Positions 1 through 64,000 of a DNA stretch of 64,000 nt are shown piece after piece. Position numbers and translations under genes: made by a program. Under the pieces are notes generated by a model. The model saw nothing but the letters and a program-made list of their open reading frames with translations, had not been told where the DNA came from and did no database searches. Source of the stretch: Clostridium sp. (GTDB lineage Bacteria; Bacillota; Clostridia; Clostridiales; Clostridiaceae); assembly GCA_029851835.1 (NCBI GenBank), contig JARKVD010000031.1, positions 85,268 through 149,267 on the forward strand, read 5' to 3'. Numbering within the stretch: the first letter of the stretch is position 1; each line of letters starts with the position of its first letter.

Positions 1-1072
1 CAAAAATAACTCTTACTATATCCTTATAATTTTCTAAGTCTCTAGTAACAAGGATAATATCTCTAAATCTATATTTATTTTCTCTCACAAGCTTTAAGAT
101 TTCTTTAGCAATATACTCAACCTCCCCATAAGGATTCTGAGCTTTAAATATTTTAATATCTTCTGTATTTCCCTTATATGCAGACTCCTTACTACTAAAA
201 TAGTTTCTTTCAAGGAATTGAAGTTCTTTACTATTTTTAAACCTATAGCCATAATCCAAATGAAGATTCCCCTTTGGATAGTGTCCATAATCTTGTGCTA
301 CTTTAGTGAGCTTTTGCTCTGTAACATATATAGGATAGAATGGATTTGTATCATCTTCATCTCCTTGCACTTCCCTTCCACTGTAAGGCAAAGTTATGTT
401 TATATTTGTACAAAGCTTTAATAGTCTACCAATAATGTCATACTGCTGTGGGGTGAAACCATTAAATTCATCAATCCATACCTCAGCCCCTTTAAGAAAT
501 TCACTTTCTTCAATTTTATCCTTTAAAATAGTTAAGTTGTCCTCTGAATCAAAATATCCTTCACTAATCTTTTCTTGAAATTTAGAATAAATTTTCTCAA
601 CATCTGTTAACTTATCCACTAATAATGAATTTTCATCCACATTTTCTTTTAAATCTAACAGTGTCTGTGGAAAAATATTATGTCTTTTGAATTCCGTTAA
701 TACTCCAACGATTTTCTCAACAAAACCATTTTGCTTTGTGGCTCTTTTAAATATAGTCAAGTCATCCTGAACCTCTTCAATAGACCTTCCTATAATAATT
801 GCCTTTCCCGTATCATCCATATATTTATGTGTTATTCCACCTACTTCATTAAACACAGTAAATGCCAATCTTTTAAAACTTAATAGATGTACATTATTTA
901 TACCTGTTGCACCAATTCTATCAATTAAGGCCTTTTCAGCCCTAAATGATAATTGCTCAGGAACAATCAAAATAAGTGGCTTATTATTTTCTTTAGACTT
1001 TTCATATATTTCTTCAACACAGGTGTAGCTTTTTCCCGTACCAGCTCTTCCATAAATAAATCTAATACCCAT
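1..1072 (-). CDS. addB: ATP-dependent nuclease subunit B (AddB), N-terminal part
   Basis: The open frame runs from an ATG at 1072 off the left edge, giving 357 codons of a protein normally near 1150 residues. AddB pairs with AddA to resect double-strand DNA ends for RecA recombination and recognises Chi. The N-terminus carries a P-loop, GRAGTGKS, at residues 8-15, and the next segment (LILIVPEQLSFRAEKAL) is typical of the AddB/RexB helicase-like fold. The C-terminal Fe-S nuclease domain lies outside the window. An AAGGTGAG ribosome site precedes the ATG. The frame is uninterrupted to base 1; several short ORFs on the other strand here are shadows. addA would be expected downstream, to the left. 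Confidence 0.88.
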   Translation of the reverse strand, partial: MGIRFIYGRAGTGKSYTCVEEIYEKSKENNKPLILIVPEQLSFRAEKALIDRIGATGINNVHLLSFKRLAFTVFNEVGGITHKYMDDTGKAIIIGRSIEEVQDDLTIFKRATKQNGFVEKIVGVLTEFKRHNIFPQTLLDLKENVDENSLLVDKLTDVEKIYSKFQEKISEGYFDSEDNLTILKDKIEESEFLKGAEVWIDEFNGFTPQQYDIIGRLLKLCTNINITLPYSGREVQGDEDDTNPFYPIYVTEQKLTKVAQDYGHYPKGNLHLDYGYRFKNSKELQFLERNYFSSKESAYKGNTEDIKIFKAQNPYGEVEYIAKEILKLVRENKYRFRDIILVTRDLENYKDIVRVIF

Positions 1073-1436
1073 TTATATTACTCACCTTCAATCTTTCATT
1101 TTTCACTTTTAATTTTTTATTTAATTATATATTACCATAGGTACAATGGATGTAATCACAACTTTTTATTTTATTAAAACCATTAATAAGTGAGAGCGTA
1201 AATCTTTGATTTAGTTTCTCGAATCTACTCTTCGAGCACACCTTCCCATAAATATGCAAATGAGTTTCCTTAGAATTCACATCTGAACATAATCTATCAA
1301 TACCAAGACGCCAACCTCTATATAATGTCATGAAACCATTTTCAATTGAGTGAATTTTTAGACATTGCAAAATATTCTAAAAAGGTTTAAACTAAATATG
1401 GGTAAATTAAACTTTAAATCATGGAGGATACGGGAT
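1073..1436. other. Intergenic region between addB and ctfA
   Basis: This divergent spacer holds the first IRF-1 repeat copy (1188-1270) and, further on, the likely ctfA promoter region (TATAAT-like at about 1320-1326). An 81-codon frame on the minus strand (1125-1370) spans the repeat, has no ribosome site and is not treated as a gene. Confidence 0.5.
1188..1270 (+). repeat. IRF-1 interspersed palindromic repeat, copy 1
   Basis: Contains the family core AAATCTTTGATTT, a CGAA..TACTC segment with GAGCAC, and the closing GAGTTTCC-type end. It lies upstream of ctfA. IRF-1 is my own label for a repeat seen at 12 loci in this window. Confidence 0.75.
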
Positions 1437-2090
1437 ATGAATAAACTTATTTCAATCGATGAAGCTGTTGCTAAAATCGAAGATGGTATGACCATAATGA
1501 TTGGTGGTTTCTTAGCTAATGGAACACCTGAAGCTTTAATTGATGCTTTAGTAAAAAAAGGTGTGAAGGACTTAACAATTATCGGTAATGATACTGGATT
1601 TGTAGATAAAGGTATTGGTAAGCTTATAGTTAATAAACAAGCAAAAAAAGTTATCGCTTCTCACATTGGCACAAACAAAGAAACAGGAAACCAAATGAAC
1701 TCTGGAGAAATGGAAGTAGAATTAGTTCCACAAGGAACTCTTGCTGAAAAAGTTAGATGTGGTGGTGCTGGTCTTGGGGGATTCTTGACTCCAACAGGTC
1801 TTGAAACAGTAGTTCAAGATGGAAAAGATATAATTACTATAGATGAACAAGACTACCTTTTAGAAAAACCTTTACATGCAGATGTAGCTCTTATCTTTGG
1901 CTCAAAAGTGGACAAGAAAGGTAATGTTTATTATCACCAATCAACAAGGAACTTTAACCCATTAATGGCTACAGCAGCTGATGTTGTTATAGTTGAAGCT
2001 GAAGAGCTAGTTGAAGTTGGAGAAATAGAAGCAAGCTGTGTTATGACTCCACACATATTTGTAAACTACATTGTAAAGGGGGACAACTAA
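1437..2090 (+). CDS. ctfA: 3-oxoacid/acetoacetate CoA-transferase, subunit A
   Basis: Alpha subunit (217 aa) of a family I CoA-transferase that moves CoA between acetoacetyl-CoA or butyryl-CoA and acetate or other short-chain acids. The CoA-transferase signature 1 (DG..IMIGGF..NGTP) is at residues 16-31. Length matches clostridial CtfA (about 218 aa). I start at 1437 because GGAGG lies 9 bases before that ATG; an upstream in-frame ATG at 1365 has no such site. ctfB follows after one base, so the two are cotranscribed. No acetoacetate decarboxylase or adhE is adjacent, so acetone formation cannot be inferred; acid CoA recycling or butyrate metabolism fits as well. Confidence 0.93.
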
Positions 2091-2091
2091 C

Positions 2092-2751
2092 ATGGATAAG
2101 AACATGATAAGAGAAGTAATTGCAAAAAGAGTTGCTCAAGAATTACACGATGGAGACGTAGTTAACTTAGGTATTGGTTTACCAACAATGGTTGCTAACT
2201 ACCTTCCAGAAGGTATAGATATAACACTACAATCTGAAAACGGATTTATAGGAATTGGAGCCGCTCCTGATCCTGGAGAGGAAGATAAGAACTTAGTTAA
2301 CGCAGGTGGCCAGCATGTTACTGTTGTCCCTGGTGCTGCCTTCTTTGATTCTTCTATGTCCTTCACAATTATAAGGGGTGGACACGTTGACGCTACAGTT
2401 CTTGGAGCTCTACAAGTTGATCAAGAAGGAAATCTAGCTAACTGGATGATACCTGGTAAAATGGTACCTGGAATGGGTGGAGCAATGGACCTAGTTGTAG
2501 GAGCAAAAAAAGTTATAGTTGCTATGGAGCATACTCAAAAGGGTTCCCCAAAAATATTAAAGAAATGTACACTTCCTTTAACAGCTTCTCATCAAGTAAA
2601 CTTAATTATCACAGAATTAGCTGTTTTAGAAGTTACTGCTGAAGGCTTAGTTCTTAAAGAATTAGGACCTGAGGCAACTATAGAAGAAGTAAAAGCTGCA
2701 ACTGAAGCAGATATAATAGTACCAGAAAACGTTAAAAGAATGTCTCTATAA
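2092..2751 (+). CDS. ctfB: 3-oxoacid/acetoacetate CoA-transferase, subunit B
   Basis: Beta subunit (219 aa) of the same CoA-transferase, carrying the catalytic glutamate. Signature 2, LQSENG, is at residues 46-51, and Glu49 is the residue that forms the glutamyl-CoA thioester in this family. The glycine-rich [10 protein letters not shown] and GMGGAMDL segments are also typical. Its ATG begins one base after the ctfA stop, with GGGGGAC just before it as ribosome site. The exact acyl substrates cannot be read from sequence. Confidence 0.94.
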
Positions 2752-2902
2752 GTGAACCTCCAAATTTTATATTTGGTTAAGGTGAACTTACTCCTTCGAA
2801 ATGAATATGAGAAGGAGTTTCATTAAATGATGATCTAAATCTTTGATTTAGTTACTTGAACTTACTATTTGAGCACTCCACCCAACGTACGTGATGTGGA
2901 GT
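2752..2902 (+). repeat. IRF-1 repeat, copy 2 (two units in tandem)
   Basis: Two units follow the ctfB stop directly. The first (about 2752-2826) has ACTCCTTC and GAAGGAGT arms and a diverged CCAAATTTTATATTTGG palindrome. The second (about 2833-2902) has AAATCTTTGATTT and ACTCCAC..GTGGAGT arms with different arm sequence, showing compensatory arm change. Confidence 0.75.
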
Positions 2903-2938
2903 TACCTTTAAATTAATTGCACCCATTTTTTTATAACT

Positions 2939-2987
2939 AAAGCCCCAAAGTCAAACAGCTTGCCATCTGTTTAACTTTTGGGACTTT
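2939..2987. terminator. Bidirectional terminator between ctfB and cca
   Basis: A roughly 20-bp near-perfect inverted repeat (AAAGCCCCAAAGTC / ACTTTTGGGACTTT) lies between two convergent genes and can serve both. Confidence 0.8.
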
Positions 2988-2993
2988 AACTTT

Positions 2994-4271
2994 CTAAATA
3001 CACTGAACCAGCTTTTTCCCTGCCTCTAACAATTTATCCCTATTATTCATTTCCGGATTCTCTATAACCATTTCAAGCAATGCATTTAATATCTCTCCAA
3101 TTATTTTTCCATTTTGAATGCCTAAGGAAATTAAATCTCGTCCATTAATTTTTAAATCCTTTATTTTATAGCACTCACCCTTTTCTTCAATAGAATTTAA
3201 GGTCTTTATATATATATCCTTATTGAAGTTTTTTTTCATTGCTTCTTTCATAAAAATTAGTTTTTTAAACATATCTATGCCTATTAAGTTTAAAATATTT
3301 TTTATCTCTCTTTTTTCGCATCTAATATCTACATAATAGTATCTACTTAAAATATCTACTTCCTTAATTGTATTATTATCATACTTTAAAGCTCTCAATA
3401 TTTGTTCTATAATGTAACTCTCTTCATCACTTTTTAAATTTTCCACAAGATCATAGACATCTAAAGCATAATTTAAAATAATACATAATCTTATGCTTAA
3501 GTCCTGTGGACTATTTCTTATGATTTGTCCACATCCTTCAGTAAAATTATTCATTTTATCCACTTTTAAATTACAATTGTGCATAAATTCAATTATTATT
3601 TTAAAAATACCCATTTCAAATAAAAGTTTAATCATATTTTCAGGATTTTCAGCCATAACTAGTTTATTTAATTCAACCGCTATTCTTTCTACTGAAATAT
3701 TACTTAATAATTCAACAGTATCTTCTATAGCTTCTAACGTACACTTCTCAATTGTATAATTTAATTGTGCCGCAAACCTGAGCGCTCTCATTATCCTTAG
3801 AGCATCCTCATTAAATCTTTTATAAGGATTTCCTACGCAACGAATTGTTTTTTCTTCAATGTCCTTCATTCCATTAAAGAAATCAACCAAACCACTTTCA
3901 TAATTATAAGCCATAGCATTTATTGTAAAATCTCGCCTTGAAAGATCTTCTTCAATTTTTGATGTAAATTTAACCTTTTCCGGTCTTCTATTATCCTTAT
4001 ACTCACCATCAATCCTATATGTAGTAATTTCAATACTTTCCCCTTGAAAAACAACTGCAACAGTACCATGTTCAATTCCAACATCCACTGTTTTATACTC
4101 TTTAAATACCATCTTTGTTTCATTAGGCAACGCTGAAGTACAAACATCCCAGTCGTTAGGAACTCTTCCAATAATACTGTCCCTTACACAACCTCCAACA
4201 ACGAAACTTTCAAATCCAGCACTATTTAATTTCTCTATACACTGCTCAACAATTTTAGGAATAATAACCAT
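2994..4271 (-). CDS. cca: CCA-adding tRNA nucleotidyltransferase
   Basis: Adds or repairs the 3' CCA end of tRNAs using CTP and ATP. The 425-residue protein has the class II nucleotidyltransferase pattern: VGGCVRD at residues 25-31, the metal-binding D40-W-D42, and RRDFTINAMAY at 112-122, which contributes to nucleotide selection. The helical neck/body follows, and the C-terminal third matches the tRNA-binding region. I see no HD phosphohydrolase motif, so this is the plain Gram-positive form. Poly(A) polymerase is the main alternative within the superfamily but is less likely in this lineage. Confidence 0.9.
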   Translation of the reverse strand: MVIIPKIVEQCIEKLNSAGFESFVVGGCVRDSIIGRVPNDWDVCTSALPNETKMVFKEYKTVDVGIEHGTVAVVFQGESIEITTYRIDGEYKDNRRPEKVKFTSKIEEDLSRRDFTINAMAYNYESGLVDFFNGMKDIEEKTIRCVGNPYKRFNEDALRIMRALRFAAQLNYTIEKCTLEAIEDTVELLSNISVERIAVELNKLVMAENPENMIKLLFEMGIFKIIIEFMHNCNLKVDKMNNFTEGCGQIIRNSPQDLSIRLCIILNYALDVYDLVENLKSDEESYIIEQILRALKYDNNTIKEVDILSRYYYVDIRCEKREIKNILNLIGIDMFKKLIFMKEAMKKNFNKDIYIKTLNSIEEKGECYKIKDLKINGRDLISLGIQNGKIIGEILNALLEMVIENPEMNNRDKLLEAGKKLVQCI

Positions 4272-4617
4272 AAACTAATCAATCCTCTTAAAAAATTTTT
4301 TTCATGTCACTATAAATTATAAACTATTGCACATCATATAAGTAACATTTCAAATCTATGATTTGATCAGCAGAACTTTCACTGTGTGCATCTTTGATTT
4401 ATTTAGTCGAACTCACTCAGTAAAGCACTCCTTCCAATAAATATACGGAGGAGTTTCATTAAATAATTATATTCTATTTCTCTATTTATTACTCTACTTA
4501 AAGAATAAAATAAACTTATTACTAAATTGTTACCTTTTCGTAATGAATCTAGTCCTAAAATCCCTTACAATAGTGTTAGTAATAAAAAATACGACAAAAA
4601 TAGCGAAGGTGATACAA
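4272..4617. other. Intergenic region upstream of the 4618 gene
   Basis: Holds an IRF-1 copy (4341-4466) and an AT-rich stretch likely to carry divergent promoters for cca and the 4618 gene pair. Nothing else stands out. Confidence 0.4.
4341..4466 (+). repeat. IRF-1 repeat, copy 3 (long form)
   Basis: Long form with two AT-rich palindromes (AAATCTATGATTTGAT and ATCTTTGATTTA), ACTCACTCAGTAAAGCACTCC, and a closing GGAGGAGTTTC. It is nearly collinear with the copy at 35070. Confidence 0.8.
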
Positions 4618-4887
4618 ATGTCAGAGAATTTCAAAAGACCAAGACGACACAAAACAACATTAAAATCAAACTTTATTTTCCCAATAGTATGCTTATTATT
4701 TTTGGGTGCTGCAATGTGGACTAACTCTATAGCTACAAATTACATATCAAAAATATCTGATTTAACAAACAAAATAAAATCAGCTACAAGTGAATCAACT
4801 GAAATAGAATCTAAAAATCAAAATATTAAGGATTCCATAGGTGAATTAGATACACTTATTGAAAAATTAAAAACTGAATTAAACTAA
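4618..4887 (+). CDS. Small membrane-anchored coiled-coil protein
   Basis: 89 residues. A basic N-terminus (RPRRHK) is followed by one hydrophobic segment at about residues 19-37, then an acidic and basic helix with heptad-like spacing to the end. The shape recalls FtsL/DivIC-type septal proteins, but no family motif is visible, so I leave it unnamed. I use the ATG at 4618, which has AAGGTGA upstream; an in-frame ATG at 4543 has no ribosome site. The next gene starts 14 bases on with the same orientation and also has a TM plus coiled coil, suggesting joint action at the cell envelope. Confidence 0.65.
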   Translation: MSENFKRPRRHKTTLKSNFIFPIVCLLFLGAAMWTNSIATNYISKISDLTNKIKSATSESTEIESKNQNIKDSIGELDTLIEKLKTELN

Positions 4888-4901
4888 GAAAGGAGATAAC
4901 C

Positions 4902-5813
4902 GTGGACATTAACTCATTTATGCAAACACCCTCAAGAAAAGGTATAAGAAAGAAAAAACTTACATTACAAAATATCATTACATTATCCATATTTTTAATA
5001 TGCTTGATTATTTTATGTATATGCTCTGGTAAAATGTTTATCAAAATGTATCAGCATAATAGATTAAAAGCTGAGTATAACTCTATTATAAATCAAAATA
5101 CTTTGCTTGCTGAAACAACAACAGAATTATCTAAAACCTATACTGACAAAAAATCTGAATATGATGAAGTTCAAAAGAAATATGATGAAGCTATGGCTAA
5201 CTCTCCTATTGCATACTTAACTTTTGATGATGGACCATCAGATAACACTTTAAAACTATTAGATATTTTAGATAAGTATAATATTAAAGCAACGTTCTTC
5301 GTGGTATATAAAGAAGGCTACGACAATGTTTATAAAGAAATAGTAAATCGTGGACATGTTCTTGCCAATCATACTTATAGCCATCAATATAATGATATTT
5401 ATGCATCACCCGAAGCATTCATTGATAATATTTTAAAACTTGATAAAAAACTTGAAGAGATAACTGGAGTACCACCTTCAAAAATACTAAGATTCCCAGG
5501 TGGATCAAATACAGGTTTTGTTACCCCAGAAAATTCTGCTAAAATCAAAGCTAAGCTTGAAGAGCTAGGTTACGTATATTTTGATTGGAATGTTGATTCA
5601 TTAGATGCTTCTGCTATGACTCAACCAAAGGATGTCGTTGTAAACGGAGTACTTAACGGGGCTGATTTAGTCAATACAGCTAACGTTCTAATGCATGATA
5701 CTAATGTAAAACATACCACCATTGAAGCTATCCCTCAAATCATTGAAGGGTTAAAAGACAGAGGGTATAGATTTAAGAGCTTAGATCACAAATCAGTTAA
5801 AATACAGTTTTAA
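4902..5813 (+). CDS. Membrane-anchored polysaccharide (peptidoglycan) deacetylase
   Basis: 303 residues: short cytoplasmic tail, TM at about 24-46, a coiled-coil spacer to about residue 100, then a NodB-type CE4 domain. All five CE4 motifs are present: TFDDG at 107-111, HTYSH at 157-161 (metal ligands), RFPGGS at 197-202, the WNVDS region near 229, and LMHD at 263-266. CE4 enzymes remove N-acetyl groups from GlcNAc or MurNAc, which alters lysozyme sensitivity or spore cortex. The start is GTG, with AAGGAG at the right spacing and the preceding gene 14 bases away. The actual glycan substrate cannot be told from the sequence. Confidence 0.9.
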   Translation: MDINSFMQTPSRKGIRKKKLTLQNIITLSIFLICLIILCICSGKMFIKMYQHNRLKAEYNSIINQNTLLAETTTELSKTYTDKKSEYDEVQKKYDEAMANSPIAYLTFDDGPSDNTLKLLDILDKYNIKATFFVVYKEGYDNVYKEIVNRGHVLANHTYSHQYNDIYASPEAFIDNILKLDKKLEEITGVPPSKILRFPGGSNTGFVTPENSAKIKAKLEELGYVYFDWNVDSLDASAMTQPKDVVVNGVLNGADLVNTANVLMHDTNVKHTTIEAIPQIIEGLKDRGYRFKSLDHKSVKIQF

Positions 5814-5818
5814 ATACT

Positions 5819-5848
5819 AAAAGTGGATTTATACAAATCCACTTTTTA
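5819..5848. terminator. Terminator after the deacetylase gene
   Basis: AAAGTGGATTT and AAATCCACTTT arms with an ATAC-type loop, ending in T5. Convergent genes flank it, so it may work both ways. Confidence 0.85.
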
Positions 5849-5861
5849 CTATATCATCCTA

Positions 5862-7160
5862 TTAATTAAATATATCCTTAACCCCAATGACTGCATCCAT
5901 GTAATTAACTTCACCAGAGGTGTATATATCACTTAAAGAGCTTACTGTTACCCCTCTTATAGGAAGATACATAAGTTCACCATCTTCTTCAACATGAACT
6001 CCGATAACATCGTGGATAACATAGACCTTATCTTTATATTTACCAATAACCATAGCCACATGTCCACTTAAATATATTAAAGCTCCCGGCTTTAAACTTT
6101 CAATAATCCTCAACTTTTCACTTCTTTGTGTGCTTTCGTCAAAATATATTACTTTTCCTACGGATTTCTTTAACTGCTCTCCTGTATTTCTTGGGAAATA
6201 AATCCCAAAAGCCCTAAATATGTCGACAATCATTGAAGAGCAGTCTCTTCCCTCAAACTCTCCTCCCCAGCCATATCTCTCACCTTGAAATTTAAAAGCT
6301 TGCCTTAAAAGATTTGACCTCTTGCATTTTAAATAACCTTCATGAACATCCTCATTATAAGGAATTAATATATGTGTCAGCTCTAGCTTTCCAAAACGGT
6401 CACGGGTAGGATATTTTACAATATAATTTCCTTCTGTATACATATCATAGATAGCATCATTTCTTTCCCAATCACGTTCTATTGGTAGCCTTATCCCCAT
6501 ATCAAGACTTTCTTCACTTAAAACTTCAACCAAAGGATTATATCCCAACATAATTTTCCTACCTGTTACAACTATAAAGTCCTTGCTTTTACTAAACTCT
6601 TCAACCTCTTCTTTACTTCCTATGGCTATATATTCGCTATGAAGCCAGCCACTACAATTAAAAGTCTTACAAAAGAACCATTTCCCATCTCTACTTGAAG
6701 AATATATCACACAAGGCTCTCCAACATAAACGGCACTTTCCATAAACCTATCTAGTTCATAATCTTTTGGTTCCTTAAACACCCTGTCACTAGTTGGAAA
6801 GGTTTTTAGCTTTCCTCTCTTAACCACAATACCATATTCAGGTTTTCCATTTCTTAATTCATTTAAATTCATATTATTTTCAAGTTTATCATAATACTCT
6901 TCAGATAGTTTAGTACCATTTTTATATCTATCACCTTCTGGTTTCTTGCTAACCAATCTTATTCTTTCTTCAATTGCTTCCCTAGTCAACTCCCCCTCTT
7001 CAGAAAATATATCGTTCAAGTACCCTTTCTCTATGTTTTCCTCATTGAGCTTTTTAATTTCCATTTCTGTAAGTAAAGTGCTTTTACTTCTTCTACAAAG
7101 CTTAATCCATAAATCACTGTGATACATTGAATCTACCACATTCTTATTTCTTATATCCAT
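5862..7160 (-). CDS. SH3-domain NlpC/P60 family peptidase
   Basis: 432 residues. The N-terminal third resembles the NlpC/P60 stabilising region, two SH3b-like stretches lie at about 110-260, and an NlpC/P60 domain follows from about 285. Catalytic Cys307 sits in RDCSS and His367 in GHVAM. Family members cleave gamma-D-Glu to diamino acid bonds of stem peptides. No signal peptide or TM is visible, so it may act in the cytoplasm on imported muropeptides, like B. subtilis YkfC, rather than on the wall; this location is inference. An AGGAGG site precedes the ATG. It is transcribed alone. Confidence 0.85.
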   Translation of the reverse strand: MDIRNKNVVDSMYHSDLWIKLCRRSKSTLLTEMEIKKLNEENIEKGYLNDIFSEEGELTREAIEERIRLVSKKPEGDRYKNGTKLSEEYYDKLENNMNLNELRNGKPEYGIVVKRGKLKTFPTSDRVFKEPKDYELDRFMESAVYVGEPCVIYSSSRDGKWFFCKTFNCSGWLHSEYIAIGSKEEVEEFSKSKDFIVVTGRKIMLGYNPLVEVLSEESLDMGIRLPIERDWERNDAIYDMYTEGNYIVKYPTRDRFGKLELTHILIPYNEDVHEGYLKCKRSNLLRQAFKFQGERYGWGGEFEGRDCSSMIVDIFRAFGIYFPRNTGEQLKKSVGKVIYFDESTQRSEKLRIIESLKPGALIYLSGHVAMVIGKYKDKVYVIHDVIGVHVEEDGELMYLPIRGVTVSSLSDIYTSGEVNYMDAVIGVKDIFN

Positions 7161-7237
7161 GGTTTTACCTCCTACTCATAAACACCCCTATGACCTCTCC
7201 TTATATTTATATTAGAATTATGTCCTCATATGTGTTC

Positions 7238-7276
7238 AAAAAAAGTATGAGGTCCTAATGGAGGAACCTCATACTT
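7238..7276 (-). terminator. Terminator of the MacAB-like operon
   Basis: An 11-bp perfect stem (AAGTATGAGGT / ACCTCATACTT) with a 12-nt loop, followed on the minus strand by T7. Confidence 0.9.
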
Positions 7277-7285
7277 AAACTTCAT

Positions 7286-8536
7286 TTACTCATATCTTAA
7301 TGCATCAATTGGTTTTAATTTTGCAGCTTTAACCGATGGTAATAATCCAAATATTATCCCTATTACCATGGAAAAAACTACTGAAATCATAATTGCTGGC
7401 AAACTAATTGCAACCGGTGCCTGTGACATCTTTGATACCACCTGTGCCAGTGCAATTCCAACAAGAACTCCAATGACTCCCCCTAGACTTGTTAAAACAG
7501 CAGCCTCTGTTAAAAACTGTGTTAAAATCTTGCTATTTGGAGCTCCAATAGCCTTTTTAAGTCCAATCTCCTTAGTTCTCTCGGTTACTGATACAAGCAT
7601 TATATTCATAACTCCAATACCACCAACTAAAAGAGAAATGCTTGCTATCCATATAAGTTGATTATTTGTTGCTGCACTAAGCTCTTGTAACTCCTTCGCT
7701 TGTTGCAGAATATTCTCTGCCTTATACTTTATATTATTTTGATTAGTTACATATTCATTTAAAGTATCAGCAACAGCTTTTCCAACAGTAGCCATGTCAT
7801 CAGTAGTCGTAGTCCTAACTACTACACTTTGTGGCTGATCATAGCCATATATTATTGGCCAAGTTGAATCTGGAATAAACACCATACCACTACTGTTTTG
7901 AGCATACATATAATAATCTTCCATGGAATTAATAACAGGCTCAAATTGATCTGAAAGTTCTGCAATCCCAACAACAGTATATGGCTCTCCTGAAATTTCT
8001 ATAGTTTCTCCAACAGGATTAACTCCAGCAAATAAGCTGTCCACAGAAGTTTGGTCTAGAACTGCAACTTTTCTAAACTTAGTAAAGTCTTCCGCAGCTA
8101 AGCCACGACCTTTTTTTATTCTATAACCACAAGTATTGAAATAGTTATTATCTACTCCCATTATCTGTCCTCCAGATAAACTTGTGTTTCCAAAGAATAT
8201 ATTATCATAGCTTCTTCTCATATTATACATTGAAGCTGCCTCAACATTTTCAAGATTTTTAATTGTATCAAATACCTCTTGAGAAATCATAGGAACACCA
8301 TCTGGTGCACCATTATACTCCATTTCATACTGCCAATCCTCTTGAAAAAGCTGTATGTCAACAGTATTACTTCCAGCTCCAATTAAGTTTCTTTTTATCT
8401 GTTCATTAGTCCCCTTAATAGTGGAGACGATTGTTATTATTGATGCAATTCCAATGATAATCCCAAGCATTGTAAGGAAAGACCTCATTTTATGAGACCA
8501 AATACCTTGGAATGATAATCTAATATTTTCTAACAT
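7286..8536 (-). CDS. MacB/FtsX-type ABC transporter permease
   Basis: 416 residues: an N-terminal TM (about 18-40), a large extracellular MacB-PCD domain, and a three-TM FtsX domain in the C-terminal 120 residues. The conserved cytoplasmic segment SVTERTKEIGLKKAIGA, which couples to the ATPase, is present. Such permeases drive mechanotransmission rather than classical substrate import. It is the last gene of a four-gene operon (adaptor, ATPase, adaptor, permease) and lies 11 bases after the second adaptor. Likely exports or pulls out a peptide, lipid or antibiotic; the substrate is unknown. Confidence 0.9.
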   Translation of the reverse strand: MLENIRLSFQGIWSHKMRSFLTMLGIIIGIASIITIVSTIKGTNEQIKRNLIGAGSNTVDIQLFQEDWQYEMEYNGAPDGVPMISQEVFDTIKNLENVEAASMYNMRRSYDNIFFGNTSLSGGQIMGVDNNYFNTCGYRIKKGRGLAAEDFTKFRKVAVLDQTSVDSLFAGVNPVGETIEISGEPYTVVGIAELSDQFEPVINSMEDYYMYAQNSSGMVFIPDSTWPIIYGYDQPQSVVVRTTTTDDMATVGKAVADTLNEYVTNQNNIKYKAENILQQAKELQELSAATNNQLIWIASISLLVGGIGVMNIMLVSVTERTKEIGLKKAIGAPNSKILTQFLTEAAVLTSLGGVIGVLVGIALAQVVSKMSQAPVAISLPAIMISVVFSMVIGIIFGLLPSVKAAKLKPIDALRYE

Positions 8537-8547
8537 TTCTTCCCCTC

Positions 8548-10230
8548 CTACTTAAAGAACATTCCGCCCTCTTCACTCATATCCTTAACTTTAACGCCTT
8601 CCTTAACATTTTTTCCATATGGGAAAGCTATTCTATCTTCCATGGTTACTCCCTCTTTTACTTCAACTTGTTCACCATAAATAATTTTTCCTGTTTCTAT
8701 ATATCTTTTTTCAAGTCTATTATCTTCATTTGCAATAAATACGTAGTTTTTTCCACTTTCTTCTCTTATATATGCTTTGCTAAGATATAAAGCATTTGAT
8801 GTGCCATCTGTATTTCCACCTACTGTCATTGTCATATCAAGGTACTGACCGTTAGTTAAGCCTTCACTCTCTTCAATAACTGCTGTAAATGGATAGTAGG
8901 AAACATTCATATTTCCTCCACCATAATTGTTACCATTGCTTGCAGGATATTCAGATATTTCTGAAATTACTGCATTGTAAGTCTTTTGTCCCTCTGGGCT
9001 CCATAAATTAGCCATTAATGCATCTCCAACCTTTAATTGTCCTAACATTAACTCACTAATTGAACCAGTAACATAGAAGGCATCACCACCACTAACTATC
9101 ATAAATGGAGTTCCAACAGTAAGTTCCTCCTGCGCTTTAAGACTTGATACCTTTCCTTTAACAGTGCTTACAACAGTGCACTTGTCCAGTTTTGCCTTCG
9201 TGTTATCGTAATTTAGTTGCGACTTTTTCTTTTTAAGCTGTAAATCTCTTATTTTCTCTTCTTTTTCCGCAATAAGCTTTGCCAACTCCTCCTTTGTATA
9301 GCCCTCCTCTACTGGTGGCTCAACTGGTGATTCTGGTTCAACTGGTTTTTCTTCTGAATTAACTCCAAATCTCCAAATAGAATCCTCAGCCACTGGTTCA
9401 TAGTCTGAACCATACATAGTCCATAGATATAGCATATCACCTTCAACTACATTACCTTTATGAATCTCAAAAACTGCAACTGTTGGTTCACCCTCTTTGC
9501 TTGTACCAGCAGCATTATAGCCTATAAGCTTATTAATAAACTCTCCTGAAATTGTAACCTCAGGACTACATAAAAATCTATATGGGTCATCAGCTGTTCC
9601 CGTTCCTTTATAAGCCTTAGCATCAGCTCTTATATTACTGTATAAAGTAGCTTCAACCTTTGGTGGTTGAGGTGTTTCTTCATTTTCACCACTATTCTCT
9701 CCATCGGTCCCCTCTTTACTACTACCATCAGCTTTATTAGCTACCCCATCTTTACCTACAATTGGTAAGGATGCTGGTCCCTTTTGGGTTTCTTCAACCT
9801 CTACAAGCTTTGGTGATTTTTTTATTATAGGCGTTGTATTTTTTAAAACCTTTAGCTCCTCGTTAGCCACAGCCATATCTCTATCCGCCTGTTGCATTTC
9901 AAGGCTTTGAGTTTCCATATCAAGCTCTATAAGAGTTTTATCATACTCAAATAATTTATCTCCTACATTAACCTCCTGACCTTCTGTTACGAAGACTTCC
10001 TTAACCTTTTGCTGTTCTTCAAGATATATCTCCTGCATCAAGTCGTTGCTAACTATTCCACCAGTATACATTTCATTTCCCCACCAGCCTCCAGCTAAGT
10101 TGGAAACAGGTGTAACTTCAACCTTTTTACTAGAATCACTATTTTTTCTGTAAAGCCAGATTCCTCCGCCACAAATTCCAACAGCGATTACAGCCGCCAA
10201 TATTATTGACACCATTCTCTTTGTTTTCAT
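8548..10230 (-). CDS. HlyD/MacA-type adaptor protein, long form
   Basis: 560 residues. N-terminal TM (about 8-25), a lipoyl half-motif (EVNVGDKLFEYD), a long insert of about 150 residues, a helical hairpin with KEEKIRDLQLKKKKSQ, then the beta-barrel and membrane-proximal domain. It is the second adaptor in the operon, overlapping the ATPase stop/start region at 10230 and preceding the permease. At roughly 400 residues most Gram-positive MacA-like proteins are shorter; the excess is an insert rich in Glu, Pro and Gly, from about residue 135 to 315. Its role is probably to form the extracellular funnel on the permease. Confidence 0.82.
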   Translation of the reverse strand: MKTKRMVSIILAAVIAVGICGGGIWLYRKNSDSSKKVEVTPVSNLAGGWWGNEMYTGGIVSNDLMQEIYLEEQQKVKEVFVTEGQEVNVGDKLFEYDKTLIELDMETQSLEMQQADRDMAVANEELKVLKNTTPIIKKSPKLVEVEETQKGPASLPIVGKDGVANKADGSSKEGTDGENSGENEETPQPPKVEATLYSNIRADAKAYKGTGTADDPYRFLCSPEVTISGEFINKLIGYNAAGTSKEGEPTVAVFEIHKGNVVEGDMLYLWTMYGSDYEPVAEDSIWRFGVNSEEKPVEPESPVEPPVEEGYTKEELAKLIAEKEEKIRDLQLKKKKSQLNYDNTKAKLDKCTVVSTVKGKVSSLKAQEELTVGTPFMIVSGGDAFYVTGSISELMLGQLKVGDALMANLWSPEGQKTYNAVISEISEYPASNGNNYGGGNMNVSYYPFTAVIEESEGLTNGQYLDMTMTVGGNTDGTSNALYLSKAYIREESGKNYVFIANEDNRLEKRYIETGKIIYGEQVEVKEGVTMEDRIAFPYGKNVKEGVKVKDMSEEGGMFFK

Positions 10231-10928
10231 TATAGTGATTCCTCCTTAACTTCAAAGACATTATTTTCACTTAACTCACCATCTCGAATATAAACTATTC
10301 GCTTAGCTCTTTCAGCAACTTCCCTTTCATGGGTAATCATTACAATGGTTACGCCCTCATCATTAAGTTTTTGAAATAACTCCATAATCTGTTCACCAGA
10401 TTGACTATCCAAAGCTCCTGTTGGCTCGTCAGCTAAAAGTATTTTAGGATTATTAACCATAGCCCTAGCAATTGCAACTCTTTGGTTTTGTCCACCAGAA
10501 AGCTGTGTTGGCTTAAAATTCACCCTATCACTTAAACCAACTCTCTCAAGGGCTTCCTTTGCAATTCTATGCTGCTCCTTCTTAGGAACTCCAGCATATA
10601 AAAGTGGTAGTGCTACGTTATCAAGAGCAGTTTGTCTTGGAAGAAGGTTGAAACTTTGAAAAACGAAACCAATACTCTTTAAACGTACTCCAGATAGTTC
10701 TTTATCATTGTATAGAAGAATATCTTCATCAGCTAATTTGTACTCTCCTGAAGTTGGTTTATCTAAACATCCAATAATATTCATAAGTGTACTTTTACCT
10801 GACCCCGATGGCCCCATTATAGCCACATATTCTCCTTCTTCAACATTTAAAGAAACATCCTTTAATACTGGAACGTCCATCTTGCCCTGTTCGTAGTTTT
10901 TATAGATGTTTTTTAGTTCTAATATCAT
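10230..10928 (-). CDS. MacB/LolD-type ABC transporter ATPase
   Basis: 232 residues with Walker A GPSGSGKST at 39-47, signature LSGGQ at 143-147, and Walker B plus catalytic Glu in ILLADEPTG near 163-171. The LPRQTALDNVALPL segment is typical of the LolD/MacB/FtsE clade. It hydrolyses ATP to drive the FtsX-type permease encoded two genes downstream. The start overlaps the upstream adaptor stop by 4 bases, and the stop abuts the next adaptor, so translation is coupled. Confidence 0.93.
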   Translation of the reverse strand: MILELKNIYKNYEQGKMDVPVLKDVSLNVEEGEYVAIMGPSGSGKSTLMNIIGCLDKPTSGEYKLADEDILLYNDKELSGVRLKSIGFVFQSFNLLPRQTALDNVALPLLYAGVPKKEQHRIAKEALERVGLSDRVNFKPTQLSGGQNQRVAIARAMVNNPKILLADEPTGALDSQSGEQIMELFQKLNDEGVTIVMITHEREVAERAKRIVYIRDGELSENNVFEVKEESL

Positions 10929-12112
10929 TCTGCTATCTCCCCTCCATCTTTTATAACCTTAGTTCCCTCTTTTAATCCGTCTTGTGGGAACGCTATATAA
11001 TCTTGAGGAGTAATTCCTTCTACAATTTGATATTGATCCATATCTGCATCATATTCCCCTAATGTTACTGCTCTTTTTTCTAGCTTGCCCTTATCATTAG
11101 CAGTCCATATAAATGCATTTTCCCCGTCCATTTCTACTAGGTAATAACTTGGAAGCCATAACCCTTCCTTTTGTTCATCTTGTCCATTATTCATTTCTAC
11201 AAATACGTGTTGACCAAGCATTAAGCCATCATAGGAATCTAGAGTTGTATAGAAATGATATTTTGTCGCTGTTTCAACATTTTCACTACCTGGACCCATC
11301 ATGCCGCCATTTTGGTTATTGTTAGCTACCGGACTCTCTGTATCAATCTTATTGATAGTTCCACTCCAAGTTAATGTGCTATCAACTCTAGAACGAGCAA
11401 TAACAGGCATACCTTCTGTTAACGCATATATGTTTTGTTCATTAGTCGTTGCCTTAATTCTATACTCCCCAGTAGCAAGAATTGTCATATAAGCTACAGG
11501 TTGTCCATATTGATCCATCCCTGTTTTATTAATTGACTTTACAACCCCCTGTATATTACTAGTTACCTTTGCAGTATCAATACTCTTTTGAAGCTGAGTT
11601 AATTCTATGTCTTTAACAGTCTTATTATATTCGGCTCTTTTCACAGAGTTTTGTAAATTTTGTATCTGAATTGTATATTCTAACTTTCCATCATCAGAAG
11701 CATTTGCCTTTTCTGTCTCAAGGGTAGCAATTTGACGATTCATAGATAAAATTTCATTGCTAATAGATTCAAGCTCAAGCTTTCCCTCTTCCAACTTCAT
11801 TGCCATCTCACCAGTGTCATATAAAAACAGCTCTGTACCTATAGAAACTTCCTGTCCCTCTTCTACGTAACACTCCTTAACAGTCTTTCCTGAATCAAGT
11901 TTTATTTCTAATGTTTCCTGTGGCTCAACAACCCCTGAAAATCTATTCTGTAAACCGATTCCTCCCGTTCCAGTAATCATTGACACTGAATCTACATACA
12001 CACCTTCTCCATTGCTGGCACCTGACTTACTTCCTCCAAGAAAATAAACGCCTGCTGTAATAACTCCCGCAAGCACCACAGCACCAATGGTAATAACGAC
12101 TTTCTTATTCAT
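10925..12112 (-). CDS. HlyD/MacA-type adaptor protein, short form
   Basis: 395 residues, first gene of the operon. It has an N-terminal TM (about 5-27), a lipoyl-like motif near EGQEVSIGTELF, a helical hairpin (about 110-185) and a beta-barrel domain. In Gram-positive bacteria such proteins sit outside the membrane on MacB-type transporters. The operon encodes two different adaptors for one ATPase and one permease; a hetero-oligomeric adaptor ring is one possible explanation. ATG with a GGGGGAGG site upstream. Confidence 0.85.
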   Translation of the reverse strand: MNKKVVITIGAVVLAGVITAGVYFLGGSKSGASNGEGVYVDSVSMITGTGGIGLQNRFSGVVEPQETLEIKLDSGKTVKECYVEEGQEVSIGTELFLYDTGEMAMKLEEGKLELESISNEILSMNRQIATLETEKANASDDGKLEYTIQIQNLQNSVKRAEYNKTVKDIELTQLQKSIDTAKVTSNIQGVVKSINKTGMDQYGQPVAYMTILATGEYRIKATTNEQNIYALTEGMPVIARSRVDSTLTWSGTINKIDTESPVANNNQNGGMMGPGSENVETATKYHFYTTLDSYDGLMLGQHVFVEMNNGQDEQKEGLWLPSYYLVEMDGENAFIWTANDKGKLEKRAVTLGEYDADMDQYQIVEGITPQDYIAFPQDGLKEGTKVIKDGGEIAE

Positions 12113-12514
12113 TCTGTACCTCCCCCAATATTATTCATGCTAAACTTTACAACATGAATATAGTTACTTTTACCACATACGTGTAGAATGTAATTTTGCA
12201 TATAATTCAATCAATTCTACCACATGTTAACTATACGATTAAAAATATCAAAATGTATTACATTTTGATTACAAATTTAAATACTTTTAATATTTAAACC
12301 TATAGTAAAAACAAAACCTATAAATAAACTTTAAAATAAAAATCATAACCTTATTCCATTTTTTCTTCTTAGGTATAAGATATCAAATCTTCATTTAAAA
12401 CAAGCTAATAAATTTAAAATCCTTATAATTCACATTAACAATTAATAATTGACAATAAAATCTTTTGTGCTAAAATAAAATTATTACTCATGTATCAAAA
12501 ATAAATTTTGGTGC

Positions 12515-12520
12515 TATAAT
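12515..12520 (+). promoter_or_regulatory. Extended -10 promoter of the thrS leader
   Basis: TGCTATAAT, a TGn-extended -10 box, ends about 7 bases before the predicted start of the T-box RNA. No clear TTGACA -35 is visible. Confidence 0.6.
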
Positions 12521-12529
12521 AGATAATAA

Positions 12530-12813
12530 ATAGTGTTATCCCTATGATGAGGACAGTACTTATGAACCTTATTTTCAGAGAGAAGGCATAGCAGCTGGAA
12601 TTGCCTTTAAATAAATCATAACGAAAACCACCTCTGAGCGACTCTAATAAAGTCCGTTAACTACGTTATAGTTTTTAAAGTGGTCCTTTCACTTTTATTT
12701 TGATTTACTTTGAAATTTCTTCAAGAAAGTTAATTTAATAGAAGGGACAATTTGGGTGGAACCACGGGTTATATCTCGTCCCTTTTCAATTGTGAAAAGT
12801 GACGGGTTTTTTT
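12530..12813 (+). promoter_or_regulatory. Threonine T-box riboswitch of thrS
   Basis: The RNA senses uncharged tRNA-Thr and then prevents termination. Stem I carries the AGTA loop-E motif near 12554 and an AGAGAG element with a distal hairpin (AAGGC / GCCTT). The 3' side of the specifier loop reads GAA-A-ACC-A, so the specifier is ACC (Thr). The T-box GGGTGGAACCACGGG is at 12754-12768, and the terminator (CGTCCCTTTTC / GAAAAGTGACG plus T7) is at 12773-12813. Specifier and downstream gene agree. Confidence 0.92.
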
Positions 12814-13023
12814 ATTTAATAAACATTTATAATCAATTTAGAATTGTGGATAAAATTTATTTGGAATTTCTTTAATTGAAGATTTGCTCTAAGTAATTTT
12901 CAATTTGCCAATTCTTCATTAAAAGCAAATAAAAGTTTCTCCGAAGACACTGATGAGAAACATCTATAATTCTTAATTTAATTAAAATCAACATGAAATC
13001 ACCTGTACCCTTTGGGTATAGAT

Positions 13024-13163
13024 TTTGATTATCATTTAAGGAAACTCCTTCTCAAAAACAGTGGAAGGAGTGCTCCACTGAGTAAGTTCCACTTACAAAA
13101 TCAAAGATTTTGAGTGTGACTTAACTTCACATTTACCAAATCGTAGATTTGGATGATCACTTA
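13024..13163 (-). repeat. IRF-1 repeat, copy 4 (long form, reverse)
   Basis: Lies between the T-box terminator and the thrS ribosome site. In reverse orientation it shows GGAAACTCCTTC, GAAGGAGTGCTC, AAAATCAAAGATTTT and AAATCGTAGATTT palindromes. The thrS mRNA leader therefore contains it. Confidence 0.8.
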
Positions 13164-13182
13164 ATAGAAGGGAGAATTTAAA

Positions 13183-15120
13183 ATGATTAAAATTACACTT
13201 AAAGACGGTTCTGTTAGAGAACTTGAAAGAGAAATGAACATTTTAGAAATAGCAAAAAGCATATCAGAAGGACTTGCAAGAGTTGCAACAGCTGGTACAG
13301 TTAACGGAAAGACTGTAGACCTACGTTATGTTGTAAAAGAGGATTGTGACCTTAGCATATTAACTTTTGATGATGAAGAAGGTAAAAAAGCTTTCAGACA
13401 TACAGCATCTCATATATTAGCTCAGGCTATAAAAAGATTATACCCAGCAGCTAAGCTTGCTATAGGACCATCTATCGACAATGGTTTCTACTATGATATA
13501 GATCTTGATGAGAAATTAAGCAACGATGACTTAGCAAAAATCGAAGCTGAAATGAAGAAAATTGTTAAAGAAAACCTAGCTATCGAAAGCTTTATTCTTC
13601 CAAGAGCAGAAGCTATAGCACTAATGAAAGAAAAAGATGAACCATACAAGGTTGAGCTTATAGAAGACCTTCCTGAAAATGAAGCTATTTCTTTCTATAA
13701 GCAAGGTGAATTCGTTGACCTATGTTCAGGCCCTCACCTAATGTCTACAAAACCAGTTAAAGCAATTAAATTAACTAAGCTTGCTGGAGCATACTGGAGA
13801 GGAAACGAGAAAAACAAAATGCTTACTCGTATCTACGGAACTGCCTTCACTAAGACTGCAGAACTTGAAGAGTATTTAGCTGCTGTTGAAGAAGCTATGA
13901 AGCGTGACCACAATAGACTTGGAAGAGAGCTTAAATTATTCACTACTTCTGAGCCAATAGGTCAAGGACTTCCAATCTTAATGCCGAAGGGTGCAAGAAT
14001 CATTCAACTTCTTCAAAGATGGGTTGAGGACGAAGAGCAAAAGAGAGGTTACCTTTTAACTAAGACTCCTTTAATGGCTAAAAATGATTTATATAAAATC
14101 TCTGGACACTGGGATCACTACAAGGACGGTATGTTTGTTCTTGGAGATGAAGAAAAGGACAACGAAGTATTTGCTTTAAGACCAATGACTTGTCCATTCC
14201 AGTTCATGGTTTACAAAGCTGATTCAAAAAGCTATAGAGATCTTCCACTAAGATACGCTGAAACTTCTACTTTATTCAGAAATGAATCATCAGGAGAAAT
14301 GCACGGTTTAATCAGAGTTAGACAGTTCACAATTTCTGAAGGACACCTTGCTTGCAGACCTGACCAATTAGAGGACGAATTCAGAGGAGTAGTTGACTTA
14401 ATAAATCACATGCTTGAAACTCTAGGACTTAAAGAAGATATCAGCTATAGATTATCTTTATGGGATGAAAACAACAAGGATAAATACATTGGAGAGCCTG
14501 AAGCTTGGGATAATGTTCAAAACAAGATGAGAGAAATCCTAAACCACCTTGGAATAAATTACACTGAAGCTGCTGGAGAAGCTGCCTTCTATGGTCCAAA
14601 GCTTGACTTACAAATCAAAAATGTTCACGGTAAAGAAGATACAATCATCACTGCTCAAATCGACTTCTCTCTTGCAGAAAGATTTGGCATGACTTACACA
14701 GATAAAGATGGTCAAGAAAAATATCCATACGTTATCCACAGAACTTCTATTGGATGCTATGAAAGAACTCTTGCACTTCTTATCGAAAAATATGCTGGAG
14801 CATTCCCAGTATGGCTTGCACCAGTTCAAGTTAAGTTACTTCCAATCTCTGAAAAATACCATGATTATGCTGATGAAGTATTCGCAGCACTTAAAGCAAA
14901 AGGTATCAGAGTTGAAGCAGACTTCAGAGCTGAAAAAATTGGATACAAAATTAGAGAAGCTCGTAACGAAAGAGTTCCTTACCTTATCGTTGTAGGTGAG
15001 AAGGAAGCTGAAAATAGAGAAGTCGCTGTACGAAGCCGTAAAAACGGTGACGAAGGCGCTATGTCTCTTGAAAGCTTCATAGAAAGAGTAGTTAAAGAGA
15101 ATGACTCTAAAGAAAGATAA
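13183..15120 (+). CDS. thrS: Threonyl-tRNA synthetase
   Basis: Class II synthetase (645 aa) charging tRNA-Thr. Order of domains: TGS (about 1-62), editing domain N2 with the HTASHILAQA segment (H77, H81) and CSGPH near residue 185, class II core with the zinc Cys in RPMTCPFQ, motif 3 in the TSIGCYERTLA segment, and a C-terminal anticodon-binding domain. The presence of the N2 domain implies Ser-tRNA-Thr editing. A GAAGGGAG site precedes the ATG. Expression is controlled by the Thr T-box upstream. Confidence 0.97.
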   Translation: MIKITLKDGSVRELEREMNILEIAKSISEGLARVATAGTVNGKTVDLRYVVKEDCDLSILTFDDEEGKKAFRHTASHILAQAIKRLYPAAKLAIGPSIDNGFYYDIDLDEKLSNDDLAKIEAEMKKIVKENLAIESFILPRAEAIALMKEKDEPYKVELIEDLPENEAISFYKQGEFVDLCSGPHLMSTKPVKAIKLTKLAGAYWRGNEKNKMLTRIYGTAFTKTAELEEYLAAVEEAMKRDHNRLGRELKLFTTSEPIGQGLPILMPKGARIIQLLQRWVEDEEQKRGYLLTKTPLMAKNDLYKISGHWDHYKDGMFVLGDEEKDNEVFALRPMTCPFQFMVYKADSKSYRDLPLRYAETSTLFRNESSGEMHGLIRVRQFTISEGHLACRPDQLEDEFRGVVDLINHMLETLGLKEDISYRLSLWDENNKDKYIGEPEAWDNVQNKMREILNHLGINYTEAAGEAAFYGPKLDLQIKNVHGKEDTIITAQIDFSLAERFGMTYTDKDGQEKYPYVIHRTSIGCYERTLALLIEKYAGAFPVWLAPVQVKLLPISEKYHDYADEVFAALKAKGIRVEADFRAEKIGYKIREARNERVPYLIVVGEKEAENREVAVRSRKNGDEGAMSLESFIERVVKENDSKER

Positions 15121-15125
15121 AAATT

Positions 15126-15154
15126 AGGACTGAGATATTTCTCAGTCCTTTTTA
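15126..15154. terminator. Terminator between thrS and the ABC permease gene
   Basis: AGGACTGAGA / TCTCAGTCCT stem with TATT loop, ending in T5; convergent genes on both sides. Confidence 0.88.
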
Positions 15155-15156
15155 TA

Positions 15157-15999
15157 TTATAGCTTTTCAGCATATTTCTTTTCAAAATAATGAACTACCT
15201 CATACATTAAGTATGCTATTACTGCTAGGACAACTACACTCATCATTACCATATCTAGCTGTGCAACCTGTCCACCATAAACAATTAAGAAGCCTAACCC
15301 CTTCTTAGCGACTAAAAATTCTCCCATTATTACTCCTACCCATGATAATCCAACACTTATCTTAAGTGCTGAAATAAGGGTTGGGGTTGAAGATGGTATA
15401 ATTAAATGAGTCAAAATTTTAAACTTTGAAGCTCCAAAAGTGTTTAGGAGCTTAATTTTATCCTCTTCAACTTCTCTAAAACCGGAAAGCACACTTATTA
15501 TTGTTGATATTACCGATATTAATAGAGCCATTATGATAATTGCCTTCATTCCATTTCCTGCCCAGAATATAATTATTGGTCCAAGAGCTACCTTTGGTAA
15601 TGCATTTAAAACTACAACATAAGGATCTAAAACCTTGCATAAAAAGTCTGACCACCAAAGCATTATTGCTATAACGACACCAATAAAAGTACCTAATGTA
15701 AATCCGATAATAGTCTCATAACAAGTTGTCATAATATGCCCGACAATTGTACCTTCATTATAAAGCTTAACAAAACTCTTAATCATCCTTGTTGGAGTAC
15801 TAGTCAAAAATGGATCTATTATTTTTAAATCTCCAAGTATCTCCCACAATGCAAAAAAAGCGACTAATATAAGCATTCTTGTTATTATAATACTACTTCT
15901 TCTTCTTTTAACACTTCTTAAAAATTCCTCATGCTCTTTGCTTACAGTTACTTCTTCTATATTAGCTAAAGCTGTTTCTTTCATCTTACTTTTCTTCAT
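15157..15999 (-). CDS. SsuC/TauC-type ABC transporter permease
   Basis: 280 residues with about six TM helices and the EAA loop (STIISVLSGFREVEEDKIKLLNTFGASKF region, with the invariant G near FGA). It belongs to the nitrate/sulfonate/taurine and thiamine-precursor importer class. I place the start at the ATG at 15999, which overlaps the ATPase stop by 14 bases and has AAGGAG nearby; a frame extension to 16026 has no such site. Last gene of a binding protein, ATPase, permease set on the minus strand. The substrate (alkanesulfonate, taurine or a thiamine precursor) cannot be settled here. Confidence 0.85.
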   Translation of the reverse strand: MKKSKMKETALANIEEVTVSKEHEEFLRSVKRRRSSIIITRMLILVAFFALWEILGDLKIIDPFLTSTPTRMIKSFVKLYNEGTIVGHIMTTCYETIIGFTLGTFIGVVIAIMLWWSDFLCKVLDPYVVVLNALPKVALGPIIIFWAGNGMKAIIIMALLISVISTIISVLSGFREVEEDKIKLLNTFGASKFKILTHLIIPSSTPTLISALKISVGLSWVGVIMGEFLVAKKGLGFLIVYGGQVAQLDMVMMSVVVLAVIAYLMYEVVHYFEKKYAEKL

Positions 16000-16756
16000 T
16001 GTAATCCATCTCCTTCCAAATATCATTGAAGTAAATTCTAAATTTACTATGCTCTCTGCACTTTAAAGGAGTTAGCTTATCACATTCGAAGTCCACACTT
16101 ACAATTTTCTTAATTACAGCTGGTCTTCTTGAAAGAACTATAATCCTCGATGACATAGATACCGCTTCCGAAATATCATGTGTTACCATTATGGCAGTTT
16201 TCCCTTCTCTTTTGATAATATCGAATATTTCATCACTAACATTAAGTCTTGTTTGATAATCTAATGCAGAAAATGGTTCATCAAGGATTAAAACCTCTGG
16301 GTTTAGCGCCAATGTCCTAATCAAGGCAACCCTTTGTCTCATTCCACCAGAAAGCTGCTTTGGATAATGATTTCTAAACTCCCATAAATTATAGTTATTT
16401 AAAAGAGCTTCTATTTTTTCCTTTGCTTCCTCATTCAACATTTTCTTAATTTTTAATCCTAAACAAACATTATCCCACACTGTAAGCCACTCAAAGAGCT
16501 GGTCCTTTTGAAACATGTATCCTAGTTTACTTGAATATCCACTTTGAAGTTCTCCATCAATAAAAATTTCACCTGATGATGGTTTAATCAGTCCTGCAAT
16601 AATATTTAATAAGGTTGATTTTCCACAACCTGAAGGTCCTACAATACTAACAAATTCTCCCGCCTCAACTTCAAAAGTAATATCTTTCAAGGCCATTGTT
16701 TCGGCAATAAGAGTATGATAATTCATATAGATATTCTTAACTTCTACTTTGCTCAT
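15986..16756 (-). CDS. SsuB/TauB-type ABC transporter ATPase
   Basis: 256 residues with Walker A GPSGCGKST at 40-48, Q-loop (YMFQKDQLFEW, typical of the SsuB/TauB/NrtD class), LSGGMRQR signature and ILDEPFSALD Walker B. Powers uptake through the permease at 15157, which it overlaps. Encoded about 250 bases after the binding-protein gene, separated by a terminator-like stem that carries an IRF-1 repeat. This may lower its expression relative to the binding protein. Confidence 0.9.
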   Translation of the reverse strand: MSKVEVKNIYMNYHTLIAETMALKDITFEVEAGEFVSIVGPSGCGKSTLLNIIAGLIKPSSGEIFIDGELQSGYSSKLGYMFQKDQLFEWLTVWDNVCLGLKIKKMLNEEAKEKIEALLNNYNLWEFRNHYPKQLSGGMRQRVALIRTLALNPEVLILDEPFSALDYQTRLNVSDEIFDIIKREGKTAIMVTHDISEAVSMSSRIIVLSRRPAVIKKIVSVDFECDKLTPLKCREHSKFRIYFNDIWKEMDYNEEK

Positions 16757-16883
16757 CTCTCCATCTCCATATCGTTTATACTATATTTTTTTCTTTACCT
16801 AGCTTCGTATTCTTTTTAACTCATAGGTATAATTCAATATATGTTAATTACCTTCATGTTGATAATAAAACTTTAAAAAGAAA

Positions 16884-16983
16884 GAGCCTCATCTTTAAGT
16901 GAGTGCCCAAATCTTTGATTTGGTCTACACGAACTTACTCCTTTGAATGAATATTAAAAGGAGTTCCCTTAAAGATAAGGCTC
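16884..16983 (-). terminator. Terminator-like stem interrupted by an IRF-1 repeat
   Basis: Arms GAGCCTCATCTTTAAG (16884-16899) and CTTAAAGATAAGGCTC (16968-16983) match at 15 of 16 positions. On the minus strand the stem ends in TTTCTTTTT. It follows the binding-protein gene. The whole space between the arms is the IRF-1 repeat, so the element occupies the loop of what looks like an ordinary intrinsic terminator. Confidence 0.65.
16895..16976 (+). repeat. IRF-1 repeat, copy 5
   Basis: Compact single unit: AAGTGAG, CCAAATCTTTGATTTGG, GAACTTACTCC, AAAGGAGTT. It lies inside the terminator stem described at 16884-16983. Confidence 0.8.
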
Positions 16984-17004
16984 AAATAAGGAGGTTTTAA
17001 TGAC

Positions 17005-18030
17005 TTATTTTATTGCTTCTTTACTGATAGTAGTATCAACAATTTCATCAAATGGTGGTCTTTTTGTAATAAGCTCTTTATCATAAGCTTGAATTATATC
17101 CATTAATCTATTAATATCCTCTTCACTTACAACAGGAGTACTTGCATAGGCTTCAATTTTCCTATAGTTGCCTACTACTGTAGAAATTATTTCTTCATCT
17201 GTGCCTTCAAAGAATTCCTTAATAACTCCTGCTACTGTTGCGTCATCATTTTCCATTACCCAGTCTTGTCCCTTTTGAATAGCTCTAACGAACCTTACCA
17301 AAAGATCTTTATTGTCTTTAATATAAGAATCTAAAGCATAGAAACATGTATATGGTAGATTTCCTGCACTCTCTCCAATTGAGGCTACTATTTGACCATT
17401 AACCTCATTTGCAATAACTGTTGCACTTGGCTCAAAAAGTGCTGCATAATCACCAGTTCCACCTAAAAAAGCTGCTGGAACAGCATCGAAAGAAATATTG
17501 GTGATTAGCTCAATATCCTTATCCTTGTTAATTTCCTTTTGAGCTAAAACATATTCTAAAGCCATCTCTGGCATTCCACCCGGTCTTCCTCCAATTAATT
17601 TTTTTCCTTTAATATCTTCCCATGAAAAATTGTTGTGTTCCTCTTTTGCAACTAAGAAAGTACCATCCTTTTGTGTTAACTGAGCAAATACCTTCGGTAA
17701 ATCATCTCTACCTTGATTATAGATATAAATAACTTGTTCTGGTCCTGAAAAACCAATGTCAACATTTCCACTAATAAGTTGCTGCATTGTTTTATCTGCA
17801 CCTTGTCCTGTCGTTAATTCAACCTTAATTCCCTCTTCTTCGAAGAAGCCCTGGCTAATTGCCGCATACATTGGAGCATAGAAAATCGACCTTGCTACTT
17901 CATTCACTTTAACTGTAGTTATCTCATTATTGTCCTTAGCACTATTATCCTTACTACACCCTGCAAACATACCTAGAGTTAAAACCATAGACACTACGGC
18001 ACCAATAAGCTTTAATGTGTTTTTTTTCAT
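17005..18030 (-). CDS. SsuA/TauA/NMT1-like ABC substrate-binding lipoprotein
   Basis: 341 residues. Signal peptide with lipobox LGMFAGC (lipidated Cys25), then an NMT1/SsuA-type periplasmic-binding fold: APMYAAISQGFFEEEGIKVEL near the N-terminus is the family hallmark. It captures an anionic or heterocyclic small molecule outside the cell for the ATPase and permease downstream. I looked for a TPP riboswitch upstream (CUGAGA motif) to support a thiamine-precursor role and found none. An AGGAGG site precedes the ATG. Confidence 0.88.
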   Translation of the reverse strand: MKKNTLKLIGAVVSMVLTLGMFAGCSKDNSAKDNNEITTVKVNEVARSIFYAPMYAAISQGFFEEEGIKVELTTGQGADKTMQQLISGNVDIGFSGPEQVIYIYNQGRDDLPKVFAQLTQKDGTFLVAKEEHNNFSWEDIKGKKLIGGRPGGMPEMALEYVLAQKEINKDKDIELITNISFDAVPAAFLGGTGDYAALFEPSATVIANEVNGQIVASIGESAGNLPYTCFYALDSYIKDNKDLLVRFVRAIQKGQDWVMENDDATVAGVIKEFFEGTDEEIISTVVGNYRKIEAYASTPVVSEEDINRLMDIIQAYDKELITKRPPFDEIVDTTISKEAIK

Positions 18031-18202
18031 AACTTCCTCCTAAATGGTTTGTTTTATATAGTTATTGTATGTTGCAATGTTCAATTGTGTTAATATCCAT
18101 GAACTAAATCTGAAATTAAAATTATTAATCCACGATTTTTTTATGAATATGTGCACATTGTTGTAATATACTTCTACAAATAATATTCAATAAGGAGGAA
18201 AA

Positions 18203-19201
18203 ATGTTTCAGTTTTATAAAAAGTGTTATTCTAAAAAGTTTTATATAGTCTTGGTTTGTGAAGTCTTTGCTCTCATGTTAATCTGCTCCTTTATCTGCTA
18301 CTCATTGATCTTTAAAAAGTGTGAACTGATCATGGGAGGACTCTTTCATAGCCAGACTAATACCTGTAAAACTTCAAATGTGGAGTCACCATATATAAAC
18401 TATGATAAATTCTTTAGACCCTCTTGCTCAGAAATATTAAATACTGCTGACCTAAATTATAGCTTCTTCGATAAATATTTTAATAAAAAGCCTAATGAAA
18501 TTATCCTTGACAGTAATCTTTTGCAAACCCCTAAAGATACTTTAATTAATTACTATACAATTTTAAAGTCAGCCTCTATCTATGATGAAAATAGTAAAAA
18601 ACACGCTGGCTGTGGAACTATAGGCTATGCCAGTGCCCCATATCCTATTGCCTATAACTTTTTAAGTGATGAGTATAAAAAAAAGCTTAACTTCAAAGAT
18701 TACCAAGATTCATTTAAAAATATTCATCATATAAATCTCATTAAATTAAAGGAAATTCCTCTTCATGATAACTCTAATTCCTTAAGAAGATTCTTTGTAG
18801 AAATCGAGACTATCGAAGGTTCCGACAAGCCAATGACTAACTTTGGCTATTACTATGGCTTTATTGATTTAACTAAAGAAAATGATTTATATAAAATATC
18901 TAATATAAATTTTTACGGTGAAGATTTTTTATGTGCACCTTATCATGGCTGGGACTGGCTAGGTGAATCAGTTGTTGCAATTAAATATGGTGATTGGTGC
19001 AAACTTATAGATGGCAAGCCAACTACAGAAATTGATGACTATACTAAGAAGATTTTCTTTAATGGTACCGATGGAAATAAATATATGATTGAATTTCTTA
19101 CTATTACTAACAATAGCGATGTAGAGGTTGCTCAATATAAAAAAGAACCTAACGGAAAATATAAGAGAATTCTTTTAGAACCAGAAAAGTGCTTAAAGTA
19201 A
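18203..19201 (+). CDS. Membrane-anchored protein of unknown function
   Basis: 332 residues, not recognised. One N-terminal hydrophobic segment (about 12-34) suggests a signal anchor with an extracellular C-terminal part. The segment TPKDTLINYYTILKSA is the sort of helix that opens NTF2-like or DUF4829-like domains in clostridial surface proteins, but I cannot assign it. Several Cys residues occur outside the TM. AAGGAGG sits 7 bases before the ATG. It stands alone between divergent and convergent neighbours and has its own terminator. Confidence 0.7.
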   Translation: MFQFYKKCYSKKFYIVLVCEVFALMLICSFICYSLIFKKCELIMGGLFHSQTNTCKTSNVESPYINYDKFFRPSCSEILNTADLNYSFFDKYFNKKPNEIILDSNLLQTPKDTLINYYTILKSASIYDENSKKHAGCGTIGYASAPYPIAYNFLSDEYKKKLNFKDYQDSFKNIHHINLIKLKEIPLHDNSNSLRRFFVEIETIEGSDKPMTNFGYYYGFIDLTKENDLYKISNINFYGEDFLCAPYHGWDWLGESVVAIKYGDWCKLIDGKPTTEIDDYTKKIFFNGTDGNKYMIEFLTITNNSDVEVAQYKKEPNGKYKRILLEPEKCLK

Positions 19202-19269
19202 AAAATTAATGCACTTATAGATAATCTTATTAACTCATTGAATAAAACTGCTGAACAATTGTAACATAT

Positions 19270-19312
19270 AAAAAACAGCTAACGATATTATTCATTTTGT
19301 TAGCTGTTTTTA
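19270..19312. terminator. Bidirectional terminator
   Basis: AAAAACAGCTAAC / GTTAGCTGTTTTT, a 13-bp perfect stem between convergent genes. Confidence 0.88.
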
Positions 19313-19335
19313 TAATATAAGTATTACTCTGATAT

Positions 19336-20139
19336 CTATTTACTTTGCTCCATCATCTCTGAGAATTCAGCATACTGTGGACTTCCTATTGCATATCCTC
19401 CTGCAACTTCATGAATCATACCAGTAACATATGATGAATCATCACTTGCATAATAAAGTACAGCTTTAGCAATGTCTTCTGGTTTTCCAATTCTGTTTAG
19501 TGGTACATGTCTCAAAAATGAATCTCTAAATTCATCGCTCATATTCTCTAATGCAGCCTTAGTTCCAATTAATCCTGGAAGAACAGCATTACATCTAACC
19601 CCTTGTCTAGCATACTGAAGAGCTATATTTTGAGTTAATGAATTAATTGCTGCCTTTGAAACACAATAAGCTACTCTTCCTAAATCTGGCACAACAGAAC
19701 CTATTGTTGATATATTTACAATGCTTCCTCCACCATTTTTAGCCATATGTGGTATAGCAGCTTTACAAGGTAAATATACACTCTGTAAGTTATCTTGAAT
19801 TATTCTAAAGAATTCATCAGTATCTCCACCAACCACATCTCTATCTAATCTTGGATTTGTACCTCCATAATTGTTTACTAAGATATCCAATCTTCCTTCA
19901 TTTGAAGCAACAGTCTCTACCATAGAAGTATAAGTTTCTGATTCACGAGCATTAAAATATACATATTTAGCTCTTCCACCTTTTACTTCTATGTTTGCTA
20001 TAACCTCTTTTGCTAGTTCTTCTGATCTTGCTGCTATATACACTAGTGCTCCATTTTCAGCTAATATTTCTGCTGAAGCAAGCCCAATCCCTTTTGTCGC
20101 TGCTGTAACTATAGCTACTTTATTCTCTAATTTTTTCAT
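19336..20139 (-). CDS. 7-alpha-hydroxysteroid dehydrogenase-like SDR
   Basis: 267-residue short-chain dehydrogenase. It has the TAATKGIG cofactor loop (12-19), LVNNYGG (88-93), and YCVSK with Tyr158 and Lys162. The C-terminal pattern GGYAIGSPQYAEF, plus RCNAVLPGLI and FLRHVPLNRIG, closely matches the 7-alpha-HSDH of C. absonum/sordellii as I recall it, which oxidises the 7-alpha-hydroxyl of bile acids. The usual catalytic Ser, 13 residues before Tyr, is Thr145 here. An AGGAGG site precedes the ATG; transcribed alone. Bile acid as substrate is inferred from the family pattern only. Confidence 0.8.
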   Translation of the reverse strand: MKKLENKVAIVTAATKGIGLASAEILAENGALVYIAARSEELAKEVIANIEVKGGRAKYVYFNARESETYTSMVETVASNEGRLDILVNNYGGTNPRLDRDVVGGDTDEFFRIIQDNLQSVYLPCKAAIPHMAKNGGGSIVNISTIGSVVPDLGRVAYCVSKAAINSLTQNIALQYARQGVRCNAVLPGLIGTKAALENMSDEFRDSFLRHVPLNRIGKPEDIAKAVLYYASDDSSYVTGMIHEVAGGYAIGSPQYAEFSEMMEQSK

Positions 20140-20408
20140 TACAATACCTCCTAATTAATATGAAACTAAACATCATTATCATTGGATGTAGTAAGTTTAT
20201 GTTTCTAATTCATATCTCTTAACATCCGTTAAGTATTTAATTAATGTTATTATAATATTATCACTTTCTAAATCTTCTTACAAATAACTTATTTTTTAAT
20301 TTATTTAATTCTATGTTAACAATTTACATGTTTAAATATTCACGTTTAAACTTATGATATAATATTAAAAATATTTTAAATATTACAATCTACTAAGGAG
20401 ATGATCTT

Positions 20409-22178
20409 TTGGAATTAAACTGGAGCTTAAAGGAGCTATACCCTTACTTTCAAAGCGAAGCATTTAAAAAAGACTTTGAAACATTAGACAAAATTATCGA
20501 GGAATTTATTCATCTTGGTAAAGAAACTGCTGGAATCGCCGTAGATACTAGCGAAGTTCTTGAAAGATATATTTATATAAATAAAGAGCTATTAAAAACC
20601 TCAAGAATGTTAGGTGCTATGACTCACTTAACTCTAAGCACTGACACTAAAAATTCTACTGCACTACGTTACCAAGATATATTGTCTTCTAAGCTTAGCG
20701 ACCTAGCTGAAAGTGAAGCACAAATTACAAAATGGCTAGGACATATTCAAAATCTTGATCTAATAATTGAAAGATCCCCGATTCTTAAAGAACATGAATT
20801 TATTATTAAAGAAGAAGCTGAAAAAGCCAAATATATCTTAAGTGATAAAGAAGAGGCTATAATAGCTAAAATGAAAACTACTGGTTCTAATGCTTGGGAG
20901 AAGTTAAAGAACATATTAACTTCAAGCTTAATGGTAGATATAGAACTTAATAATGTCCACCAACAACTTCCACTATCAATGATTAGAAACTTAGCTTATG
21001 AAGCTGACCCTATCGTTAGAAAAACTGCCTATGAAGCAGAGCTTGCAAGCTATAAAAAAATTGATGATGGTATGGCTGCAGCTTTAAATGGTATAAAAGG
21101 CGAAGTTATTACCACTTCAAAATTAAGAGGCTTTGAATCTCCTTTAGCTGAAACCTTAGCTAACTCCAGAATGGACAAAGCTACCCTTGATGCTATGCTT
21201 CAAGCAATGGAAGAATATATGCCTATGTTCAGAGCTTATCTAAGGAAAAAGAGCGAACTACTTGGCCATAAAAATGGACTTCCATTCTATGATTTATTTG
21301 CACCTATGGGCGATGTGGATATGACTTACTCTTATAAAGATGGCTGCAAATGTGTAATAGATAACTTTAGAACCTTTAGTGATGATTTAGCTGATTTTGC
21401 AGAAGAAGCAATAGAAAAATCTTGGATAGATGTTAAGCCAAAACAAGGTAAAGTTGGCGGTGCATTCTGTTTAGGTATCCACCCAATAGGAGAATGCAGA
21501 GTTCTTCTTAACTACGGTGATACATTTAGTGATGTTGTAACTCTAGCCCATGAGCTTGGCCACGGTTACCACGGTCATTGTTTAAAAGAGGAAAGCATAT
21601 TAAACTCAGGTTATCCAATGCCAATTGCAGAAACAGCTTCTACCTTCTGCGAAACCATCGTAAAAAAAGCAGCTCTTAAAACTGCTACACCTGAAGAGAA
21701 ATTTACAATTCTTGAAGGTGAAATATGTGATTGTACTCAAGTTATCGTTGATATCTATAGTCGATACTTATTCGAAAGTGAATTATTTAAAAGAAGAGAA
21801 GAGGCAAACCTATCAGTTGAAGAAATAAATGAAATTATGTTAGATGCTCAGAAAAAAGCTTATGGTGATGGACTAGATCCAAACTACCTTCACCCTTATA
21901 TGTGGGCATGTAAAACTCACTATTACTATGCTAGCAGGAACTTCTACAATTTCCCTTATGCATTTGGACAATTATTTTCTAAAGGACTTTATGCTGAATA
22001 CTTGAATCGTGGACAGTCTTTTGCTGAAGATTATAAAAAACTTCTTTCAGTAACGGGTAAAAACAACTTAAAAGATATTGCCATGATTATGAATATTGAT
22101 ATTACTGATATTAACTTCTGGAGAAGTTCCCTTGAAATTATAAAATGTGATATTGATGAATTCTTATCACTTAAGTAA
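20409..22178 (+). CDS. pepF: Oligoendopeptidase F (M3B family)
   Basis: 589-residue cytoplasmic zinc metallopeptidase that cuts peptides of roughly 7-17 residues. The HExxH site is HELGH at 381-385, followed by GYHGHC, with the third ligand Glu expected in the IAETASTFCE segment about 25 residues later. Length and N-terminal helical region match PepF. The start codon is TTG: AAGGAGATGATCTT precedes it and no ATG lies nearby in frame. Transcribed alone and diverges from the HSDH gene. Confidence 0.92.
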   Translation: MELNWSLKELYPYFQSEAFKKDFETLDKIIEEFIHLGKETAGIAVDTSEVLERYIYINKELLKTSRMLGAMTHLTLSTDTKNSTALRYQDILSSKLSDLAESEAQITKWLGHIQNLDLIIERSPILKEHEFIIKEEAEKAKYILSDKEEAIIAKMKTTGSNAWEKLKNILTSSLMVDIELNNVHQQLPLSMIRNLAYEADPIVRKTAYEAELASYKKIDDGMAAALNGIKGEVITTSKLRGFESPLAETLANSRMDKATLDAMLQAMEEYMPMFRAYLRKKSELLGHKNGLPFYDLFAPMGDVDMTYSYKDGCKCVIDNFRTFSDDLADFAEEAIEKSWIDVKPKQGKVGGAFCLGIHPIGECRVLLNYGDTFSDVVTLAHELGHGYHGHCLKEESILNSGYPMPIAETASTFCETIVKKAALKTATPEEKFTILEGEICDCTQVIVDIYSRYLFESELFKRREEANLSVEEINEIMLDAQKKAYGDGLDPNYLHPYMWACKTHYYYASRNFYNFPYAFGQLFSKGLYAEYLNRGQSFAEDYKKLLSVTGKNNLKDIAMIMNIDITDINFWRSSLEIIKCDIDEFLSLK

Positions 22179-22189
22179 TGTAAAATGTA

Positions 22190-22310
22190 GAATGATTGAT
22201 GAAATTCCTTGGGAATTTCTTTCGATATATAAAATTAAAATTTCTCTGAACAAAGTGAGGCGAAATATCTTAAATTCTTAATTCTACATTCCATAATTCT
22301 TAATTAAATA
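22190..22310. repeat. Second interspersed repeat family, copy A
   Basis: Contains GAATGATTGATGAAATTCC and GGAATTTC arms (GAAATTCC TTG GGAATTTC), then TTAATTCTACATTCC. A related copy lies at 52435-52550, and the final part recurs at 24120-24163 and 52733-52765. Confidence 0.6.
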
Positions 22311-22344
22311 ATAAAATCCCATGATTCACATCATGGGATTTTAT
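22311..22344. terminator. Bidirectional terminator between pepF and permease
   Basis: AAAATCCCATGAT / ATCATGGGATTTT stem with a TCAC loop. An almost identical terminator follows the paralogous permease gene at 24166. Confidence 0.88.
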
Positions 22345-22376
22345 TATTTATCTTATAAATTTATTTTACAAATATA

Positions 22377-23774
22377 TTAAATATCAAGTCCTGCTGACTT
22401 TCTAAGCTCATCTATGTTTTTTGCTTGCTTATTCTTTTGCATCATCATGTATACATAAACTGGAATTCCTACAAGCATTAGAATAAATCCATACATTACT
22501 ACTTCTGCACCTGTTCCATAGATTGCATAAATTGAATATGCAAAAGCTAATAAAGAGAAGAAGGAACTTTTTAAGAAATTTATTAAACTGAAATCCTTTG
22601 ATCTCTTACAAAGTAACACTATTTCTGCAGCAGCAGTAAATGAATATGCTGGCAGGAAAGATAATGTTGCAAGAAGAATCATAAAATCAAATACACTTTG
22701 TAATGAGCCAACATAGTTCATTAATAGAAGTACATTCATACAAACTCCATTAATTATCAATGCTGCTACTGGTGTATTATATTTAGGATTTACCTTCTTA
22801 AATATCTTAGGGAATAAACCATCTTCTGCCGCACCAACTGCGCATCTAGCTGTAGTTAAGAACCAGCCACAAGCTGCTCCTAATGTTGATATTATAGCTC
22901 CAATAGCTATAAATGGTCCACCCCAGCTTCCACCTGTTACTGCATCTATAATATCCGCCATTGGTGCATTTGAATTAGCTAAATTTGCTTGATCCATAGC
23001 GCCCATTGCAGCAATACTTATGATAATGTATATGATTCCAATTAATAGTATTCCATATACTGTACTTCTTCTAATATTCTTTTCTGGATTCTTAATTTCT
23101 CCGCCTGCAACTGTTGCACTTTCAAGTCCAACAAAGGCCCATAAAGCAATTGCAATACCTGCTGGCAATGTTCCCATACCTGAAACCTCTGGATCAGAAA
23201 CTGTACTCATGAAGCTTGGATTAAAATTAACAAATGCTACAAAAATAAACACAACTAATACTGCTACTTTTAAAACTGTAGATACAACACCAATCTTTCC
23301 AACATGCTTTACACTCATGATATTTACAATAGTAAATATCCAAATAACTGCTGAACAGATTAAAACTGCACACATTGGATTATTGGCACCTGGGAAAAAG
23401 TAAGTAAAATAACTCATAAATGCTGTAATTATTGCATCATTTCCTACCCATGATCCAATCCAGAAAGACCATGCAATTAAAAATCCTGCAAAATCACCAA
23501 ATGCTGCTCTTGTATAAACTATAGGACCCCCTGTTTTAGGCATTTTTGACCCTAAATTTGCAAAACTAAGGGCAATAAGTAATGAACCAACTGATGTTAA
23601 AATCCATGCCAATATCGCTACTTTAGGGTTAGTTGCTCTCGCCATACTTCCTGGTGACATAAAAACTCCCGAGCCTATTACATTACCAACTACTATTGCC
23701 GTTGCTGCCCAAAGTCCTAACTCCCTCTTAAGTTCTCCGCCATCCTTCATAATTTGACTACTCTTCTTAGCCAT
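22377..23774 (-). CDS. APC-superfamily amino acid permease (copy 1)
   Basis: 465 residues with about 12 TM helices. The N-terminal GNVIGSGVFMSPGSMAR is the substrate-binding unwound helix 1 of APC transporters. The WAFVGLESATVAGGEIKNP stretch with conserved Glu belongs to helix 6 and its loop. It resembles AdiC/PotE/ArcD-like exchangers, but the specific amino acid is unknown. I start at ATG 23774: GGAG sits 8 bases upstream, while the longer GTG start at 23783 overlaps that site. The copy at 24228 is a close paralog with conserved downstream DNA. Confidence 0.87.
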   Translation of the reverse strand: MAKKSSQIMKDGGELKRELGLWAATAIVVGNVIGSGVFMSPGSMARATNPKVAILAWILTSVGSLLIALSFANLGSKMPKTGGPIVYTRAAFGDFAGFLIAWSFWIGSWVGNDAIITAFMSYFTYFFPGANNPMCAVLICSAVIWIFTIVNIMSVKHVGKIGVVSTVLKVAVLVVFIFVAFVNFNPSFMSTVSDPEVSGMGTLPAGIAIALWAFVGLESATVAGGEIKNPEKNIRRSTVYGILLIGIIYIIISIAAMGAMDQANLANSNAPMADIIDAVTGGSWGGPFIAIGAIISTLGAACGWFLTTARCAVGAAEDGLFPKIFKKVNPKYNTPVAALIINGVCMNVLLLMNYVGSLQSVFDFMILLATLSFLPAYSFTAAAEIVLLCKRSKDFSLINFLKSSFFSLLAFAYSIYAIYGTGAEVVMYGFILMLVGIPVYVYMMMQKNKQAKNIDELRKSAGLDI

Positions 23775-24165
23775 AATCCCCACTCCTACTTAAAATAATT
23801 AATATCGACGACTCCAGATACTGATTTTTCTGATCAGTATCAAATAAAATAGAACAACTTATAAATTACTTAATTTTTTTGTTATTTTTCCCCGTATCTA
23901 CCACCTTCAAATTAGCAATATTTGTTAATTCTTCTACACAACTATTATATCACTTTAAATTATACTTTGGATATATATTATTTTTACTTTTTTATCAAAT
24001 AATAAAAATTTCTAACCGCTTTTAACCTTCTGATTTGCAACTCTCACAATATCATTTGCAAATATGAATATACCAAATTTCAGTAAAACCATAAATTCCC
24101 TTATACCTTTGGACAATTATTCTCTAATTCTCAATTCTACATTCCATAATTCTTAATTAAATAAT
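23775..24165. other. Upstream region of permease copy 1
   Basis: A perfect 9-bp hairpin (GATACTGAT / ATCAGTATC) lies at 23817-23841 in the 5' untranslated region, without a T-run. A TATAAT box on the minus strand lies at 23944-23949. The far end (24120-24163) is a part copy of the second repeat family. No gene seen. Confidence 0.5.
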
Positions 24166-24193
24166 AAATCCCATGATTAACATCATGGGATTT
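24166..24193 (-). terminator. Terminator of permease copy 2
   Basis: AAATCCCATGAT / ATCATGGGATTT with a TAAC loop, a duplicate of the terminator at 22311. Confidence 0.85.
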
Positions 24194-24227
24194 ATTATTT
24201 ATCTTATAAGTTTATTTTACAAATATA

Positions 24228-25622
24228 TTAAATATTAAGTCCTGCTGACTTTCTTAATTCATCAATATTCTTAGTTTCTTTATTCTTCTGCATCATCATA
24301 TATACATATATAGGTATTCCAAGGAGCATTAAAATAAATCCATACATTACCACCTCTGCTCCAGTGCCATATATTGCATAAATTGAATATGCAAAAGCAA
24401 TAAGTGAAAAGAATGAACTCTTTAAAAAGTTAACTAGACTAAAGTCCTTTGACCTCTTACAAAGCAATACAATTTCAGCTGCTGCAGTAAAAGAATATGC
24501 GGGCAGGAAAGATAATGTTGCTAATGATATCATAAAATCAAATACACTTTGAAGCGTTCCAACATAGTTCATTAATAAAAGCAAATTCATACATATAGCA
24601 CTAATAATAAGAGAAGCTATCGGAGTGTTATACTTTGGATTTACTCTCTTAAATATTTTAGGGAATAATCCATCCTCAGCTGCTCCAACTGCACTTCTTG
24701 CTGAGATTAATACCCATCCACATGCTGCACCTAAAGTTGATATAATGGCTCCGATTGCAACGAATGCTCCTCCCCATTTACCTCCAGTTGATGCATCTAT
24801 AATCTTTGCCATTGGCGCATTAGAACTAGCAAGAGTTGCCTGATCTAAAGCCCCCATAGAAGCAATACATACACTTATATATATAACTCCTACAATTAGT
24901 ATTCCAAATATTGTACTTATCTTGATATTCTTTTTAGGATTTTTTATTTCGCCGCCTGCAACAGTAGCACTCTCTAAACCAACAAATGCCCATAAAGCTA
25001 CAGCAATTGCAGCTGGCAATGTTTCTACCCCAGCAACCTGTGGACTAGAAATAGTATTCATAAAGCTTGGATCAAAGTTTAAAAGTGCAACAACAATGAA
25101 TACTCCCAAAACTGCAACTTTTAATATAATTGATACCACTCCAATCTTTCCAACATATTTTACCCCAATAATATTTATAAAAGTAAATATCCATACTACT
25201 ACAGAAGATATTATAAATGCCCACATTGGATTATTAGCAGCTGGTACAAAATACGTAAGGTAACTCATAAATGCTGTAATTATTGCACTAATCCCTACCC
25301 ATGACCCAATCCAGAATGTCCATGCTATTAAGAATCCTGCAAAATCACCAAAGGCAGCTCTTGTATATACTATAGGTCCACCTGTTTTGGGCATCTTTGA
25401 GCCTAAATTAGCAAAACTAAGAGCAATGAATAGTGAACCAATCATAGTTAAAATCCATGCTAATATAGCTACCTTAGGATTGGTAACTCTAGCAAAACTT
25501 GCTGGTGACATAAATATTGCAGAACCTATTATATTTCCCACAACTATAGCCGTTGCTGACCAAACCCCTAATTCCCTCTTAAGCTCCCCCCCATCTTTCA
25601 TAATCTGATTATTCTTATCCAT
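24228..25622 (-). CDS. APC-superfamily amino acid permease (copy 2)
   Basis: 464 residues, visibly close to copy 1 along its full length, including MKDGGELKREL at the start, SKMPKTGGPIVYTRAAFGDF, and the last 50 residues. Differences sit mainly in periplasmic loops and in the binding helix (GNIIGSAIFMSPASFAR against GNVIGSGVFMSPGSMAR). Gly to Ala changes in helix 1 could alter substrate choice. AGGAG precedes the ATG. Both genes share orientation and a duplicated terminator, so they arose by tandem duplication that included flanking DNA. Confidence 0.87.
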   Translation of the reverse strand: MDKNNQIMKDGGELKRELGVWSATAIVVGNIIGSAIFMSPASFARVTNPKVAILAWILTMIGSLFIALSFANLGSKMPKTGGPIVYTRAAFGDFAGFLIAWTFWIGSWVGISAIITAFMSYLTYFVPAANNPMWAFIISSVVVWIFTFINIIGVKYVGKIGVVSIILKVAVLGVFIVVALLNFDPSFMNTISSPQVAGVETLPAAIAVALWAFVGLESATVAGGEIKNPKKNIKISTIFGILIVGVIYISVCIASMGALDQATLASSNAPMAKIIDASTGGKWGGAFVAIGAIISTLGAACGWVLISARSAVGAAEDGLFPKIFKRVNPKYNTPIASLIISAICMNLLLLMNYVGTLQSVFDFMISLATLSFLPAYSFTAAAEIVLLCKRSKDFSLVNFLKSSFFSLIAFAYSIYAIYGTGAEVVMYGFILMLLGIPIYVYMMMQKNKETKNIDELRKSAGLNI

Positions 25623-25770
25623 ATTTTCACTCCTATAATAAATTAAAACTAGAAATTAGTTTATATTAATATTTTGTCATTTTACTTCTTTATTTTTGTA
25701 TATATCTATGATGATATACAATATGACTTTTTTATTATTTTGGTGTCTTTATTAAACATTTATAAAAAAT

Positions 25771-25815
25771 AAAAAAGACTATCCACACTTTAATATTACA
25801 TGGATAATCTTTTTA
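25771..25815 (-). terminator. Terminator of the TDT transporter gene
   Basis: GATTATCCA / TGGATAGTC stem, followed on the minus strand by TTTTTTATTTTTT. Confidence 0.82.
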
Positions 25816-25846
25816 TTTAGTATTTATGAAATCACTAATTTAATAA

Positions 25847-26791
25847 TTATTCTGCTATTTGAGATGTAGCTTTCACTGATGAGCCTGCCAAAATAAACAT
25901 TGCAAATCTCACTATTACATAAACTACTACAATAAGAGCAATAACCTCTTGAAACTTAACAACATATTGAAGCCATGAAATACCTTTTCCAGCATTCATT
26001 AATGCTCCATTCGTTCCCTTTAATGCAATAGCACTGATAACCATAGGGAATGTAAATGCTGCATAGCTTGGATAAAACTTTAGTGTTAACCCCTTCACTA
26101 AAAAATAGAGTCCAACTACATAAAGCACTCCTACTAAAATCCCTAAAAAGTATATCATTGTAATATTCTTCTCTGAAAAAGAATTTAAGTATGCCGCTAA
26201 AACAAGAGCGGCTGGTGCTGCAAATATTACTGTAGTTGGCATTGCAGGTTCTGGAATCCCCTTTATAACAAATACTCTGTATCCTATAACAAATATTAAT
26301 ATTATTAATGAAATAAAAGCAAACCAGAAGATGCCTTGTCCAACTTTAGCTAGCCCAAAGGCTGGCGCTGTTATAGATGCCGCTGCAATTCCAACATATA
26401 CAATAAATGTACTAGGAAAGATTTTATTCATATTAAAACCAACTATGAAATTCTTAGTATAAAGAATAATTAATGCAATATGAATAATTACTCCTAACCA
26501 CCATAAACCCAATCCTGCACCTGCTGAAATTGGCTTTAAATATCCCGCTAATATCATCATGGCCATAGAATAAGTTGGAACAACACTTGCTATTACAGGA
26601 TTTTTAAATTCTTCCTTTACACCCTCAAAGCAAACAATTATCTTTGTGGTCAATAGAATAAATAATAGGGCTGATATAGCTCCAAATACGCTTTTAGCCA
26701 TAACTGTATATGTAGCTAATAAATTTCCTAAAGCTGCACAAGCTAATATTACTGCAGCAATTGGTAATGGTAATTTTTTAATATATCCCAT
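25847..26791 (-). CDS. TDT-family (tellurite-resistance/dicarboxylate, SLAC1-like) transporter
   Basis: 314 residues with about ten TM helices (five hairpins), the layout of TehA/SLAC1/Mae1 proteins, which act as anion channels or dicarboxylate carriers. PSTFIVYVGIAAAS and the paired GxGLWWLG helices fit this family. I start at ATG 26791, 11 bases after the stop of the upstream redox protein, with GTAGGTG as ribosome site; a longer frame to 26890 overlaps that gene. Cotranscribed with the C_GCAxxG_C_C protein, an uncommon pairing that hints at a shared substrate or stress response. Confidence 0.75.
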   Translation of the reverse strand: MGYIKKLPLPIAAVILACAALGNLLATYTVMAKSVFGAISALLFILLTTKIIVCFEGVKEEFKNPVIASVVPTYSMAMMILAGYLKPISAGAGLGLWWLGVIIHIALIILYTKNFIVGFNMNKIFPSTFIVYVGIAAASITAPAFGLAKVGQGIFWFAFISLIILIFVIGYRVFVIKGIPEPAMPTTVIFAAPAALVLAAYLNSFSEKNITMIYFLGILVGVLYVVGLYFLVKGLTLKFYPSYAAFTFPMVISAIALKGTNGALMNAGKGISWLQYVVKFQEVIALIVVVYVIVRFAMFILAGSSVKATSQIAE

Positions 26792-26802
26792 AATAACACC
26801 TA

Positions 26803-27279
26803 CTATTCTGCATCTATATTTTTGATGTTTAGTTCTCTTGCTATTATCTCTGCAGTCTTTTCCGCCATTTCTCCAGTGAATTTTATACATTGAGCCTTGT
26901 GTTCTCCTGAAGCCATATCCATTCCCTTTGTAAGAATGCTACAGCATGAAACTTTATTCTTTCCTCTAAAATATTCTTGCAGCTCCTTTGCTAACTCAAG
27001 TGTTTTAACACTTCTTGGGTCCTGTGGATTGCTTCCCTTTGTTCTTCCAAAGAAATATCCAACACTTAAAACAGCTCCTGATATAGCTCCACAAGTACAC
27101 TTGGTTTTACCTATCCCTACCGGAAATCCTGATGCCATAGCTATCATTTCATCAGGCATGTCCACTTCAAAATTCTTTTTAATTGCTGCTACTATTGCTT
27201 CAGAACAATAATATTCGCCCTTTCTAAAATACTCTTCTGCATCAGCCTTAACTTTTTGTACACTTACTTCTTTAATCAT
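26803..27279 (-). CDS. C_GCAxxG_C_C family (putative redox-active) protein
   Basis: 158 residues. The Cys pattern YYCSEAIV, GIGKTKCTCGAISGAVLSVG and VSCCSILTKG matches the family named C_GCAxxG_C_C, a predicted redox-active or metal-binding protein with unknown substrate. The start at 27279 has GGAGGATAGGTG before it; the longer frame to 27306 lacks one. First gene of a two-gene unit with the TDT transporter. Small cytoplasmic protein, no signal peptide. Confidence 0.82.
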   Translation of the reverse strand: MIKEVSVQKVKADAEEYFRKGEYYCSEAIVAAIKKNFEVDMPDEMIAMASGFPVGIGKTKCTCGAISGAVLSVGYFFGRTKGSNPQDPRSVKTLELAKELQEYFRGKNKVSCCSILTKGMDMASGEHKAQCIKFTGEMAEKTAEIIARELNIKNIDAE

Positions 27280-27621
27280 AATTACACCTATCCTCCACTT
27301 ATTCATTTTTTACATATATAGCTCCATTAGCTATTATATTAACAACTTCATATCTTTTCATTGATTATTCTTACTTTTAATAGATATTTTGTATCTATTA
27401 TGTTTTAAAATAAATAAAAGCCTTCAAAGCCTCTAATTATCATGATATTTTACAATATTCTATAAGATTTTTCCTTCAATTTAGTTAACACATTTGATAT
27501 AATATAAAACTAGTGATAAATATAATTTAACCTACTTAAAGTATTAAATATATTGATATATAAGGTGCTGAATAAGCCCTTAATTTTTTCACAAAACAAA
27601 TAGAAATGAGGGAGTATTATT
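27280..27621. other. Divergent promoter region before proS
   Basis: TATAAT at 27498-27503 faces proS, with a weak TTCAAT -35 17 bases upstream. No T-box, repeat or small gene is visible, so proS, unlike thrS and aspS here, lacks a T-box. Confidence 0.5.
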
Positions 27622-29058
27622 ATGGCAAAAGGCAAAAAATTTGTTGAAGCAATTACCTCTATGGATGAGGACTTTGCAAAATGGTATACTGACATAGTAA
27701 AAAAAGCTGAGTTAGTTGACTACTCTAGCGTTAAAGGATGTATGATAATAAGACCCTACGGTTATGCAATATGGGAAAACATCCAAAAGAATTTAGATGA
27801 AAGATTAAAAGCAACTGGACATGAAAACGTGTATATGCCAATGTTTATTCCAGAAAGCTTATTAAATAAAGAAAAAGACCATGTTGAAGGATTTGCTCCA
27901 GAAGTTGCTTGGGTAACTCATGGTGGAAGTGAAGAGCTGGCTGAAAGGTTATGTGTTAGACCAACTTCTGAAACTCTATTCTGTGAACACTTTGCAAAAA
28001 TTGTTCAATCCCACAACGATTTGCCAAAACTTTACAATCAATGGTGTTCAGTTGTAAGATGGGAAAAAACAACTAGACCATTCTTAAGAAGCACTGAATT
28101 CCTATGGCAAGAAGGACACACAATCCATGCAACTGCTGAAGAATCTGAAAAGGAAACAATCGCAATCCTAAACATGTATGCAGACTTCTGCGAGAATGTA
28201 CTTGCAATGCCTGTTGTTAAAGGAAAGAAAACAGATAAGGAAAAATTCGCTGGTGCTAAAGCTACTTACACTATAGAAAGCTTAATGCATGATGGTAAGG
28301 CTCTTCAAAGCGGAACTTCTCATAACTTTGGTGATGGTTTTGCTAAAGCCTTTGGTATCAGATATAACGATAAAAACGGTCAACTACAGTATGTTCACGA
28401 AACTTCATGGGGAGTTACAACTCGTTTAATCGGAGCTATAATCATGGTTCACGGTGATGACAGCGGACTTGTTCTTCCTCCAAGAATAGCTCCAACTCAA
28501 GTTATGATAATCCCTATCGCTCAACACAAAGAAGGCGTACTTGAGAAAGCAGAAGAATTAAAAGAAAGAATTTCTAAAGTAGCAAGAGTTAAACTTGACA
28601 ACAGCGACAAAATGCCAGGCTGGAAGTTCAGCGAATGTGAAATGAAGGGTATTCCTGTAAGAGTTGAAATCGGACCTAAGGATATTGAAAACAATCAAGC
28701 AGTAATCGTAAGAAGAGATAACAGAGAAAAAATCATTGTTTCTCTTGATGAATTAGAAACAAAAATAACTGAAACTCTAGATATCGTTCAAAATGCCCTT
28801 CTAGAGAAAGCTAAAAAACATAGAGATGAGAAAACTTACTCTGCTGTAACTTTAGAAGACTTCATCGAAATTGCAGACACCAAGCCAGGATTTATTAAGG
28901 CTATGTGGTGTGGTGATGAAGCTTGTGAAAATAAGCTTAAAGAAGTAGCTGGAGTTTCTTCAAGATGTATGCCTTTTGAACAGGAAGAGCTTTCTGACAA
29001 ATGTGTATGTTGTGGAAAAGAAGCTAAGACTATGGTTTACTGGGGTAAAGCATACTAA
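27622..29058 (+). CDS. proS: Prolyl-tRNA synthetase, archaeal/eukaryote-like (type 3)
   Basis: 478-residue class II synthetase. [12 protein letters not shown] and [23 protein letters not shown] form motif 2, and [16 protein letters not shown] lies in motif 3. It lacks the editing insertion of bacterial-type ProRS and ends in the type 3 C-terminal extension with CxxxxC and CVCC cysteines that can bind zinc. ProRS of this kind can misload Cys or Ala on tRNA-Pro. A YbaK-type deacylase encoded at 58929 could clear such products in trans. GAGGGAG precedes the ATG. Confidence 0.95.
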
Positions 29059-29059
29059 A

Positions 29060-29083
29060 AAAAGGACCTTTGGGTCCTTTTTT
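29060..29083 (+). terminator. proS terminator
   Basis: AAAGGACC / GGTCCTTT stem with a small TTT loop and a T6 tail, right after the stop codon. Confidence 0.88.
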
Positions 29084-29147
29084 CGATGAAAAATTAAAGA
29101 TTAAAAATGAAGAATTATTGTTAGGGCTTCCTGTGATAGTTTCCTTA

Positions 29148-29816
29148 TTATAAGGCATAAAATAGAATTGCCAAAAACTGCATTACACTTCCTATAATAA
29201 CAAATACATGGAATATGTTATGCATGTATTTCCTTGTTGAACCTAAGCCATATAAAATAGCTCCAATAGTATAGAATACTCCTCCAATAAATAAAAGTAT
29301 AAACCCTGGTAAGGTTAAAGCTAAAAAGGCAGCCTTATAAATTACTATCACGCTCCATCCCATGCCGATGTAGCATATCATTGAAAATACCCCGAAATGC
29401 TCAAGGTCAATGGCAGTTAATGTTATAGCTAATGCTGCAAAAGCCCACTCTACTCCAAATAAAGTCCAACCTAAAACTGGATTGACAGACCTTATAGCAC
29501 TCAGTGCTATAGGTGTATATGTTCCTGCAATAAGAAGGTAAATTGTACAGTGATCGATTACCTGAAATACCTTTTTGGCAGTTCCACCTTTAAGTCCATG
29601 ATATATGCTAGACATAGTATAAAGCATTATCATTGTAGCCCCATATATAACTGAAGATACCACTCCATATACATTGCGATTTAATGCCGCTTCAATTACA
29701 CAGAGTACAAGTACAGCAACGCCTCCCGCAGCTCCAACTATATGAGATACCATATTAAAAATTTCTTCTCCTCGTGTATAATTAGGCAATTGCCTATCAG
29801 CAAGTTTTGTCCTCAT
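29148..29816 (-). CDS. Hemolysin III / PAQR-family membrane protein
   Basis: 222 residues with seven predicted TM helices. HIVGAAGG near the N-terminus, SSIYHGLKGG and DHCTIYLLIAGTYTP are hallmark segments of the HlyIII/YqfA/PAQR family, which includes putative metal-dependent hydrolases. The GTYTP motif and a C-terminal NIFHVFV helix with His residues fit metal binding. The start is uncertain: MRTKLADRQLPNYT (29816) fits relatives better, but an ATG at 29843 also has a ribosome-like site. Function in Clostridium is not established; haemolysis is not implied. Confidence 0.85.
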   Translation of the reverse strand: MRTKLADRQLPNYTRGEEIFNMVSHIVGAAGGVAVLVLCVIEAALNRNVYGVVSSVIYGATMIMLYTMSSIYHGLKGGTAKKVFQVIDHCTIYLLIAGTYTPIALSAIRSVNPVLGWTLFGVEWAFAALAITLTAIDLEHFGVFSMICYIGMGWSVIVIYKAAFLALTLPGFILLFIGGVFYTIGAILYGLGSTRKYMHNIFHVFVIIGSVMQFLAILFYAL

Positions 29817-29979
29817 ATAACCATAACCCCTTTCTAAGCACATTTACATACTTTCCTATGTTTCTATAATTATTCAATGTTTATATTTCTAATTACTATG
29901 CTATGCAAAAATAAAAAGAGAGGTACAAACCCTCCCTTAATTTCACATTAACAATAATTAAACTCTAATCTTTATATAA

Positions 29980-30654
29980 TTATAAATTTGGTATCTGCCA
30001 ATCTATCTCTTTTTCTCCTAACCCTCTTAAAATATCATTAGTTTTTGAAAAATGTTTACACCCCATAAAACCTCTTGTGGCAGATAATGGACTAGGGTGA
30101 ACTGTAGTTAAAATAAAGTGCTTTGGATTTGTGATAAGCTTCATTTTTTCCTTAGCATTATTACCCCATAATAGGAATATTACTGGCTTATCTCTTTCAT
30201 TAAGCTTGCAGATTACTTCATCAGTAAAGTTCTCCCACCCCTTTTTTCTATGGGAATTTGCTTCTCCATCTCTAACAGTAAGCACTGTATTTAAAAGCAG
30301 TACTCCCTGCTTAGCCCAAGAAACTAAATATCCATTATTAGGTATAAAGCATCCTAAATCATCACGAAGCTCCTTATACATATTCAGCAGCGATGGAGGC
30401 GTTTTCACCCCAGGCTGCACTGAAAATGATAATCCATGAGCTTGCCCTGGACCGTGATATGGGTCCTGCCCTAAAATCACAACCTTTACCTCTTCATATG
30501 GTGTTAATCTCAAAGCATTAAAAATATTATTTTTATCTGGATAAATTACCTTTGTATTATATTCGTTTCTAAGGAATTCTCTTAGCTTAAGATAGTATGG
30601 TTTATCAAATTCTCCTGCTAATATAGAGTCCCATGAATTGCCTAGCTTTATCAT
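29980..30654 (-). CDS. ung: Uracil-DNA glycosylase
   Basis: 224-residue family 1 UDG that removes uracil from DNA to start base-excision repair. The water-activating motif GQDPYHG is at residues 62-68 (Asp64), and the minor-groove loop HPSPLS is at 186-191. The uracil-binding stretch ([11 protein letters not shown]) is also present. Full length for the family. It starts with ATG, preceded by GAAGGGAAAG, and is transcribed alone. Confidence 0.97.
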
Positions 30655-30682
30655 TAATTTCTTTCCCTTCTATATTTAGTTA

Positions 30683-30717
30683 GGAGAAAACCCCACTGCT
30701 AACAGGCAATGGGGCTT
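30683..30717 (-). terminator. Terminator of the 42-aa gene
   Basis: GCCCCATTGC / GCAGTGGGGT stem followed on the minus strand by TTTTCTCC, between the small gene and ung. Confidence 0.7.
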
Positions 30718-30761
30718 CCCTTACTATATTATAACAATAAAATCATTATTTTACCATGACG

Positions 30762-30890
30762 CTATTTTGAGTATCTTCTCTTAGCTTTCCTCCATGGCAT
30801 CTCATCTGAAAATTCTTTTTTAAATCTTCTAAGTTCTTGTTTTGCTCTAGGACTAGTTGCTACGTGGGTTGCTTTATAAACATCTTTCAT
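30762..30890 (-). CDS. Small basic protein, 42 aa, unknown
   Basis: A 42-codon frame from ATG 30890 to a TAG at 30762-30764. A near-ideal TAAGGAGG lies 8 bases upstream and an intrinsic terminator follows, so it is very probably a real gene. The product is rich in Lys and Arg (15 of 42), with segments KQELRRFKKEF and WRKAKRRYSK. It has no signal peptide or TM. The composition would suit nucleic acid or spore-core binding, but I recognise no family and claim no function. Confidence 0.7.
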   Translation of the reverse strand: MKDVYKATHVATSPRAKQELRRFKKEFSDEMPWRKAKRRYSK

Positions 30891-31181
30891 TAGCAGTTCC
30901 TCCTTAAAATTTTCTAATCTATGTGAACTAACAGAGTCTAAGTTCCTACTTTAGATAATTACTACCACCATAATCCCTCGACTCTTCCATACCATAGCTT
31001 TGAAAATTTCCTTCAAAACAAATAATGATTTTACTGGTATGCTATTATTATCTCTCATTACCTTTAATATATGTGTGTAAAAATTTTCAAATTTAAATTT
31101 AAAATAGAAAACTCAAAGTAAAATCACACTTATTTATATTTTGTATATTATAATACTGTAATACTATTAAGGAGACTATTT

Positions 31182-33542
31182 ATGTTAGTAAGAAAGCCAA
31201 ATGAAACTAACTCACAAATTATTGATAGTGATGAACACTTACATTTTGAAGATTTTCATATTTCTAACAACAATGAAATATCCTTACCATTTCAACCTGG
31301 ACATAATGAAGAATCTAATGAAAATGAATCCTTAGAATGTTATGAACGCAACATAACAGAACAAGATGAATCTGAAGTTGACGAAAGAATATTTCCACCA
31401 TTCTTTCCTCCTAGTGGTCCTTCAGGTCCCCCTACATCAGGACCTCCTGGTGGTCCTCCAGGACAACCTGCGCCACCAAGACCTCCTGTGCCTGGAACGC
31501 CATCTAATCCTAATGCAGTTCCAGGTCCACCTCCTAACTTTACTCCACAACAAGCATCAACTCCTCAAGGCGTAAGTCCACTAGTTTCTCCTGGCTCCAT
31601 AGCTCCATGTAGATTTCAATTTGTATATATATGGCAGACAAATGGAACCTCCTATTGGGCTTGGCTTACTAGAATCGATAGAACTACAGCTTCTGGCTTT
31701 AGATGGAATGGTCGTAGATGGGTTTTCTTTGGAGTTAATTTAAATAGAATCGCAGCCTTTGAATGCTTTGGACGTGACATAACAGAACAAGATGAATCCG
31801 AAGTTGACGAAAGAATATTTCCACCATTCTTTCCGCCTAGTGGTCCTTCAGGTCCACCTACATCAGGACCTCCTGGTGGTCCTCCAGGACAACCTGCGCC
31901 ACCAAGACCTCCTGTGCCTGGAACGCCATCTAATCATAATGCAGTTCCAGGTCCACCTCCTAACTTTACTCCACAACAAGCATCAACTCCTCAAGGCGTA
32001 ATTCCACTAGTTTCTCCTGGCTCCATAGCTCCATGTAGATTTCAATTTGTATATATATGGCAGACAAATGGCAATTCCTATTGGGCTTGGCTTACTAAAA
32101 TCGATAGAACTACAGCTTCTGGCTTTAGATGGAATGGTCGTAGATGGGTTTACTTTGGAGTTAATTTAAATAGAATCGCAGCTTTTGAATGCTTTGGACG
32201 TGACATAACAGAACAAGATGAATCTGAAGTTGACGAAAGAGTATTTCCACCAGCCTTTCCTCCTAGTGGTCCTTCAGGTCCGCCTACACCAAGACCTCCT
32301 ATACAGGGAGCGCCACCAAGACCCCCTATGCCTGGAGCGCCACCAAGACCCCCTATACCTGGAACACCACCAAGGCCTCCTATGCATGGAGCACCACCTA
32401 GACCTCCTATGCATGGAGCACCACCTAGACCTCCTAGCTTTACTCAACAACAACCAGGCATAAATCCACTAGTTTCTCCTGGCTCCATAGCTCCATGTAG
32501 ATTTCAACTTATATATATATGGCAGACAAATGGTGCCTCCTATTGGGCTTGGCTTACTAGAATCGATAGAACTACAGCTTCCGGCTTTAGATGGAATGGT
32601 CGTAGATGGGTTTTCTTTGGAGTTAATTTAAATAGAATCGCAGCGTTTGAATGCTTCGGACGAGATATATTTAGAAATGTAGATAATGCAGTAGAAAATA
32701 TTCAAACTCAAACTTTAGCACCATCGGAATTTAATATTGAATATCCTTTTATAAGTAATATGCAAAATGAAGATGTCGGGAATATAATTAATATGGAAAT
32801 TATCGATACCTTAGATACTCTCTTACTAAACCAAGTTCTAGTTCCAGAAAAAATTAACTTTGAAAAGGTTCAAGGTGCCTATGAAATTCCTTTAAATGCT
32901 TATGGACTTCTTAGTATAGTAATGTCTTTAAGTACCTTGGTAGAAGAAGAAGAAAGACCTCGTATAACCTTTGATTCCTTAACTGTAGATTTAAACACTG
33001 GAGAGGTATATGATTTTGATGACTTATTTAATTCTAAATCCGATTACAGAACTGCAATAAGTCAACTTGCTATGGATATAGCTAAGAAATTAAATGTAAA
33101 ACTAGTAGTGCCATACGACGGAGTTACTGATACACAGAAATTCTATTTAACTCCAGATGAATTAGTTTTATATTATCAAGTTGATGAGTTTACTCCTGCT
33201 GACCAAGGTCTATTCCGAATCCCTATTCCTTATAAATTACTAACTAACTACTTATATCCTGGAAGCCCTATCAATAAAATTCTTAATCCTTCTAATGTAA
33301 TTCCTGTAAATCCTTCAACGGGAAACACCCAAATTCCACTACCTGCTGAAGAAGGTGGAACTGCGATGGGTCCTGAATATCTTGGAACCTATACGGGTTT
33401 AGTTCCTGAAGAAGAAGGCGGTACTGCAATGAGCCCAGAATATTTGGGTACCTACACCGGAAAAGTACCTGAAACTGAAGGGTATCCTCCTAAAGGTCAA
33501 CAATCTCCAGGTACCTCTGCACAGGAAACTCCAGAGAGGTAA
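31182..33542 (+). CDS. Triplicated Pro-rich protein with C-terminal DUF3298-like domain
   Basis: 786 residues, no signal peptide or TM. After an acidic start come three tandem units: about 58-199, 200-341 and 342-495. Each has a lead (ITEQDESEVDER), a Pro/Gly tract, and a conserved module of about 55 residues (APCRFQF..IWQTNG to NRIAAFECF). Units 1 and 2 are exactly 426 bases apart and almost identical in DNA; unit 3 has five or six PPRPP-type repeats instead. Residues about 545-690 resemble DUF3298 (RsiV-like). The C-terminus repeats EEGGTAM.PEYLGTYTG twice. Without export signals, a spore-coat or exosporium role is plausible but unproven. Confidence 0.85.
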   Translation: MLVRKPNETNSQIIDSDEHLHFEDFHISNNNEISLPFQPGHNEESNENESLECYERNITEQDESEVDERIFPPFFPPSGPSGPPTSGPPGGPPGQPAPPRPPVPGTPSNPNAVPGPPPNFTPQQASTPQGVSPLVSPGSIAPCRFQFVYIWQTNGTSYWAWLTRIDRTTASGFRWNGRRWVFFGVNLNRIAAFECFGRDITEQDESEVDERIFPPFFPPSGPSGPPTSGPPGGPPGQPAPPRPPVPGTPSNHNAVPGPPPNFTPQQASTPQGVIPLVSPGSIAPCRFQFVYIWQTNGNSYWAWLTKIDRTTASGFRWNGRRWVYFGVNLNRIAAFECFGRDITEQDESEVDERVFPPAFPPSGPSGPPTPRPPIQGAPPRPPMPGAPPRPPIPGTPPRPPMHGAPPRPPMHGAPPRPPSFTQQQPGINPLVSPGSIAPCRFQLIYIWQTNGASYWAWLTRIDRTTASGFRWNGRRWVFFGVNLNRIAAFECFGRDIFRNVDNAVENIQTQTLAPSEFNIEYPFISNMQNEDVGNIINMEIIDTLDTLLLNQVLVPEKINFEKVQGAYEIPLNAYGLLSIVMSLSTLVEEEERPRITFDSLTVDLNTGEVYDFDDLFNSKSDYRTAISQLAMDIAKKLNVKLVVPYDGVTDTQKFYLTPDELVLYYQVDEFTPADQGLFRIPIPYKLLTNYLYPGSPINKILNPSNVIPVNPSTGNTQIPLPAEEGGTAMGPEYLGTYTGLVPEEEGGTAMSPEYLGTYTGKVPETEGYPPKGQQSPGTSAQETPER
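31348..32670 (+). repeat. Three tandem intragenic repeats (426-bp unit)
   Basis: Units begin near 31353, 31779 and 32205. Units 1 and 2 differ at only a few positions over 426 bases. Unit 3 shares the ends but has a different Pro-rich centre built on a 21-24-base submotif encoding PPRPP plus 2-3 residues. The near-identity suggests recent duplication or gene conversion. Confidence 0.9.
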
Positions 33543-33556
33543 CTTTATTTTTAAAT

Positions 33557-33597
33557 TTAATGCACTAGGAAGCCTTCCTAGTGCATTAATTTTTTAT
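33557..33597. terminator. Bidirectional terminator
   Basis: AATGCACTAGGAAG / CTTCCTAGTGCATT perfect stem with a T-run on the plus side, between convergent genes. Confidence 0.9.
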
Positions 33598-34989
33598 TTA
33601 TATACTTACTTCTACATTAAGATTTGCTTCTTCATTGCTATGAAGTAAATTTTTCTTTTTAACTAAGTACCACAAAATAGAAACTATTGTTACACCTTTT
33701 AAAACCATTGAAATACTTATACTCCACCATACACCGTTCAACCCTAAAATCCCTGGTCTAGAAAGAACCAAAGCCATTGGAATTCTAGCCCCTGTTAAAA
33801 TTATACTTACAGCAGCTGGAATAGTCGTCCTTCCAAGGCCATTAAATACGCCTACTGTAGTTATCTCTAAGCACATGAATAGCTGAGTATATCCCATGAT
33901 TTTCAAATAATCCTTGCCTACAAAAATTGCATCCGGTTCATTTATAAATAATGAGAATATCCACTCTCCACCAACTACTAAAAGTAAGGTAGAAAATATA
34001 CCAACTATACCTGCAATTGCAATTGTAGCTTTATATCCCTTTTTAATTCTATCAAACTTACCAGCTCCATAGTTTTGTCCAACAAAAGAGCTAAGGGCTG
34101 TTGAGAATCCACCTGCTGTCATCCAAGTTATAGCTTCAATTTGACATCCAACTTTTTGAGCAGCAATCGGTACTTCACCCCAGCCAGCTATTATCCTTGC
34201 TATTAGAATTGAAAATACAGTGAATAAACCATTTTGTATTCCTGAAGGCAGCCCTAACTTACATAAGCTTATTACTGCCTCATTATCAATCTTCGATAAT
34301 AAATTTACTTTCAAATATTTTTCATTGCTTTTTATCATAAAAATTATAAAGCAAGTTACAACAATGGCTTGTGAACCAATTGTTGCTAATGCAGCGCCAA
34401 GAACTCCTAACTTTGGAACTGGACCTAAACCAAAAATTAATATTGGATCTAATACCATATTAAATACAAGACCTACCGTATTAACTATAAATGGTGTTTT
34501 ACTATTTCCAGAACCATTAAATATTGCCGTAAACACTGGAATTAAATTGGTTACTACCATTCCTAAAGCTATTACTGAAAGATATGACTCAGCCATTGAA
34601 ACTACGTCCTCACTTTCTAACCCAAAGAAACCTATAAATTGACTCTTAAAGGTTAAGATAACAAGTCCCATTATCAGCGATGCAACAATTATCATCTGCA
34701 ATGCTGTAGTAACATACTTCTTTGTAGCCTTCTCATCCTTTCTACCAATACTTTGAGACACTTTAATTTCTGCACCAACCTTAGATACCATTGCTAATGC
34801 AACTGCTAATTGCGAAAAGAAACCTGCTGTTCCAACTGCGGCAACAGCACTGCTTCCTGCTCTTCCCACCCACAGCATATCCGTTAAGTTATATGCCATT
34901 TGTATAAAGGATGTTGCCATAATAGGAAATGCAAGCTTAACTAATTTCTCAGCAATCCTTCCCTCTGTTAAATCAATTCTGTCTTTCAT
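33598..34989 (-). CDS. MATE-family multidrug/sodium antiporter
   Basis: 463 residues, about 12 TM helices in two homologous halves. The N-terminal ...KLAFPIMATSFIQMAYNLTDMLWVGRAGSSAVAAVG is typical of MatE domains, and SKVGAEIKVSQSIG plus the second-half equivalent FVGQNYGAGKFDR are conserved. Probably exports organic cations or metabolites against Na+ or H+. GGAGGGGG lies before the ATG. It does not share an operon with the ABC genes upstream, since a terminator and a repeat intervene. Confidence 0.92.
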   Translation of the reverse strand: MKDRIDLTEGRIAEKLVKLAFPIMATSFIQMAYNLTDMLWVGRAGSSAVAAVGTAGFFSQLAVALAMVSKVGAEIKVSQSIGRKDEKATKKYVTTALQMIIVASLIMGLVILTFKSQFIGFFGLESEDVVSMAESYLSVIALGMVVTNLIPVFTAIFNGSGNSKTPFIVNTVGLVFNMVLDPILIFGLGPVPKLGVLGAALATIGSQAIVVTCFIIFMIKSNEKYLKVNLLSKIDNEAVISLCKLGLPSGIQNGLFTVFSILIARIIAGWGEVPIAAQKVGCQIEAITWMTAGGFSTALSSFVGQNYGAGKFDRIKKGYKATIAIAGIVGIFSTLLLVVGGEWIFSLFINEPDAIFVGKDYLKIMGYTQLFMCLEITTVGVFNGLGRTTIPAAVSIILTGARIPMALVLSRPGILGLNGVWWSISISMVLKGVTIVSILWYLVKKKNLLHSNEEANLNVEVSI

Positions 34990-35031
34990 ATATCCCCCTC
35001 CTAACCCTTTAACCTAAGGTTATTTAAACGC

Positions 35032-35070
35032 AATAAAACCTCCTATATCCCAAAAGATATATGAGGTATT
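35032..35070 (-). terminator. Terminator of the YtrA-like ABC cluster
   Basis: ACCTCATATATC / GATATAGGAGGT stem with a TTTTGG loop, then TTTTATT on the minus strand. Confidence 0.8.
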
Positions 35071-35205
35071 AAGTGAACATCCAAATCTTTGATTTGGTAG
35101 TGGAACTTTCACTGCGTGCATCTTTGATTTAGTCACTGGACCTTACTCAGTAGAGCACTTCTTCCAACAAAGAAAGAAGGAGTTTCCTTATAAAGTTCAC
35201 ACTTA
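35070..35205 (+). repeat. IRF-1 repeat, copy 6 (long form)
   Basis: AAGTGAAC, CCAAATCTTTGATTTGG, GTGGAACTTTCACTG, CATCTTTGATTTAG, TTACTCAGTAGAGCACTTC, GAAGGAGTTTCC. Nearly collinear with copy 3. Outer arms AAGTGAAC and GTTCAC flank it. Confidence 0.85.
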
Positions 35206-35264
35206 CTAATCTACATATTTCATTTTAATTCGTTTCCATAAATAAATCAATATTTAAAATATTT

Positions 35265-36116
35265 TTATTTATTGTACAAAACCATTATATCTTCAAGTGA
35301 TGCTCTTTCAAAAATAACTTCATTACCTAAGACTCTTCTTACTTCATCAGCATTTTTTGTTAAAGCTTCAAAGCCATAGTTATTTTTGCTGATTCCCTCA
35401 AATAAAGCTTCTGTTTCCTTTGTTAGAAGATTCTTATTTCCTTTGACAATTTTATAATTATCTTCTATTTCATCCTTCGATGATGAAAACACTATTTCTC
35501 CATCCTTAATAAAGGCTATATAATCAGCAATCTTTTCAAGATCTTCTGTTATATGAGTTGAAATAATTATCCCAAGGTTCTCATTTTCCATTAGATTTTG
35601 TAGTTCCTCTAATACTTCAGTGCGGACTATAGGATCCATACCAGCTGTTGGTTCATCCATTATAATAAGCTCTGCTCCATGACTTAGTGCCATACAAAGA
35701 GAGTATTTCATCCTCATTCCCTTGGATAACTCCTTCAGTTTCTGCTTTCTATTTAAAGAATACTTATTTAGATACCTATGGAACTTATCCATATCCCAGT
35801 TCTTATATAAAACTGCTGTCATTTCAGCATTTTCTTCTAATGTTAAGTGATCATAGTAATAACAGTTGTCATATACGAAACCAATCTTCTCTTTAATCTG
35901 TCTCTCATACCTTATATTATCCATGCCAAAAATTTCAATGGTTCCGCTATCCTTTTTCACCAAATTCATAATTGATTTTATCAATGTAGTTTTTCCTGCT
36001 CCATTTTCCCCTATAATGCCCATGATAAAGCCCCTTGGGAGCTGCAGCGATACATTCTTTAATGAAAACCCCTTATAAGCTTTATTTAAATTATTTATCT
36101 CTATAATATTATTCAT
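35265..36116 (-). CDS. ABC transporter ATPase (YtrB-like), second of pair
   Basis: 283 residues with Walker A GENGAGKTT (36-44), a variant signature LSKGM, and LIIMDEPTAGMDP as Walker B. It belongs to the ABC-2 exporter class, close to B. subtilis YtrB and similar cell-envelope stress transporters. Last gene of the five-gene cluster, 21 bases after the GntR gene. The two ATPases of the cluster (this and 37904) share layout and the LSKGM variant and are paralogs. Confidence 0.9.
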   Translation of the reverse strand: MNNIIEINNLNKAYKGFSLKNVSLQLPRGFIMGIIGENGAGKTTLIKSIMNLVKKDSGTIEIFGMDNIRYERQIKEKIGFVYDNCYYYDHLTLEENAEMTAVLYKNWDMDKFHRYLNKYSLNRKQKLKELSKGMRMKYSLCMALSHGAELIIMDEPTAGMDPIVRTEVLEELQNLMENENLGIIISTHITEDLEKIADYIAFIKDGEIVFSSSKDEIEDNYKIVKGNKNLLTKETEALFEGISKNNYGFEALTKNADEVRRVLGNEVIFERASLEDIMVLYNK

Positions 36117-36136
36117 AACCTTTCCCCTCTTTTAAA

Positions 36137-36514
36137 TTACTTTATCTCCTGACTAAGAACCCTTAGAATTTCACAGATTTCCTCTACTCCAATATCTGCC
36201 TTTGCCCCTTCTTCTAATGCCTTAATAAGATATTCCTCCATATTTCTCATGATAGATTCCTTTAATATTTCCTTATCCTGAGCTGCTACAAAGGACCCCT
36301 TTCCCGGAAGAGTATATATGAAGCCATCTCTTTCCAATTCATCATAAGCTCTTTTCGTTGTAATTACACTTATTCTTAAATCCTTTGCCAAAGCCCTTAT
36401 GGATGGCAGAGGTTCATTTGCACTTAATTTATTAGTTAATATATGATCTTTTATTTGTTTTTCTATTTGAGAATAAATAGGCTCTCCTGAAGAGTTATTT
36501 ATTATAATATTCAT
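36137..36514 (-). CDS. GntR-family (YtrA subfamily) repressor
   Basis: 125 residues. The N-terminal winged helix has EPIYSQIEKQIKDHILTNKL and LPSIRALAKDLRISVITTKRAYDELERDGFIYTLPGKGSFVA, the standard GntR DNA-binding unit. The short C-terminal helical tail (about 50 residues) is that of YtrA proteins, which repress their own ABC operons and are released by cell-wall antibiotics. Dyads upstream of 38767 (38801-38808, 38869-38887) are candidate operators. It lies within the operon rather than first, unlike ytrA. Confidence 0.9.
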   Translation of the reverse strand: MNIIINNSSGEPIYSQIEKQIKDHILTNKLSANEPLPSIRALAKDLRISVITTKRAYDELERDGFIYTLPGKGSFVAAQDKEILKESIMRNMEEYLIKALEEGAKADIGVEEICEILRVLSQEIK

Positions 36515-36567
36515 TAATCTTCCTCCGTAATGCTGTATATTTTATGCAACTACTATTGTACCATCTT

Positions 36568-37236
36568 CTATAAATCACGTCTTTTATAACCCTTAATAGA
36601 AATCCCGATAATTAAGCCATATATAACTAACCCTCCAATTATCACCATTCCTGCAAGGTTATAAATAGAACTTCCTCCTGCTTCAATGGCTTTTAATAGC
36701 TGCTGCATAGCATTAGGATTTATTTTTTTAACTACTGCTGTTAATATAATTGGAGTGTTTGCTACCAAAATTATGATTATAGATGAATACTTCATTGCTG
36801 TTGAATAATCAAAGCAGTAATATACTAAATTGGGTGCACCTATGAAGAAAATAAAATATATTAAAGCAGCTCCTTGAGCTAATAGAATTATTATAAATAA
36901 CCCTTCCTCACCTCTATTAAAAAATAAAACTACACCTTGAAGCAGTACCACAGTAAGAATATGCTGTATTAAATAGTAAAGATATTTGCTAACTACTATG
37001 TCACTTCTCTTTATAGGAAAGCTGTTCATAAGCATATCATAATTTTTTCTAAGCTCTTCCGTTGCCGTAAATTTATTAATAATCACAGGAATTAATAAAC
37101 TTCCAATTAATGCTATTATTAAAGCCCCTTGTGGGTTTATTGTGTTTACAATAATTAAGCCTATGATTACAATGAGAGTTGTTACTAAATATATAAATCG
37201 GCTGGTTAAAAAATCTTTTTTTAGTAATGCAATCAT
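36568..37236 (-). CDS. ABC-2 type permease subunit, second
   Basis: 222 residues with about six TM helices. A cytoplasmic N-terminus (MIALLKKDFLTSRF) and the NYDMLMNSFPIKRSDIVVSKYL loop are typical of ABC-2 membrane subunits of the YtrC/ABC2_membrane_2 sort. It follows the 37248 permease by 11 bases. Exporter substrate unknown; envelope-active compounds are plausible from the YtrA regulator next door. Confidence 0.85.
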   Translation of the reverse strand: MIALLKKDFLTSRFIYLVTTLIVIIGLIIVNTINPQGALIIALIGSLLIPVIINKFTATEELRKNYDMLMNSFPIKRSDIVVSKYLYYLIQHILTVVLLQGVVLFFNRGEEGLFIIILLAQGAALIYFIFFIGAPNLVYYCFDYSTAMKYSSIIIILVANTPIILTAVVKKINPNAMQQLLKAIEAGGSSIYNLAGMVIIGGLVIYGLIIGISIKGYKRRDL

Positions 37237-37247
37237 CTTAATTCCTC

Positions 37248-37904
37248 CTATAAATCCTTTCTATCATATACAATGGCTGAAATGTAAGCAGATAGACCAA
37301 CTACTCCACCTACAATAATAAAGTAAATTAAATTATTAATTAAAGCACTACTTTGAAGAAAATCATAAATGTTAGTAATAAATTCTGGAGATCCTGTACC
37401 AAAGATTAATTCATCCATCATCATAATTCCAAATATAATTGCGAAGAAGCATAAAAAGTATCCTATCTTTGCCCACTTTACACCTAATGTAAAGTAAAGA
37501 ACATGATATATAGAAATAAATATTAGTATATATCCTACTACAATCTTTGCCATTCCTAGAGTCAATGGAGTAATTCTTCCTGGTAACACCAAGACTATTA
37601 ACATATTTAAAAGCCATCCTCCAATAGCTAATGTTAGAAGCCATAAGATATTTGATACAAATTTTCCATAAACATAATCTGTTCTAGTGCACGGTGCACT
37701 TAAAATAGAATAATAAGCTTTATCTCTTGACTCAATTTCCGTTATTGCAATTCCTGCAACGCCTCCAAAAAGGGTGAAGAAAGCAAATACACTTCCCCCA
37801 TTGATTACAGGAGTAAAAATAGCACATAGAACTACTACTAAACCTCCAATACCTTTATAATTTTTCATTAAAGCTTTTAATTCTCTAGATATTACTTTAA
37901 ACAT
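37248..37904 (-). CDS. ABC-2 type permease subunit, first
   Basis: 218 residues, about six TM helices. It opens MFKVISRELKALMKNYKG, and a loop with YYSILSAPCTRTDYVYGKFVSN resembles the equivalent loop of the next permease. The stop is followed by the second permease 11 bases on; its start touches the ATPase stop at 37904. It probably forms a heterodimer with the 36568 product. Confidence 0.85.
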   Translation of the reverse strand: MFKVISRELKALMKNYKGIGGLVVVLCAIFTPVINGGSVFAFFTLFGGVAGIAITEIESRDKAYYSILSAPCTRTDYVYGKFVSNILWLLTLAIGGWLLNMLIVLVLPGRITPLTLGMAKIVVGYILIFISIYHVLYFTLGVKWAKIGYFLCFFAIIFGIMMMDELIFGTGSPEFITNIYDFLQSSALINNLIYFIIVGGVVGLSAYISAIVYDRKDL

Positions 37905-38767
37905 TATTTCCCTGCCCCCTTATTGATTGCCACCATAATCTCCTCAATAGATGGCTTCTCCATAACTAATTGCTTCCTAACTCCAACATCAATCTTGTGA
38001 ATTTCTCTTATAATACCTTCAAATCCGTATGGTGTTTCTCTTAAACCATAAATCATATTTCTATCAATGTGATTTAGTAAACTTTTATTTCCTTTAATTA
38101 AAACATACTCTTCCTGCAACTCTGGAATGGACATAGAGAAAACGATTCTGCCTTTTTTTATATAAGTTATATAATCTGCTATCTTCTCTAAATCTGAGAT
38201 TATGTGACTAGAAATTAATATTCCTACATTTTCATCTTCCATTACCTGCTGAAGGATTTCTAAAACCTGTCTTCTCATTACTGGATCAAGGCCAGAGGTT
38301 GGCTCATCTAAAATAATAAATTCCGCTTTATGACTTAATGCTATAGCAATTGCAAACTTCATTTTCATTCCTTTAGATAATTCCTTAACCTTTTGCCTAT
38401 CATCTAAATTAAACTTCCCTAGATAATTGTTAAACACCTTCCAATCCCACTGCTTATAAAAGCCTGATATAATTTTCCCATTGTCTTTAATAGATAGATT
38501 CTCATAATAAAAACAATCATCATATACAAAGCCTATTTTCTCTTTAATCTCTCTTTCATTTTTCACATTATCTTTGCCAAAGACTTTGATTTCTCCCCCA
38601 TCTCTTTGCAAAAGATTCATAATCAGCTTTATTGTAGTAGTCTTCCCTGACCCATTTTCCCCAATAAACCCCATTATAAAACCCTTCGGTATAACAAAAG
38701 AAATATTATCAAGTTTAAAAGTTTTATATTCCTTTGTTAGATTTTTAATTTCTAATATATTCTCCAT
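37904..38767 (-). CDS. ABC transporter ATPase (YtrB-like), first of pair
   Basis: 287 residues with Walker A GENGSGKTT, LSKGM variant signature, and FIILDEPTSGLDP Walker B. First gene of the operon ATPase, permease, permease, GntR, ATPase. Its last base overlaps the permease start. AGGGGTT lies before the ATG. Paralogous to the 35265 ATPase. Regulated probably by the GntR protein through the dyads in its upstream region. Confidence 0.9.
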   Translation of the reverse strand: MENILEIKNLTKEYKTFKLDNISFVIPKGFIMGFIGENGSGKTTTIKLIMNLLQRDGGEIKVFGKDNVKNEREIKEKIGFVYDDCFYYENLSIKDNGKIISGFYKQWDWKVFNNYLGKFNLDDRQKVKELSKGMKMKFAIAIALSHKAEFIILDEPTSGLDPVMRRQVLEILQQVMEDENVGILISSHIISDLEKIADYITYIKKGRIVFSMSIPELQEEYVLIKGNKSLLNHIDRNMIYGLRETPYGFEGIIREIHKIDVGVRKQLVMEKPSIEEIMVAINKGAGK

Positions 38768-38800
38768 GATAACCCCTCCATCAGATTCCGTTAATATTCA

Positions 38801-38808
38801 GTATATAC
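38801..38808. promoter_or_regulatory. Candidate GntR operator half-site, proximal
   Basis: GTATATAC, an 8-base palindrome in the context CAGTATATACAG, 34 bases before the ATPase start. Confidence 0.45.
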
Positions 38809-38868
38809 AGTTATTCTAAAAAAAATTCAAGGTTTCCCTTTCATAATTAATTCTTTATTATATTAACA

Positions 38869-38887
38869 GTATATATCGTTTATATAC
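38869..38887. promoter_or_regulatory. Candidate GntR operator, distal
   Basis: GTATATA-TCGTT-TATATAC, a perfect 7+5+7 inverted repeat in an ACAGTATATA context, likely overlapping the operon promoter. It shares GTATATA with the proximal site. Confidence 0.5.
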
Positions 38888-38962
38888 AGTATGTCAATAT
38901 CTTTTAAAAGAAATCTGTAGAATTCTCTCCTTAATCTTTTATTCCTCATTTTAAAGAAAAAC

Positions 38963-38991
38963 AAAAGCTCAAGGATTTCTCCTCAAGCTTT
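38963..38991 (-). terminator. Terminator of the EnvC-like gene
   Basis: AAAGCTTGAGGA / TCCTTGAGCTTT stem with GAAA loop, followed by TGTTTTTC on the minus strand. Confidence 0.82.
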
Positions 38992-39004
38992 ACACATTTG
39001 CTAT

Positions 39005-40183
39005 TTAAAAATAATATGGCGCAGAGTCAACTCTTTCTCCACCGATAATAACCTCAAAATGAATATGAGGGCCTGTAGCCCAGCCTGTTTGTCCAACTTC
39101 AGAAAGCTGCTGACCGCCTGAAACTGATTGTCCAACATCTACAAGTAATTCAGAGTTGTGAGCATATAAAGTGCTTATATCTCCATGATTTACTACAACA
39201 ACTTTCCCATAACCATCCATCCAACCCGAATAAGTTACTACTCCATCCTTTAATGAATATACTGGAGCACCATAAGGGGCGCCAATGTCTATTCCATTAT
39301 GGAATTCTGATTTTCCACTTATAGGACTATATCTTGGACCATATGGAGAAGTAATACTATATCTAGTGCCTGTTATAGAATACATACCATCCTTCGAAAC
39401 TGTAGTATTTCCTGTATTTCCAGAGGAAGTTGGCCCTCCCGTTCCACGAGACGGTCTATTAGCTTCTTCTTCTAATGACTTTATACTAGCTAAAACTTGA
39501 TCAAATTCTGCTTCATTTGCAGCTAGCAGTGCTTCTGCTTCTTCTAAATCTTCCTCTGCCTGCTTCATAAGTTCTTTCTTTGCAACCTTTTTAGCTTCAA
39601 TTTCAGCTAAATTAACATCTAAAGTTTTCTTATTTGCTTCTAGTGATGCTTTTTCTTCGGTAGATTCTTTAATATTGGATGTAAGCTCTTCTTGCAATTT
39701 ACCATACTCTGTAATTACATCATTATTATGCTTTGTCATAACAATTACAGTATCCAATCTTTGTAAAAACTCCCCAAAACTATCTGATTCTAACAGTAGC
39801 TCAAGATATCCAGCACCATTGCTCTTATATAAGGCTCTATATCTTTTACCCATTACCTCTTTATCACTTAATAAGGCATTTTGAAGCTCAACCTCTCTAA
39901 TTTCAAGCTCTTCAATTCTCTTATTAGATTGACTTATTTGCGAATTCAACTCATTTATTTGTCCATAAACTGTATCCAGTTCTTTATCTAAAGCTGTCAT
40001 ATCCGCTACTAATGCTTTCCTACTCTTGTTTAACTCTTCAACTTTTTCTTTATCGCTTTTTATTTGTGATTCAATATTCTCTGATTTCTCTTTAGCATCC
40101 AATAAATCATCAGCTAAAGCTGTAGTTGATACTAAATTGCAGCAAACTAATGCAGCAGCTAAAAACTTAACTCTTTTATTCAT
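39005..40183 (-). CDS. Secreted coiled-coil M23 (LytM) peptidase, EnvC-like
   Basis: 392 residues. Signal peptide (about 1-24, TTALA-DD), a long coiled coil (about 28-240), a Gly/Ser/Thr linker, and a C-terminal M23 domain. The zinc ligands are intact: His295 and Asp299 in FHNGIDIG, and His375 in HIHFE, with His373. The enzyme can therefore cut peptidoglycan cross-bridges itself, unlike degenerate EnvC activators. The layout matches B. subtilis CwlO-type and EnvC-type division or elongation hydrolases. No ftsEX lies beside it. Confidence 0.9.
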   Translation of the reverse strand: MNKRVKFLAAALVCCNLVSTTALADDLLDAKEKSENIESQIKSDKEKVEELNKSRKALVADMTALDKELDTVYGQINELNSQISQSNKRIEELEIREVELQNALLSDKEVMGKRYRALYKSNGAGYLELLLESDSFGEFLQRLDTVIVMTKHNNDVITEYGKLQEELTSNIKESTEEKASLEANKKTLDVNLAEIEAKKVAKKELMKQAEEDLEEAEALLAANEAEFDQVLASIKSLEEEANRPSRGTGGPTSSGNTGNTTVSKDGMYSITGTRYSITSPYGPRYSPISGKSEFHNGIDIGAPYGAPVYSLKDGVVTYSGWMDGYGKVVVVNHGDISTLYAHNSELLVDVGQSVSGGQQLSEVGQTGWATGPHIHFEVIIGGERVDSAPYYF

Positions 40184-40578
40184 AATTTCCCCCCTTATGA
40201 ATTTTACCTTAAGTGAGAGTCTAAACCTTTAATTTAGTTTCTCAAACTTACTCTTTGAGCACTCATTTGAATAAATATAAGAATGAGTTTCTTTATGCAT
40301 ATTAAAAGGCTTTAATTACCTACCAATACCCTAAACATCAAAACCCTATTTATCCCTGTTTATTATATTCGTCATAATTAAGCCAAACTTAAATCTTTTA
40401 TGTAATTAAAATAATTGTCTACAACACTAATTCTAACAACTCGTCCATTTATTGTCAAGAAATCACAGCACTGCATTTTCACAATTTAACTCACATATCT
40501 AACTTTTCCAATGCTAACTTTCAATTTGTACTGTAAGTATTAATAAGCTGTATTGACTCACATTTTTCCAACCCCAAA
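40184..40578. other. Intergenic region before the EnvC-like gene
   Basis: Holds an IRF-1 copy (40210-40295) within the upstream region of the M23 peptidase gene, then about 280 bases of AT-rich DNA with no ORF, hairpin or motif that I can identify. Confidence 0.4.
40210..40295 (+). repeat. IRF-1 repeat, copy 7
   Basis: TTAAGTGAGAGT, AAACCTTTAATTT, TCAAACTTACTCTTTGAGCAC, GAATGAGTTTC. It resembles copy 1 (TTTCTC..TACTCTTTGAGCAC) more than the long copies, hinting at subfamilies. Confidence 0.75.
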
Positions 40579-40616
40579 TAATTATAGGGACAAAAGAAAA
40601 CCTTTGCCCCTAAATT
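40579..40616 (-). terminator. Terminator of the MutS-like gene
   Basis: GGGGCAAAGG / TTTTGTCCC stem on the minus strand, with a following AT-rich tail. Confidence 0.65.
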
Positions 40617-40619
40617 ATA

Positions 40620-42410
40620 TTACAGTTCAATTCCTACAATTTTCATTAAATATTTAGCATTTGTAGTAGTAGATACCCCTTCTCTTAAACTATAATCAAA
40701 GAATATTTTGTTATCTTGATAATATTCCTCAAAATGATAGTTCTTTATTCTTTTAGCTTTGTCTAGTACACATAGCTCTAAGTCATGAGTAGTAATTGCT
40801 CCCATAACACCTTCTTTATTTAAATTTTTAATTACTGCAAATGCCCCTTCTATTCTATCTCGAGAGTTTGTTCCTCTAAATATTTCATCTATTAAAAAAA
40901 TCATATTCTCTTTTCTTGCTGCCCCTTCAATAATTTCTTTAATTCTAACAAGTTCCCCATAAAAGGTTGAAATGCCTGCTTTTAAATCATCTGTAATCCG
41001 CATTGAAGTATATATTTTCATTTTTGAACATATCATTTTTTTACTACATACAGCACCACCACAATAAGCTATTACTAGATTAATTCCTATTGTTCGTAAG
41101 AAAGTAGTTTTCCCTGACATATTTGAACCAGTTATTATAAAAATACTTTTATTCATTTTAACAGAATTATTTACTCTTACTTCCTTTGATATTAAAGGAT
41201 GCCCTAAGTCCTCTGCTTCAAAAATCATTGGTGCATTTTCAATTGTTGGAAATACTACTTCATCACTGATATGATTTAAAACACTCATACTCATTAAAGC
41301 TTCAATTTCACCAATATCATCTAACCACGCTTCAACACTATCACCATATTTTTCCTTCCACTCTTCTATAGAGAATATGCATTGATAATCCCATAAAAAT
41401 AAGCCATTTAAAAATAGGAAAAAGAACCCATTGTTACGAATATCAATTTTCTCAGCAATTCTAGTTAACTCCTTAATTGCCTTAGCCGCTGATTTATTTT
41501 TTTGAAATAGCCTGCCATGAATTCTCCTTAGCATTGGTGATTCAAACTTTTGGTTTTCTAATAACTTAAGTATGCCATCATAATCATCTAAAGCTCCTTT
41601 AAAATAACTAATAGCTGCAAAAGCTCTGCTAATTCTCATTAATCCAGCAGCCCAAGCTAGAAGTTGAATAACTAAAAAAATCGTAATTAAATTATTTAAG
41701 TAATCTAACTTAAAAACTATGATAATTACTGAAACAGGTATAGTTATCATTGGCATAAAGTATAAAATTTTTTTTAAGATACTATGCTTAAATAACTTAT
41801 TTCTATCCTTTATAAAGGTCAATAACTTTTCAGGATTCTCCATACCGCCTTTTCTTCTTTTTCCTTCATACTCCATTAGCTGACATAACTCAAGTTTATT
41901 TTTTAATTCTCCTACCGCATTTTGTCTCTCAATAATATCTGTCTCTGTAAAACTTGGATTTAGTAATGATGCTGCTAATCTTCTTCTCCCCTTTAGAGTA
42001 GTTGTAATGTTAATTAATTGAAAAACAGATTCCATTCCTACAATATCAAGATCTAAAGAGTATGGATGCTCTCTATCTACAAATTCACTTCCAATATCTT
42101 TAAAAGTTGTCCATTCACCAGAAATCCTCTTCAAATAATTATTATTTATATCTATCATTGCTTCGGCAGCTTCAATTTTCTCTTTTATTTTTCCATGATA
42201 TATAACTAAGCCTATAAAAACTAAAAATAATAAAATACTCATTATTATGTTAATACTTGAAATTTGTCTCTTAAATAACTGATATATATAGTATCCTGTT
42301 CCTATAGCTGCTGCTAATCTTAAGTACCCAATTCTATCACTGTTTTTTTTATATAAACTTATATCTTTTTTATACTTCTCAATTATTTTATTAAACTTTT
42401 CCTCTACCAC
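40620..42410 (-). CDS. Membrane-associated MutS-family ATPase
   Basis: 596 residues: N-terminal coiled coil, two TM helices near 29-65, a second hydrophobic pair near 215-260, helical lever region, then a MutS domain V ATPase with Walker A TGSNMSGKTTFLR, FLIDEIFRGTNSRDR as Walker B and THDLELC as switch region. The mismatch-recognition domain I is missing, and the membrane anchors are unlike MutS or MutS2, so canonical mismatch repair is unlikely. Proteins of this form are widespread in Firmicutes with unknown role. Alone in transcription; weak ribosome site GGGGGATT. Confidence 0.83.
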   Translation of the reverse strand: MVEEKFNKIIEKYKKDISLYKKNSDRIGYLRLAAAIGTGYYIYQLFKRQISSINIIMSILLFLVFIGLVIYHGKIKEKIEAAEAMIDINNNYLKRISGEWTTFKDIGSEFVDREHPYSLDLDIVGMESVFQLINITTTLKGRRRLAASLLNPSFTETDIIERQNAVGELKNKLELCQLMEYEGKRRKGGMENPEKLLTFIKDRNKLFKHSILKKILYFMPMITIPVSVIIIVFKLDYLNNLITIFLVIQLLAWAAGLMRISRAFAAISYFKGALDDYDGILKLLENQKFESPMLRRIHGRLFQKNKSAAKAIKELTRIAEKIDIRNNGFFFLFLNGLFLWDYQCIFSIEEWKEKYGDSVEAWLDDIGEIEALMSMSVLNHISDEVVFPTIENAPMIFEAEDLGHPLISKEVRVNNSVKMNKSIFIITGSNMSGKTTFLRTIGINLVIAYCGGAVCSKKMICSKMKIYTSMRITDDLKAGISTFYGELVRIKEIIEGAARKENMIFLIDEIFRGTNSRDRIEGAFAVIKNLNKEGVMGAITTHDLELCVLDKAKRIKNYHFEEYYQDNKIFFDYSLREGVSTTTNAKYLMKIVGIEL

Positions 42411-42741
42411 ATTAATCCCCCTTTTACTTGATTGATATTTTGAGTCGTTGATTTCATCAATGAGCTCACTCCTTAAATTAAATAATAAGCAGATTCCTTA
42501 AGCAGTCTCACATATATTTATTTCATCACTTTCTATTTTATCCATATATTGTACTTTAATCAAAGATTTTTATGTTAATTTTCAAATAAAAAAATGAGCT
42601 AGGATATATATCCTAACTCATTTTTCTATTCATGAAGCAGACCTTTTGAAGCTACTTTTAATAGTTGAACCACTTAGCTCTTTGAAAGATTATATATGTT
42701 TCTTCGTCCTCTTTAAATTATGCATTCTTTATTAATTCAAG
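42411..42741. other. Intergenic region before the MutS-like gene
   Basis: Contains a likely bidirectional terminator at 42588-42625. The stretch TTTTGAGTCGTTGATTTCATC..CTCACTCC (42430-42466) may be a decayed IRF-1 copy, but similarity is too weak to call. Nothing else seen. Confidence 0.35.
42588..42625. terminator. Terminator after the 49-aa gene
   Basis: AAAAATGAG-TAGGATA / TATCCTA-CTCATTTTT with mirrored A- and T-runs, so usable on either strand. Confidence 0.8.
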
Positions 42742-42891
42742 TTACTGAAATTTATTTTCTTTATTATTTTGGAATACACTTGGCTGTTTTTGTGGGCTTC
42801 CATGATTATCTTGATGGTCATGAAGCTTCTGCCTTCTCATACCCTTTTGCATTGGGTTTCCTATGTTTGCTCTCTCGTTACCTTGTTTCAT
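42742..42891 (-). CDS. Small hydrophilic protein, 49 aa, unknown
   Basis: 49-codon frame from ATG 42891 to a TAA at 42742-42744, with GGGAGG 8 bases upstream and a terminator about 120 bases downstream. The product is rich in Gln, Asn, His, Lys and Gly (MKQGNERANIGNP start) with no hydrophobic stretch, no Cys and no Trp. The composition recalls small spore-associated proteins, but I do not recognise it. Gene status rests on the ribosome site and uninterrupted frame. Confidence 0.55.
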   Translation of the reverse strand: MKQGNERANIGNPMQKGMRRQKLHDHQDNHGSPQKQPSVFQNNKENKFQ

Positions 42892-42959
42892 TTTGACGCC
42901 TCCCTTCACAAATAGTTTCTACATATTTTTTTCCTTTATGTAATCCATATAATGCTATT

Positions 42960-43036
42960 ATTAAGGAAACTCCACCTCTCTTTGCTTGGTGGAGTAAGTT
43001 CGTGTTAGCCAAATCATAGATTTGGACACTCACTTA
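42960..43036 (-). repeat. IRF-1 repeat, copy 8 (reverse)
   Basis: In reverse orientation: GGAAACTCCACC, GGTGGAGTAAGTTC, CCAAATCATAGATTTGG, CACTCACTTAAGG. Its end coincides with the aspS stop codon, so the TAA is part of the repeat edge. Confidence 0.8.
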
Positions 43037-44323
43037 AGGTACCAATCTTGTTCTGTCTCTTGGAATTAAAGTTGCTTCTCGAACATTTTCTAACCCTAAT
43101 AGCTGTGCTATAATTCTCTCCAGTCCTATAGCTAACCCTCCATGCTTAGGCATTCCATACTTAAATACGGATGTGTAGCTACTATAATTTTCTGGTTCTA
43201 ATCCTTTATACCTCATGTTCTCAACTAACTGTTCATAGTCGTGAATTCTCTGTCCACCTGTAGTTATTTCCAAACCTCTAAATAAAAGGTCAAAGCTATG
43301 AGTTTCATTTGCACCACAAGGCATAGTATACATTGGTCTTTTTCTTCTTGGGTAATGAGTTAAAAATACAAAGTCGCATCCATAAGTCTCTTTAACGTAG
43401 TGTGAAATTAACTTTTCGCCCTCAGGATCAAGATCACCTTCAAGCTCTGTTTTTCCATACTGTATTTTTAAAATTTCTATTGCCTCATTAAGCTTCATTC
43501 TTGGAATAGAACCATTTATCTCTGGAATCTCCACTCTCAAAATTTCCAAAGGCTTTTTGCCTTCTTCTGCAACTTTTCTAAGAATAAACTTCAATAACTC
43601 TTCCTCTAAATTCATAACATCATTTTCATCTTCAATAAATCCCATTTCTAGGTCCATACTTACATACTCATTTAAATGCCTATTAGTATTATGCTGCTCA
43701 GCCCTATATACATGAGCAATCTCAAATACTCTTTCAAATCCAGCCCCCACCATCATCTGTTTATAAAACTGTGGGCTTTGAGCTAGATATGCCTTGTTTT
43801 CAAAATATTTAACTTCAAAAATTTCTGTTCCACCTTCTGCTCCTTCTGAAACTATTTTAGGTGTGAAAATTTCTGTAAAACCCTCTGAAGTTAAATATTC
43901 TCTAAAGCCTTGAACAATTAAATTTTGAACTTTAAATATAGAATTTATTTTTTCATGTCTTAAGCTAAGAACTCTATTATTAAGCATAGTATCAAGATTA
44001 ACATTAAGCTGTTCCGTATTAACCTCTATTGGCAGTTCTTCATTTGTTTCATTTATAATTTTAAGCTTATCAACATGAATCTCAAAAGTATTTAAAGAAT
44101 TTTTCCCTTCTTTCACAACACCTTCAAAGGATACCACTGCCTCTAACCTAAGATTCCTTTCTTCTAGAATTGAATTCTCAACCACACATTGAACAAGACC
44201 TGTTCTATCTCTTAAAATAACAAAGGAAATAGCTTTTAATCTTCTTATCCTATGAACCCATCCTTGTATTATCACTCTTTCATTTATCCTATTATTTAAT
44301 TCATTAACTAATATTCTCTTCAT
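43034..44323 (-). CDS. aspS: Aspartyl-tRNA synthetase, archaeal-type
   Basis: 429-residue class II synthetase. An N-terminal OB-fold (about 1-110, IQGWVHRIRRLKAISFVILRDRTG) binds the anticodon; motif 2 follows in FERVFEIAHVYRAEQHNTNRHLNEY, and motif 3 in GGLAIGLERIIAQLLG. The lack of the bacterial GAD insertion makes it archaeal-type, often non-discriminating (also charging tRNA-Asn), but the sequence alone does not decide. The ATG at 44323 has AGGAGTG before it; an upstream GTG at 44332 overlaps that site. The T-box leader reads GAC (Asp). Confidence 0.93.
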   Translation of the reverse strand: MKRILVNELNNRINERVIIQGWVHRIRRLKAISFVILRDRTGLVQCVVENSILEERNLRLEAVVSFEGVVKEGKNSLNTFEIHVDKLKIINETNEELPIEVNTEQLNVNLDTMLNNRVLSLRHEKINSIFKVQNLIVQGFREYLTSEGFTEIFTPKIVSEGAEGGTEIFEVKYFENKAYLAQSPQFYKQMMVGAGFERVFEIAHVYRAEQHNTNRHLNEYVSMDLEMGFIEDENDVMNLEEELLKFILRKVAEEGKKPLEILRVEIPEINGSIPRMKLNEAIEILKIQYGKTELEGDLDPEGEKLISHYVKETYGCDFVFLTHYPRRKRPMYTMPCGANETHSFDLLFRGLEITTGGQRIHDYEQLVENMRYKGLEPENYSSYTSVFKYGMPKHGGLAIGLERIIAQLLGLENVREATLIPRDRTRLVP

Positions 44324-44422
44324 TAAAATCACTCCTTTTAAATAATGTTTTTAATCTAGATAATCCATTAAGAACTCCATATGAATCCTTTCTCTAATTT
44401 TTCATTTTTTATCTAAAAAAAT

Positions 44423-44560
44423 AGCCCCTCAAACCAAACTTTGGTTCAAGGGGCAAAAACTGCGGTACCACCCTTATTAATTTAATTAAATACAATAACT
44501 AAACTAGAAAACTGCTAACAATGAAACTATTTATTCAGCTTAATGAACGTTCAAAGCTTA
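44423..44560 (-). promoter_or_regulatory. Second T-box antiterminator/terminator module of aspS, no Stem I
   Basis: On the minus strand, AAGGGTGGTACCGC (T-box) is followed by the stem GCCCCTTGAACC / GGTTTGAGGGGC and T7 (44423-44454). The 105 or so bases between this and the first terminator contain only a small GCTTAA / TTAAGC hairpin and no AGTA, AGAGAG or specifier loop, so this module has no Stem I of its own. Confidence 0.8.
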
Positions 44561-44573
44561 AGCTAAAAAAATA

Positions 44574-44806
44574 AAGCCTCCACTCCTGCTAGGAGTGAAG
44601 GCTATGTTCACGGTACCATCCTAATTTGATTAATTATAATTAATTAAATCATCTCTAATCCTTTTAACGGAGGAATCCGATTTATCCTACTCTTATTTCA
44701 GATAAACATCTCCAGGATGTCCTTCAATGCTATTGTTCTCATAGAGCTTCCACCATCCTCTACTCGCTTTAGATACTATATAACATCTACTTTTCCCTTC
44801 AAAGAT
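44574..44806 (-). promoter_or_regulatory. Aspartate T-box riboswitch of aspS (complete first module)
   Basis: Minus strand. Stem I has the AGTAG loop-E motif, the ATGTTAT / ATAGCAT helix, a GCGAG-type bulge and a distal hairpin (TAGAG / CTCTA). The 3' specifier loop reads GAA-G-GAC-A, so the codon is GAC (Asp). CGGATTCCTCCG-like Stem III and the T-box AGGATGGTACCGTG follow. The terminator GCCTTCACTCCT / AGGAGTGGAGGC with a T-rich tail is at 44574-44603. The same GAA-N-codon-A layout is seen in the thrS leader. Confidence 0.9.
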
Positions 44807-44827
44807 TTTTACATTTTCTATAAGCAA

Positions 44828-44943
44828 GCCTCCAAATCTATAATTTGGTTAAGGTGAACTTAAGTGACACTCAAAACCGTTGATTTTGTCAGTGGAACTT
44901 ACTCATTAGAGCACTCCTTTGAATGAATATAGAAGGAGTTTCC
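44828..44943 (+). repeat. IRF-1 repeat, copy 9 (long form)
   Basis: CCTCCAAATCTATAATTTGG, GGTGAACTTAAGTGAC, AAAACCGTTGATTTTG, GTGGAACTTACTCATTAGAGCACTCC, GAAGGAGTTTCC. It lies immediately upstream of the aspS T-box. Confidence 0.85.
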
Positions 44944-44993
44944 TATATAATATTCTATCTAGCTACATTTGTCAATATATTCTAAATATTTTC

Positions 44994-45395
44994 TTATTGA
45001 GGTGTAGTTACTTGAATTGCCTTAGCTGAAACCTGTGGTGGAATAGACATTGTCATCGCTTCACTAAGAACAAGATATATTGAATCTCCCTTATTTATTG
45101 AAAACTCTACTGGATTAACCCTTTCATATTGCTGATTCATATCCATTGGACATTTATCAGGAATTATCAATGTTTCAGTACTTACGATTGCAATAATTTC
45201 CTCTTTATAAATAGTGCAATTTTTTATATACCCTTTAGCTGTAATTCTCATTATGTTATTTACTTCATCAATTTCTACAGCTCCAACTTCGCCCATAAAT
45301 ATAGGACTTTTAGCTTTTCTTTCTTGTGCAAATGCTAGTGTTGTAAAGGTTAATAAAATTAATAAAGTTATTGATAGTATTTTTTTTATCTTCAT
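44994..45395 (-). CDS. Small secreted protein of unknown function
   Basis: 133 residues. A clear signal peptide (1-22, ending LAFA-QE) is followed by a compact, beta-rich domain of about 110 residues with two Cys (CTIYKE and DKCPMD) that could pair. No lipobox, TM or family I recognise. Transcribed from its own promoter downstream of the NSS transporter gene on the same strand. GAAAGGG before the ATG serves as ribosome site. May be a small exported binding or inhibitor protein, but this is a guess from size and export only. Confidence 0.65.
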   Translation of the reverse strand: MKIKKILSITLLILLTFTTLAFAQERKAKSPIFMGEVGAVEIDEVNNIMRITAKGYIKNCTIYKEEIIAIVSTETLIIPDKCPMDMNQQYERVNPVEFSINKGDSIYLVLSEAMTMSIPPQVSAKAIQVTTPQ

Positions 45396-45494
45396 AGCTC
45401 TACCCTTTCTTATAATTATTTTTCATGCTTATTTAAAATTAGTATTTCTAAAAAAAATAATTATATAACCTCTTTAAATATTAAGTTCAATCAA

Positions 45495-46844
45495 TTAACC
45501 AATACCACCATAAATAGTTCCCAAAATAATAACTACAACTGTAACTGGAACGAAAATAAATTTTCCAAAATTAATAAACCACATTCCAAGTTTTCTCTTA
45601 CACCCCTTATTAATTTCACTTAAAGTCTCATTTTTATTTAGTATATAGAAGAATATAATAGCTACTATCAATGCCGCTGCAGGCGAAATGATTATAGTCA
45701 CTAGGTTTGTAAAATTATCAAACCTTCCCATATTAACAGTCAATGGTAATGCTAATACAAAACATCCTAGTCCAATAAATGTGGACGCTTTCACCCTATT
45801 TATTTTTCTTGATGACATAAGTGCCTCTACAATTCCTTCCAGCATATTAACTGAAGAAGAAATAGCTGCAAAAATAATACTTAAGAAAAATAATATACTT
45901 AACCCTCTTCCAAAAGCCATGGATTGAAATATTGTTGGAACTGTAATAAACAATAAAGATGGACCTGCTGTAATATCAAGATTTAATGCAAATACTGCAG
46001 GAATAATCATGAATGACGCAACTAATGCTGCAATAGTATCTAATAAAGCAGTACTTAATGCCGATGATGGAATATCAAATTTTTCATTAATGTAACTGCC
46101 ATAAACCACCATACCACAACCATTTAATGACACTGTAAAAAATGCTTGTCCTAAAGCCATAACCCAGGTTTCACCATTAAGTAAATGCTCCCATCTAGGT
46201 TTCAAAAGATATTCAACTCCAGCCATTGCTCCATCTAAGCTTAAACTTTTAATAGCTAAAATAATAAATAATCCCAAAAGTAAAGGCATTATAATCTTAT
46301 TTAATCTCTCGATTCCCTTGTTAATCCCTAATGCTACAACAACTAAGGTTAAAACAACAGCTATTAAAAACCATGGAATTGTGGATGCTGATCCAGCAAA
46401 GCTATCAAAGTATGTAGCAGCATTGATATTCATAACTTGCCCAGTTATGCCCATAAAGAAATACTTTAAAATCCACCCTATAACAATAGAGTAAAACATA
46501 AATACTCCAGCGAGTCCGATTGAAGGAATAGCCCCTATTATAGAGCCACCACTTATATTTTTTCTTTTAAAGACAGCTTTTATTCCTCCTAAAGAACCTG
46601 ACTTAAACATCCTTCCAAAGGCAAATTCCATTATAAGCCCAGTGCTTCCCAATAAAAATACAAATAAGAAGTATGGTATTAAGAATGCTGCACCACCGTA
46701 TTTTCCTAGCTTGTAAGAAAACATCCATATGTTTCCTAACCCCAAAGCTGCTCCTACACAAGATATAATAAAACCAAATTTATTAGAAAATAAATCTCTT
46801 TTATTTAAAGTATTAGTTTTTGATAAATTCTTTTCTATTTTCAT
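45495..46844 (-). CDS. NSS-family sodium-dependent transporter, probably tyrosine
   Basis: 449 residues, about 11-12 TM helices. The sodium-site segment GAALGLGNIWMFSYKLGKYGG in TM1 and the ALGQAFFTVSLN helix in TM6 mark the neurotransmitter:sodium symporter family, here the bacterial MhsT/LeuT/Tyt1 branch. In Fusobacterium nucleatum, Tyt1 of this family imports tyrosine. The 425-base leader encodes a Tyr-rich peptide and attenuator (see 46985-47270), which argues strongly for tyrosine or aromatic uptake. GGAGG precedes the ATG. A second NSS gene at 62127 lacks such a leader. Confidence 0.88.
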   Translation of the reverse strand: MKIEKNLSKTNTLNKRDLFSNKFGFIISCVGAALGLGNIWMFSYKLGKYGGAAFLIPYFLFVFLLGSTGLIMEFAFGRMFKSGSLGGIKAVFKRKNISGGSIIGAIPSIGLAGVFMFYSIVIGWILKYFFMGITGQVMNINAATYFDSFAGSASTIPWFLIAVVLTLVVVALGINKGIERLNKIIMPLLLGLFIILAIKSLSLDGAMAGVEYLLKPRWEHLLNGETWVMALGQAFFTVSLNGCGMVVYGSYINEKFDIPSSALSTALLDTIAALVASFMIIPAVFALNLDITAGPSLLFITVPTIFQSMAFGRGLSILFFLSIIFAAISSSVNMLEGIVEALMSSRKINRVKASTFIGLGCFVLALPLTVNMGRFDNFTNLVTIIISPAAALIVAIIFFYILNKNETLSEINKGCKRKLGMWFINFGKFIFVPVTVVVIILGTIYGGIG

Positions 46845-46861
46845 TTTTACTCCTCCTAAAT

Positions 46862-46976
46862 AAGCCTCTAGAAGTGCTTTTCCAAACCTTTGATTTGGCC
46901 AGTGGAACTTTCACAGAATGCATATTTGATTTTACTAAGACTAATTTACTCCTTGAAATTCATATGACAAGGAGTT
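46862..46976 (+). repeat. IRF-1 repeat, copy 10
   Basis: CCAAACCTTTGATTTGG, CCAGTGGAACTTTCAC, CATATTTGATTTT, TTTACTCCTTG, CAAGGAGTTC. It lies between the second attenuator terminator and the NSS start codon and so is in the transporter mRNA. Confidence 0.78.
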
Positions 46977-46985
46977 CATAAATAT

Positions 46986-47017
46986 AAAAAAGCCACATAG
47001 CTTTTTACTATGTGGCT
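46986..47017 (-). terminator. Attenuator terminator 2
   Basis: AGCCACATAG / CTATGTGGCT, a perfect 10-bp stem with a 7-nt loop, then T6 on the minus strand. Strong intrinsic terminator. Confidence 0.88.
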
Positions 47018-47038
47018 AAATAGTCTGCCTAGGATCAA

Positions 47039-47068
47039 CAAAAGCCACATAGTATAATCTACGTGGCT
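47039..47068 (-). terminator. Attenuator terminator 1
   Basis: AGCCACGTAG / CTATGTGGCT stem with one G-U and an ATTATA loop, then TTTTG. The T-run is short, which may explain why a second terminator follows. Confidence 0.78.
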
Positions 47069-47159
47069 AAATTAAAACAACTTAAATATAACCACCATAG
47101 ATACATTTCTCTCAAGATTTGTATCTATGGTCTTATTTTTATCTCATAAATACAAACCT

Positions 47160-47225
47160 TTATCTATAATAGTTATAATAATAGCTATTTAATTTTATAA
47201 AATTAAAGGTTGTGCAATTATTCAT
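47160..47225 (-). CDS. Tyrosine-rich leader peptide (21 aa)
   Basis: ATG at 47225, TAA at 47160-47162, with AGGAG 9 bases upstream. The peptide is MNNCTTFNFIKLNSYYYNYYR, one residue over the length I may quote in full if extended, so key features: two Phe early, then Tyr at positions 15, 16, 17, 19 and 20. All five Tyr codons are TAT. It has no other plausible function, is too short for a protein domain, and its stop codon abuts RNA segment 1 of the attenuator. Translation speed over the Tyr codons would set which RNA fold forms. Confidence 0.85.
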   Translation of the reverse strand: MNNCTTFNFIKLNSYYYNYYR

Positions 47226-47276
47226 TATTATTTCTCCTATATTGAAAATATTTTTATTTTTCTTAATATAGGTATT

Positions 47277-47305
47277 ATTATATAATTATAATTTTTAAAA
47301 TACAA
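47277..47305 (-). promoter_or_regulatory. Promoter of the tyrosine attenuator
   Basis: Minus strand: -35 TTGTAT (47300-47305), 17-base spacer, -10 TATAAT (47277-47282). Transcription would begin near 47270, about 45 bases before the leader ATG. An 8-bp hairpin (CCTATATT / AATATAGG, 47236-47272) overlaps the start of the leader ribosome site. Confidence 0.75.
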
Positions 47306-47330
47306 CCCCCATTTTTATAAATTATAAAAA

Positions 47331-47479
47331 ACTACGATAAGTTTACATTAATCAAACCCTTGATTTGGTTAATGTAAACTTAAGCCACATGGAAAATCTT
47401 TGATTTTGTAAGTGGAACTTACTCAGTAGGGTACTCATGTCACTGAATATCATAAGGAGTTTCTCAAAAGTATCGTAGC
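47331..47479 (-). terminator. Terminator-like stem around an IRF-1 repeat, after the solute-binding protein gene
   Basis: Arms CTACGATA (47331-47338) and TATCGTAG (47472-47479) enclose an IRF-1 copy. On the minus strand the stem is followed by TTTTTT. It is the second case of a repeat sitting in the loop of a terminator. Confidence 0.6.
47340..47465 (+). repeat. IRF-1 repeat, copy 11 (long form)
   Basis: AAGTTTACATTAA / TTAATGTAAACTT outer palindrome around CCCTTGATTTGG, then AAAATCTTTGATTTTG, GTGGAACTTACTCAGTAGGGTACTC and AAGGAGTTTC. Confidence 0.8.
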
Positions 47480-47483
47480 TTAT

Positions 47484-49103
47484 TTATTTAGTAATATATA
47501 GCTTAGACCAATCTCTAAAAAGTAACCCGCCTCCTCTTGGATCTGCACTATCTATTCCTCTTACCTTATTTAGTGCGACCATAACCTTTCGTTCATAATT
47601 AATAGGATATACAGCTGCATCTTCAGCTAACCTTAACTGTATGTTAGTATAAATTTTCTTGCGTTTTTCATTATCCTGCTCACCATCAGCTGCTTCCCAC
47701 AATGCGTCTATATCTTTATTGCTGTATCCCCATTGATTTAAAAAAGCATCACTTTCAAAGTAGTCTCTATATGCTTCTGGATTTCCTCCTAGTTCATATC
47801 CTGTTACATAAAGATTGCATTCTTCTTTTTTATTTACAAGAACATCTTGAAATGCTTTTTTATCATATGCCATTACCTCAACTTGAATATCAGATTCCTT
47901 TAGTTGACGTTGTATCTCCTGTGCATATTTCTTGTGCCCATCCTCTTCAGTGCAATATCCTAGAGTTAATTCTCCTATATTAACTGAAGCTTTTTTTAGA
48001 TACTCCTTAGCCTTCTCAGCATCCTGCTCATAGCCCTCTATGGATTCACCATCATAATAAAAGTCTGTACTTGGTAAAAGAATAGTTTTTGCTTCCTTTG
48101 CACCATTTTCCTCTCCTCCGTAAGCTGCTGCAATGATACCTTTTCTGTTCAAGGCAAAAGAAATAGCCTTTCTAACATTTGCATCCTTCATTATTTCTGT
48201 ATTTTCATTGAAAGCTAAAAAGTTCACCTTACCAGCACAGTGAGAATAATTCTGATATTTAGAGTTCTTTTCTTCTGACTTTTTATATAACTCATTAGTA
48301 GCTTCCATCAAACAGATTTCCTCTTTTTCAAGGGCCTCCTGTTGTTTTTCTTTAGGTATCACCTTAATTGTTATAGATTCTGCCTTTGGTTTTCCTCCAA
48401 CATATTCATCAAACCTTACAAAAGTGATATATTCCCCTTCTTTACTTTCCTTATACTTAAATGGACCTGACCCAATTGGATAATCATTCTTTTTTGATGA
48501 AGCTACAAGCTTTTCACCTTCGTATACATGCTTAGGAATTGGACATATTCTTGAAAGATTATGTAAAAAACCTGCCTTTTCATAAGGAAGATTAATTTTT
48601 ATAGTAAAATCATCTTCTTTTTTTATAGTTATAGGCGTATCATTTACCATTAAATAAGGTCTTAACATTGAACCTTGACTTTCATCTAATATCAAATTTA
48701 AAGTGTAAATAACATCATCTACAGTTATAGGTTTGCCATCATGCCACACTAAACCCTCTTTCATCTTAATTGTTAACTCTTTATTATCCTTAAACTCCAC
48801 AGAGCTGGCTAATCCATAAGTAATATCCATACCCTCATAGAGATATAATGGTGTATATAAGATATTGGTTGCTAAATTCGCTTTAGATAGATCTGTAAAT
48901 ACAGGATTTAAAGTACCACCTTTATCTTCTGTTGGTACCACAATACTTCCGCCACTACTAGTACCTCCAATATTATTTCCAAACTTAACATCATCCGAAA
49001 AGCTTCCTTCCCCATTATCACCTGAATTATCACTACAGCCCACTAATGCACTACCTAGTGTAAGTACAATTAAAACCACTGAAATCATTTTTTTCAACTT
49101 CAT
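47484..49103 (-). CDS. Family 5 (oligopeptide/nickel-type) solute-binding lipoprotein
   Basis: 539 residues: signal peptide with lipobox (ALVGC), then an SBP_bac_5 domain with LTIKMKEGLVWHDGKPITVDDVIYTL and a DANVRKAISFALNRKGI segment. Such proteins bind peptides, nickel chelates or similar ligands for Opp/Dpp/Nik importers, but no permease or ATPase genes are adjacent, so it is an orphan here. The ATG has only a weak purine stretch directly before it; a strong AGGAGGTGA site lies across a 12-bp hairpin (49110-49149). See the regulatory entry. Confidence 0.88.
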   Translation of the reverse strand: MKLKKMISVVLIVLTLGSALVGCSDNSGDNGEGSFSDDVKFGNNIGGTSSGGSIVVPTEDKGGTLNPVFTDLSKANLATNILYTPLYLYEGMDITYGLASSVEFKDNKELTIKMKEGLVWHDGKPITVDDVIYTLNLILDESQGSMLRPYLMVNDTPITIKKEDDFTIKINLPYEKAGFLHNLSRICPIPKHVYEGEKLVASSKKNDYPIGSGPFKYKESKEGEYITFVRFDEYVGGKPKAESITIKVIPKEKQQEALEKEEICLMEATNELYKKSEEKNSKYQNYSHCAGKVNFLAFNENTEIMKDANVRKAISFALNRKGIIAAAYGGEENGAKEAKTILLPSTDFYYDGESIEGYEQDAEKAKEYLKKASVNIGELTLGYCTEEDGHKKYAQEIQRQLKESDIQVEVMAYDKKAFQDVLVNKKEECNLYVTGYELGGNPEAYRDYFESDAFLNQWGYSNKDIDALWEAADGEQDNEKRKKIYTNIQLRLAEDAAVYPINYERKVMVALNKVRGIDSADPRGGGLLFRDWSKLYITK

Positions 49104-49160
49104 CTCTATCTTTAGAAGAATTTACATCTAATTTTCTATTCTTCTAAAGTTCACCTCCTA
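49104..49160 (-). promoter_or_regulatory. Hairpin-bridged Shine-Dalgarno of the solute-binding protein gene
   Basis: AGGAGGTGA (49151-49159 on the minus strand) lies 47 bases from the ATG. Between them is a perfect 12-bp hairpin (49110-49121 with 49138-49149, 16-nt loop). When folded, only about 7 bases (A plus ATAGAG) separate the site from the ATG. A TAA is in frame just upstream, so no earlier start is possible. Confidence 0.65.
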
Positions 49161-49245
49161 CAAATTTATAATTCCTTAATTTCATGATTGGTTTTATTTT
49201 TAGCTTTTCGTAAGATTATTATTTAAAAAATATAATAATAAAATT

Positions 49246-49282
49246 AAAAAGACTAGGAATAATAAATATCCTAGCCTTTTCG
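49246..49282 (-). terminator. Terminator of the histidine kinase gene
   Basis: GGCTAGGATAT / ATTCCTAGTC-type stem followed on the minus strand by TTTTTAATTTTATT. Confidence 0.82.
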
Positions 49283-49297
49283 TAATTAATTAATTAA

Positions 49298-51673
49298 TTA
49301 ATTTGTTTTTTCTCCATCATCAACATCAAAAATCACAGTAGATTTAAATAAGTCACCATCAATATCAATTTTCAATTCTCCTCCATGGAGGTTCACAATA
49401 TTCTTAGCAATTGCTAATCCTAAACCTGAACCATCCGTATGCCTTGATTCTTCACCACGCTTAAATCTTTCAGTTATTTCCTCTGGATCAAAATTCAATT
49501 CATAGGACGATATATTCTTCATAGTTATATAAACTTTTCCATCATATTCAGTTACATTTATATAAACTCTTGTGCCTTGAAGAGAATACTTGATTATGTT
49601 TGAAATTAGATTCTCAAATACTCTCCATATCTTTCTTCCATCTGCACTTATATAAACCTTTTCCTTAGGTACTGATAATTTGAAGTCTAAATTAGCCTTT
49701 TCAATCCTGCCTTCGGCTTCTCCTAGTGTCTGTCTTACTAGTGCTATCACTTCAACCTTTGTAAATATAAGCTGCATTGCTCCACTAGCTGCCTTAGAAG
49801 CTTCAAATAAATCATCAATTAAAATCTTTAACCTTTGAGATTTTTTATCTAAAACCTCAACATATGTTTTAGCTTCTTCCGGTTGAACATCACATCTCTT
49901 TAATAAATCCACATAATTTATTATAGATGTAAGTGGAGTTTTTAAATCATGAGAGACATTTGTGATTAGCTCTGTCTTCATTCTCTCACTCTTTGTTTCA
50001 TTAGCAATTGAAGTTCTAAGTCCTTCCTTCATATTGTTAATACTGTGGGCTAAATCCCTTAGGGCTCCTTTTCTTTTTTCTGGAATATCCTCACTGGTTC
50101 TTCCCTCACTAATATCCTTTGCTATTTTTGTTATTCTATTTAGATATGCTAAATCTCTTGTTGTAGTAAATACGAAAATAACAGTAGCAGTAATAGCACC
50201 ACATATAGCAATTATTAATCCAGCTTCATCAAGTCCAACAATTAGCAAAAAGCCTCCAACTACTAATCCCACTACATAAATTGCAAGAATTAAGAATAAC
50301 TTTCTTCCAAAGCTCCTCTTTTCTAAGCAGATTTGAACATACTCATAAAATTTAATTAAATAACTATCTTGAAAAACTTTTCCTTCTTTATATTTTGAAA
50401 TTGCAACCTTAAATACAACATATGCACCAAGCAATACAATAGTCCACATAATGACATTCCTAAAATATAAAGTATTTCTATAATGGCTGCCCCAATTATA
50501 ATAGTACATTATCGATCTAACAATAAATAATACAATTAATCCAATAATATTAAACTCTATAGGATATTTTTTTAGATTATTTACTACTTCATCTAAATAA
50601 CTACCTTTATATTTTATTTTCTTTAAAGATATAAGAAGAATACTTGTTAATAATAAACCTCCTATAAACCCCCACACTTGAATAGCAGTTATGTTTTGCG
50701 CTTTAACGAATTCTTCCATTCCATTGTAGATAGCATCTCCTATTCCTAAAGATCTAGGAACAGCTATATAAATATCTAAATCTCCTTGTGGTTGCAAATT
50801 ACTGCTGTGATTTCCATAATAATCATTCTCCACAGTATAGCTTATTGTTAAATCATCGTAATAGCTTCCATCGTATCTATGAATATTTGCTTTATCTAAA
50901 TCCTTTGGAGTCATTTTTTCACCATCTATATAAATAAAGCTTTGCTTATTACCTCCACTTATATGATGCTCCGCAAAATAGCCGCTGCTTCTTTGTAAAT
51001 TAGCTATCCCTTCTTTACTTCCTTCATAGTTAGACATCCATATGTTATTAGCTCTATCGTATACAATATATTTTAAATTCTGCTGACTGTCTAAAAAGTT
51101 CTTATTCTTCACAAAATCAGCTGTCTTTTGTTCAACAATCATTTTCTTTAAAGCTTCATCATCATATCCATATTCATTTTTAACTTCCTCACGGATAGCA
51201 TCTTCTTCTTTAGCCCATCTATTCTCATCCCAATTAGATGTATCTCTCTCATATAACTTATCAACCCTTTGCTGGTATTCAGCTTCAATCTGATCATTTG
51301 CCCATTGTCTAGCTATATCTAGTTCCTTTGACGTTATATTATTGGGATTTTTAACGTACTCCTCTGTTTTATATAGTTCTCCAAAGGCTAAAACCTTTTT
51401 AGTAAACTCATCAATATCGTCTCCCAAGAATGACCAATTATACATACTTGCATCTTTAAACAAATGTCTATTTTTATTAAAGTCATTTCCACTGATGAAG
51501 GTTAAAGCTATAGCCATTGCTAAAAAAATCATCATTATGGTTCTTGTAAGCTTCATTCTTTTAAAATCCCTGACCATTTCTTCATAGGAATTTTCTTTAT
51601 CAAACTTACTTACTCTTACCTTGGAATCTGTATATACATTTTCTTCATTAATATTTTTCGATTTTGTATCCAA
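49298..51673 (-). CDS. Sensor histidine kinase, large sensor domain
   Basis: 791 residues. A TM at about 36-58, a large extracellular sensor region of about 270 residues, several further TM helices (about 335-515), a HAMP-like linker, HisKA with phospho-accepting His in NVSHDLKTPLTS, and an HATPase_c domain with N box (ENLISNIIKYS) and GSGLGLAIAKNIV. Several TM helices resemble 7TMR-type or VanS-unlike multi-pass sensors. The start is TTG, 26 bases inside the response regulator gene, with AAAGGTGG nearby. The pair is probably translationally coupled. Signal unknown; the P-type ATPase gene upstream on the same strand could be a target. Confidence 0.88.
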   Translation of the reverse strand: MDTKSKNINEENVYTDSKVRVSKFDKENSYEEMVRDFKRMKLTRTIMMIFLAMAIALTFISGNDFNKNRHLFKDASMYNWSFLGDDIDEFTKKVLAFGELYKTEEYVKNPNNITSKELDIARQWANDQIEAEYQQRVDKLYERDTSNWDENRWAKEEDAIREEVKNEYGYDDEALKKMIVEQKTADFVKNKNFLDSQQNLKYIVYDRANNIWMSNYEGSKEGIANLQRSSGYFAEHHISGGNKQSFIYIDGEKMTPKDLDKANIHRYDGSYYDDLTISYTVENDYYGNHSSNLQPQGDLDIYIAVPRSLGIGDAIYNGMEEFVKAQNITAIQVWGFIGGLLLTSILLISLKKIKYKGSYLDEVVNNLKKYPIEFNIIGLIVLFIVRSIMYYYNWGSHYRNTLYFRNVIMWTIVLLGAYVVFKVAISKYKEGKVFQDSYLIKFYEYVQICLEKRSFGRKLFLILAIYVVGLVVGGFLLIVGLDEAGLIIAICGAITATVIFVFTTTRDLAYLNRITKIAKDISEGRTSEDIPEKRKGALRDLAHSINNMKEGLRTSIANETKSERMKTELITNVSHDLKTPLTSIINYVDLLKRCDVQPEEAKTYVEVLDKKSQRLKILIDDLFEASKAASGAMQLIFTKVEVIALVRQTLGEAEGRIEKANLDFKLSVPKEKVYISADGRKIWRVFENLISNIIKYSLQGTRVYINVTEYDGKVYITMKNISSYELNFDPEEITERFKRGEESRHTDGSGLGLAIAKNIVNLHGGELKIDIDGDLFKSTVIFDVDDGEKTN

Positions 51674-52346
51674 TACCCCACACCACCTTTAAATATTTTG
51701 GCTCCTTCGGATTAATTTCTATTTTTTCTCGAATACGCCTAATATGTACTGCTACTGTGTTATCTACATTATAGCTAGGTTCATTCCAAACCTTCTCATA
51801 GATTTCCTCCATTGAGAACACTCTTCCTTTATTTTTTAATAATAACTCTAATATCTTAAACTCTATGGGAGTAAGCTTTACGCCCTCACCATCTATAAAA
51901 ACTTCCTTTGTACTTACATCTAACTCTAGTCCACCACTTTTTAAAGTTTCACTTGACTCCCCTTGATTTAAATTTCCAAGGGTAATATATCTTCTTAGCT
52001 GTGATTTGACTCTCGCGATAAGCTCTAATGGATTAAAAGGCTTTGTAATGTAATCATCCGCTCCCATATTAAGCCCCAGAATTTTGTCCGTGTCCTCTGA
52101 CTTAGCTGAAAGTAAAATAATTGGAATGTTCTTTTCTTCTCTAATCTTTAAAGTTGCTCTTAATCCATCCATTCTAGGCATCATTATATCCATGACTATT
52201 AAGTGAATATCCTGCTCAACTAGGAGTTCTAGTGCTTCAATTCCATCCTCTGCCCTATAAACCTTTAATCCCTCATTTGCAAGATATATCTCTATAGCAT
52301 CAACGATTTCTTTATCATCATCTACAACTAATATATTATAATTCAT
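51648..52346 (-). CDS. OmpR/PhoB-family response regulator
   Basis: 232 residues. Receiver domain with the acidic pair D10/D11, phospho-acceptor Asp53 (LIVMDIMMPRMD) and the TKPF Lys102, then a winged-helix Trans_reg_C domain ending GYKIEKY. I start at ATG 52346, preceded by AAGGGGAT; a frame extension to 52370 is not needed. Forms a two-component system with the 49298 kinase. Resembles VanR/DrrA-type envelope-stress regulators in layout. Confidence 0.92.
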   Translation of the reverse strand: MNYNILVVDDDKEIVDAIEIYLANEGLKVYRAEDGIEALELLVEQDIHLIVMDIMMPRMDGLRATLKIREEKNIPIILLSAKSEDTDKILGLNMGADDYITKPFNPLELIARVKSQLRRYITLGNLNQGESSETLKSGGLELDVSTKEVFIDGEGVKLTPIEFKILELLLKNKGRVFSMEEIYEKVWNEPSYNVDNTVAVHIRRIREKIEINPKEPKYLKVVWGIGYKIEKY

Positions 52347-52698
52347 TTTTCTATCCCCTTTTTTATACATTTTTCTTTAACTCTGTACCATTTTATCAAT
52401 TACTATTAATTATAACATGATGATACATGATTTTAATTAAGAATGCAGAATTAAGAATGAAGAATGATGGATGAAATTCCTGCGGAATTTCCTTTGTCTT
52501 ATTATTCCAATCTCAGAACTCTTAACTCCTACCTTAAAGCTCATAACTTAATTTTAATGGTGAATTATTTCATATTAGTCAATATAAATCTTACAATTTT
52601 CTTAAGATAACTAAGACCTGCACCGTGATTTTCACGGGTCAAGTCTTCTCCTTTGTTTTTAATTCTAAGCCTCTCATAAATCCTGCTTTATTTAATAG
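52347..52698. other. Upstream region of the two-component system
   Basis: Contains a copy of the second repeat family (52435-52550) and an unexplained hairpin at 52612-52647. That hairpin has two 5-bp helices (AAGAC / GTCTT and CCGTG / CACGG) separated by a 5x5 symmetric internal loop. No gene is seen. Confidence 0.45.
52435..52550. repeat. Second interspersed repeat family, copy B
   Basis: AATTAAGAATGAAGAATGATGG, then GATGAAATTCC-TGC-GGAATTTC, matching copy A at 22190-22310 around the GAAATTCC / GGAATTTC palindrome. Confidence 0.6.
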
Positions 52699-52731
52699 AA
52701 AAAAGAAATCCAGCTCAGCTGGATTTCCTCC
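52699..52731 (-). terminator. Terminator of the P-type ATPase gene
   Basis: GAAATCCAGCT / AGCTGGATTTC perfect stem with TTTTTTCT on the minus strand. Confidence 0.88.
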
Positions 52732-52770
52732 TCAATTCTTAATTCAACATTCGGCCATTCTTAATTGGTA

Positions 52771-55434
52771 TTAAGCTACCTTTTCATACTCCGCATTAAT
52801 GTTGTTATTTATATGTTTTTTCCCTTTATTTTTATCAGTTAATTCAACAATTACTTTGTAGATTTGAATTATTACTGTTGGTATAAATGCTAATCCATAG
52901 ATTGCTAAAATTTGATTTGAAGCAAGTGGAGTTACTTCAAATAAATTTTGAAGGAACGGTACAAATAAAACGCTATTTAAGAATAATAAGCCTGCACCAA
53001 ATGCCATCCAACTATATTTATTAGAGAATAATCCTAATGTAAATATAGACTTCTTACCTCTACAATTAAATCCATGGAATAATCTAGCTAAGCAAAGAGT
53101 TGCAAAAGCCATTGTTGATGCTTCCCCGTGTCCAGTCTTTAACCCAATGTGGAAAGCCATAATTGTAAATATACCTATTATTAATCCTTCTAAAGCAACT
53201 CCTCCAATAAAGTCTTTTGAAAGGATTGATGCTTTGCTGTTTCTTGGTTTATCTTTTAATAAATCTCTACGAGACTTTTCCATCCCAATGGCTACTGCTG
53301 GTAAACTATCAGTTAATAAGTTAATGAATAATAAGTGTACAGCTTCAAATGGCATTGGTAAAGCCATTAATGATGCATATAAAACAGCTAATATACCAGA
53401 AGCATTACCTGATAAAAGGAACTTTATTGAGTTTTTGATATTTTCATATATATTTCTTCCATTAGCAACTGATTTAACTATTGTTGCAAAGTTATCATCT
53501 GTAAGTATTACAGACGCAGCATCCTTAGATACCTCAGTTCCTGTTATACCCATTGCAATTCCTATATCAGCTTGTTTTAATGCTGGAGCATCATTAACTC
53601 CATCCCCTGTCATTGCAACTATTTGTCCTTTTTCCTGCCAAGCTTTTACTATTCTTATTTTGTGTTCTGGTGAAACCCTTGCATATACAGATATATGTTC
53701 AAGATTTCTCTTTAATTCTTCATCTGACATCTTGTCTAATTCTAAGCCCTCAACAGCTCTATCACCTTGTTGAAAAATTCCTATTTGTTTAGCAATAGCT
53801 GAAGCTGTTATTTTATGGTCTCCGGTAATCATTATTGGCTTTATACCTGCTGTTATACAGTCAGCAACAGCCGCTGCTGATTCCTCTCTTGGTGGATCAA
53901 TCATTGAAATTAATCCCATAAAGGTATAATTGTCTTCATCTGATAATGAAAGTTCTTTAACTTCCTTCATCTCTTTATAAGCAAAAGCTAAAACTCTCAA
54001 GCCACTTTCAGATAACATTCTGTTATTAATTAATATATTATCTCTATCATCATCAGTTATCTCTCTTACACCTTCACCTGTGTGAATTAATTTAACCCTA
54101 TTTAAGATTACATCTAATGCTCCCTTTGTGAACATAAGATTTTTATCATCTATGTTGTGAAGAGTACTCATAAGCTTTCTGTCTGAATCGAAAGGAAGTT
54201 CTTTTATTCTTTCAAATTTCTCCCTTAAAGCTAACTCCTCGATATGATACTTATGTCCAAGATTAACTAAGGCAACCTCTGTTGGATCTCCGATTTCTTT
54301 TCCTTCTTTAGATGTAGAATCATTACAAAGAATTGAACTCATTAATAAATAATTTTCTACGGTATTATCTAAATTAAGCTTTTCATCTTCAATTAATTTG
54401 TTATCTACAAAAATCTTTTTAACAGTCATTTTATTTTGAGTAAGTGTACCTGTTTTATCAGAGCAAATAATTGATACTGAACCTAAACCTTCAACAGCCT
54501 TAAGCTTTTTAATAATTGCATTTTCTTTTGCCATCTTCTGAGTTCCAAGGGCAAGTACAATAGTTACTATTGAGCTTAGTGCCTCTGGTATTGCAGCTAC
54601 TGCAAGAGCTACTGCAAACATTAAAGAGTCAAGAATTGGTGTGCCTCTATAAATACTTAACCCAAAAACTAAAACACAAACTCCAAGAATACCAAATGCT
54701 AATTTCTTACTAAAATCATCTAAGTTTTGTTGTAAAGGAGTCTGCTTTTCTTGAGTCTGCTCCATTAAGGATGCAATTTTTCCTATTTCAGTATTCATAC
54801 CAGTGCCTGTTACAACTACTATAGCTCGTCCATAAGTTACTAAAGAACCAGAAAACACCATGTTTTTTTGATCACCTAGAGGAAGTTCTTCCCTTTCAAT
54901 GATATCGCTAATTTTATTTACCCCTTCTGATTCTCCTGTTAAAGAACTTTCATTTACTTGAAGTGAATAATTTTCTATTATTCTTCCATCAGCAGGAACT
55001 AAATCTCCCGCTTCTAAAACTAATATGTCTCCAGGAACAACCTCCTTAGAGTTAATTTCCGTCTTTGTCCCATTTCTAAATACCTTAGCCGATGGTGAAG
55101 AAAGTGCTTTTAAACTTTCTAATGATTGTTCAGCTTTAAAGTGCTGAACTGTTCCTAAAACTGCATTTAAAGTAATAACAGCCACAATTACTATTGTACT
55201 TTCTACATTCCCTGTTAATGCTGATATACCTGCAGCTCCAATTAAAATCGCTACTAGTAAATCCTTAAATTGACTAAGAAATACTTGAAGTACTGTTGCT
55301 TTTTCTTTTTCAGTTAATGTGTTGGTACCATACTCCTGCAAACGTGCTTTTACTTCTCCGTCAGTTAAGCCTTGCCTTGTAGTGCCAAGATGTTGTAAAG
55401 TTTCCTCCGAAGACTTTGAAAAGAATTTTACCAT
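52771..55434 (-). CDS. P-type cation-transporting ATPase (P2A; Ca2+/Mn2+)
   Basis: 887 residues. Actuator TGES at 166-169, phosphorylation site SDKTGT with Asp326, the ion-binding AIPEAL of M4 (281-286), MTGDHK and MTGDGVNDAPALK hinge. The IPEAL motif and overall length place it in the SERCA/PMCA-like P2A group, which exports Ca2+ and in several bacteria Mn2+. The upstream yybP-ykoY riboswitch senses Mn2+, so Mn2+ efflux is the favoured role. N-terminal cation-ATPase domain SEETLQHLGTTRQGLT is typical. ATG with AGGAGG before it. Confidence 0.93.
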   Translation of the reverse strand: MVKFFSKSSEETLQHLGTTRQGLTDGEVKARLQEYGTNTLTEKEKATVLQVFLSQFKDLLVAILIGAAGISALTGNVESTIVIVAVITLNAVLGTVQHFKAEQSLESLKALSSPSAKVFRNGTKTEINSKEVVPGDILVLEAGDLVPADGRIIENYSLQVNESSLTGESEGVNKISDIIEREELPLGDQKNMVFSGSLVTYGRAIVVVTGTGMNTEIGKIASLMEQTQEKQTPLQQNLDDFSKKLAFGILGVCVLVFGLSIYRGTPILDSLMFAVALAVAAIPEALSSIVTIVLALGTQKMAKENAIIKKLKAVEGLGSVSIICSDKTGTLTQNKMTVKKIFVDNKLIEDEKLNLDNTVENYLLMSSILCNDSTSKEGKEIGDPTEVALVNLGHKYHIEELALREKFERIKELPFDSDRKLMSTLHNIDDKNLMFTKGALDVILNRVKLIHTGEGVREITDDDRDNILINNRMLSESGLRVLAFAYKEMKEVKELSLSDEDNYTFMGLISMIDPPREESAAAVADCITAGIKPIMITGDHKITASAIAKQIGIFQQGDRAVEGLELDKMSDEELKRNLEHISVYARVSPEHKIRIVKAWQEKGQIVAMTGDGVNDAPALKQADIGIAMGITGTEVSKDAASVILTDDNFATIVKSVANGRNIYENIKNSIKFLLSGNASGILAVLYASLMALPMPFEAVHLLFINLLTDSLPAVAIGMEKSRRDLLKDKPRNSKASILSKDFIGGVALEGLIIGIFTIMAFHIGLKTGHGEASTMAFATLCLARLFHGFNCRGKKSIFTLGLFSNKYSWMAFGAGLLFLNSVLFVPFLQNLFEVTPLASNQILAIYGLAFIPTVIIQIYKVIVELTDKNKGKKHINNNINAEYEKVA

Positions 55435-55483
55435 GTGCTTTCCTCCTATGAATTTTTCTACATTTTTCGAGCCAATTTTTATA

Positions 55484-55622
55484 TAAAAAAAGAGACTCTT
55501 AATATAACTTTCACCAATAGTAAAAGCTATATTAAAAGTCTCGTAACCAAATTGGTATATAACACCAGGATATTAAGCCGCGAATGTTGATGTTATATTT
55601 TCTACTACTCCCTCTTAATAGT
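55484..55622 (-). promoter_or_regulatory. yybP-ykoY (Mn2+) riboswitch with terminator
   Basis: Minus strand. P1 is TATTAAGAG / CTTTTAATA (9 bp; 55612-55620 with 55529-55537). GGGAGTAG follows the 5' P1 strand, CGCGGCTT is central, and ACGAGAC precedes the 3' P1 strand, all as in known yybP-ykoY RNAs. The 3' side overlaps a long hairpin (GAGACTTTTAATATA / TATATTAAGAGTCTC) with T7 at 55484-55545. Ligand binding holds P1 and prevents the terminator, so Mn2+ should switch the ATPase on. Confidence 0.88.
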
Positions 55623-55694
55623 AAACTCCTCCTCATTCCATTTCAATGAGTAAGTTCATGTTAACCAAATCAAAGATTTGGACATTCACTTAGG
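55621..55694 (-). repeat. IRF-1 repeat, copy 12 (reverse)
   Basis: GTAAACTCC, GAGTAAGTTC, CCAAATCAAAGATTTGG, CATTCACTTAGG in reverse orientation. It abuts the riboswitch aptamer. Confidence 0.8.
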
Positions 55695-55975
55695 AATTTA
55701 TTTATGTGATGTTTTTATTATAAAAAGATTATATTAAAAATGCAATAGGATTTTTCCCAAAAGATTGTTAATATTTTTATCATAATTTTTAACATAGAAT
55801 TAACACTTCCCCTCTTTGAAATATTTTATGTATTACCATTCATTTTTCTTTAAAATGAAATTTTATTTTATAAAAATTTCATTTCCTCTTGATAATATGC
55901 TTTAAATATTATAATATATACTTGTGATTTTTAAGTATAAGTTTAATATTTCAGATAAATTTAGGAGGACTTAAC
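55695..55975. other. Divergent upstream region, P-type ATPase and symporter
   Basis: Very AT-rich. Holds likely promoters for both flanking units (TATAAT-like at about 55911-55916 facing the symporter). No ORF or hairpin is seen. Confidence 0.4.
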
Positions 55976-57217
55976 ATGAAGAAAAAAAGCCCATTAGCTT
56001 TCAAAATTTTAATCGGTATGATTCTTGGAATCGTAGTAGGATTCCTTTTTCAAGGTAATCCTGCTTTTGCAGTAAATTATATAAAACCCTTTGGTACAAT
56101 ATTTTTAAACCTTATTAAAATGATTGTAGTACCAGTTGTTCTTTTTTCAATAATAGCTGGTGTAATTTCCATGAAGGATATAAAGAAAGTTGGATCTGTG
56201 GGACTTAAAACTCTTGCATTTTATATGATTACAACTTGCATAGCTGTAACCTTCGGGTTATTCTTTGCTAACCTTCTGAATGTAGGAGGCGGATATAAGC
56301 TTGCTGGTGAAGCTCTTTCCTATGAAGCTGCTGTAGCTCCAAGCTTTATGGATACCTTTGTTAATATTTTTCCTAGCAATGCAATTGCTCCTTTAGCAAA
56401 CGCTACAATGCTTCAAGTAATTGTAATAGCACTTTTATTTGGTTTTGGAATAATTGTGACAGGAGAAAAAGCAAGGCCAGTGGTAAAGTTTGTTGAATCC
56501 TTCAATGAAGTTTGCATGAATATAATGAATATGATTATAAAATTATCACCAATAGGAGTTTTTGCTCTTTTAGTTCCTGTAATTGCAGAAAATGGTCCAA
56601 GCGTTTTACTTCCACTGCTAAAGCTTATTGTAATAGTATATTTGGTTTACTTCATCCATATGTTTGTGGTGTATTCTTTATCTGTTAAGACTATGGCCAA
56701 AATTTCACCATTAACATTCTTTAAAAATATGTTTCCAGCCATGTCTTTAGCTTTTTCTTCAGCAAGCTCTGTTGGAACTTTACCATTAAATTTAGAATGC
56801 ACACAAAAGCTTGGCGCTAAAAGTGAAATAGCTAGCTTTGTCTTACCACTAGGTGCAACAATCAACATGGATGGAACTGCAATTTATCAAGGTGTTTGTG
56901 TAATATTTATTGCTCAAGTCTTCGGAGTCGACCTTTCAATTAGCCAGCAAATAACTATTATTCTCACAGCAACTCTTGCTTCAATCGGTACTGCTGGAGT
57001 TCCTGGTGCTGGAATGATAATGTTAGCAATGGTGCTTCAAAGTGTAAGTCTTCCAGTTGAAGGAATTGCACTTATCGCAGGTATTGATCGTATCCTTGAT
57101 ATGGGAAGAACCGTTGTAAATATCACTGGTGACGCTGCATGTACAGTATGCGTATCAGCTATGGAAGATAGAAATTTAAACTCTTCAAAAGATATCCCTA
57201 AAGCTATTGCCTCATAA
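55976..57217 (+). CDS. DAACS-family dicarboxylate/amino acid:cation symporter (copy 1)
   Basis: 413 residues with about eight TM helices and two re-entrant hairpins. The first hairpin serine-rich motif SSASSVGTLPL, NMDGTAIYQGV in TM7 and GAGVPGAGMIML (here TAGVPGAGMIML) in HP2 are signatures of the GltP/GltPh/SstT family. It imports glutamate, aspartate, C4-dicarboxylates or Ser/Thr with Na+ or H+. TM8 carries DRILDMGRTVVNITGD; the Arg/Asp pair there shapes acidic amino acid binding, which favours an Asp/Glu-like or dicarboxylate substrate. GGAGG before the ATG. Confidence 0.93.
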   Translation: MKKKSPLAFKILIGMILGIVVGFLFQGNPAFAVNYIKPFGTIFLNLIKMIVVPVVLFSIIAGVISMKDIKKVGSVGLKTLAFYMITTCIAVTFGLFFANLLNVGGGYKLAGEALSYEAAVAPSFMDTFVNIFPSNAIAPLANATMLQVIVIALLFGFGIIVTGEKARPVVKFVESFNEVCMNIMNMIIKLSPIGVFALLVPVIAENGPSVLLPLLKLIVIVYLVYFIHMFVVYSLSVKTMAKISPLTFFKNMFPAMSLAFSSASSVGTLPLNLECTQKLGAKSEIASFVLPLGATINMDGTAIYQGVCVIFIAQVFGVDLSISQQITIILTATLASIGTAGVPGAGMIMLAMVLQSVSLPVEGIALIAGIDRILDMGRTVVNITGDAACTVCVSAMEDRNLNSSKDIPKAIAS

Positions 57218-57235
57218 ATAGAATTCATCTAAAAA

Positions 57236-57277
57236 AAATGCTGTAGAAACCTAGTTAGAGTTCCTACAGTATTTTTT
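57236..57277 (+). terminator. Terminator between the tandem symporters
   Basis: ATGCTGTAGAAAC / GTTCCTACAGTAT-type stem, then T6. The two symporters are therefore separate transcription units. Confidence 0.82.
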
Positions 57278-57430
57278 CTTTAAATTAACTCATGTCACAT
57301 TTTTTTATTCATATTTTAGATAATTGAATTTTTAATATAGATAAAATTTCAATATCATTCATAAATACCAGGTAGTTTTACATATAAATTTAAAGTAGAT
57401 GTAATTTTATTTAATTCAGGAGGGGTATAT

Positions 57431-58666
57431 ATGAAAAAACAAAGATCATTAGCTTTCTACATCCTGATTGGTATGATTCTTGGAATTATTGTGGGTATAC
57501 TATTCCAAGGCAATCCTGATCTCGCAGTAAACTATATCAAACCTTTCGGTACTATCTTTTTAAATTTAATTAAAATGGTTGTAGTTCCAGTAGTATTATT
57601 TTCTATTATTGCTGGTGTAATTTCCATGAAGGATATTAAAAAAGTGGGCTCTGTAGGTGTCAAAACTCTTGTATTTTATATGTTAACTACATGTATCGCT
57701 GTTACTCTAGGACTTATTTTTGCTAATATTTTAAAGGTAGGCGGAGGATACAAATTAGCTGGTGAAGCGCTTACCTATGAAGCTGCAGCATCTCCAAGCT
57801 TCATGGATACCTTTATAAACATCTTCCCTAGTAATGCTGTAGAACCTCTTGCTAGTGCAACCATGCTGCAAGTTATCGTTATAGCATTATTCTTTGGCTT
57901 TGGTATTATCTTAGCCGGTAAAAAGGCTGAGCCGGTTGTAACCTTTGTAGAAGCTTTTAACGAAGTTTGCATGAAAATTATGGGAATGATTATTAAGTTA
58001 TCTCCTATAGGAGTATTTGCTCTTTTAGTTCCCGTAGTTGCCACAAACGGTCCAAAGGTTTTATTACCATTATTAAAACTCATCCTTATTGTTTACTTAG
58101 TTTATATCATCCATATGGTTGTTGTTTACTCTGCAACAGTTAAAACTATGGCTAAAATCTCTCCACTAACCTTCTTCAAAAACATGATCCCTGCAATGAC
58201 TATGGCATTTTCCTCTGCCAGCTCTGTAGGTACATTACCATTAAACATTGAATGTACTGAAAAACTAGGCGCTAAGAAAGAAATATCAAGTTTCGTACTT
58301 CCACTAGGCGCAACTATTAACATGGACGGAACTGCCATATATCAAGGTGTATGTGCAATTTTTATAGCTGAAGTATTTGGTTTTAACCTTACTTTAGGTC
58401 AGCAGCTTACAGTTATATTAACTGCAACTCTAGCTTCAATAGGAACAGCAGGAGTTCCTGGAGCAGGAATGATAATGCTTGCTATGGTTCTTCAAAGTGT
58501 TGGTTTACCAATTGAAGGTATCGCCCTTATTGCTGGTATCGACCGTATCCTTGACATGGGTAGAACAACAGTAAATATCACTGGTGATGCTGCATGTGCA
58601 GTTTGCGTCTCCGCTATGGAAGATAAGAAGCTAGCTAAATCAGCTAAGAGTAAAAACTTTAACTAG
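57431..58666 (+). CDS. DAACS-family dicarboxylate/amino acid:cation symporter (copy 2)
   Basis: 411 residues, close to copy 1 along its whole length, with the same motifs: SSASSVGTLPL, NMDGTAIYQGV, TAGVPGAGMIML, DRILDMGRTTVNITGD. The helices that line the site are nearly unchanged, so the substrate class is probably the same and the copies may differ in affinity or regulation. The DNA is clearly diverged at third positions, so the duplication is not recent. AGGAGGGG precedes the ATG. Confidence 0.93.
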   Translation: MKKQRSLAFYILIGMILGIIVGILFQGNPDLAVNYIKPFGTIFLNLIKMVVVPVVLFSIIAGVISMKDIKKVGSVGVKTLVFYMLTTCIAVTLGLIFANILKVGGGYKLAGEALTYEAAASPSFMDTFINIFPSNAVEPLASATMLQVIVIALFFGFGIILAGKKAEPVVTFVEAFNEVCMKIMGMIIKLSPIGVFALLVPVVATNGPKVLLPLLKLILIVYLVYIIHMVVVYSATVKTMAKISPLTFFKNMIPAMTMAFSSASSVGTLPLNIECTEKLGAKKEISSFVLPLGATINMDGTAIYQGVCAIFIAEVFGFNLTLGQQLTVILTATLASIGTAGVPGAGMIMLAMVLQSVGLPIEGIALIAGIDRILDMGRTTVNITGDAACAVCVSAMEDKKLAKSAKSKNFN

Positions 58667-58784
58667 TTAATTAGATACCTTGCTAAATCTAAAGTAGATA
58701 ATATCATTCAGTGGTTTATAATTGTAACTAATTATATAATTATGCAAATTTAATTACATTAACAATAACACCCTAATTGGTAAA

Positions 58785-58820
58785 GATGGTAGAAACAAAG
58801 AAAGTGTTTCTACCATTTTT
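58785..58820 (+). terminator. Terminator of symporter copy 2
   Basis: ATGGTAGAAACA / TGTTTCTACCAT stem with an AAGAAAG-type loop and T5. Confidence 0.87.
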
Positions 58821-58928
58821 ATCTTAATTCATTTTAAATAAACCTCTTACATTTGATATAATTGTATTAATGTTACTTCTAAGGTTCACACTTTAAGTAA
58901 TAATGAATTTTATAGGAGGTTACTTAAT

Positions 58929-59408
58929 ATGGCTATAGAATTAGTTCGAGAATATTTCAAAAAATTTGATTTGGATAATAAAATCAAAGAATTTGAGGTT
59001 TCTAGTGCAACTGTAGACTTAGCAGCAGTGGCGTTAAATGTTGAACCTCAAAGAATTGCAAAAACCTTATCTTTTAAAACTAAGGACGGAGACAACTGTA
59101 TATTAATTGTTACTGCTGGAGATGCAAAAATTGATAACTCAAAATTTAAATCAAAATTTTCTATGAAGGCAAAAATGCTTCCCCCAGATGAAGTAGATAC
59201 TTTTGTTGGACACAGTATAGGCGGAGTATGCCCTTTTGCCATTTCTTCAAGTATACCTGTATATCTTGATGAATCTTTAAAAAGATTCGATACTGTATTT
59301 CCAGCTTGCGGAAGTAGTAATAGCGCCATCGAATTAAGCTGCGAAGAGCTCTTTAAATATTCAAATGCCATTGAATGGGTAGATGTATGTAAGGTAATTA
59401 GTAATTAA
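58929..59408 (+). CDS. YbaK/EbsC-family aminoacyl-tRNA deacylase
   Basis: 159 residues. The family hydrolyses mischarged tRNAs, mainly Cys-tRNA-Pro. RIAKTLSFKT contains the conserved Lys, and GHSIGGVCPFA contains the GxxxGGxxP motif. It is a freestanding editing protein; since the type 3 ProRS at 27622 lacks an editing domain, trans-editing for it is a sensible role (inference). TAGGAGG precedes the ATG. The last five codons overlap a perfect palindrome shared with the convergent gene. Confidence 0.88.
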   Translation: MAIELVREYFKKFDLDNKIKEFEVSSATVDLAAVALNVEPQRIAKTLSFKTKDGDNCILIVTAGDAKIDNSKFKSKFSMKAKMLPPDEVDTFVGHSIGGVCPFAISSSIPVYLDESLKRFDTVFPACGSSNSAIELSCEELFKYSNAIEWVDVCKVISN

Positions 59409-59426
59409 TTTTTAATTACTAATTAC
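59394..59426. terminator. 15-bp perfect palindrome covering both gene ends
   Basis: GTAATTAGTAATTAA (59394-59408), a TTT loop, and its exact reverse complement (59412-59426). Each arm encodes Val-Ile-Ser-Asn-stop for its own gene. It probably serves as a weak bidirectional terminator, though the stem is AT-only with few G-C pairs. Confidence 0.7.
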
Positions 59427-60275
59427 AACTGCCTGTTTACCCAAATCACCGTATCTTTTTTCAACAACCTCTTTATTATATGAAACTAATCCATTATTTT
59501 CGTATGGATCATTAAAATAATAACTTGTTTCATCATATCCAACTAAAACTAAGCAATGTTCTCCTCCAATCCAATGGTATCTAAGTCCATTATCTTTTAA
59601 TAACCAATCAGTGCCCTCTGATGTTGGTTTCATTTCTATAGTAGCCCATATTAGTACTGGTATACCCTTATTAACATATTTTTCAGCAATAGCTTCTAAG
59701 CTTGTACCCGTTATATTTTTAGCCTTTTTCCCGCTATCAAGAATTTTATTCATTGATTTAACTATAACAGGTGCAAAACATCCATAGCTATATGGACTTC
59801 TTGGGTCTCCTATAAAATAATTATTAGGATCTTCAGCTATTAAAATACCCTCCTTAGATTCTATAGTAGACATATCTAAATATTTATCAATATATTCATC
59901 TACATCTATCTCATAACCATAGTATTGCAACATCATTGTTGCACTAACAACTTCGCATCCTGTAGGATAATAATCTGCTTGACTTATATATGGTACATCT
60001 ATAATTCCTTTTCTCTTTCCAATCTTTTGTTTACCACTACTAGGTACATTATCAACTATACTTCTAACTTCACGCTTATCCTCTACATCACCATCATTAG
60101 CCTTCCATTCTGATTCTTTTTCTACTATGGCTCCTTTCCCTAAAGTATTACTTCCTTGAGACATTCCTGTACTAAAGGCTGAAATTGTAAACATCCCAAG
60201 AACCACTCCTGACATAAGCATTCTTTTAAAATTTTTCTTTTTATCATATAAAGTTTTTTTCTTCAACTTTGACAT
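59412..60275 (-). CDS. Secreted or membrane-bound C39-like cysteine peptidase
   Basis: 287 residues: basic N-terminus, hydrophobic segment (about 19-38) as signal or anchor, a linker, and a Peptidase_C39_2 domain from about residue 90. IDVPYISQADYYPTGCEVVSATMML holds the presumed catalytic Cys107, and HWIGGEHCLVLVGYDE the His. Such domains are papain-like and occur in surface proteins of Firmicutes; substrates are mostly unknown. The C-terminal codons lie in a palindrome shared with ybaK. The gene is transcribed alone. Confidence 0.85.
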   Translation of the reverse strand: MSKLKKKTLYDKKKNFKRMLMSGVVLGMFTISAFSTGMSQGSNTLGKGAIVEKESEWKANDGDVEDKREVRSIVDNVPSSGKQKIGKRKGIIDVPYISQADYYPTGCEVVSATMMLQYYGYEIDVDEYIDKYLDMSTIESKEGILIAEDPNNYFIGDPRSPYSYGCFAPVIVKSMNKILDSGKKAKNITGTSLEAIAEKYVNKGIPVLIWATIEMKPTSEGTDWLLKDNGLRYHWIGGEHCLVLVGYDETSYYFNDPYENNGLVSYNKEVVEKRYGDLGKQAVVISN

Positions 60276-60432
60276 AATCCTATACCTCTTTTCATATATC
60301 TATATTTATGGCTCTTTTGTTATGCAGTGTAATTAATTTCTATATGGTTAAAGCTTTTTCCTTTTATTTACATTCACATTTTTACTACCTATTTCACCAC
60401 AACACTATATTTATCCACTTTATGTTTTATCG

Positions 60433-60466
60433 AAAAAACAATAAAGAGAACCCCTAAGAGTTCTCT
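60433..60466 (-). terminator. Terminator of the SleC-like gene
   Basis: AGAGAAC / GTTCTCT stem, followed on the minus strand by TTATTGTTTTTT. Confidence 0.8.
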
Positions 60467-60510
60467 CTGTCTTATTTTATAATTTTTTTATTAAAGGATA
60501 CCTAACTTTT

Positions 60511-62007
60511 TTATTTCAAATCACAGTATATTTCATATATCTTATCCCATGTTTGTTTTCCTACAATACCATCTACATCTATATTCCTAAACCTCTTTTG
60601 GAATGCTAGAACAGCAGCCTTGGTACATACTGCAAATTCACCATCTATCTTTAATGGCGGTATAACCGAATAATACTGACTAATCAAACTTAGATAACAT
60701 TGAAACTCTCTTACAGCTGCACCAGAGTCACCATATCGTAATAAGTATTCTGGAGAAACACCTGTGTTGTATGCCTTCTCCCCTTCTTCTTTAAGAGCAC
60801 ATAAAGTTGTAATATTATTGTATACTTCCGAAATCTTATACCATGTTATCCTATTGACAGTTCCCGTAGGTTTAATGTTAAATATTTCCTGAAATAATTT
60901 TACAGCTGTTTCAGTATCCTTATTATATTCTCCTAACCCCTCTTTAATTTTGTTCATTACATTGTAATTATCGGCAATTCTATTTATCATATTCTGCAAT
61001 TTTTCGACGGTTTTACCCTTACATCCAACTTTTAATTCATTACCAGAATACTGCTCATCAATTCCCTCAATCTCAAGTAGCTTTTCTATGACTATATCAT
61101 TACCAAAGTAATTTTTGATAATTTCACTAGCTGTACTACCATTATTAGCAAGAGCTACTGTACCCCATTGTGACAAACCACTACAAGATACATTAGTGCC
61201 GCTACAGCATTGTGCGAGGATCGGAACCTTACTTTCTTTATCTCCAACATATTCATTAAATAACTCATCTACAATCCTTGATATATTCTCATAAATATTT
61301 CTACCTCTAATAAAAGCCTGATCATAAGTAATACAATTAGTAATTTCAAAAGCATATCCCATGTTTTTATACCATTCTGTTTGTATTCTATTAAGCGCAA
61401 ATGATATTTCAGCATATATATTAGCTCTGATTGCCTCTTCTGGCCATGTTGGGTAAATTTCACTGGACGCAACATTTTTAATATAATCAATAAAGCTAAG
61501 TGTTATATTTTCTGCATATGATGATGGTGCTCCTAGATGCACTGTAATATATTGTGGTATAGCCAACAAACTATTACTACTTAACTTTAAGCCCTCTACT
61601 TTAGCTCTTGGAGTTAGTCCTAATAACTGATGTGATGGAATAAATATAAATTCTGCTTCTTCCATAAAAGCTCTTTCCTTTTTAGTTGGTATCATCTCCA
61701 CCTTTTGAATTGATATCATATCAGGAAAGACATGAATTCCTTCTATGGCAATATCTCTATAACCTTTTGCCCTTACATATATATCGTAACTTGAATAAGG
61801 AATATCTTTTGATGCTGAATTTTCCCCTACTGATTTATCAGGTGTATTAACAGTAGCAGTTTTACTAATTCCACACTCATCCGTAGTCAAAACCTTGCCA
61901 TCTTCAAAATCTACCGCTGCACTTTCAATAATAAATATGTTTCCCCCACAAACCGGCATAACATTTTTGGCCGAAAAAAGCTGTACCTTTATAAAACCTT
62001 TTCCCAT
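60511..62007 (-). CDS. SleC-like spore cortex-lytic protein with two peptidoglycan-binding domains
   Basis: 498 residues, no obvious signal peptide. An N-terminal region with beta-strand character (about 1-100), a SpoIID-like region at about 115-315 (PEEAIRANIYAEISFALNRI and CSGLSQWGTVALANNG), then two PG_binding_1 repeats at about 325-400 and 430-495 (DGIVGKQTW in the second). Clostridial SleC combines a SpoIID-like lytic transglycosylase with one PG-binding domain and is activated by Csp proteases; this protein has an extra one. I start at 62007 (AAAGGAG 7 bases upstream). SleC family membership is an inference from domain order. Confidence 0.72.
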   Translation of the reverse strand: MGKGFIKVQLFSAKNVMPVCGGNIFIIESAAVDFEDGKVLTTDECGISKTATVNTPDKSVGENSASKDIPYSSYDIYVRAKGYRDIAIEGIHVFPDMISIQKVEMIPTKKERAFMEEAEFIFIPSHQLLGLTPRAKVEGLKLSSNSLLAIPQYITVHLGAPSSYAENITLSFIDYIKNVASSEIYPTWPEEAIRANIYAEISFALNRIQTEWYKNMGYAFEITNCITYDQAFIRGRNIYENISRIVDELFNEYVGDKESKVPILAQCCSGTNVSCSGLSQWGTVALANNGSTASEIIKNYFGNDIVIEKLLEIEGIDEQYSGNELKVGCKGKTVEKLQNMINRIADNYNVMNKIKEGLGEYNKDTETAVKLFQEIFNIKPTGTVNRITWYKISEVYNNITTLCALKEEGEKAYNTGVSPEYLLRYGDSGAAVREFQCYLSLISQYYSVIPPLKIDGEFAVCTKAAVLAFQKRFRNIDVDGIVGKQTWDKIYEIYCDLK

Positions 62008-62071
62008 GGTTTTCTCCTTTAAATTAGTGCTCATACTATAATATGTTCATTCATTTAATTATGCTAATAAT

Positions 62072-62104
62072 AAAAAAGAAATCTCATAAAAGAGATTTCT
62101 TTTT
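62072..62104 (-). terminator. Terminator of the second NSS transporter gene
   Basis: AAAGAAATCTC / GAGATTTCTTT with an ATAAAA-type loop and A/T runs on both sides. Confidence 0.86.
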
Positions 62105-62126
62105 AAATATCAAATATCTATATCAA

Positions 62127-63509
62127 TTATAATTGAATCCCAAAAACTTTAGCTATAACTGGTAGTACTCCAATTGCATTTAGCCAAATAAAGAATATTA
62201 ACACTGGTGCAACATATCTTATCATTAATATAAAAAACTTCTTAGATACAAATTTATATCTGCCACCACTTGTTATTTCTTCAATTGCATTGTCTACACC
62301 CCACACATAACCAATGAATATACACATTGATAATGCAGCTAAAGGCATCAATACATTTTCAGCTAAAAAGCTCATAAAGTCAAAGAAGTTATATCCCATT
62401 ATTAAAAAGTCACTCATTGGTCCATTTGCTAGTGAGCAAGGAATTCCAACTAAAAATATAATTGCTGCAAGTCCTATTGTAGCTTTTTTTCTTCCAATCT
62501 TAAAATTATCAATAACAAATGAAACAACTACCTCTAATAAAGATATTGCAGAGGTTAATGCTGCAAATAAAATTAACACGAAGAATAATATTCCAAAGAA
62601 TTGCCCAAAAGGCATTGCATCAAATACTGATGGTAAAGTAATGAACATTAAACTTGGTCCTGCTGTTGACTCAAAACCAAAAGCAAATACCGCTGGTAAA
62701 ACTGCTAAACCTGCAAGCATAGCAACCCCAGTATCTATAGCTGGTATAATCAATGCATTCTTTTCAAGATTTTCTTCTTTTCCAAGATAGCTTCCATATG
62801 TTATTATTGCTCCCATACCTAAGCTTAAAGAGAAGAATGCTTGTCCCATTGCAGCCATGACTGTACTAATTGTAACCTTTGAAAAATCAGGTTTTAAGAA
62901 AAATCTAATTCCTTCTATAGCTCCATCTAATGTTACTGATCGAATAACCACACCAATTAATAAAACAAATAGTGCAGGCATCATAACCTTACTTGCCTTT
63001 TCTATTCCACCTGAAATACCTTTTAAAACTATTATGCAGCACATAGCCATAAAAATAAAGTGCCATACTATTGGAGCTGTTGTAGATGAAATAAAACTTT
63101 CAAAATATGCTCCAGCCTCTGAACCTACAACTCCACCTGTAACATACTCACCAATATAATTTAGAACCCATCCACCAATTACACTATAAAAAGATAAAAT
63201 ACAAAAACCTACTATTACTCCTATGATTCCTGCAAAAGCCCATTTTTTATCAAGCTTCTTATATGCTCCAACTGCACTTAACTGTGTTTTTCTCCCTATT
63301 GCCATTTCTCCAAGCATTATTACAAAACCAAGCACCACAACCATTAATAAATATAAAACTACAAAGGCTCCTCCGCCATTAGCTCCAGCTAAATAAGGAA
63401 ATTTCCATATATTGCCCAATCCAACTGCCGATCCTGCAGCTGCTAATATAAATCCAATATTAGATGCCCATTGTCCTCTTTGATTGTCATTACTTCCATG
63501 ATTATGCAT
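62127..63509 (-). CDS. NSS-family sodium-dependent amino acid transporter
   Basis: 460 residues with about 12 TM helices. AAAGSAVGLGNIWKFPYLAGANGGGAF in TM1 is the classic sodium- and substrate-binding segment, with the TM6 segment AMGQAFFSLSLGMGA. It is closer to the broad-specificity bacterial NSS proteins (MhsT-like, Trp/hydrophobic) than is the 45495 protein. Its upstream DNA has no leader ORF or stacked terminators, so control differs from that of the other NSS gene. GAGGAATG precedes the ATG. Confidence 0.9.
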   Translation of the reverse strand: MHNHGSNDNQRGQWASNIGFILAAAGSAVGLGNIWKFPYLAGANGGGAFVVLYLLMVVVLGFVIMLGEMAIGRKTQLSAVGAYKKLDKKWAFAGIIGVIVGFCILSFYSVIGGWVLNYIGEYVTGGVVGSEAGAYFESFISSTTAPIVWHFIFMAMCCIIVLKGISGGIEKASKVMMPALFVLLIGVVIRSVTLDGAIEGIRFFLKPDFSKVTISTVMAAMGQAFFSLSLGMGAIITYGSYLGKEENLEKNALIIPAIDTGVAMLAGLAVLPAVFAFGFESTAGPSLMFITLPSVFDAMPFGQFFGILFFVLILFAALTSAISLLEVVVSFVIDNFKIGRKKATIGLAAIIFLVGIPCSLANGPMSDFLIMGYNFFDFMSFLAENVLMPLAALSMCIFIGYVWGVDNAIEEITSGGRYKFVSKKFFILMIRYVAPVLIFFIWLNAIGVLPVIAKVFGIQL

Positions 63510-63833
63510 TGTTCATTCCTCACTTTCTATTATTTTCTTTTTATATTTCTTACTAAAAACTTAAAACATATAATTATAAACTATATACAATAAGTTGTAA
63601 CTGATTTTTTAATTATAAATAAACTTTTCTTGAATTTCAACGAATTTTCGACATGTATATTTAATTTAATTCATGAAAAACTTTTCAACTTTTCATCTTA
63701 ATAAAAATAATTCATAAATTCTTAATTTCACCTACACCTTTATACTATTTCCATTTCATAGTTTACAATTTAAAATATAATTGCAAACACAAAGAGGTGA
63801 AACTAATTTCACCTCTTTAGAACTTTATTTACA
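63510..63833. other. Upstream region of the second NSS gene
   Basis: AT-rich; the only structure seen is the terminator of the incoming gene at 63791-63818. No leader peptide, T-box or repeat is seen. Confidence 0.5.
63791..63818 (-). terminator. Terminator of the edge gene
   Basis: AAAGAGGTGAAA / TTTCACCTCTTT perfect stem. Confidence 0.8.
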
Positions 63834-64000
63834 TTATGTTGGTATTAACCCAGGATTTATTTGTGTATCACTACTCTCTTGTTGAGCTCCCACCATATGA
63901 TCTATATTATAATTTCTTCTACTTATTACTGTAGCAATATATGCTAGTAAAGCTGCTACAAAGGCATTATATGCTTTGGCTATAGCCACCTCATCCCTCT
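63834..64000 (-). CDS. C-terminal part of an unknown protein
   Basis: The frame enters at the right edge and ends at a TAA (63834-63836), giving at least 55 codons: an Ala-rich helix with hydrophobic stretch (AFVAALLAYIATVIS), a short basic RRNYN segment and a polar tail ending NPGLIPT. Too little remains to assign a family. A terminator follows, which supports a real gene end. Confidence 0.55.
   Translation of the reverse strand, partial: RDEVAIAKAYNAFVAALLAYIATVISRRNYNIDHMVGAQQESSDTQINPGLIPT

What the first reader, a model, noticed from the sequence alone, without database searches (positions are those of the whole stretch)
46985..47165. Seven-segment RNA switch with two terminators in series
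Downstream of the leader stop, segments 1-7 can pair as 1:2 (16 bp), 3:4 (13 bp, one bulge), 5:6 (12 bp), or alternatively as 2:3 (12 bp), 4:5 (10 bp, terminator), 6:7 (10 bp, terminator). I verified each pairing by position. Segment 1 starts at the last base of the leader stop codon, so a terminating ribosome must cover it. The antitermination fold breaks both terminators at once because segment 5 pairs with 6. Classic attenuators have four segments and one terminator. A cascade of this kind would tighten the off state. With no translation at all, 1:2 also forms, so it lacks the superattenuation of trp.
Basis: partly seen in the sequence, partly recalled or inferred. Interest (0 to 1): 0.93.

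Follow-up and report, generated by a model that had tools for sequence, protein, structure and literature searches.

The report
Domino attenuator with serial terminators
Upstream of a probable tyrosine transporter gene, the RNA carries a tyrosine-rich mini-gene followed by seven segments whose alternating pairings covary across relatives, so a ribosome that stalls for lack of tyrosine is predicted to topple the pairs like dominoes and switch off two stop signals at once; relatives with tryptophan, phenylalanine, histidine or leucine codons suggest that an RNA family now listed as an unexplained riboswitch candidate likely works this way.

Summary
On the minus strand, leader ORF MNNCTTFNFIKLNSYYYNYYR* (47225-47160) is followed by seven segments that pair 1:2, 3:4, 5:6 or 2:3, 4:5, 6:7, with the stated lengths. 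4:5 and 6:7 are the only terminator-like sites the scan finds nearby; an NSS symporter gene follows. All six helices carry both-side changes in 23 related leaders. In 58-62 dereplicated Lactobacillales leaders (order inferred) 1:2, 3:4 and 5:6 fit their own partner better than any of 1000 permutations; five of six non-neighbour controls do not stand out, 4:7 does weakly (12/1000). The element is a sub-threshold relative of Rfam RF04312 (trpB motif), published as a strong riboswitch candidate with unknown ligand. Of 90 such Lactobacillales loci, 84 meet a simple Trp-leader rule; genes checked are mostly trpX or trpB. Clostridial relatives have His leaders (hisZ, hisS), Leu leaders (other NSS genes) and Tyr/Phe leaders. 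A second terminator follows the first in 74 of 89; three loci that I examined have three. In 5 of 23 leaders terminator 1 has lost its U-run but keeps its hairpin, as if only a relay. Best reading: a ribosome-mediated domino attenuator. Nothing was tested at the bench.

The parts
47234..47238 (-). Shine-Dalgarno AGGAG of the leader ORF, 8 nt before its ATG
   Evidence: read
47160..47225 (-). leader ORF MNNCTTFNFIKLNSYYYNYYR* (five Tyr codons in the last seven)
47145..47160 (-). segment 1 (pairs with 2); starts at last base of the stop codon
   Evidence: covariation
47114..47131 (-). segment 2 (47129-47114 pairs with 1; 47131-47120 pairs with 3)
47089..47105 (-). segment 3 (47105-47094 pairs with 2; 47102-47089 pairs with 4, G47095 bulged)
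47057..47069 (-). segment 4 (pairs with 3, or 47068-47059 with 5)
47043..47054 (-). segment 5 (47052-47043 pairs with 4; 47054-47043 with 6)
47036..47068 (-). terminator 1 (4:5 hairpin plus U-rich tail)
47006..47017 (-). segment 6 (pairs with 5, or 47017-47008 with 7)
46991..47000 (-). segment 7
46986..47017 (-). terminator 2 (6:7 hairpin plus U tail)
45495..46844 (-). NSS sodium symporter gene (PF00209, NF037979; best match among solved structures by sequence 4us3)

Best explanation
This is a predicted ribosome-mediated transcription attenuator for tyrosine in which six alternating helices form a domino chain, so that one ribosome position would set two terminators in series. With enough Tyr-tRNA the ribosome would reach the stop codon and cover segment 1; 2:3 then forms, 4 pairs with 5 (terminator 1), and any polymerase that passes meets 6:7 (terminator 2). 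When Tyr-tRNA is short the ribosome would stall in YYYNYY before segment 1; 1:2 forms, frees 3 to take 4, and the freed 5 takes 6, so neither terminator forms and the transporter is transcribed. The middle hairpin 4:5 is therefore both terminator and relay. Shown here: the ORF, the six pairings, two terminator-like sites, covariation of all six helices, matching leader codons and genes in relatives. Inferred: the sensing of charged tRNA, the timing, the direction of the response and the transporter's substrate. The same plan, with other codons and one to three terminators, appears to underlie the trpB motif family.
For: (1) Pairings exact; two terminator-like sites found against 0.1 in shuffles. 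(2) 23 Tyr/Phe leaders that have both hairpins: ON fold 91.2% of cells paired, 43 both-side-changed cells against 16.5 shuffled, 0/500, slid controls at most 46.9% paired; OFF fold 96.7%, 34 against 8.6, 0/500, slid at most 54.6%. (3) 38 hand-picked diverse leaders (Tyr, Phe, His, Leu, Trp): 1:2 + 3:4, 62 against 25.2 cells; 2:3 + 4:5, 60 against 15.4; 0/500 each. (4) 5:6 in 58 dereplicated Lactobacillales leaders (of 74 with terminator 2): own partner -12.04, permuted -8.21 (sd 0.32) kcal/mol, 0/1000; non-neighbours 5:7 743/1000, 4:6 178/1000. 1:2 and 3:4 in 62 leaders also 0/1000; 1:3, 2:4, 1:4 641, 87, 986/1000. (2:3, 4:5 and 6:7 were 0/1000 too, but their arms were chosen by folding, so that is no independent test.) (5) Leader codons match genes: Trp with TrpX or trpB, His with hisZ or hisS, Tyr/Phe with NSS or aroE; Trp rule 30 of 30 best and 54 of 60 sampled loci against 58 of 3000 shuffled upstreams. 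(6) Terminator 1 has only 2-3 U in 8 in 5 of 23 rows, about three lineages, but keeps 8-10 of 10 stem pairs, while terminator 2 has 4 or more in all 23. (7) Three-terminator loci L046, L060, L198: each segment 7 fits its own segment 8 best.
Against: No transcript data. At equilibrium the ON fold is not preferred once terminator 1 is out (P(1:2) = 0.01), and with segment 1 masked the finished RNA prefers 5:6 (0.75-0.85) to 6:7 (0.15-0.25), so the model needs cotranscriptional folding. Permutation and shuffle controls do not correct for relatedness; the pairs counted in A1 and A2 were taken from the window's own sequence; one measure (further pair types) was not above shuffles (237/500); one non-neighbour control, 4:7, was somewhat better than chance (12/1000). 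In the triple loci segment 5 sometimes fits another locus's segment 6 as well or better. 29 of 56 NSS upstream regions (about 500-640 nt each) showed no such leader by my pattern (one, L014, has it by eye). 6 of the 27 found have one terminator only (L017, L021, L024, L025, L026, L037) and were left out of A1. The match to RF04312 is below Rfam's cut-off. No convincing promoter was found.
Confidence: 0.8

Rival explanations
1. It is a metabolite-binding riboswitch, as proposed for the trpB motif: the first hairpin region binds an amino-acid-related ligand and steers the terminator.
For: Narunsky et al. 2024 (PMC11109978, passages seen) list the trpB motif as a strong riboswitch candidate with more than 900 representatives; the same passage says a protein factor or a classic attenuator cannot be ruled out.
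Against: A Shine-Dalgarno-led ORF with Trp codons ends shortly before the motif in 84 of 90 Lactobacillales loci, and in other loci the codon run differs and fits the downstream gene; the conserved sequence is explained by the alternative helices.
Confidence: 0.07
2. The attenuator is real, but the second terminator is only a redundant duplicate, and 5:6 is a by-product of two similar stems.
For: In the window and in other NSS leaders the two stems are nearly the same, which makes 5:6 complementary automatically; a 4:7 over 5:6 fold is part of the calculated minimum, and 4:7 was weakly better than permuted in Lactobacillales (12/1000).
Against: In Lactobacillales terminator 2 is mostly a different hairpin, yet its 5' arm fits the 3' arm of its own terminator 1 (0/1000 permutations) while 5:7 and 4:6 do not. 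Terminator 1 hairpins without U-run are kept.
Confidence: 0.13
3. The leader acts mainly as a trans-acting small RNA, as the Rfam entry Enterococcus sRNA 2410 implies.
For: Match of 47176-46967 to RF02863, 43 bits, E 4.8e-6, below its cut-off of 61; terminated leaders would be short RNAs.
Against: Of 29 downstream genes checked, 25 match an NCBIfam family of amino-acid enzymes, tRNA ligases or transporters on the same strand; the first bases of the RF02863 consensus can be read as the end of a leader ORF, SYFR* (read by eye).
Confidence: 0.04
4. Translation of the leader matters only through an antibiotic- or peptide-dependent stall (as in ermK, msrD), not through Tyr-tRNA.
For: Several Firmicute precedents are antibiotic leaders (passages).
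Against: The residue run changes with gene function across Trp, His, Tyr/Phe and Leu members.
Confidence: 0.04

Closest known systems
trpB motif (Rfam RF04312, SRC-39-1; Narunsky et al. 2024, passages seen)
   Same: Same two core hairpins (2:3 and terminator 4:5), same conserved strings, 5' UTRs of amino-acid genes; window scores 52.2 bits.
   Different: Below the gathering score of 59. The passages that I saw name one terminator, no leader ORF and no segments 1, 6 and 7, and speculate on a riboswitch.
Enterococcus sRNA 2410 (RF02863)
   Same: The match spans all seven segments of the window (43 bits); its consensus begins with what can be read as a leader end SYFR*.
   Different: Below cut-off 61; filed as a small RNA gene, not as an attenuator.
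trp, his and phe leader attenuators of enterobacteria (recalled)
   Same: Leader peptide with cognate codons, pause-type 1:2, antiterminator, terminator.
   Different: Four segments and one terminator (recalled); no Rfam leader family of that kind matches here at E <= 1.
Predicted His leader attenuators of Firmicutes (Ashniev et al. 2022, PMC9413887, passages seen)
   Same: His-run leaders before his operons in Peptostreptococcaceae and others.
   Different: Not linked to the trpB motif in the passages seen; His only; no serial terminators described there.
ermK and bmrCD drug-induced attenuators (passages seen)
   Same: Firmicute ribosome-mediated transcription attenuation; from memory ermK has more than one terminator.
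   Different: Sense antibiotics; the passages seen describe one terminator.

Membership tests
Ribosome-mediated amino-acid attenuator | short ORF with ribosome binding site and a run of cognate codons | tested here: met
   AGGAG 8 nt before ATG, YYYNYYR*; relatives
Ribosome-mediated amino-acid attenuator | mutually exclusive antiterminator and intrinsic terminator, conserved as structure | tested here: met
Ribosome-mediated amino-acid attenuator | downstream gene of cognate amino-acid metabolism | tested here: inconclusive
   the window gene is an NSS symporter whose substrate is unproven; the match is clear for TrpX, trpB, hisZ, hisS and aroE relatives
Ribosome-mediated amino-acid attenuator | read-through rises when the amino acid is limiting and depends on leader translation | not testable with these tools
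   needs reporter or transcription assay
trpB motif RF04312 | score at or above Rfam gathering cut-off 59 | tested here: not met
   52.2 bits, E 8.4e-7; so called a relative, not a member
trpB motif RF04312 | two hairpins, the second an intrinsic terminator, in a 5' UTR | tested here: met
Enterococcus sRNA 2410 RF02863 | score at or above cut-off 61 | tested here: not met
   43.0 bits
T-box leader RF00230 | Rfam match at the element | tested here: not met
   the two T-boxes of the window lie elsewhere, 44588-44811 and 12535-12786
Metabolite riboswitch | ligand binding | not testable with these tools
   no ligand known; rival

The most novel reading that the evidence does not exclude
The orphan riboswitch candidate 'trpB motif' (over 900 RNAs) is not a riboswitch but one ancient, modular class of leader-peptide attenuators whose codons can be exchanged (Trp, Tyr, Phe, His, Leu). 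Its defining invention is a domino chain: each terminator's 3' arm is also the antiterminator of the next terminator, so one ribosome decision is passed down one, two or three serial terminators, and an upstream terminator can decay into a pure relay.
Probability: 0.7. Interest if true: 0.88.

Novelty: new variant of a known kind. Interest (0 to 1): 0.8.

Why it matters
It offers a direct, testable answer to an open question (what the trpB motif senses) without any ligand: charged tRNA read by a leader ribosome. It shows how an RNA switch could be lengthened by adding links, which would tighten the off state by multiplying terminators while keeping one sensor. The leader codons also predict substrates for poorly known transporters (NSS, BrnQ-like, TrpX-like, BPD_transp_2 permeases). 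It extends leader-peptide attenuation in Firmicutes, where T-boxes are a common amino-acid sensor (recalled), and the same window carries two T-boxes.

Tried and rejected
Known Rfam leaders and T-box at this site: no match. Riboswitch reading: see rivals. Duplicate-terminator reading: tested with a permutation in a clade where terminator 2 is mostly not a copy. A promoter for the leader: the consensus scan found 3 sites against 4.5 in shuffles; my own -35/-10 guess by eye was dropped. Model R1 in the class gave 20 of 391 genomes, the same number as RF04312, so it widened the leader types seen but not the count; many of its 29 matches are its own training sequences, and L191 and L192 look like chance, as do L047, L050, L056 and L057 of the RF04312 search and L063. 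RF04312 over the phylum gave 5 of 398 genomes, over the order of G755 136 of 246. Rows left out before counts: A1 took only leaders with segments 1-7 (23; the six single-terminator NSS leaders dropped); A2 took 19 of the 23 A1 rows and 19 others picked by hand; of the matches I read the 30 given as loci and 60 more that I chose down the ranking, not all. Literature: the phrase 'trpB motif' occurs in one held paper; searches for Trp, Tyr or Phe leader attenuators in Firmicutes (listings) and for tandem terminators with leader peptides (none) showed no description of this design in the listed papers of the held open-access library; subscription papers were not seen. In the main text of two Enterococcus RNA papers (PMC3166299, PMC7724050; passages only) the string 2410 does not occur. 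My script rules missed cases that are visible by eye (L014, L107, L152); they are counted as misses.

Full report
CHECK OF THE OBSERVATION. The element lies on the minus strand. ATG 47225 opens MNNCTTFNFIKLNSYYYNYYR*, stop UAA 47162-47160, with AGGAG eight bases before the start. All six helices exist with the stated lengths. The two terminator-like sites are the only ones the scan finds in 46850-47480, against a shuffle mean of 0.1. The gene that follows (46844-45495) is an NSS symporter: PF00209, NF037979, best solved-structure match by sequence 4us3. Its substrate is not proven; the leader predicts tyrosine.

RELATIVES OF THE WINDOW. NSS homologues were collected. Of 56 upstream regions examined by script, 27 show the segment-3 pattern, and all 27 of these have an ORF that meets my leader rule; L014 is a 28th by eye. 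Leaders end for instance in YYYSYYR, YYYGYYR, FFFSFFR, FFSFSFFR, FFNNHFR, YYWSYYS. The script finds two terminator hairpins in 14 of the 27; in 7 more the alignment shows two hairpins, one with a poor U-run or just under the rule; 6 have one. Alignment A1 holds 23 leaders with segments 1-7, including L014 and the BrnQ-linked L044. The ON fold (1:2, 3:4, 5:6) pairs 91.2% of cells with 12 pairs and 43 cells changed on both sides (shuffles 8.3 and 16.5; 6/500 and 0/500); the number of further pair types was not above shuffles (237/500). Slid controls reach at most 46.9%. The OFF fold (2:3, 4:5, 6:7) pairs 96.7%, with 10 pairs and 34 cells (5.8 and 8.6; 0/500), slid at most 54.6%. Per helix, pairs with both-side changes: 1:2 5 of 16, 2:3 2 of 12, 3:4 3 of 13, 4:5 3 of 10, 5:6 4 of 12, 6:7 5 of 10. 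The pairs were taken from the window's own sequence, which favours them against the slid versions. Both folds are conserved, as a switch demands.

LINK TO A KNOWN ORPHAN. A permissive Rfam scan matched 47131-47033 to RF04312 (trpB motif; 52.2 bits, cut-off 59) and 47176-46967 to RF02863 (Enterococcus sRNA 2410; 43 bits, cut-off 61). Narunsky et al. 2024 (PMC11109978; passages read) describe the trpB motif as a strong riboswitch candidate with more than 900 representatives, ligand unknown, and do not exclude a classic attenuator. I searched RF04312 in 391 genomes of the class (20 with a match, none over the cut-off), 398 of the phylum (5, one over) and 246 of the order of G755 (136; 47 over the cut-off).

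LEADER PEPTIDES. In the order of G755 all 30 best loci have a Shine-Dalgarno-led ORF with Trp in its last nine residues, often ending WQSWRR or WQNWRR, whose stop lies 9-27 nt before the motif. Of 60 further loci that I took down the ranking, 54 meet the same rule, 26 have two nearby Trp; in dinucleotide-shuffled upstreams these rules hit 58 and 3 of 3000. Of the other six, L107 and L152 have Trp just outside the rule, L137 and L148 have Tyr/Phe leaders (HFYFSYFR, NNYYFSYFR), and L133 and L136 have none by rule. Downstream genes checked with NCBIfam: TrpX (5 of 10 proteins over the cut-off, one more, L137, below it) and trpB (4 of 10); the L148 gene is aroE. In Clostridia: His runs before hisZ-like genes (9 proteins, 3 of them over the TIGR00443 cut-off; the L190 leader was read by eye) and before hisS (L201, and L202 of the window's own genome); Leu runs before NSS genes (L046, L058; L198 by eye); Tyr/Phe runs before a BrnQ-like carrier (L044) and before permeases that are BPD_transp_2 in the two tested, L059 and L179 (L060 and L200 look alike but had no NCBIfam match).

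THE DOMINO CHAIN. Terminator search by folding found a second terminator within 75 nt of the first in 74 of 89 Lactobacillales loci where the first was found (90 examined) and in 6 of 12 clostridial loci (14 examined). In Lactobacillales the second hairpin is mostly not a copy of the first, which allows a cleaner test; terminator 2 was chosen by its own fold, not by its fit to terminator 1. For 58 dereplicated loci the 3' arm of terminator 1 pairs with the 5' arm of its own terminator 2 at -12.04 kcal/mol, with permuted partners at -8.21 (sd 0.32), 0 of 1000 permutations as low. Non-neighbours: 5:7 743, 4:6 178, 4:7 12 of 1000. For 62 loci 1:2 and 3:4 are each 0 of 1000, and 1:3, 2:4, 1:4 are 641, 87 and 986 of 1000. 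The hairpins 2:3, 4:5 and 6:7 are also 0 of 1000, but their arms were picked by folding, so this is no independent test for them; their support comes from the alignments. So each segment is fitted to its neighbours and, the weak 4:7 aside, not detectably to others. On 38 leaders of all codon types (A2) both halves covary. In L046, L060 and L198 a third terminator extends the chain (L144 also shows three hairpins by script, not examined); each segment 7 fits its own segment 8 best (-14.9, -14.1, -15.4), while segment 5 fits foreign segments 6 about as well in two of the three, and the second hairpin of L198 is weak (6:7 -5.5). In five A1 rows (L003, L006, L007, L010, L164, about three lineages by genus label) terminator 1 has 2-3 U in the eight bases after the stem but keeps 8-10 of 10 stem pairs, while terminator 2 has at least 4 in all 23. 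The simplest reading is that hairpin 4:5 is needed as a relay even where it no longer terminates well.

MECHANISM AND LIMITS. See Best explanation. Equilibrium folding shows what it cannot explain: without a ribosome 1:2 has probability 0.34 when segment 3 is out and 0.01 once terminator 1 is out, and after masking segment 1 the complete RNA prefers 5:6 to 6:7. The switch must therefore be set during transcription, as in classic attenuators. The geometry is suited to Tyr stalling: a ribosome with the stop codon in its A site would cover about two thirds of segment 1, one on the first Tyr codons none (my estimate from a footprint of about 12 nt beyond the A site).

NOVELTY. Ribosome-mediated attenuation is classic, and His leaders in Firmicutes were predicted by Ashniev et al. 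2022 (PMC9413887, passages). New, as far as searches of the held library show, are: the identification of the trpB motif as a leader-peptide attenuator, the exchange of sensing codons within one RNA family, and serial terminators coupled by a chain of alternative pairs.

Noticed in passing
window 46882-46898 and whole genome G000: The near-palindrome CCAAATCAAAGRTTTGG has 57 exact copies in the listed answer and 128 forward plus 128 reverse matches at up to 2 mismatches in the 2.19 Mb assembly (some sites may count on both strands) against 0 and 1 for the pattern read backwards. One copy sits between terminator 2 and the NSS start codon, so a dispersed repeat seems to lie inside this leader mRNA.
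   Followed up: partly
L202 (G000 contig C21, 51451-51583): The window's own genome has a second, His-type relative (MRNTLNELHIHHHRLTAL; R1 43.4 bits) before hisS, with a repeat copy nearby.
   Followed up: partly
window 44588-44811 (-) and 12535-12786 (+): Two T-box leaders; the first lies before the aspartate--tRNA(Asn) ligase gene 43034-44332.
   Followed up: no
window 47028-47033 and L032, L033, L004, L008, L010, L015, L016, L044: The hexamer CCTAGG stands between terminator 1 and terminator 2 in 9 of 23 rows of A1; no role assigned.
   Followed up: no
window 62187-63488 (-): A second NSS gene, 37% identical; the R1 model lists no match before it in the own genome.
   Followed up: no
L044, L137, L059, L060, L179, L200: Tyr/Phe leaders before carriers that match branched-chain or Trp-type families suggest aromatic substrates.
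   Followed up: partly
L189: A short tandem repeat (ATTACTCAAAATTATT-like) lies between terminator and hisZ-like start (by eye).
   Followed up: no
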